Shown here: piece after piece, positions 1 to 23,085 of the stretch | Position numbering within the stretch: position 1 is the stretch's first letter | How the letters are laid out: every line of letters begins with the position of its first letter | Source: a virus | Length of the DNA: 23,085 nt | Reading direction: 5' to 3' (one strand) | IMG/VR virus record: IMGVR_UViG_3300029892_000093 | Span: 1-23,085 of that record | Made by a program: the position numbers and the translations under genes | The notes under the pieces: generated by a model | The model's database searches: none | What the model was told of the DNA's origin: nothing | Seen by the model: only the letters and a program-made list of their open reading frames with translations

Positions 1-2307
1 TCTTATGCGATCCGGCGGAACAAGGTCACGGTCTCGGGCGGCGACCAGAACGTAGAGCATGCGCTTCGGGTCGTCGTGACAAAGGGGCCTGTCGAGCTTC
101 TGGTCGGATCGAGTTCCGGCGGGGAGCAGTATATCGGGCCGACCACACTGGAAACCGGAACGCATTCGATCGCGTTCACTCCAACGGGGAATTTCCATAT
201 CGAACTCAGGTCGGCGACGACCTATCCCGTTATCGTGGATCAATGCAGCGTCGAGGGGTCGGGGGTGATGGAGCTTCCTACCCCGTGGTCCTCGATCTCC
301 ATGCTCCGGCAGCTTCGATATGACCAGTCGGCCGATGTGATCTTCTGCGCCCGCAACGGCACGCTGCCGCAGCGGATCGAGCGGCGGTCTCAGCGGTCGT
401 GGTCCGTGGTGCACTACAAGTCGAGCACCGGTCCTCTTCGGCTGCCGAATGCGACGCAGATCGCCCTTACCCCGTCAGCAACTACGGGCGAAATCACGCT
501 GTCGGCCTCCAAGAGGCTGTTCAAGCCTGGACATGTCAACGGCCTGTTCGCCATTACCCACAATGGGCAGAAGCAGACCGCGACGCTCTCGGGGGAAAAC
601 CAGTTCAACCAGCCGATCCGGATTTCCGGGCTTGCTGCTCCTGCGTTCGGGGACAGCCCGCGTGCGATCACGTTCGAAATCACGGGGACATTCTCCGGGA
701 CGATCAGGATTCAGCGTTCTTTCGGAGAGCCTGGCGCGTGGCTCGACTTCGGAACGTCCTACACCGCTGCGGCGGGGCCGATCACGTTCAATGACGGACT
801 GGACAACCAGGTCGTCTACTACCGGATCGGCTTCAAGACGGGGGAGTATACCTCCGGCTCGGCCACGGTGACCATGACCAATATCGGCGGGGCTCAACGG
901 GGCATCTGCCGGGTCACGGCCTTCACCAATGCGACGACGGTCACGGCGGATGTCCTGAAGCAGTTCTCCAACACCACGTCCTCGACGGACTGGGAGGAAA
1001 GCGAGTGGTCGGACTATAGGGGGTGGCCCTCGGCCGTCTGCTTGCATGACGGTCGGTTGTGGTGGGGGTGGCGGGACAAGGTCTATGGCTCGGTCTCGGA
1101 TGACTATCATTCGTTCGATCTGACGGTCGAAGGGGATTCCGGGCCGATCCAAAGGTCGGTTGCGACGGGGGCTTTCGAGGGCATCTACTGGATGCTGTCG
1201 CTCCAGAGGCTCCTGGTCGGGACGGCGAGTCAGGAAGTCTCGATCCGGTCGTCTTCGTTCGACGAGCCCCTGAGCCCGACCGCGTTCACGGCTCGCAGGG
1301 CTTCGACGCGCGGCGCGATGAACCGTCATGCCGTTGATGTGGATTCCAACGGCGTCTTCGTCCAGCGGGGCGGGAAGCGGGTCTATGTCCTGACATTCTC
1401 TGGCGAGACGCAGGATTACGTCTCCGACGATCTGACCCGGTTGAAGCCGGAGATGTGCGCCCCTGGTGTCCGGGACATCGCGGTCCAGCGGCAGCCCGAT
1501 ACACGCATCTGGTTCGTGCTGGCCAACGGCAACGTTGCCGTCCTGACCTACGAGCCGGACGATGAGGTCGTGGCCTGGACGACGGTGACGTTCAACGGGG
1601 CCGTGGAGGCGGTGTGCGTCCTGCCGGGGGATGACGAGGACGAGGTGTATTTCGTGATCCAGCGGACGATCAATTCGTCCACGACGCGCTATGTCGAGCG
1701 GCTGGCAAAGGAAAGCGAGTGCGTCGGGGCTGCGATATCGAAGAACATCGACAGTCATATCGTCTATCAGGGATCGGCCACGTCGACCATATCCGGGCTG
1801 GGGCATCTCAAAGGCGAGAGCGTCGTGGTGTGGACCGGGTCCGGGCCGCTGGAAAGCTCCCCTGGCGTGCCGCAGACCTTCACCGTGTCGTCCGGGTCGA
1901 TAACTCTCCCATCGAGCCATACGAACGTTGTTGCGGGGCTCGCTATCCCTGACGGGGTGTTCGTTTCGTCCAAGCTCGATCATGCCTCGGCTCTCGGGGC
2001 GGCATTGGGTCAAAGGAAGCGTGTGGACCATGTCGGCGTCGCTATGGCGGATGTGGGCTGGCGCGGTGTAGGCGTGGGCCGGGCGCCCTCCAAAACCCGA
2101 TCTCTGCCCGCGACGTACCGGGGCGCGACGATCGGAGCCAACACCCATGTCCTGAGCGACTATGACGCGGTATTGCAGCCGTTCCGGGGCAACTGGGGTG
2201 CCGATGAGCGAATCTGCTTCACGATCAAGTCGCCCTATCCGGGGCGGTTCCTCGGGGTGTCGTTCGAGATAACCACGGCGGACGGAACTGAAGGCTTAGG
2301 GCAGTAA
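1..2307 (+). CDS. podovirus tail protein (tail tubular/stabilisation type), 5' truncated
   Basis: The frame is open from the first base, so the gene begins before the window; the GTG at 76 is only an internal candidate start. 768 residues are visible. The protein resembles the large tail tubular/nozzle proteins of short-tailed phages, structural parts of the tail tube below the portal. Visible clues are the segment VELPTPW followed by QSADVIFCARN and IERRSQRSW (a repeated beta-type layout I associate with this family), an FCCH-like segment RGICRVTAFTNATTVTADV, and a C-terminus SPYPGRFLGVSFEITT typical of the family end. Its position directly upstream of the internal virion genes fits the order tail tube, internal proteins, tail fibre. 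The stop lies one base from the stop of a convergent homing endonuclease, so the last few residues may have been altered by that insertion. The family call is good; the exact homologue is not known. Confidence 0.8.
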   Translation, partial: SYAIRRNKVTVSGGDQNVEHALRVVVTKGPVELLVGSSSGGEQYIGPTTLETGTHSIAFTPTGNFHIELRSATTYPVIVDQCSVEGSGVMELPTPWSSISMLRQLRYDQSADVIFCARNGTLPQRIERRSQRSWSVVHYKSSTGPLRLPNATQIALTPSATTGEITLSASKRLFKPGHVNGLFAITHNGQKQTATLSGENQFNQPIRISGLAAPAFGDSPRAITFEITGTFSGTIRIQRSFGEPGAWLDFGTSYTAAAGPITFNDGLDNQVVYYRIGFKTGEYTSGSATVTMTNIGGAQRGICRVTAFTNATTVTADVLKQFSNTTSSTDWEESEWSDYRGWPSAVCLHDGRLWWGWRDKVYGSVSDDYHSFDLTVEGDSGPIQRSVATGAFEGIYWMLSLQRLLVGTASQEVSIRSSSFDEPLSPTAFTARRASTRGAMNRHAVDVDSNGVFVQRGGKRVYVLTFSGETQDYVSDDLTRLKPEMCAPGVRDIAVQRQPDTRIWFVLANGNVAVLTYEPDDEVVAWTTVTFNGAVEAVCVLPGDDEDEVYFVIQRTINSSTTRYVERLAKESECVGAAISKNIDSHIVYQGSATSTISGLGHLKGESVVVWTGSGPLESSPGVPQTFTVSSGSITLPSSHTNVVAGLAIPDGVFVSSKLDHASALGAALGQRKRVDHVGVAMADVGWRGVGVGRAPSKTRSLPATYRGATIGANTHVLSDYDAVLQPFRGNWGADERICFTIKSPYPGRFLGVSFEITTADGTEGLGQ

Positions 2308-2308
2308 G

Positions 2309-2875
2309 TCACCCGATTGATGGGGAGAAGTTGAACACGGCGAATTCGCCGTGAAGGCAAGCCGCTGCTTTATCATACGCACGCGCCGCTTCAATCTCTG
2401 TTGCAAAACATCCGAGTTCGATTTGCTGACCCCCGGCTCTGATGCGGGCTCTGTAACGGGTTAGTCTCCCGCGTTTGCGGGTGGACACCCCCTTGTATTT
2501 CGAACTGCCTAGTTTGGGGTGGCAGTTACGCTTATTTTCAGCGTTTGTCGCCTCGCGAAGATTTGCAATACGATTGTCGGCTTTGTCGCGATTGATGTGG
2601 TCTATCGGTAGTGATGGCCAGTTTCCGTAGTAAATTAGCCATGCCACTCGATGGGCTGGATATTGGGCTCCATCAATATTAAGTTGTCGATAGCCTTCAT
2701 CGGTAATTCTCCCTGCGATTTCGCCAACGAGATATTTCTTCATTCGTGGGCTGCTACGCTTAATCCAATGAAACAAACCTGTCTCGGGGTCATAATGAAG
2801 CAGTTCCATCACACGCCCACGCGATGGCAGAGCTTTACGGCGGTCGGGCGTGGGGATAGCGTCGGTGCCGGTCAT
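2309..2875 (-). CDS. HNH-AP2 free-standing homing endonuclease
   Basis: 188 aa. The N-terminal half holds an HNH nuclease core: H75 in AHRVAWLIYYG, the IDH motif at 91-93, and asparagines near 101-105 followed by REATNAENKRN. An AP2 DNA-binding domain follows at about 127-183 (YKGVSTRKRG..., then ELGCFATEIEAARAYDKAA). This two-domain layout is standard for selfish phage homing endonucleases, which cut an allele lacking the insertion so that it is repaired from the donor copy. A GAGG lies seven bases before the ATG. The gene faces the structural genes and ends one base from the tail gene stop. Sampled lines in it are about 45-50% GC, clearly below the surrounding late genes, which fits recent transfer. 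No intron features were recognised, so it is called free-standing. Confidence 0.9.
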   Translation of the reverse strand: MTGTDAIPTPDRRKALPSRGRVMELLHYDPETGLFHWIKRSSPRMKKYLVGEIAGRITDEGYRQLNIDGAQYPAHRVAWLIYYGNWPSLPIDHINRDKADNRIANLREATNAENKRNCHPKLGSSKYKGVSTRKRGRLTRYRARIRAGGQQIELGCFATEIEAARAYDKAAACLHGEFAVFNFSPSIG

Positions 2876-2948
2876 GGGCGAGGCCTCATCTCGTCTGTGG
2901 CAAGGGCCGGAGCGGCGCTGGAACGCTGCTTCGGCCCGCTAAGTATAG
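2876..2948 (+). other. short gap between homing endonuclease and next late gene
   Basis: No gene is firmly supported here. A 22-codon open frame starting at the ATG 2874 and ending at the TAA 2940-2942 (MGEASSRLW... ...NAASAR) could be the cut-off end of a late gene displaced by the homing endonuclease, or chance. It does not resemble the present C-terminus of the tail protein. Confidence 0.3.
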
Positions 2949-3326
2949 GTGTACGCGTTGCGTTCGCCTAGCAAAATCATCATCCGCGAGGCGACCGGGG
3001 AGGAATTCCGGGCGCTGTTCGGCTGGGGGCCGCCGGCCGATCCGTGGGTCGTGGATATCGCGATCCGGGACGGGGTCGTTGTCGGCGGAGGCGGGCTGAT
3101 CTGGCAAGAGGGTCAGGCGCTCGGGTTCTTCGATCTGTTCGCCAGGGTCTCGCCGTTCGTCGTTCATCGGGCCGCGAAGCAGTTTCTGCAAGACGCGAAA
3201 CAGGCCGGCGTCGTGCCGATCATGGTCGGGTGCGACCCGTTTTCCCCGATGGCACCGAAATGGCTGTCCCGACTCGGGTTCAAGCCGCACCCGAAGCGTG
3301 AAGGAATCTGGCAATGGCTGGGCTAG
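2949..3326 (+). CDS. GNAT-like protein of the internal-virion block
   Basis: 125 aa from a GTG; a TTG at 2958 with AGGT a few bases upstream is an equally possible start. The sequence reads like a minimal GNAT acetyltransferase fold: a beta strand then IREATGEEFRALFG, VVDIAIRDGVVVGGGGLIW as the central strands, a helix VVHRAAKQFLQDAKQAG, and a final LSRLGFKP...IWQWLG. Proteins of this type often sit at the head of the internal virion genes in podoviruses, a position like that of T7 gene 13. Enzyme activity is not assured, because the acetyl-CoA loop is not clearly canonical. Its end overlaps the next gene by 13 bases, indicating translational coupling. A structural or assembly role is more likely than metabolism. 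Confidence 0.65.
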   Translation: MYALRSPSKIIIREATGEEFRALFGWGPPADPWVVDIAIRDGVVVGGGGLIWQEGQALGFFDLFARVSPFVVHRAAKQFLQDAKQAGVVPIMVGCDPFSPMAPKWLSRLGFKPHPKREGIWQWLG

Positions 3327-3814
3327 CTGCCTTCGCAACGGTTGCATCCGCCGCCGTTGGCGCTGTCGGGACCATTCTGTCCGGCCGTGCCGCGTCCGAT
3401 GCGGCAGAGGTGGAAGCGCAGCAGCGCCGCCAGCAGGCCGGCGAGGCGCGCGCCGCGTCACAGAGGGAGGCTATCCAGCGGGCACGGGAGGCGAGGCTTC
3501 TACAGTCCCGCCAGCAGGCCGTGGCGGCTGCATCGGGGGGCGGGGCGGCCGATCCTACGGTTGTCCGCCTGATGGCCCAGACCGGGGCTCAGGGCCGATA
3601 CAACACCGCGTCAGCCCTCTATGAAGGCGAGGCTAGGGGTCGGGCATTCGAGTATGCCGGCGAGATGTCCCGCTGGCAGGGCCGTCAGCAGCGCACCGCG
3701 TCATACATCGACGCCGGGTCCACGATACTTCGCGGACTTTCGGCCTTCGGGGAGATGCGGGGCGGGTTCGGGTTTCGCCGCCGCCCCCTCGATCTCTCGC
3801 CATACAGGTTCTAG
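3314..3814 (+). CDS. small Ala-rich internal virion protein (gp14-like)
   Basis: 166 aa. It starts inside the end of the previous gene. The N-terminus is hydrophobic and glycine/alanine rich (AAFATVASAAVGAVGTILSG). A long charged, Gln/Arg-rich helix follows (about residues 28-75, repeated RQQ/AREAR), probably coiled coil, then LMAQTGAQGRYNTASALYEGEARGRAFEY. This layout matches the small internal core proteins ejected with podovirus DNA, such as T7 gp14, which forms the outer-membrane part of the ejection channel. Its place between a GNAT-like protein and a transglycosylase-bearing protein supports that role. Identification rests on composition and gene order, not on a diagnostic motif. Confidence 0.65.
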   Translation: MAGLAAFATVASAAVGAVGTILSGRAASDAAEVEAQQRRQQAGEARAASQREAIQRAREARLLQSRQQAVAAASGGGAADPTVVRLMAQTGAQGRYNTASALYEGEARGRAFEYAGEMSRWQGRQQRTASYIDAGSTILRGLSAFGEMRGGFGFRRRPLDLSPYRF

Positions 3815-3817
3815 GCG

Positions 3818-6322
3818 ATGGCGGTCAAGATCCCCGACTCCGCGATCCTCGGCACCAGGGACCCGCGCGCGTCCATGTCGTTCGCGCCGGTCCCGACCGA
3901 TCCCGTGGGGGGTGCCGTCTCGCGTGTCGGCGGGGCGCTCATGGGGCTGTCGGCACAGCTTCACGAAGAGGAGCAGCGATCGAAGGCGTTCGATGCGGAT
4001 TCCCGGTATCTGAAGTTCGAACAGGCGTGGTCGGACGAACTGGCTCGCCGGTCTCAGGAAGCCCCTGCCGGGGCTGAAGGGTTCACCGAAACGCTTCGGC
4101 GGGACTTCGACGCACAGGCGCAAGAGTTCTATCGCTCGATCCCGGATGAACTCGCTGACAGGTACCACACGAAGCTGACCGATCTGAACGGACGGCTCAT
4201 GGACCGGGCCGGGCGGTTCGAACAGAAGTCCCGCCATGACTTCGCCGTGGTCCAGCTGGGCGATGCGGAAAACTCGCTCGTCGACCGGGCGATGTCCGAC
4301 CCGTCTCAATATGAGCGGGCACTGAACGAGGCGGAAGTCCTTATCCAGAACGCGCCTCTCGACGGGATCGAGAAAGAGGTTCGCGCGCGACAGCTTCGGG
4401 AGCGGTTCGCCGCAGCCGATGTCCAGCGCCGGGCGACCGAGGGGGATTATGAGGTTATCGGGGCGCTTCGTGGCGAGCCCGGTACGGTCGACCGGATTAT
4501 CCAGATAGAGTCCGGCGGAAATCCGAATGCGAAAAATCCGAAGTCGTCGGCTACGGGGCTCGGCCAGTTCATCGATTCCACATGGCTGGGGGTGGTCAGG
4601 AAACACGCGCCTCACTTGATGGAAGGCAGGTCGAACGCCGAAGTGCTGGCGCTTCGCACCGATCCTGACATTGCCCGGCGGATGCTGGAGGCCCATACCG
4701 ACGACAACCGGGAGTTCTTGAGAAACCGGGGCATCGAGGCGACGGACGGCAATCTGTACCTTGCCCACTTCCTCGGGGCCGGCGGCGCGGTCAGGGTGCT
4801 TTCCGAGGACCCGAATGCGTCCGTTGAACAGGTACTCGGCGCCAACGTCGCGGCGGCCAATCCATTTCTGAAGGGCAGGACGGTCGGGCAACTGATCGAC
4901 TGGGCCTCGACGAAGATGGGAGAGGCGAAGCCGTCTGGCCCGGTTCCGAGCCGCTACGACGCCATCCCGTGGGAGGATCGGCAGAGGCTCGCGGACCGGG
5001 TGGAGGCCCGCCAGCGTCAGGACTTCGCCAGACGGGAGGCCGAATACCTGTCCGGTCTGGAGGACTATGTCTCGTATCTGAGGGATGGCAACGCCCCCAC
5101 GGGACAGTTCACGGCTGCTGACATTGCGCAGAACGTGAGCCCGGAAAAGGCGCCGCAGGTCGTTGAGGCTGTCCAGAGAGCGGAAGCCTACGGGTCGGAC
5201 TACGCCTCGATCAAGTGGGCAACGCCGGCCGAAGTCACGGAGGTTGTCGCGGGACGTGTCGCTGAGCTTGCGAGCCCGGAAGACTATCGGGCCAATCGTG
5301 GCGACATTGCCAGCCTGACGCAGGCCATTGAGGCGCGCAACAAGGCGCTGGCGGCCGACCCTGCGAAGTACGTCCTCCAGAGCGAGGAAATCCAGCCGCT
5401 GTTCCGCCGCGCGATAGAGGCGCCGGATGATCCCGTCGCGGCGCGGCAGTATGCCGACGCGACGCTTGCCGAACAGGCCAGACTGGGCGTGCCCCAGACA
5501 CAGCGGCGCATCATGCCGGCCGAGCAGATCGCGGCCACTGTCGAACAGATCAGGACCGCGACGAATGAGGGTCAGAACATGGCCCGCACGATGCAGGTCA
5601 TGCAGAGGCAGTGGGGCAATCACTGGCCGCAGGTCCATTCGGAAATTGCAAAAGAGCTTCCCGGTGCAGCGATGGTCATCGGGACCATGACGAGGCCGGA
5701 TCAGCAGTTGGCCGCCGAGCGGCTTGCTGAAGCCGCCAAGGTGGGGAAGGGCGAGTACGAGAAGATGCTCGAACAGGGCGAGCGGACCGATCTCCAAAGG
5801 GAGGTTACGTCCGGCCTGTCCCCGTTCCTCAGTACGCTGATCAACAATCCCGGCGGAATGGAGACCTACGGCACCGTTGCCGAGAGCGTCTACCTTCTGG
5901 CGCTGGCGAACAGGGCCGGTGGGGCTTCCGTGTCCCGCGCGGTTCGTACGGCCGTCAATGACGTGCTCGGCAAGGCGTACCAATTCGACGGGACGTACCG
6001 GGTTCCGACAGAGATCGATGCTCGGGCTGTTCGCAACGGCGCGGCGAGGGTGCTGGAGAATCTTGATACCCTCGACATGGACCTCCCGGTTTCCATCATG
6101 GGGCTGGAAGAAGCGGACACCCGCGCGGCCTACGTCGATGCATTGAAGGCGAACGGGTTCTTCGTCACCGCCCCGGATGAAAGCGGGCTGGTGCTGTACG
6201 AGGGGTCGACCCGCTCCGCAGTGACGATCGACGGCGAGCCGGTCGTGTTTACGTGGGAAGAGCTGATGAGCGGCGCGCCTATCCCGGCTGACCTCGCCCC
6301 CGATCAGTTGGTGGTGCCGTGA
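3818..6322 (+). CDS. internal virion protein with SLT lytic transglycosylase domain
   Basis: 834 aa; starts three bases after the previous stop. Residues ~1-215 are helical and charged. A lytic transglycosylase (SLT, goose-lysozyme-like) domain lies at about 220-340: IIQIESGGNPNAKNP with catalytic Glu near 231, then SATGLGQFIDSTWLGVV and later DGNLYLAHFLGAGGAVRVL, the usual order E-S-G, GLGQ, AHFLG. The remaining ~490 residues are mostly helical and unrecognised. In podoviruses such proteins are ejected into the periplasm and open peptidoglycan locally so DNA can pass. The stop overlaps the GTG start of the next gene (GTGA), so the two are translationally coupled. Confidence 0.85.
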   Translation: MAVKIPDSAILGTRDPRASMSFAPVPTDPVGGAVSRVGGALMGLSAQLHEEEQRSKAFDADSRYLKFEQAWSDELARRSQEAPAGAEGFTETLRRDFDAQAQEFYRSIPDELADRYHTKLTDLNGRLMDRAGRFEQKSRHDFAVVQLGDAENSLVDRAMSDPSQYERALNEAEVLIQNAPLDGIEKEVRARQLRERFAAADVQRRATEGDYEVIGALRGEPGTVDRIIQIESGGNPNAKNPKSSATGLGQFIDSTWLGVVRKHAPHLMEGRSNAEVLALRTDPDIARRMLEAHTDDNREFLRNRGIEATDGNLYLAHFLGAGGAVRVLSEDPNASVEQVLGANVAAANPFLKGRTVGQLIDWASTKMGEAKPSGPVPSRYDAIPWEDRQRLADRVEARQRQDFARREAEYLSGLEDYVSYLRDGNAPTGQFTAADIAQNVSPEKAPQVVEAVQRAEAYGSDYASIKWATPAEVTEVVAGRVAELASPEDYRANRGDIASLTQAIEARNKALAADPAKYVLQSEEIQPLFRRAIEAPDDPVAARQYADATLAEQARLGVPQTQRRIMPAEQIAATVEQIRTATNEGQNMARTMQVMQRQWGNHWPQVHSEIAKELPGAAMVIGTMTRPDQQLAAERLAEAAKVGKGEYEKMLEQGERTDLQREVTSGLSPFLSTLINNPGGMETYGTVAESVYLLALANRAGGASVSRAVRTAVNDVLGKAYQFDGTYRVPTEIDARAVRNGAARVLENLDTLDMDLPVSIMGLEEADTRAAYVDALKANGFFVTAPDESGLVLYEGSTRSAVTIDGEPVVFTWEELMSGAPIPADLAPDQLVVP

Positions 6323-8067
6323 CCCTCTATACCAGAGCCCGGACCCGCGAATCCTATCTGGAGGAAATCGAGGCGCCGCTGTTGTCCGCGCTCGGCGTCT
6401 CGGCACAGGAAGCACTGCTCTACAGTCCGGTCTCGTCAATCGGTCGGTTCGTCGAACTGTCCAATGAAATGGATGGCGAGCCGGTCGGGATCGGCGGCTT
6501 CGATGAGGGGTTCGGCGAGCGTCGGGCAACGTCTCCGATGGTCTCGGCGGCTGATGCAAGAAAGCGGATCGCGGACGAAGGGCTGGACCTTGCCGTTCCG
6601 GATGCCGGGATCAGGCAGGGCGCGCTCGATGTTCTGATCGCCCGGAAGAAGGACGAGCGCAGGCGGCAGGACATCCTCTCTCGCGCGCCGGGCGGGTTCT
6701 TCCCCACGGCGGCGATGTTCGGTGTCGGAGTGGCGGCGTCGTTGCTCGATCCGATCAATGTCGGGGTGTCGTTCCTGCCGGTCATAGGCCCCGCACGATA
6801 CGCGATGATGCTCGAAAGGGCGGGATCGACGATCGGCCGGATGGGTGTTCGCGCTGGCGTGGGTGCGCTTGAAGGTGCGGCGGGCGCCGCGCTTGTCGAG
6901 CCGATCGTGCTGGCTGCCGCGACGCAGGAACAGGCGGATTACGGGCTGGTCGATACGCTGTTCAACATCGCACTCGGCACCGCTCTCGGTGGCGGGCTGC
7001 ATGTCGGGGCTGGCGCGATTGGGGATGCACTGTCCAGAGGGCGCCCGTGGCAGACAGCGCGGGCCACTGAGCCGCTTCCGCGAGTTCTAGAGGGGGTAGA
7101 GCCGTCCACACGAGAGGCCCTGCTGCGGACCTCCGTAGCGCAGGCGGTATCGGGGCGTGTGGTCGATGTCGAGCCGGTCATCCGTGCCGACCCCGGATTT
7201 GTCAACGACTGGGACCCGAATGTCCTGTTTGCAGAGCCACGGATGCCGCCGGCAGCACCCGACTTCGATCTTGGCCCGGTCACAGGAAGCCGGTACGCAG
7301 ACTATACGCAGCTTTCTCCCGGCGACTTGCGGATGTTGGACAATGTCGTCCGGGAACTCGAAGGCACCAGCGGCGGCACCCGATGGTTCATTGAGACGGA
7401 CAGGCAGGGCGGGACTCCGATCGTCGGGGGGCAGAAGGGTGACACTCCGGCGTGGTTTACCCGGTACAATCAGGAGGCCAAGCGCTCTCAGGCAGAACGC
7501 AAGAGGGCGATCCAGCGCAACCGGAGGGCTGGCGCGGAAATCGCTCCAGTCCCCGATGCGCTGCCGATCCTGACACAGGATCGGGTTCGGAAGGTCGCCG
7601 ACAAGATCGCCCGGCGCGAACCGCTTGGCGTTGCTGAGGCGAGGGTCGCGGAGGAGATCGTCGGGATCGCCCGTGAATATCGTGAGCGCAATGTCCGCGA
7701 CATGCTTGGTGCCAGGTATGCCAGACAGCAGGAAGCAGAAGCGTCGATCGATGCCATTGCCGAGCGTGAGGCTCGGGCGATTGCAGATGCCGAGCGCATC
7801 GCCGGTCCGGAAGGCTCTCGCCTTGCCGACTTCGATGCGTCCCGGCAGGCCGATGAGATCGCGACCAGATCCGAGACACCGGACGAGCAACTGATCGAGG
7901 AAAGCCTTCTCGAAACTATGGACGAACTGGCACGTATGGCCGATGCTATGGGCGATGACGCAATTCTTGCGAGAGAACTCGCGCCGTTCGATGAACTCGT
8001 TGAGTTCGCCGACACGGCGGAACGCGCCATCCGCGCCGCAGCGGAATGCCGGTTGAGGCGCGGATGA
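6319..8067 (+). CDS. large internal virion/ejection protein with hydrophobic Gly/Ala region
   Basis: 582 aa from a GTG overlapping the previous stop. No catalytic motif is recognised. Residues ~130-240 are rich in Gly, Ala and hydrophobics (AAMFGVGVAASLLDPINVG, VGVSFLPVIGPARYAMM, LGTALGGGLHVGAGAIG), a pattern shared with phage core proteins that insert into the membrane during DNA ejection. The C-terminal third (~400-580) is a long Arg/Glu/Ala helix-rich stretch. The order transglycosylase protein, this protein, then another large protein matches ejection-protein gene sets. The last codons overlap the start of the 65-aa membrane protein at 8064. Confidence 0.65.
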   Translation: MTLYTRARTRESYLEEIEAPLLSALGVSAQEALLYSPVSSIGRFVELSNEMDGEPVGIGGFDEGFGERRATSPMVSAADARKRIADEGLDLAVPDAGIRQGALDVLIARKKDERRRQDILSRAPGGFFPTAAMFGVGVAASLLDPINVGVSFLPVIGPARYAMMLERAGSTIGRMGVRAGVGALEGAAGAALVEPIVLAAATQEQADYGLVDTLFNIALGTALGGGLHVGAGAIGDALSRGRPWQTARATEPLPRVLEGVEPSTREALLRTSVAQAVSGRVVDVEPVIRADPGFVNDWDPNVLFAEPRMPPAAPDFDLGPVTGSRYADYTQLSPGDLRMLDNVVRELEGTSGGTRWFIETDRQGGTPIVGGQKGDTPAWFTRYNQEAKRSQAERKRAIQRNRRAGAEIAPVPDALPILTQDRVRKVADKIARREPLGVAEARVAEEIVGIAREYRERNVRDMLGARYARQQEAEASIDAIAEREARAIADAERIAGPEGSRLADFDASRQADEIATRSETPDEQLIEESLLETMDELARMADAMGDDAILARELAPFDELVEFADTAERAIRAAAECRLRRG

Positions 8068-8261
8068 TCATCAGAAACCCCGAAGCCCGCATGGGCATAG
8101 CCGTGCTCGTCGCGAGCGCGGCATCCGTACTGTGGGCATACTTCATCGCCCGTGAGATCGAAGAGCCGGGTGGCTTGGCCCTGTTCATCGTGGGCGCGGT
8201 CGTTATGCCGTTCTTCTGGATGCTGGTCTGGAAACTGGTCTTGAGGGGGCTGGGCGAATGA
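8064..8261 (+). CDS. 65-aa two-TM membrane protein inside the ejection block
   Basis: I chose the ATG at 8064, which overlaps the previous stop as ATGA and has GAGG five bases upstream; an in-frame ATG at 8046 lacks this. The protein begins MIIRNPEARM and carries two hydrophobic segments, about residues 12-29 (IAVLVASAASVLWAYFIA) and 40-60 (ALFIVGAVVMPFFWMLVWK), separated by a short acidic turn (REIEEPGG). Its stop overlaps the next gene as ATGA, so it is part of the structural operon. I do not recognise the family. It could be a minor ejection component or a holin-like protein; the hairpin of two TMs is compatible with either. Confidence 0.7.
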   Translation: MIIRNPEARMGIAVLVASAASVLWAYFIAREIEEPGGLALFIVGAVVMPFFWMLVWKLVLRGLGE

Positions 8262-10741
8262 GTTGGAAAGCCTGCCTCGATGAAATCCAGAAGGCCGCCG
8301 GCCGGCAACTGACCGACGACGAGATGGAGTCCCTTCTGGAGGAATTCCAGAAGCGGATTGCCCAGCGGAAGCTGCTCGGCCCCATCGATGACATGGACAG
8401 GGCGATCCGCGAAGAAGCCGACAACTACGCCAAGGATGTGCGCAACAACGCCATGATCCAGAAGCGTAACGCCGCGCTGCAACTGAAGGCCAGACTGTCG
8501 GCTGTGGACTTCATCTCGACGCAGTTCGCCGACAATCCCGCGCTCGGGCTTGAGGCGGTATTGGTTGGGGTGAACCGTCCGGGGCTCGGGACCAGGCTTT
8601 CCGTCGCGGCGGAACAGAACCAGTTGACCAACAAGTATGTCGGCGGGTTCATCGCGGACGTGGAGACGGCCGGCCTGTGGCGGGAATTCGTCTCGGGCCA
8701 GTTCGACCGTGACATCGCGCGGGCACTGTGGGCGCGGAACCGCGACGAGCCGTTCCCCGTGGATGCCCCGAAAGAGGCGATCGATATCGCCGATATCGTT
8801 GCCAAGTGGCAGGACGTTGTCCGGCAGGAAGCCAATGAGGCCGGAGCCTACATCAATCGCATGCCGGGCTACATCGTCCGGCAGAGCCACGATGTCTATC
8901 GTATCCAGAAGGCGGGCTATGAGGCGTGGAAGGCCGAAATCCTGCCCCGCCTTGATCCGCGCACCTTCGACGGCGTGACGGACACGGACGGGTTCCTGCG
9001 CGCCGCCTATGACGGGCTGGCGTCTGGCGTCCATCTGAAAGCGCCGGGCGAGACGACAGGCGTTCCGAACACGTCGTCCATCGCCAAGAAGATGAGCGCC
9101 GAAAGGGTGCTGCACTTCAAGTCCGGGGACGACTGGTTCGCCTACAATCAGGCATTCGGCACCCGGTCTCTCCGGGAAGCGCTGATACACGGGTTCCAGA
9201 TTTCCGCGCAGAACACCGGCCTGATGCGGCGCATGGGACCGAATCCCCGCGACAACTTCAACAGGATCGCGGATGAAATCACCCGCAAGATCGATGATCC
9301 GGAGGCGAAGCGGAAGTTTCAGGAGGCATCGCGGGGCTACCTGTCGCAGCGCATGTCGGTGGTCGACGGCTCGGTCCGGCATCCCGTCAATGCGATGGGG
9401 GCACGGGTGGGTGGCGTTGTCCGGGCTCTGGAGAACATGGCGAAGCTCGGCGGCGCCGTCCTGTCGGCGCTCTCCGATATCGGTCTTTACGCCTCGGAAA
9501 TGCGCTATCAGGGGAAGGGGTATCTGTCCGGGGTCGGAGAGGCTATCCAAGGTCTCGCCAAGGGCCGCAACCGAAAGGAAATGGCCGAGATCGACGGCAT
9601 GATCGGCGTTGCGATGGACGGGCTTTCCGGCGAGATGACCAGCCGGTTCTCCATCGCGCAGGACGATATCCCCGGCACGTTGTCGAAGATGCAGCAGTCG
9701 TTCTTCAAGTGGAACGGGCTGACGTGGTGGACCGATACGATGCGTGCCACTGCGGTTCGGTCCATGTCGCACCGCCTTGCGCTCAATGTCGGGAATGCCT
9801 TCGAGGCGCTGGACCCCGACCTGACGCGCACTCTCGGGCTCTACGGCATCGATGCGGATCGCTGGAACGTCATACGGCAGGCCACCACGAAAGAGGCTGA
9901 TGGCCGGGCCTATCTGACCACAGAGGGGATCGAGGCGCTGGACGATAGTGTCGTCGCGCCGCTGGTTGCAAAACCCACCCCAACGGCGATCAGGAAGGTG
10001 AAGCGTGAGCTTGCCGATCAGGTCAGAGCCTACTTCGTCGATCGTTCCGAGTACGCCGTCATCACGCCGGACCAGCGCACGCGGGCAATCATGCAGCGCG
10101 GCACGCGGCCGGGGACGGTAGAGGGGGAATTCCTTCGGTTCATCGGGCAGTTCAAGTCGTTCCCTCTTACCGTCATTCAGAAGTCGATGGGGCGCGAGGT
10201 CTATGGCCGGGGGGCGACCTCGCTCACCGAAGCGATGCGAAACGGCAACGGCGAGATGCTTGGCCTCGCCAAGATGATCTTGCTCACCACGGCGTTCGGC
10301 TATGCCGCGATGACGGCCAAGGACGTGTTCAAGGGGCGCACGCCGAGAGACCCGCTGGACCAGAGGACATGGGCCGCAGCGATGGTTCAGGGTGGGGGCG
10401 CCGGCATCTACGGCGACTTCCTTTTCGGGGAGTTGCGGACCCGGTTCGGCGGTGGCCCGATTGCCACTGCGCTCGGTCCGACTGTCGGGACCGCTGAGCA
10501 GATTCTCGATGTGATCGGCCGCATGCGAGCCGGAGACGATCCATCGGCTGCCGCGTTTCGGACGCTGGTCTCCAACACCCCGTTCCTGAACCTGTTCTAC
10601 ACCCGCGCGGCACTGGATTACCTGATCCTCTATCAGATCCAGGAAGCGCTTTCGCCCGGCAGCCTGAGGCGACTTGAACAGCGAGTCGAAAAGGAAAACG
10701 CGCAGACCTTCCTGCTGCGCCCTTCGGAATTCGCCCGATAG
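8258..10741 (+). CDS. large internal virion protein (last gene of the ejection block)
   Basis: 827 aa, starting by ATGA overlap with the preceding gene. No enzymatic motif is recognised. Features seen: an acidic/basic helical N-terminus (DEIQKAAGRQLTDDEMESL), a large central region, FLRFIGQFKSFPLTVIQKSMG near 625-645, hydrophobic segments LGLAKMILLTTAFGYAAM (~670-690) and GGGPIATALGPTVGTAEQIL, and a conserved-looking end NTPFLNLFYTRAALDYLILY followed by a charged tail. Related long proteins occur in alphaproteobacterial podoviruses and prophages at the end of the internal virion cluster, the place of T7 gp16, and I infer a role in DNA ejection. It is followed by a strong terminator. Confidence 0.65.
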   Translation: MSWKACLDEIQKAAGRQLTDDEMESLLEEFQKRIAQRKLLGPIDDMDRAIREEADNYAKDVRNNAMIQKRNAALQLKARLSAVDFISTQFADNPALGLEAVLVGVNRPGLGTRLSVAAEQNQLTNKYVGGFIADVETAGLWREFVSGQFDRDIARALWARNRDEPFPVDAPKEAIDIADIVAKWQDVVRQEANEAGAYINRMPGYIVRQSHDVYRIQKAGYEAWKAEILPRLDPRTFDGVTDTDGFLRAAYDGLASGVHLKAPGETTGVPNTSSIAKKMSAERVLHFKSGDDWFAYNQAFGTRSLREALIHGFQISAQNTGLMRRMGPNPRDNFNRIADEITRKIDDPEAKRKFQEASRGYLSQRMSVVDGSVRHPVNAMGARVGGVVRALENMAKLGGAVLSALSDIGLYASEMRYQGKGYLSGVGEAIQGLAKGRNRKEMAEIDGMIGVAMDGLSGEMTSRFSIAQDDIPGTLSKMQQSFFKWNGLTWWTDTMRATAVRSMSHRLALNVGNAFEALDPDLTRTLGLYGIDADRWNVIRQATTKEADGRAYLTTEGIEALDDSVVAPLVAKPTPTAIRKVKRELADQVRAYFVDRSEYAVITPDQRTRAIMQRGTRPGTVEGEFLRFIGQFKSFPLTVIQKSMGREVYGRGATSLTEAMRNGNGEMLGLAKMILLTTAFGYAAMTAKDVFKGRTPRDPLDQRTWAAAMVQGGGAGIYGDFLFGELRTRFGGGPIATALGPTVGTAEQILDVIGRMRAGDDPSAAAFRTLVSNTPFLNLFYTRAALDYLILYQIQEALSPGSLRRLEQRVEKENAQTFLLRPSEFAR

Positions 10742-10767
10742 CCTGACCTGACAATCTGAGCCTTTTC

Positions 10768-10793
10768 AGCCCCGGCCGCCACCGGGGCTTTTT
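10768..10793 (+). terminator. rho-independent terminator after the ejection block
   Basis: A perfect 8-bp stem AGCCCCGG / CCGGGGCT (10768-10775 and 10782-10789) with a 6-base loop is followed by a run of five T. It lies 27 bases after the stop at 10741 and before the tailspike gene, so the ejection block is likely closed here and the tailspike is expressed by read-through or its own promoter. No clear sigma70-like promoter is visible in the 78 bases between it and 10872. Confidence 0.9.
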
Positions 10794-10871
10794 CACATTC
10801 CGAACGTGCGGAGTGGCGACCCGCTCTTGGCCCGTCGTGAGACGCGCCCGGCCCTTAGATGGAGCACGCCA

Positions 10872-13634
10872 ATGGCGTTCACCCCGGACACCCTTTCGCT
10901 CGTCGTGGATTCCATCGGCGGTGGCGCGGTCAGCATCTGGTCGTATCGCACGGCCGACAGTGAGGCTGACGTTCTCGCGTCCAGCTACATGGTCAAGGCG
11001 GGGCGGGACCGCCGCCTGCGGGACGGGGACGTTGTCCTCGTCTACAGCACCGCCGCGTCGGATGTCTATCTTGCTCGCGTCGTGTCGGTCAACGCGGCCG
11101 GAGACGCCTCGCTCGCCATCGACATGGGGCTTCTCGCCGAATTCGAGAAGAACGCCTCGGTTGAGGCTGCGTTTGTGTCGCCGATCATCAAGGCGCTGCG
11201 GACACAGGGCTACTACGAGGCCGGCGATGGGGGTGGCACGCTCTACAAGGGCGTCGATGTAGAGCCGTCGCACGGCCTCAAGATCCAGTCCGAGGACGGC
11301 CGCTGGTGGGCTCGGCCTATCACGCCCTTCACCATCTTCGAGGCCGGGGCCAAGGGTGACGGTGTCACCGATGATACCGCCGCGTTCCAGATTGCGGCCG
11401 ATGCGCCGCACCCGTGGTGCTACGTCCCGGATGGGGAGTATTCCGTCGACACGGTGACCGTGCGGGAGCCGCGCAAGCGGTTCGAGCTCGGCAACAAGGC
11501 GCGCGTCACGATGCGCTCGTCCTTCGAGGGCGTCCGCGCCGTCTTCGATTTTGCTGCAACGGCGGCCGGCTCGTCGTTCAAGGGCGGCATCATCGACGGC
11601 AACCGAGACGTGCTGCGGGATGCCTACAACCATCCGGACTGGCTGTGGACGGGTCTGCGCGCGCTCAACATCAACGACTTCACGCTTGAGGACACCCTTT
11701 TCGAGAATGTCGTCGGGTTCGGCTGGTGGGTGCAGGGGCGCAGGATCTTCGTCTCGAAAGTGCGCGTCAAGTCATCCGGCAAGGGGTCTCATATCAAGTT
11801 GTGCTACGACAGCGCGTTCTCGTTCCTGACCTTCGACGACATCGGCAACGATGGGCTCGACGTCTACCAGCACGCCAACGAGTGGCGCAATTGCTTCAAC
11901 TGCTCGGCCAGCCATGTCACCGTTCGCGATTTCAACCCGGACGGGGCGGCGCGCGAGCCGACGCCCAACGCAATCGCGCTGGAGCGGATGATTGGGTGCA
12001 AGCTGTCCGACATTGCGATTGAGGGCTTCGTCGGGTCCTCGCAGTCCGGCTTTAACATCGCCCTCTCCGCCGATACCTGCCGAGATCTTGTGGTCGACGG
12101 TTTGACATCTCGCGGGTACACGCGAGGTCTGTTTTTGGTGTCATGCGACGGGGTCGCGGTGACCAACTACGATCTGGACGGGCAGTATGTGGCGAGCGTT
12201 GGTCAAGGCATTCTCCTCACGAACAGCGGGATCATCGCGAGCGCGCCCAACAGTCGCACGCCGCTAGGCTCGCGCGGCGTGCGGTTCTCAAACGGCCGGG
12301 TGCGCCGCTTCAATATCGGCGCGGACGTCCGTGGGGATCGCGTCTCATTCAGCAACACGCAGATCTACGGGAACCTGAGCGACGGCATCCAAACCAACCG
12401 GCCATCGACAAACGGGTTCTTCGGCGGCACCTCGCCGGTTGTCGGAAGCCGGGTCGATCTCGACGCAACTGTCTCGGTCTTCAACAACGGCCGCGCGGGC
12501 GTCTTACTTGAGCGGTACGACGATGTCCGGATCAACGGCGCCCGGATCGAGAACAACGGCCAGGACTCGGCGCAGCCGGATACCCTGCGCATCGGCCTCG
12601 GCGTCGTCTCCGCGAGCGGCGCCCAGGGTCGCGCGCAGGTCCAGAACTGTCGCCTTGGCGACACACAGGCATTCACCCTGACAGATGCTGCGTCGTTCGT
12701 TCCGGGCGCGACGGATGCGAACAACCGCAAGCAGCTCTATTTCAACAACGTCAACGGCATCGACGAGGGCCAGTGGGTCACACTTGAGGGGGCGGCCGGA
12801 TCGGGCGTCGATATCGTCGCCAAGGTGGTCGATATCGACGTGATCAATTTCGTCGTCACGGTCGAGACCGCCGGCGCGGAGACATTCTCCGAAACCGGCA
12901 ATATCGCCAATCTCACTGGTACATTCAGCACGACCGGGTCTCAGCTGACCGGTGCGGGATCGGCGCTGCTGAGCGAGGGGAAGCCGTTCGCGATTTTGAA
13001 GGCAAACGGCGAATACCGCATCCTGCGCAGCGTCAACAGCGATACGGAGGCCGTGCTTCAGTCCGCGTTCACCTCCGACCTTTCGGGCGCGACGGTCCAG
13101 ATCATCCTGATCGACGTGTCCGGCATCCCGAGCCAGAAGTACGGCGAGCGCTGGCCTTCGGGCCTTACGGCCGGCAGCATACTGAGCCGCTGGAGCAGCT
13201 ACGACGGCGTCGGGGTGGCGCCGATGTCGCTCAGTGCCTATACGCACTTCGCGCCGGGATCGGAGCCCGTCGTCTCGACGTCGCTTGTCGGCACTGCCAT
13301 TTCCACGAGCGGGGCACTCTCGTCCATCATCCCCAATCTTCCTGAGGGGTGGATACCCATGTCGTTTCGCGCGATCATCACCGAGGAGGTGACCGGGACC
13401 GACGCGACGATGAACTGGGAATTCCGCGACAGCACGGGTGTGCGCAAGGCGGCAGCGGTCAGCACGGCCTACGTCGTCGGAACGAAGGTGAACGGAGACG
13501 TGACCAGCGATCCCTTTGTCGGGGCCGGCGCCTTCTCGATGCGCCTTACCGGCGGCTCTGACCAGATCGCCTCGGGCGGTCGCGCCAAGGCGGATGTGAT
13601 CTGCCGGGTGCCGCGGCTGAAGGCCTTTGATTGA
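10872..13634 (+). CDS. tailspike with pectin-lyase-like beta-helix
   Basis: 920 aa. I start at the ATG 10872 because GGAG lies eight bases upstream and the first residues MAFTPDTLSLVVDS look native; the frame is open further upstream. Residues 1-150 form a likely virion-binding head. At about 152-172 comes FTIFEAGAKGDGVTDDTAAF, the hallmark entry of phage pectin-lyase-fold spikes. About 400 residues follow with short repeated strand-turn units rich in N, G, D and V (for example VRINGARIENNGQDS), typical of a right-handed beta-helix. The C-terminal ~300 residues look like receptor-binding or trimerisation modules. Such spikes bind and often cleave host capsule or O-antigen. The catalytic residues cannot be assigned by eye. 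Its substrate may relate to the neighbouring sulfotransferase, which is speculation. Confidence 0.85.
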   Translation: MAFTPDTLSLVVDSIGGGAVSIWSYRTADSEADVLASSYMVKAGRDRRLRDGDVVLVYSTAASDVYLARVVSVNAAGDASLAIDMGLLAEFEKNASVEAAFVSPIIKALRTQGYYEAGDGGGTLYKGVDVEPSHGLKIQSEDGRWWARPITPFTIFEAGAKGDGVTDDTAAFQIAADAPHPWCYVPDGEYSVDTVTVREPRKRFELGNKARVTMRSSFEGVRAVFDFAATAAGSSFKGGIIDGNRDVLRDAYNHPDWLWTGLRALNINDFTLEDTLFENVVGFGWWVQGRRIFVSKVRVKSSGKGSHIKLCYDSAFSFLTFDDIGNDGLDVYQHANEWRNCFNCSASHVTVRDFNPDGAAREPTPNAIALERMIGCKLSDIAIEGFVGSSQSGFNIALSADTCRDLVVDGLTSRGYTRGLFLVSCDGVAVTNYDLDGQYVASVGQGILLTNSGIIASAPNSRTPLGSRGVRFSNGRVRRFNIGADVRGDRVSFSNTQIYGNLSDGIQTNRPSTNGFFGGTSPVVGSRVDLDATVSVFNNGRAGVLLERYDDVRINGARIENNGQDSAQPDTLRIGLGVVSASGAQGRAQVQNCRLGDTQAFTLTDAASFVPGATDANNRKQLYFNNVNGIDEGQWVTLEGAAGSGVDIVAKVVDIDVINFVVTVETAGAETFSETGNIANLTGTFSTTGSQLTGAGSALLSEGKPFAILKANGEYRILRSVNSDTEAVLQSAFTSDLSGATVQIILIDVSGIPSQKYGERWPSGLTAGSILSRWSSYDGVGVAPMSLSAYTHFAPGSEPVVSTSLVGTAISTSGALSSIIPNLPEGWIPMSFRAIITEEVTGTDATMNWEFRDSTGVRKAAAVSTAYVVGTKVNGDVTSDPFVGAGAFSMRLTGGSDQIASGGRAKADVICRVPRLKAFD

Positions 13635-13642
13635 TGGCGGCG

Positions 13643-14518
13643 CTATACCGTAGCCGGTGCATCCACTGTCAGCAGTTTCGGCAGATCAATTCTCCGGGCA
13701 ATTTGCTTGCGGTAGGGGAGAATGGCGTCAGCATATTGCCCGGTGGGTTGCCTTTCTCGCACGGGCGCCAACTTGGTTATATCTTCGGAGTAGCCGAACA
13801 TCTCGAAATCGCGCCTGAACGTTGAGAAGATGAGGCCGGCCGTCTCGTCGTCGTAGTACTCAAGCAGACTGTCGGAGGCATTAGTTTGGTGCGCTGGAGG
13901 TTTAGACATCGCTTTGAATGACAGTCCAAGGGTGTTGGCTAGGTGTAGTTTGGCTTCCTCAAAATGTTCGACATGACCGATATAGTCATAATCGAAAAAA
14001 TCCGCCGCCAACTTGTATGTCTGTCCAGACCAATGCAGGTCGCGTTGTGAATCGGGCGCGCTGCAAACCATTCTTGCAAATTCCGAGAATGAAGACGGCG
14101 CTGATGGCAGGCAAAATTTCGCAAGGCGGGCCTCTGTGAGAGGCGGTCCATTCAATATCTTGTCTTTGTAGCCAGACAGAAGCCGAGAATATGGATTACG
14201 AACTATCGAAAATTTATACAGGCCGCGTGCGGATGTCATATCGTAGATGAATTGGCCAAAATCCTTGCGTTGATAATGGTCCCATGGAGTTGGCTCCAGG
14301 CCGGCGGTTTTCTTCCAACCGAAATTATGCACCATGAAGTACTGTTTCGGGATTGGGGGCTTATAGCCATCCGCGCGATGCGCCTGCCACAACATTCGCT
14401 TTACTTCTGTGTTGGCGCACTTTCCCAAGGGGACATACAAGTATCCGAGTGAATAAGACCGAACAATATCACGAAGAAGCTCGAAAATATTCTTCCTGCT
14501 GAGCGGCGAAGCGTCCAT
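13643..14518 (-). CDS. carbohydrate sulfotransferase (sulfotransferase family 2 type)
   Basis: 291 aa. The ATG at 14518 is preferred because GGGAG lies upstream; the frame extends to 14593 without a better site. The two PAPS-binding motifs are visible: the 5'-phosphosulfate loop YVPLGKCANTEVKRML (residues ~28-43, K33) and the 3'-phosphate motif FSIVRNPYSRLLSGYKDK (~103-120, R107, S111). These define enzymes that transfer sulfate from PAPS to a sugar hydroxyl; this sub-type includes the HNK-1/chondroitin 4-O group. The gene is antisense to all neighbours, lies tail-to-tail eight bases from the tailspike stop, and sampled 60-base lines in it are about 37-48% GC against 60% or more around it. 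It is therefore a likely accessory (moron) gene acquired from elsewhere. The substrate is unknown; host surface polysaccharide is the natural guess. Confidence 0.82.
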   Translation of the reverse strand: MDASPLSRKNIFELLRDIVRSYSLGYLYVPLGKCANTEVKRMLWQAHRADGYKPPIPKQYFMVHNFGWKKTAGLEPTPWDHYQRKDFGQFIYDMTSARGLYKFSIVRNPYSRLLSGYKDKILNGPPLTEARLAKFCLPSAPSSFSEFARMVCSAPDSQRDLHWSGQTYKLAADFFDYDYIGHVEHFEEAKLHLANTLGLSFKAMSKPPAHQTNASDSLLEYYDDETAGLIFSTFRRDFEMFGYSEDITKLAPVRERQPTGQYADAILPYRKQIARRIDLPKLLTVDAPATV

Positions 14519-14610
14519 TCCGGGCTCTCCCTCGGTTTGCCCAGTCGTCGTACAGCTCGGTGCTGATGGACGCAACCCTCCCACCAACACCACAACATTC
14601 GGAGACTTCC
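14519..14610. promoter_or_regulatory. divergent spacer between sulfotransferase and lysis genes
   Basis: 92 bases separate the two divergent starts. It holds the GGGAG ribosome site of the sulfotransferase and GGAG before the endolysin ATG at 14611. Both genes need an upstream promoter, but I could not identify convincing -35/-10 boxes on either strand. Confidence 0.35.
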
Positions 14611-15360
14611 ATGCGAGACACCTTTGACCGGGTGATGCCGCATCTGTTCGCCCATGAGGGCGGCTATGCGGATCATCCTCGTGACCCCGGTGGCGCGACC
14701 AACATGGGGATCACGCACAACACCCTGTCCGCATGGCGGGGCAGGCGTGTGTCCAAAGCCGATGTCCGCAACCTCACCAAGAGGGAAGCGATGGACATCT
14801 ATCGTGCCCAGTATTGGAACGCTATCCGGGGCGATGACCTGCCGGCAGGAGTGGACTACGCCGTGTTCGATGCGGCGGTGAACTCCGGACCTGCCAGAGC
14901 TGCGAAGTGGCTTCAGGAGATGGTCGGTGTCCGTCAGGACGGCATCGTCGGGGCGATCACACTTGATGCTGCCCGGAAGATGGGCGCGGCCGTGCTGGTC
15001 AACAAGTTCTGTGACCGGCGCTATGCTTTCGTTCGAAGCCTGTCGACGTGGAACACGTTCGGCAAGGGCTGGACGCGCCGCATCGCGGAAGTCCGGGCCG
15101 TTGCGCTCGATCTCGCCAAGGGCCGTGTCGGGTCCACTGTCACCGAAACGCCTACGCCCAAAGCAAGGCCGGAAGATGTCTCGATCACGGAAACCCTCAA
15201 GAAGCCTGAGGCATGGGGTCCGCTTGGCGGCCTGATCTCCGGGCTGGGCGCTGTGTTCTCCGGGAATCCTGTCCTGCAATATGGCCTCGTTGCCCTGATG
15301 GTCGCTGCTGCGATTATCGCGGTGGTCTACTTCACCCGCCGGATGCGGAGTGAGGGCTGA
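14611..15360 (+). CDS. endolysin, GH108 N-acetylmuramidase with C-terminal TM anchor
   Basis: 249 aa from the ATG at 14611 (GGAG seven bases upstream; an earlier in-frame ATG at 14560 has no site). The catalytic region starts FAHEGGYADHPRDPGGATNM with Glu16 in the EGGY motif of glycoside hydrolase family 108, followed by GIT and YRAQYWN; a small helical peptidoglycan-binding-like domain (FDAAVNSGPARAAKWLQ, VRQDGIVGAITLDAA) occupies ~85-150. The enzyme should cut the glycan strand of peptidoglycan during lysis. Unusually the C-terminus has a linker rich in T, P and K and then a TM segment (LQYGLVALMVAAAIIAVVYF, near residue 225-245) with a basic tail, so it is probably tail-anchored to the inner membrane. 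The stop overlaps the next gene's ATG (TGATG). Confidence 0.85.
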   Translation: MRDTFDRVMPHLFAHEGGYADHPRDPGGATNMGITHNTLSAWRGRRVSKADVRNLTKREAMDIYRAQYWNAIRGDDLPAGVDYAVFDAAVNSGPARAAKWLQEMVGVRQDGIVGAITLDAARKMGAAVLVNKFCDRRYAFVRSLSTWNTFGKGWTRRIAEVRAVALDLAKGRVGSTVTETPTPKARPEDVSITETLKKPEAWGPLGGLISGLGAVFSGNPVLQYGLVALMVAAAIIAVVYFTRRMRSEG

Positions 15361-15773
15361 TGTTCGCGTGGCTTCTGAAACTGCTGGGCGGCTCGCTCGT
15401 CTCGGAACTTCGCGGGGCCATCGCGGATTGGTCCAATGCGAAGACGGAAGCGGAACGGATCGCGGCCAAGGAGCGGGTCGATACCCTTGCGCAGATCGTC
15501 GAAAGCCAGCGCATCCATGCGCAGGTGGTTTCTGCCGGGATGCAGCACGGCGGCAAGGTGTTCTGGTCGGTGTGGGCGCTGTTCGCAGTGCCTCTCGGCT
15601 TGTGGTTCGCGGCGGTGAACCTGGATAGCCTGTTCCTGTTCTCTGGCAACATCCCGGACCTTCCGCCATCGGTGCGGCCGTGGGCCGACCAGATATTCAA
15701 CAACCTGTTCTGGACCGGCGGGGGTGTGGCTACTGCTACTGTCGTCGCCAATATGATTGGGGGGCGGCGATGA
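15360..15773 (+). CDS. holin-like membrane protein
   Basis: 137 aa, coupled to the endolysin by a TGATG overlap. An amphipathic N-terminus (MFAWLLKLLGGSLVSEL) leads into a charged helix (NAKTEAERIAAKERVDTL), then a TM segment about residues 68-86 (VFWSVWALFAVPLGLWFAA) and another at about 115-133 (LFWTGGGVATATVVANMI) ending in GGRR. The layout resembles the holins of gene-transfer agents and phages of alphaproteobacteria (helix, TM, TM). Position directly after the endolysin supports a membrane-permeabilising role. No diagnostic residue pattern exists for holins, so the call is by topology and context. Confidence 0.65.
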   Translation: MFAWLLKLLGGSLVSELRGAIADWSNAKTEAERIAAKERVDTLAQIVESQRIHAQVVSAGMQHGGKVFWSVWALFAVPLGLWFAAVNLDSLFLFSGNIPDLPPSVRPWADQIFNNLFWTGGGVATATVVANMIGGRR

Positions 15774-15997
15774 ATGCCAGCGAGCAACGGGAACTTGGGG
15801 CGCTGTCCGCAGACGTGGCCAACCTGAAGAAGCAGATGGACTCGATGCAGGCCGATGTCCGAACGATCCGGGACACATTGACCGAGGTCCGGGGTAGATG
15901 GAAAATGCTCCTGATGCTAGCAGGGTTCTCCGCAGCGGTCGGCGCCATGTTCACGAAGGTGTCGGCTTGGGTGCTGCCGTTCTTTCAGAACCGGTAG
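15770..15997 (+). CDS. coiled-coil plus single-TM lysis-region protein
   Basis: 75 aa. The ATG at 15770 overlaps the previous stop as ATGA. Residues ~3-43 show a heptad-like pattern (LGALSADVANLKKQMDSMQ, then VRTIRDTLTEVRG), followed by one TM segment at ~45-70 (MLLMLAGFSAAVGAMFTKVS). The layout is like small XhlA/holin-associated phage proteins that act with the holin. No lipobox or nested second frame is present, so it is not an obvious spanin. It may be an antiholin, a holin partner or an i-spanin analogue in reverse topology. It ends the lysis group; the next plus-strand gene is about 300 bases away. Confidence 0.6.
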   Translation: MNASEQRELGALSADVANLKKQMDSMQADVRTIRDTLTEVRGRWKMLLMLAGFSAAVGAMFTKVSAWVLPFFQNR

Positions 15998-16002
15998 GCT
16001 CA

Positions 16003-16206
16003 TCAGCGGGGGCGGGCGGTAGGCGGCCCATTCCTCTGCCAACACTCGATGGCCGCAGTCACCGGACCGGGGACGGGAACCACCCCTGCTAGCCACCGGC
16101 TGACAGACGCGCGGTCCACATTCAAAGCCTCAGCCAAACGCGATTGCCAACCCCTGCCGGGGCCGAACAATTCCACTCCGGCGGATCGCAGATCGTCGGC
16201 TGTCAT
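16003..16206 (-). CDS. small HTH (XRE/Cro-like) regulator
   Basis: 67 aa from the ATG at 16206. A longer frame exists to the ATG at 16263, but a palindromic operator (16229-16243) would then lie inside the gene and neither start has a strong ribosome site; I prefer the shorter form MTADDLRSAGVELFGPG. The helix-turn-helix is WQSRLAEALNVDRASVSRWL with a short tail VPVPGPVTAAIECW, a pattern common in small phage and alphaproteobacterial XRE regulators. The gene diverges from the four-gene cassette at 16304-18090, with two matching palindromes in between, which points to a repressor controlling itself and the cassette. That regulatory link is an inference from arrangement. Confidence 0.7.
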   Translation of the reverse strand: MTADDLRSAGVELFGPGRGWQSRLAEALNVDRASVSRWLAGVVPVPGPVTAAIECWQRNGPPTARPR

Positions 16207-16228
16207 TCCGCGACCACTATCATTCTTT

Positions 16229-16243
16229 GTTGCATAGCGCAAC
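16229..16243. promoter_or_regulatory. palindromic operator candidate 1
   Basis: GTTGC-ATAGC-GCAAC, a perfect 5-bp inverted repeat around five bases. With one flanking base each side it matches the reverse complement of the second site at 15 of 17 positions. It lies just upstream of the HTH gene start at 16206, downstream of the proposed leftward promoter. Confidence 0.7.
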
Positions 16244-16260
16244 GTGGCTTGATGTGCGGC

Positions 16261-16288
16261 CATATAGATGATACGTTGCAATATGCAA
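16261..16288 (-). promoter_or_regulatory. candidate leftward promoter for the HTH regulator
   Basis: On the minus strand TTGCAT (16288-16283) and TATATG (16266-16261) are separated by 16 bases, a plausible sigma70-type pair. The -35 overlaps operator 2, and transcription would start near 16254, upstream of operator 1. This supports autoregulation and the shorter start at 16206. The -10 is imperfect. Confidence 0.4.
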
Positions 16289-16289
16289 C
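16275..16289. promoter_or_regulatory. palindromic operator candidate 2
   Basis: GTTGC-AATAT-GCAAC, the inverted partner of the site at 16229, centre-to-centre 46 bp away. It ends two bases before AGGAGG (16292-16297), the strong ribosome site of the gene starting at 16304, so a bound protein would block rightward transcription of the cassette. Confidence 0.7.
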
Positions 16290-16303
16290 ATAGGAGGCCC
16301 GCC

Positions 16304-16702
16304 ATGATCGCCTTCCGCCTGTCCCTCGTTCTCGCCGCCATCGTCATCGCATGGGCTATCGTCCGGCCCGCTGGAGCGGATGTACCGCTGCCGAGGCCGA
16401 ACCCGTTCAACGTCAGCGCGTGCACCGATCTGGACGAGGCACGCGCGTTCAACCGCACCCTCCCGGCTCATATCCGCGTCGTCAGCATGTCGGGAATCGA
16501 GGCGGACGCCTTCATCGCGGCGTTCAACGAGGTTCCGCCCGAGACGACCTACCGGGGCGACACGGTGTTCGCGCTCTCGATGGGCCAGTCGGACGTGTAT
16601 CTGGCGTTTTTCGAGGGCCAGTGCCTCACGATGTCGGGCGCGGTCATGAAGCGCGACCTGTTCTTTCAGACGCTCGCCCGCGCACAGGCGTCCATCTCAT
16701 GA
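16304..16702 (+). CDS. secreted protein, first gene of ExbBD-like cassette
   Basis: 132 aa from the ATG at 16304, which follows AGGAGG by six bases. The N-terminus is a good signal peptide: MIAFRLSLVLAAIVIAWAIV then RPAGADVP, with cleavage likely after Gly-Ala near residue 25. The mature part is about 105 residues with two cysteines (SACTDLDEA and EGQCLTMSG) that could form a disulfide. A periplasmic location is therefore likely. I do not recognise the fold or family. The stop overlaps the next gene as ATGA. As the first gene of a unit whose next two genes resemble a proton-channel pair, it may be a periplasmic partner or effector of that channel. Confidence 0.75.
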   Translation: MIAFRLSLVLAAIVIAWAIVRPAGADVPLPRPNPFNVSACTDLDEARAFNRTLPAHIRVVSMSGIEADAFIAAFNEVPPETTYRGDTVFALSMGQSDVYLAFFEGQCLTMSGAVMKRDLFFQTLARAQASIS

Positions 16703-17100
16703 GCGCACGTACACGCCTGTCGTGGTACACCGTCGCCTGCCTGTCTCTCTTGCTGACGGCTGTCGGCGCGGCGGCTTTCGGGGACATGATTCTCGCCGCA
16801 GACAAGACCTATCTGACGGTCGGAATCACGGCAGTCTACGCGCTGATGACCATCTGGATTGGCTGGGCGATCCACACGGGTCGCCAGCCGCCCGTCTACT
16901 GGGCTGAGTACGTCAGCGATGTTCTGCCGAAGGCGGGGCTCCTTGGCACGGTGATCGGCCTGATCTTAATGTTCATGGCTGCCGGCGACGACACGGCGAG
17001 CCTGTTCGGCCTTGCAACCGCGTTCTTCACGACAGCGGCGGGCATGGTAACCGCTGCGGCGCTCGATCTCCAAATCAGGATCATCGGGGCCGATGCTTAG
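16699..17100 (+). CDS. mini ExbB/TolQ/MotA-like membrane protein
   Basis: 133 aa, starting by ATGA overlap. Four hydrophobic segments are seen: about 10-32, 38-60, 79-95 and 103-122. The last two carry motifs of the MotA/TolQ/ExbB family: LPKAGLLGTVIGLILMF (76-92; the family has GLLGTV.GMI) and ATAFFTTAAGMVTAAALD (106-123; the family has AL.TTA.GL..AI). The threonines at 84 and 111-112 fall where the channel-lining threonines lie in ExbB/TolQ. In known systems this subunit forms a pentamer around the single TM of an ExbD/TolR partner and conducts protons to do work in the periplasm. At 133 aa it is much shorter than ExbB or TolQ (over 220) and lacks the large cytoplasmic loop. The partner candidate is the next gene. 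Confidence 0.65.
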   Translation: MSARTRLSWYTVACLSLLLTAVGAAAFGDMILAADKTYLTVGITAVYALMTIWIGWAIHTGRQPPVYWAEYVSDVLPKAGLLGTVIGLILMFMAAGDDTASLFGLATAFFTTAAGMVTAAALDLQIRIIGADA

Positions 17101-17659
17101 GCGCGGGCTGTCCGTCAGCTTTCTCGACGTCGTGCTGATCCTGCTGGCGTGCGTGATCTACCTGACGATGCCGAAGCAGCCGGCTCGCACATCCGGCATT
17201 GAAAATCCCGCAGAATTTCTCGTCGAGCTTCAGTGGGACGACCAATCCTGTTCCGACATAGACCTGTGGTTCCGAACGCCGTCTGGGGCAAAGGTCTGGT
17301 TTTCGTCGAAGCAAGCCGGGGTCTATTCATTGGATCGGGATGACTTGGGGTGCATGAACGACACCGTGACCGATCCTGACGGCACCTGGCGCGTCGTCCG
17401 GATCAATCGCGAAGTCCTCACCATGCGGGGATGGGAAGCCGGGCGGTACGTCGTCAACGTTCACGCCTATACGTTCAAGGACGCGGCGCCGGTCAACGTC
17501 ACGGTCCGCATGATCCGCCTCAATCCGTTCAAGGAAGAATGGACGCGGCAGGTCCAGATCGAGATGCAGGGGCAAGAGACCACTATAGCCAGCTTCGCCC
17601 TTGATGCACAAGGAAATATCGGGGGGATCGAAACCAGTTTCGTGAGGTTGACGCGATGA
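17093..17659 (+). CDS. ExbD/TolR-like single-TM protein with periplasmic beta domain
   Basis: 188 aa; overlaps the preceding gene by eight bases. A short basic N-terminus (MLRRG) precedes one TM, SVSFLDVVLILLACVIYLTM (7-26), that mirrors the ExbD/TolR/MotB segment (P.VDVMLVLLI.FM), including the essential intramembrane Asp, here D12. The rest is not the usual ExbD periplasmic fold. It is a ~155-residue Cys-containing, beta-rich domain with DIDLWFRTPSGAKVWF, MNDTVTDPDGTWRVVRIN and GRYVVNVHAYTF, reminiscent of DUF2135-like 'DvDL...P.G' domains. N-in/C-out topology would place it in the periplasm. With the preceding gene it would form a PMF-driven stator-type complex; what its periplasmic domain touches is unknown. 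Confidence 0.65.
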   Translation: MLRRGLSVSFLDVVLILLACVIYLTMPKQPARTSGIENPAEFLVELQWDDQSCSDIDLWFRTPSGAKVWFSSKQAGVYSLDRDDLGCMNDTVTDPDGTWRVVRINREVLTMRGWEAGRYVVNVHAYTFKDAAPVNVTVRMIRLNPFKEEWTRQVQIEMQGQETTIASFALDAQGNIGGIETSFVRLTR

Positions 17660-18090
17660 TCCTCGCCATCACCATTGCCGCCGTTCTCGTCTCGATCTTC
17701 CTGATCGCGGTCGCCATCCGGACGTTCCAACGAGAGCGGTGGGCGCTCTACATCGTCATCCCCGCGCTGCTGGCGTTTGCTGCCGGTTCAGGCCACGCCA
17801 TCAACGCCATGCTCGGCTATCCGACCGGCGACCTCTCGGATTTGCAGTACAGATTCCTGTACATGCACCATTCCGGTGAAGATCCGGTGTTCCTCTTGGC
17901 GGTTCCCGAGGGCGCCAATGCGCCCCGGCTGTACCGTATCCCCGCTCACCTTCTGAACGAGCAATCCCGTCGTGGCTTTGCCGATGCAGAGGCGAAGGCG
18001 GCGAAAAACGTGCCCGTCGTGGGCTCGTTCGCGGAAGGCGAATTCGTCCAGCACGACATTCGCGCCGACGGCCTTCCGCCGAAGAACTGA
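17656..18090 (+). CDS. two-TM protein, last gene of the ExbBD-like cassette
   Basis: 144 aa, starting by ATGA overlap with the preceding stop. Two N-terminal hydrophobic segments, about 2-22 (ILAITIAAVLVSIFLIAVAI) and 31-53 (ALYIVIPALLAFAAGSG), are followed by a soluble ~90-residue domain with LQYRFLYMHHSGEDPVFLLA and APRLYRIPAHLLNEQSRRGF. Similar short phage proteins with an 'RLYRIP' type segment may exist in T7-like marine and rhizobial phages, but I cannot name a family with certainty. Its tight coupling to the channel-like pair argues for a shared function in the envelope. Thirty bases separate it from the phosphoesterase gene. Confidence 0.6.
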   Translation: MILAITIAAVLVSIFLIAVAIRTFQRERWALYIVIPALLAFAAGSGHAINAMLGYPTGDLSDLQYRFLYMHHSGEDPVFLLAVPEGANAPRLYRIPAHLLNEQSRRGFADAEAKAAKNVPVVGSFAEGEFVQHDIRADGLPPKN

Positions 18091-18120
18091 CCCTCCCGAA
18101 ACTGACCATAGGACTGTGAG

Positions 18121-19374
18121 ATGGCCCACGGCCGGCACTATACAGATGCCGAGCGCCGAGACATGTGGCGTGCGCTCGCCGAAACCAACGAATCCCTCGA
18201 AAAGCTCGGCGCTCGACTAGGCATCCGCAGCAATACGCTATCCAAGGAGCGTAAGCGGCTTGTCCGGGCTGGATACGAGGCCCTGACAGCCGAACCGGAT
18301 CAACCGAAGTCCCCCACCGAAGAACGCCGCGAAGTCCATGACGCTGCCTACTGGCGACGCCGTGCTTCGGAAATGCAGCGGGCTCTTGCAAAAGCGGAGC
18401 ACGCCGTCGAGGAACTGGGAGGCATCCGCAATAACCCCGTCGAAATCCCCGAATGGATTACGGCGTCCAGAGACCGGACGCAGGGCAGGGCGGTCCTGCT
18501 CGGCATCCTGTCCGATCTCCATGTCGGCGAGGTCATAGACCCAGACGAAACCCTGAACATCAACGCCTACTCTCCCGAGATATTCCAGCGGCGCCTCAAG
18601 CGGTACATCGAAGCCGCGACCGATATCGGCCCAAGGTGGGCTGCGGATTGCAAGCTGGAGGGCTTCCTGCTGGTTCTGGGCGGGGATCTGATCTCCGGCG
18701 ACATCCACGAGGAACTGCTTCGCACCAATGCCCTGACGGCCAACGAACAGGTCCGGCTCGCGGTCTCCGAACTGACGGCGGGATGCAAGATACTGGCGAA
18801 AGCCTTCGGCCGCGTCCACGTCGTATCCGTACCCGGCAATCATGGCCGGCAGACGGCAAAGCCCACGGCCAAGCTCTATTCACGCCTGTCCTACGATACG
18901 CTCGCCGCGACGATGATCCGGGACAACCTTGAGGGTGACGCGCGGTTCACATGGCAGATCGCCAACGCCCGCGATGCACTGGTCCCTGTGCTGGGCAGGA
19001 CGATCCTGGTCACTCACGGCGATGGCGTCGGCACCAAGGGCGGGATGGGGTTCATCGGTCCTCAAGCCCCGATGGTCCGGGGCGGCAAACTGGTGACAAT
19101 CCAGCAGGCCAGCGCAGGAAGACCGCTCGATCTGCTTGTGGCGGGCCACTATCACGTCGCGAGCAATCCATCAGGGGCACTGTGGAACGGGTCGATGATC
19201 GGCGCCAGCGAGTATTCGACCGGGCTACGCTCGTCAACGGAACCTCCGGGGCAGTGGCTCGCTTTACTGCACTCTCGTTGGTTCTTGAGGGAGCGTGCGA
19301 TCATCGTACTGGAAGATCCTGTTGTGCCGGAGAAACCCAGAGTTAGGGTCCCCGCTGCGATTGCAGACGCCTAG
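18121..19374 (+). CDS. metallophosphoesterase with N-terminal HTH; 3' end replaced
   Basis: 417 aa from the ATG 18121 (AGGA ten bases upstream). Residues 8-52 look like a helix-turn-helix (YTDAERRDMW, then LEKLGARLGIRSNTLSKERK). From 124 comes a calcineurin-like phosphoesterase: SDLHVGE (D132, H134), LGGDLISGD (D189), PGNHGR (N240, H241), VTHGDG (H299), AGHYH (H343, H345), so the five-motif di-metal site is complete. Such phage proteins probably cleave a phosphodiester in nucleic acid or nucleotide; the substrate is unknown. The last ~50 codons change in style (cta, tta, tct, aga, agg) and overlap the antisense homing endonuclease by 32 bases. A second version of the same C-terminus lies at 20057-20149, beyond the endonuclease, so the native 3' end seems to have been exchanged during insertion. 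Confidence 0.85.
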   Translation: MAHGRHYTDAERRDMWRALAETNESLEKLGARLGIRSNTLSKERKRLVRAGYEALTAEPDQPKSPTEERREVHDAAYWRRRASEMQRALAKAEHAVEELGGIRNNPVEIPEWITASRDRTQGRAVLLGILSDLHVGEVIDPDETLNINAYSPEIFQRRLKRYIEAATDIGPRWAADCKLEGFLLVLGGDLISGDIHEELLRTNALTANEQVRLAVSELTAGCKILAKAFGRVHVVSVPGNHGRQTAKPTAKLYSRLSYDTLAATMIRDNLEGDARFTWQIANARDALVPVLGRTILVTHGDGVGTKGGMGFIGPQAPMVRGGKLVTIQQASAGRPLDLLVAGHYHVASNPSGALWNGSMIGASEYSTGLRSSTEPPGQWLALLHSRWFLRERAIIVLEDPVVPEKPRVRVPAAIADA

Positions 19375-20056
19375 TCCTCGACGCCCGTGTGGGCCCCATC
19401 CCGTTGGGGAGTTTCTGACGAGCGGGGGTCGTTGCGGCTCGCTCGGGGTCCCACCCCTCACGAATGCGCCGTGCGTAGGTCGAATTGGACACGCCGCATT
19501 CGTTCCTGATTTCGCAGATTAGCGTGCCGTCTCTAGCGCGCCGATTACGGCGGGTGTTGTGGGCCTGTTCCGTATGCGTGGCCCACCTGACGTTTCCCGG
19601 CTCATAGTTCCCGTTCATGTCGGGGAACCTGTCCAGCGAATGTGCCGACGACGGCTTCGGGCCGATATATTCGTAGAATGTACCGAAGTCATCACGCCAC
19701 TCTTGGCAGACTGTTATGCCTCTGCCGCCATAGTCGTGGTACGATTTATTCTTTGGGTTAAAGCATCTGTCTCGCATATGCTGCCAAGCGCGATACTCTG
19801 CCGTGACTGCATTCGAGCGCGCGCAGTCGTGTTTTGTAAATCTCGCCCGAGCCAACTCAACGGAAAGACACCCGCATGATCGACTCTTCCCGGATGTAAG
19901 ATTTGTTCCGTATACAGAAACCCGGTTCCCACAATCGCATATGCATAACCATTTTCTTTTCGCAGACCTTTCAATAACAGTCCATCTTCCAAAAACCCGA
20001 CCAGTCAAATCGTTACAGCGCGGCATGTGAAGCCTCACAGAGTGGATATAAAGAGT
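19297..20056. mobile_element. homing-endonuclease unit carrying a replacement 3' end
   Basis: The unit comprises the recoded end of the phosphoesterase gene (19297-19374), the antisense endonuclease gene (19343-20026) and a short spacer; the displaced native end begins at about 20057. Boundaries are approximate, set by where the two C-termini align (LEDP..PEKPRVR) on either side. Sampled lines are about 43-45% GC against 60% or more outside. Confidence 0.65.
19343..20026 (-). CDS. HNH-like homing endonuclease with Zn-ribbon and C-terminal HTH
   Basis: 227 aa from the ATG 20026, with GAGG eight bases upstream; the frame is open to 20170 but that part covers other genes. Domain order: a Cys ribbon at 28-53 (CICDCGN ... 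SCGCL), a nuclease core at ~78-164 with RAWQHMRDRCFNPKN, YHDYGGRGITVCQEW, HSLDRFPDMNGNYEPGNVRW and EQAHNTRRN, then a NUMOD-like HTH, CGVSNSTYARRIREGW, at 177-192. This family is common in phages as free-standing homing nucleases. The 3' end overlaps the phosphoesterase gene on the other strand by 32 bases, so the same DNA encodes both C-termini. The expected target is an uninvaded phosphoesterase gene 3' end, by inference. Confidence 0.85.
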   Translation of the reverse strand: MPRCNDLTGRVFGRWTVIERSAKRKWLCICDCGNRVSVYGTNLTSGKSRSCGCLSVELARARFTKHDCARSNAVTAEYRAWQHMRDRCFNPKNKSYHDYGGRGITVCQEWRDDFGTFYEYIGPKPSSAHSLDRFPDMNGNYEPGNVRWATHTEQAHNTRRNRRARDGTLICEIRNECGVSNSTYARRIREGWDPERAATTPARQKLPNGMGPTRASRTRRLQSQRGP

Positions 20057-20149
20057 ATGCCAAATACACACACGCTCATCAAGCTGGAAGACCCAGCCAC
20101 GCCAGAAAAGCCGCGCGTCCGGATCGCGGCAGGGATGGCCGAACGATGA
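20057..20149 (+). pseudogene. orphaned original C-terminus of the phosphoesterase gene
   Basis: Thirty codons in frame from the ATG 20057 to TGA 20147-20149 encode MPNTHTLIKLEDPATPEKPR followed by VRIAAGMAER. The living gene ends IIVLEDPVVPEKPRVR then VPAAIADA. Eleven of the 13 residues in the aligned block LEDPxxPEKPRVR are identical, but nine of those eleven use different synonymous codons. The TGA overlaps the next gene's ATG (ATGA), the spacing expected of an intact upstream gene in this operon, so this is likely the native end left behind by the endonuclease insertion. Whether it is translated is unknown; no clear ribosome site precedes 20057. Confidence 0.75.
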
Positions 20150-20547
20150 TCGACCATCTCCGCATTCCATCCGGCTACTGGTATCTCGCCAGTCCCTACA
20201 GCAAATACTATGCCGGGCTTCACGCCGCTTTCGAGGACATATGCCAGATCGCCGGCAAGTTGATCGCGCTCGGCGTCCCGGTCTACTCCCCGATCGCCCA
20301 TACCCACCCTGTCGCGATTCACAGCGGCATGGACCCGCTCGATCATGAGATATGGCTGCCGGCCGACAAGCCCATGTTCGAAGCCGCTCACGGGCTCATC
20401 GTAGCCCAGATGGACGGATGGGCTGACAGCTACGGGATCAAGGTCGAGATCGACTGGGCACGGGAAGCCGGCAAGCCGGTCCACTTCCTCCTGCCATCCG
20501 ATCTATCGGAAGAATTCGACGCGAGGCTTTCACATGAAAGCGCATGA
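20146..20547 (+). CDS. DUF1937 protein (nucleoside deoxyribosyltransferase-like)
   Basis: 133 aa. Recognisable elements are WYLASPYS near the N-terminus, VYSPIAHTHPVA, DHEIWLPADKPMFEAAHGLI, VAQMDGWADSYGIKVEIDWA and GKPVHFLLP, which together match DUF1937, a phage family with a nucleoside 2-deoxyribosyltransferase-like fold. Role in phage is unproven; nucleotide metabolism is the usual guess. The start overlaps the orphaned phosphoesterase end by ATGA, showing it was originally the next gene in that operon. The end overlaps the next gene by 14 bases. Confidence 0.85.
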   Translation: MIDHLRIPSGYWYLASPYSKYYAGLHAAFEDICQIAGKLIALGVPVYSPIAHTHPVAIHSGMDPLDHEIWLPADKPMFEAAHGLIVAQMDGWADSYGIKVEIDWAREAGKPVHFLLPSDLSEEFDARLSHESA

Positions 20548-20833
20548 GATCGCCGCGAGGGCTGCCGAGCTTGTCGGCGGGGATCGGGATCGGCAGCACG
20601 GATCGAAGCGTGACAACTTCGAGCGGATCGCCGCCATGTGGAATGCTTATCTCAGTATCCGCCGCGATCCTGGTGCGCCGCTGGACGCTGTGGACGTGGG
20701 GCACATGATGGTCGCCATGAAGCTGGCACGAACGCAGTCCGGTGCGGTGAACGTTGACGACTGGCTGGATATGGCGGGATACGCAAGCTGCGCCGGGGAA
20801 GTTGCCCTCAGTGCGCATCACGAAGAAGGCTGA
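20534..20833 (+). CDS. DUF6378 phage protein
   Basis: 99 aa, starting within the end of the DUF1937 gene. The pattern AAELVGGDRDRQHGSKRDNF, ERIAAMWNAYL, LDAVDVGHMMVAMKLARTQS and DDWLDMAGYASCAGE is that of the DUF6378 family of small helical phage proteins. Its layout recalls helical nucleotide-binding or MazG-like folds, but no activity is established. DUF1937 and DUF6378 genes often occur together in phages. It is the last plus-strand gene, and its end overlaps the convergent small membrane protein gene. Confidence 0.8.
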   Translation: MKAHEIAARAAELVGGDRDRQHGSKRDNFERIAAMWNAYLSIRRDPGAPLDAVDVGHMMVAMKLARTQSGAVNVDDWLDMAGYASCAGEVALSAHHEEG

Positions 20834-20993
20834 TGCACACCAAGCCCATCCAGTCGGCCAGCAACAGCCCCGCCGCTATGGCGAGGAAGGCTGCCCAGAC
20901 GTAGGGGATGGAGCGGAAGGTCACCTCTCCCCCTCCATGTCTAGCGCAGCGCGGCCGGCCGTCCGGCCATGATAGCGGATAGGCTGTAGTCAT
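20808..20993 (-). CDS. small single-TM protein, end of the minus-strand array
   Basis: 61 aa from the ATG 20993, which overlaps the upstream stop as ATGA; alternatively 38 aa from a GTG at 20924, which has a very strong ribosome site (GGAGG followed by GGGAGAG). The shared C-terminal part FRSIPYVWAAFLAIAAGLLL continues into ADWMGLVCISLL and forms one or two hydrophobic segments. The stronger ribosome site makes the short form attractive. No family is recognised. It is convergent with the DUF6378 gene and overlaps its end by 26 bases. Confidence 0.45.
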   Translation of the reverse strand: MTTAYPLSWPDGRPRCARHGGGEVTFRSIPYVWAAFLAIAAGLLLADWMGLVCISLLRDAH

Positions 20994-21361
20994 CCCGCCG
21001 CCCTCCCATCAGAGGGAGGGGTGGACGAACCGTTTTCCATCGGCGCCAATTTCCAACGTCGATATGCGCTCGTTGGGGGCAGCCCGATGCGACTGATCTC
21101 ATCATCAACCCACCTGTAGGCCGATGCCACGGCGTCGAACTTGGACCACTCCCCTCGGTCCATGTGATACCGCAGCCGGGCACTGACCGAAGCCCTCACC
21201 CCGACCAAGTGCAGATCCTCGACCCGATCGGGCGCTGATGCGACCAATTGCACAACCAGCCACGCGGTGCCGGGTTCAACAAAGAACCATTCCCCCTTGG
21301 TTCGAAGGTGCGAAAGGGCGGCATGTGCAGACCGCTCAACACAGCCGACGAGCGCATGGCG
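20990..21361 (-). pseudogene. open frame resembling the C-terminal part of a GIY-YIG/T5orf172 protein
   Basis: The frame is open right after the stop of the preceding gene (TAG at 21362-21364) and has no good start: the first usable codon is a GTG at 21253, without a ribosome site. Yet the part upstream of that GTG reads like protein: VERSAHAALSHLRTKGEWFF, then VEPGTAWLVVQLVAS. The pattern E-x2-x-H...L...R..GEWF is like the end of GIY-YIG/T5orf172 domains; the N-terminal GIY part is missing. After it comes WSKFDAVASAYRWVDDEISR. It is probably a 5'-deleted gene, or a protein read from an unusual start. The family hint is weak. Confidence 0.4.
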
Positions 21362-21523
21362 CTAGTCTCCGGTCTTCGGCGCGTGCACTGGGCACCCGAC
21401 ACGGATGACAAACCCATCCGGCCTTCCGGCGCCGTAGTGGTTGTCTATCACGGGGCAAGTGCACCCTGCCGCGATGGCCTTCGGAGAGCCCGGCGAGGGA
21501 AATGGGTGGGGTTCGTCCGCCAT
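21362..21523 (-). CDS. small Cys-containing phage protein (53 aa)
   Basis: 53 aa from the ATG 21523, with GGAGG seven bases upstream and one base after the previous stop (TAGGATG). The sequence MADEPHPFPSPGSPKAIAAG is followed by CTCPVIDNHYG and a final VGCPVH. The pattern GSP-A-GC-CP--DNH-G ... CP-H is shared by a widespread family of tiny phage proteins with paired cysteines and histidine, possibly a small metal-binding fold. No function is known to me. Operon context and ribosome site make it a real gene despite its size. Confidence 0.75.
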   Translation of the reverse strand: MADEPHPFPSPGSPKAIAAGCTCPVIDNHYGAGRPDGFVIRVGCPVHAPKTGD

Positions 21524-21524
21524 C

Positions 21525-21725
21525 CTACCCTCCGTCCTTCTGTGCTTCGGCCTCGATAAACTCGGCGATGCGTGACATTGCCCAGCCGGAGCAACCCTGA
21601 ATGTTGCTAAGCGCCAGATTGCCGTTCAGGTTCGCAACGCTGCCTTCAGTCAGAAGTCCATCGGCAGCTTCGCGCACAATCTCCGCAGCGCGCCGTAGGC
21701 CATCAGCGTAGGTTAGCTCAGCCAT
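21525..21725 (-). CDS. small helical phage protein (66 aa)
   Basis: 66 aa from the ATG 21725, chosen because GGAGG lies upstream in a motif shared with the 21930 start; a longer frame exists to 21785. Sequence: a helix YADGLRRAAEIVREAADGLL, then LNGNLALSNIQGCSGWAMSR and an acidic tail. Family not recognised; it resembles the small amphipathic accessory proteins common in phage early regions. It overlaps the upstream gene by eight bases (ATGGCTGA). Confidence 0.65.
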   Translation of the reverse strand: MAELTYADGLRRAAEIVREAADGLLTEGSVANLNGNLALSNIQGCSGWAMSRIAEFIEAEAQKDGG

Positions 21726-21930
21726 CGGAGCCTCCGGGGCTGGCGGCGATCTGGCTCGGCGAGAAGATGTGCAGCATCCCGGCATAGTCAGCGCCGGTTG
21801 CTTCCACGACGTATCGCAACAGCCCTGCGCGGGTCGTGAACGAAGATCGGATTTCGCCGGGGAAGGAATAGCCGGACACTTTCACAACCTGCGTCCCCAC
21901 CGGCATCTCGGTCTCGACGTCGTCAGCCAT
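21718..21930 (-). CDS. small conserved phage protein (70 aa)
   Basis: 70 aa from the ATG 21930, with GGAGG five bases upstream; the frame could begin at 21942. The sequence runs from EMPVGTQVVKVSGYSFPGEI through SSFTTRAGLLRYVVEATG to GMLHIFSPSQI. This resembles a recurrent family of small phage proteins with a compact SH3-like beta barrel (pattern G..V.k..GY.FpG.vrs.F....g..RYVVE......gmLHIf). Function unknown. It overlaps both neighbours by eight bases. Confidence 0.7.
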   Translation of the reverse strand: MADDVETEMPVGTQVVKVSGYSFPGEIRSSFTTRAGLLRYVVEATGADYAGMLHIFSPSQIAASPGGSDG

Positions 21931-22171
21931 CAGAGCCTCCATGCTTGGCGAGGAAGGTGCGGCGGATTGCTCGATAGTTGGCGAGGCATTGAGCCGCGTC
22001 GCCGTCTTCTGCCCTACGCAGCACCCCCACCGCCTCGTCCAGTTCCGCTTTCAGGTGTCGGCTATCGGCGATGAGCGCGAGCACGTTCTCTGCCGAGAAT
22101 GCCGGGACACCACGCTGGTCCGGCCGGATGGCGTTCGCAGCGCGCTCCAGTTCGTCGAGGTCCACGGTCAT
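21923..22171 (-). CDS. small helical phage protein (82 aa)
   Basis: 82 aa from the ATG 22171, which overlaps the upstream stop (ATGA) and has GGAGG upstream. Mainly two helices: DLDELERAANAIRP and then VLALIADSRHLKAELDEAVG through QCLANYRAIRRTFLAK, probably a coiled coil. The end GGSDG is the same as that of the next gene because both encode the next ribosome site. No family is recognised. Confidence 0.65.
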   Translation of the reverse strand: MTVDLDELERAANAIRPDQRGVPAFSAENVLALIADSRHLKAELDEAVGVLRRAEDGDAAQCLANYRAIRRTFLAKHGGSDG

Positions 22172-22404
22172 TTCGCATCCTCCGCAAGCGCGGCGAGAAG
22201 GGCGTCGGTCTGCGCGACGGCGTGCAAGGCGAGATCATCCAGCGTCATGTCATCACTGGTCGGACTTGCCACCAGCCCCGCAAGCAGGTGGATTGCCACG
22301 TATTCCCGCTTCGTGAGGCCTGTCTGGGCATAGAATGCCTCGTCGTGCCCGTCTGTACCGGCCGGATGCGGGAACGCCGCCCCGCTCGTGTCTCTCGCGT
22401 CCAT
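22168..22404 (-). CDS. small phage protein with TKREY/DD motif (78 aa)
   Basis: 78 aa from the ATG 22404, overlapping the preceding stop by one base (TAATG) and preceded by AAGGAGACGAG. The segment GLTKREYVAIHLLAGLVASP followed by DDMTLDDLALHAVAQTDALL matches a family of small phage proteins ('LTKREyfA..aL.gll') seen in many tailed phages. Function unknown; helical, cytoplasmic. Confidence 0.75.
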   Translation of the reverse strand: MDARDTSGAAFPHPAGTDGHDEAFYAQTGLTKREYVAIHLLAGLVASPTSDDMTLDDLALHAVAQTDALLAALAEDAK

Positions 22405-22658
22405 TATCTCGTCTCCTTGGGGGAATGCTCGTCCAGTGCGGCGCGAACGACTTTCAGACCGCCCTCGATTGTCGCAATGGCTGTCCGCTTCGGGGCGCCG
22501 GTTTCCAGGTCGATCTTCGCGTTCAGCAGGTAGCCGGATGCGGCGCTGAGGGCGGTACGCAATCCAGCAATCGCATCTGCGGCTTCGCGTTCGATCGATC
22601 CGAATGCTCCCATTGCCGTAGCTATGTGCCGCAATCGCTCTTCAAGGTCTGCGCTCAT
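22404..22658 (-). CDS. small helical phage protein (84 aa)
   Basis: 84 aa from the ATG 22658, with a strong AAGGAG nine bases upstream. Composition is helical and polar: LEERLRHIATAMGAFGSIER, then EAADAIAGLRTALSAASGYL and VVRAALDEHSPKETR. No family is recognised, although the 'IEREAADAI..L' segment is common in small phage proteins of unknown function. The stop overlaps the next gene by one base, typical of the array. Confidence 0.7.
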   Translation of the reverse strand: MSADLEERLRHIATAMGAFGSIEREAADAIAGLRTALSAASGYLLNAKIDLETGAPKRTAIATIEGGLKVVRAALDEHSPKETR

Positions 22659-22674
22659 CTCGTCTCCTTGAGTG

Positions 22675-22743
22675 TCACCGGGTGGCCTGTCTCGCCCGCG
22701 CGATAATGCCGAGCGCGATTTCCTCGTCCTGTCCGCGCATCAT
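22675..22743 (-). CDS. possible 22-aa mini-ORF between HNH and the small-gene array
   Basis: ATGATG at 22743 overlaps the HNH stop and encodes MMRGQDEEIALGIIARARQA followed by TR. Its stop lies 16 bases before the next start. The ribosome site is weak (GACGAG). It could be a real leader peptide or only a spacer. Confidence 0.35.
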   Translation of the reverse strand: MMRGQDEEIALGIIARARQATR

Positions 22744-23085
22744 TTGCGCTCGTCTGCCCAGACGGGCTCGCCGTTCATCCGACGCCAGCCCCGGAAGCCG
22801 CTTCGCTTGGGCTTGATGCCCAAATGCCGGGCCTTCACGCGGGCCGTTTTCGCCTTCTCGGCAACGTCCTCTGCATTCTTCGCTGGCAAGCACCAGTCAC
22901 AGGTGACGGATAGGTTCCGCTCGCGGTTCTCGCCGCCGTTGATCAGCGCCTTGACGTGCTCCAGGGTCCACCGCTCGCCGGCCGTGATCTTCCTTTGGCA
23001 CCGATGGCACCGGCCGCCCTCGCGCTCGAATACGCGTAGGCGCACGCGGGGCGGGACTGCCGTGTCCGGCGTCTTGCCCTGCCAT
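22740..23085 (-). CDS. HNH endonuclease, 5' end beyond the window
   Basis: The frame runs off the right edge (last complete codon ends at 23084), so the start is outside; the visible GTG 23045 is only an internal candidate. 114 residues are seen. The sequence reads WQGKTPDTAVPPRVRLRVFE, then RCHRCQRKITAGERWTLEHV, ALINGGENRERNLSVTCDWC and KNAEDVAEKAKTARVKARHL. Two CxxC pairs frame the HNH core with histidine in LEHV and asparagines in GGENRERNL. This is the McrA-like HNH type common in tailed phages of alphaproteobacteria, often near packaging genes where it may assist terminase. Its minus-strand context with early-type genes leaves role open. Confidence 0.85.
   Translation of the reverse strand, partial: WQGKTPDTAVPPRVRLRVFEREGGRCHRCQRKITAGERWTLEHVKALINGGENRERNLSVTCDWCLPAKNAEDVAEKAKTARVKARHLGIKPKRSGFRGWRRMNGEPVWADERK

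Follow-up and report, generated by a model that had tools for sequence, protein, structure and literature searches.

The window, by which we mean the whole stretch of 23,085 nucleotides analysed here, is the 23-kb record of an uncultivated virus, and it carries on its plus strand, at 18121-19374, a gene for a calcineurin-like phosphoesterase/exonuclease (phrog_284, E=8.5e-42, and alignment to relatives) whose C-terminus reads LRERAIIVLEDPVVPEKPRVRVPAAIADA before the stop. The last part of this gene (19261-19374), which differs from the remainder in codon adaptation and encodes a tail conserved in relatives, will be called the carried end. Overlapping it on the minus strand is a free-standing HNH homing-endonuclease-like gene of the phrog_374 family (19343-20026; E=5.3e-64, alignments, structural model with pLDDT 88.5), whose stop codon lies within the carried end; an AT-rich leader that runs from the endonuclease start and has no Rfam match occupies 20027-20068. 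Beyond the leader there is a second, codon-typical 3' end of the phosphoesterase (20075-20149, plus strand, LIKLEDPATPEKPRVRIAAGMAER followed by a stop), the stranded end, which overlaps through its stop a DUF1937 gene (20146-20547, plus strand; PF09152, E=1.5e-20) that directly follows the phosphoesterase in several endonuclease-free relatives.

Translation of 19309-19347 gives LEDPVVPEKPRVR and that of 20084-20122 gives LEDPATPEKPRVR, which are identical at 11 of 13 residues while using different codons at nine of these eleven, L and E alone sharing a codon. The orphan frame at 20057-20149 ends in a TGA stop that forms an ATGA overlap with the DUF1937 gene. These features, reported in an earlier note on this DNA, were all reproduced, and chance was excluded as their source, given that no other 13-mer in the six reading frames of the window agrees at more than 6/13 positions and that 300 codon-shuffled windows never exceeded 8/13. 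The block stands as that note described it, but the similarity is longer, comprising 14 of 23 residues (19303-19371 vs 20075-20143), and the homologous part of the carried end can be delimited as 19300-19374. The ATG at 20057 is probably accidental, with the homologous native stretch beginning near 20069-20075.

Relatives of the phosphoesterase in viral contigs were obtained by alignment scans; neither a single-protein scan of viral contigs with the phosphoesterase nor a scan of them with the pattern DPxxPEKPRVR gave any match, and a search of 289 bacterial genomes returned only two homologues, both distant. The nearest relatives, at 46-54% identity, share the conserved C-terminus WLALxHEKWGLRERVPVVLEDPxxPxRPRVRVPAGM, so that each of the two copies in the window represents a true version of a single conserved gene end; distant phage relatives lack this tail, their proteins stopping before it. 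Those relatives at 46-54% identity that lack this endonuclease have a single end of the form LEDPxxPxRPRVRVPAGM. In four endonuclease-free loci (L008, L016, L115 and L116) a single end is directly followed by DUF1937, and in the closest two, L115 and L116, the end is LLHSKWFLRERASIQLEAPSVPDKPKVRVPAGFRETADA, with a stop codon that shares bases with the DUF1937 start, which is the arrangement the earlier note had predicted for an empty site, namely the gene body joined directly to a native-type end. None of the endonuclease-free relatives found carries both ends, a combination that would have spoken against that proposal. No relative above 54% identity was found, and the left junction and the unrearranged native sequence of the window are not directly readable.

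The two ends differ in composition. Codon adaptation is 0.40 in the carried end (19261-19374), 0.665 in the rest of the gene, 0.676 in the stranded end and 0.496 in the endonuclease gene, and the GC content of the carried end and of the endonuclease is 0.56 vs 0.63 for the phosphoesterase gene. Because both are codon-atypical and less GC-rich than the gene, it is simplest to assume that carried end and endonuclease arrived together and that the stranded end is the original one; the final codons of the phosphoesterase gene appear to have been supplied by an invading unit. The cumulative codon-fit peak places the beginning of the atypical stretch at about 19220-19261, some 10-25 codons 5' of the duplicated block, as would be expected from co-conversion of flanking sequence. 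In the window the codon usage of the genome fits the stranded end only, and the two ends are about equally far from sequenced relatives, the carried one being not clearly nearer than the stranded one.

The endonuclease, of 227 amino acids, is homologous to phage HNH endonucleases (in addition to phrog_374, phrog_3377 with E=7.6e-44), and of the 600 matches to a pattern in viral contigs, 597 proved to be relatives. It is antisense to its target gene and interrupts neither flanking protein; its last ~20 codons, which overlap the carried end in antisense, are unconserved in relatives. A fold search with the model gave no significant match, and over the HNH region there is a weak sequence match to the I-HmuI type of HNH endonuclease (PDB 1U3E, E=0.24). 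The gene for I-HmuI resides in a group I intron, whereas no intron was detected with Rfam at the window endonuclease. A gene for an endonuclease lying between two pieces of one gene does recall intron-borne endonucleases, and a group I intron or another splicing element could be imagined to join the body to the stranded native end, the first end being an unspliced alternative. We regard this as extremely improbable, since the catalytic RNA core that characterizes group I introns was not found around the endonuclease gene (Rfam gave nothing in 18900-20400, even at E<=1, and nothing at the gathering threshold in ten such loci), the interval from the carried stop to the stranded end holds almost only the endonuclease gene, and the first end is already a complete conserved C-terminus.

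A related phosphoesterase locus, L012, has been entered by an endonuclease of another family. There, an antisense HNH-AP2 gene (phrog_99, E=5.6e-65) lies directly 3' of the phosphoesterase, which again has two ends, a fused one ending in LEDPILEGKRPRIRVPAGWHAT and, past the endonuclease, a stranded one ending in PPRRPRIRVPAGMSAAA that overlaps the next gene. Its sister L119 (85% amino acid identity overall) has no endonuclease at the phosphoesterase end and carries the stranded-type end only (LEDPEPPRRPRIRIPAGMSAAA, then stop), followed by a gene similar to the one that comes next in L012; the stranded end of L012 and the sole end of L119 are 83% identical in nucleotide sequence. For L012 the native end is clearly nearer to relatives than the carried one; codon usage fails to separate the two ends there. 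This filled/empty pair is the most direct evidence for the replacement of a gene end. In L119 (2760-3275) and L121 (3105-3620), both on the minus strand, an HNH-AP2 gene lies upstream of the phosphoesterase, possibly another end-associated insertion.

The same layout recurs at other genes. We screened 148 distinct viral loci with the window's endonuclease family for a C-terminus of the gene ending at the endonuclease that recurs, stop-anchored, on the far side of the endonuclease; swapped loci served as the null and a score of at least 45 defined a strong case. Seven loci were strong cases vs 0.34 expected, and the neighbouring genes whose ends are duplicated differ among them: besides the window, these are an ASCH-like gene in L213 (NPWVWVVSFHRM vs NPWVWVVEFKKL; ASCH-like is our own reading, Pfam giving no match), a DUF7484 gene in L305 (DKESYYRHIKLTSSGV vs DKESFYRHIKLTSSGV), a DNA ligase in L237, an SMC/SbcC-like ATPase in L288, a DnaB-like helicase in L106, where MPPAFEGF occurs twice, and L162, with NAFGIPMKAKP vs NAFGIEMKKKP. 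Five further loci (L160, L167, L177, L197 and L275) are plausible weaker candidates. Five of 633 non-endonuclease control genes from the same loci also scored at least 45, none of them genuinely: the two most protein-like matches reflect tandem paralogues (L201) and tandem endonucleases (L282), and the other three look like chance or low-complexity matches. Even with all five counted, endonuclease loci and controls differ (Fisher P=0.0026). An initial screen that was not stop-anchored had produced GC-rich low-complexity matches in L195, L161 and L216, and the stop-anchored screen was used instead.

An empty site could be identified for the helicase in Synechococcus phage Yong-M2-251, where a single end reading EDLPPAFEGFEGF before its stop adjoins a similar following gene, and homologues of the ligase and of the ASCH-like gene without an adjacent endonuclease have ends resembling the stranded copies. 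The layout is found in both orientations of the endonuclease; where the endonuclease is read in the sense direction, its start often falls within the carried stop codon and its end inside or right at the stranded end, so these cases appear to consist of a compact tail-plus-gene unit. Together with the endonuclease-free relatives and the L012/L119 pair, this recurrence bears out the proposal of the earlier note that insertion near the gene end brings in an end conserving the protein but different in DNA and leaves the native end stranded. In most relatives of the endonuclease no duplicated end is detectable, which indicates that the end swap is one mode of insertion and not the rule.

Twelve named phages carrying this endonuclease family were examined as well with a start-anchored screen, and in two of them the 5' end is swapped. 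In Xanthomonas phage LucasX (MW825358), MIVYEGPGNLFECGVQTITCS lies before and MIIYEGPGDLFSCGMQCITCS after the endonuclease, the same codon being used at 3 of 15 shared residues; in Lactobacillus phage Lb (MG020111), the gene is that of a single-stranded-DNA-binding protein, with MINRVVLTGRLTKDIELR and a stop before the endonuclease and MINNVTLTGRLGKDVELK after it. Homologues of these mirror-case genes without an adjacent endonuclease exist, and these two phages, taken with the 3' cases, imply that either gene end is exchangeable. In the LucasX locus (L327, 1822-2759) an annotated intrinsic terminator separates the endonuclease gene from the stranded 5' end, so that the mobile element may in addition affect how the invaded gene is transcribed. 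Since the window is a 23 kb record of an uncultivated virus, an assembly artefact in which a metagenome contig joins two phage strains was considered; it is hardly credible given the same architecture in independent contigs, its mirror image in the two isolate genomes and the intact operon downstream.

It was then asked how far the carried ends are recoded or merely foreign. In the window, codons differ at 11 of 14 shared degenerate residues. Pooling ten 3' cases, with the weaker candidates L160, L167 and L177 included, the same codon is used at 29 of 102 shared degenerate residues, against 42.4 expected from own usage and 36.8 at saturation with the codon usage of the endonucleases (z=-1.70). 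The rate is lower than in homologous gene bodies at about 50% identity (0.41-0.48, about 0.45; P=0.0004). Local codon fit is poorer in the carried than in the stranded end in nine of the ten cases (paired Wilcoxon P=0.002), L106 being a case in which codon usage does not favour the stranded end. The pooled codon z of the carried ends is -5.3; ordinary gene tails (n=858) are also atypical (mean -0.68), and the comparison of the two gives P=0.012. The difference in spelling, at or slightly beyond saturation, is therefore compatible with a diverged donor, which may suffice, with a hint of extra divergence. The flanking of the insert by two homologous ends might also suggest that the 3' end was first duplicated locally, that the copies then drifted apart and that the endonuclease entered between them later. 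We consider this very improbable, because the codons at the window ends differ more than in gene bodies of ~50% identity while the protein is kept, because two-ended relatives without the endonuclease were not found and because control genes lack such end duplications.

A stronger alternative is that the arrangement stems from one-off recombination, the endonuclease having resided just past the homologous stop in a diverged phage, so that one crossover in the gene body and an illegitimate one transferred it, and the foreign end hitch-hiked with no protective role. The foreign-looking codon usage of the carried ends agrees with this, as does a same-codon count only marginally below the saturation expectation. 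The layout, however, occurs at seven or more genes, with the endonuclease in either orientation, and also at 5' ends; two endonuclease families have used it at one gene, and the sense-oriented cases form compact tail-plus-gene units, and hence we find simple hitch-hiking rather unlikely. It is, by comparison, highly probable that the interval between about 19261 and about 20068 constitutes one mobile unit, composed of a replacement 3' end and an antisense HNH homing endonuclease gene and recurrent in phages, and, as part of the same joint assessment, that the layout at other genes represents a recurrent lifestyle of phage HNH endonucleases that settle at the ends of genes with neither intron nor intein.

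We postulate that such a unit would spread as follows. The endonuclease would cut the uninvaded gene near codons 392-394, close to the start of the stranded end, and an invaded genome would then serve as template for repairing the break, the homology arms being the gene body to one side and the native tail plus DUF1937 to the other. The expected product, body, carried tail, endonuclease gene and stranded native tail, corresponds to the anatomy seen in the window. The carried tail keeps the conserved C-terminus, and since its DNA spelling differs the cut joint would not be rebuilt, which would make the invaded allele immune. Insertion alone would break the target, but a carried end with the original DNA sequence would re-create it; what is needed is an end that gives back the protein and not the DNA. 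The carried tail, together with the endonuclease, most likely originated at a diverged homologue of the gene. A more general proposition is that there is a class of phage HNH elements in which a 3' or 5' end, divergent through selection, works as a component of the element, keeps the target protein intact, makes the joint uncuttable and takes the role of an intron or intein; this we put forward tentatively, rating its chances somewhat below even.

The strategy differs from that of an intron or intein, as the earlier note had held, there being no intron RNA, but it is not unprecedented. In fungal mitochondrial mobile ORFs, an endonuclease near the 3' end brings a foreign, mostly synonymous, in-frame end, and the native end lies downstream; cases are atp6 of Allomyces macrogynus, atp6, atp9, cox2 and nad3 of Glomus sp., atp9 of Rhizopus oryzae and cox2 of Mortierella verticillata (PMC3630166). 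As in the Allomyces atp6 type, the invaded gene of the window continues in frame into a foreign end, and a native end is stranded beyond the endonuclease (20075-20149; likewise in L012). Unlike the fungal elements, which encode LAGLIDADG or GIY-YIG enzymes in mitochondria, those described here encode HNH enzymes, reside in dense phage operons in either orientation and swap 5' ends too. Free-standing phage homing endonucleases such as the T4 seg and mob genes (PMC2988022) and F-CphI of cyanophage S-PM2 (PMC6083498) are described as intergenic; the window element resembles them in having its own endonuclease gene beside a likely target, and in the mode of spread proposed here, break repair accompanied by co-conversion of the flanks. 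A duplicated target-gene end was not found in the relevant sections of the account of free-standing phage endonucleases (PMC2988022), nor was a phage case of end replacement in a limited search of openly accessible literature that took in relevant parts of reviews and surveys (PMC2988022, PMC10448857, PMC12724721). The window element shares the working principle of the fungal mobile ORFs and not their family.

Other genes of the window merit mention. A second endonuclease gene (2309-2875, minus strand; HNH_3 + AP2, phrog_99) lies antisense just past a tail protein gene (76-2307); the unanchored screen (score 52) revealed no duplicated gene end there, and its phrog_99 relative is the invader of the L012 phosphoesterase end. 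A short HNH endonuclease gene (22740-23045, minus strand; PF01844, phrog_333), of a kind often adjoining terminase genes, is found at the record end. A sulfotransferase gene (13643-14518, minus strand; PF03567, E=9e-20) with a GC content of 0.51 vs 0.63 follows a beta-helix tail-fibre-like gene and is possibly a recent acquisition. The small membrane operon at 16699-18090, an unusual phage cargo, encodes a MotA/TolQ/ExbB proton-channel protein (PF01618) weakly resembling ZorA of Zorya, and then two uncharacterised, probably membrane-anchored proteins.

A homing endonuclease that inserts into coding sequence has to spare the gene it enters, and introns and inteins are the textbook answers to this problem. 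A synonymous gene end brought along by the endonuclease is a third answer, for which a few fungal mitochondrial genes provide the known examples. Should this answer prove common in phages (the endonuclease family studied here gives a lower bound of ~5%), it would explain short stranded fragments beside HNH genes as well as local mosaic structure where genes end, and it may cause mis-annotated starts and stops. As the paired ends mark the likely cleavage site of each endonuclease, target sites would become predictable from sequence alone.
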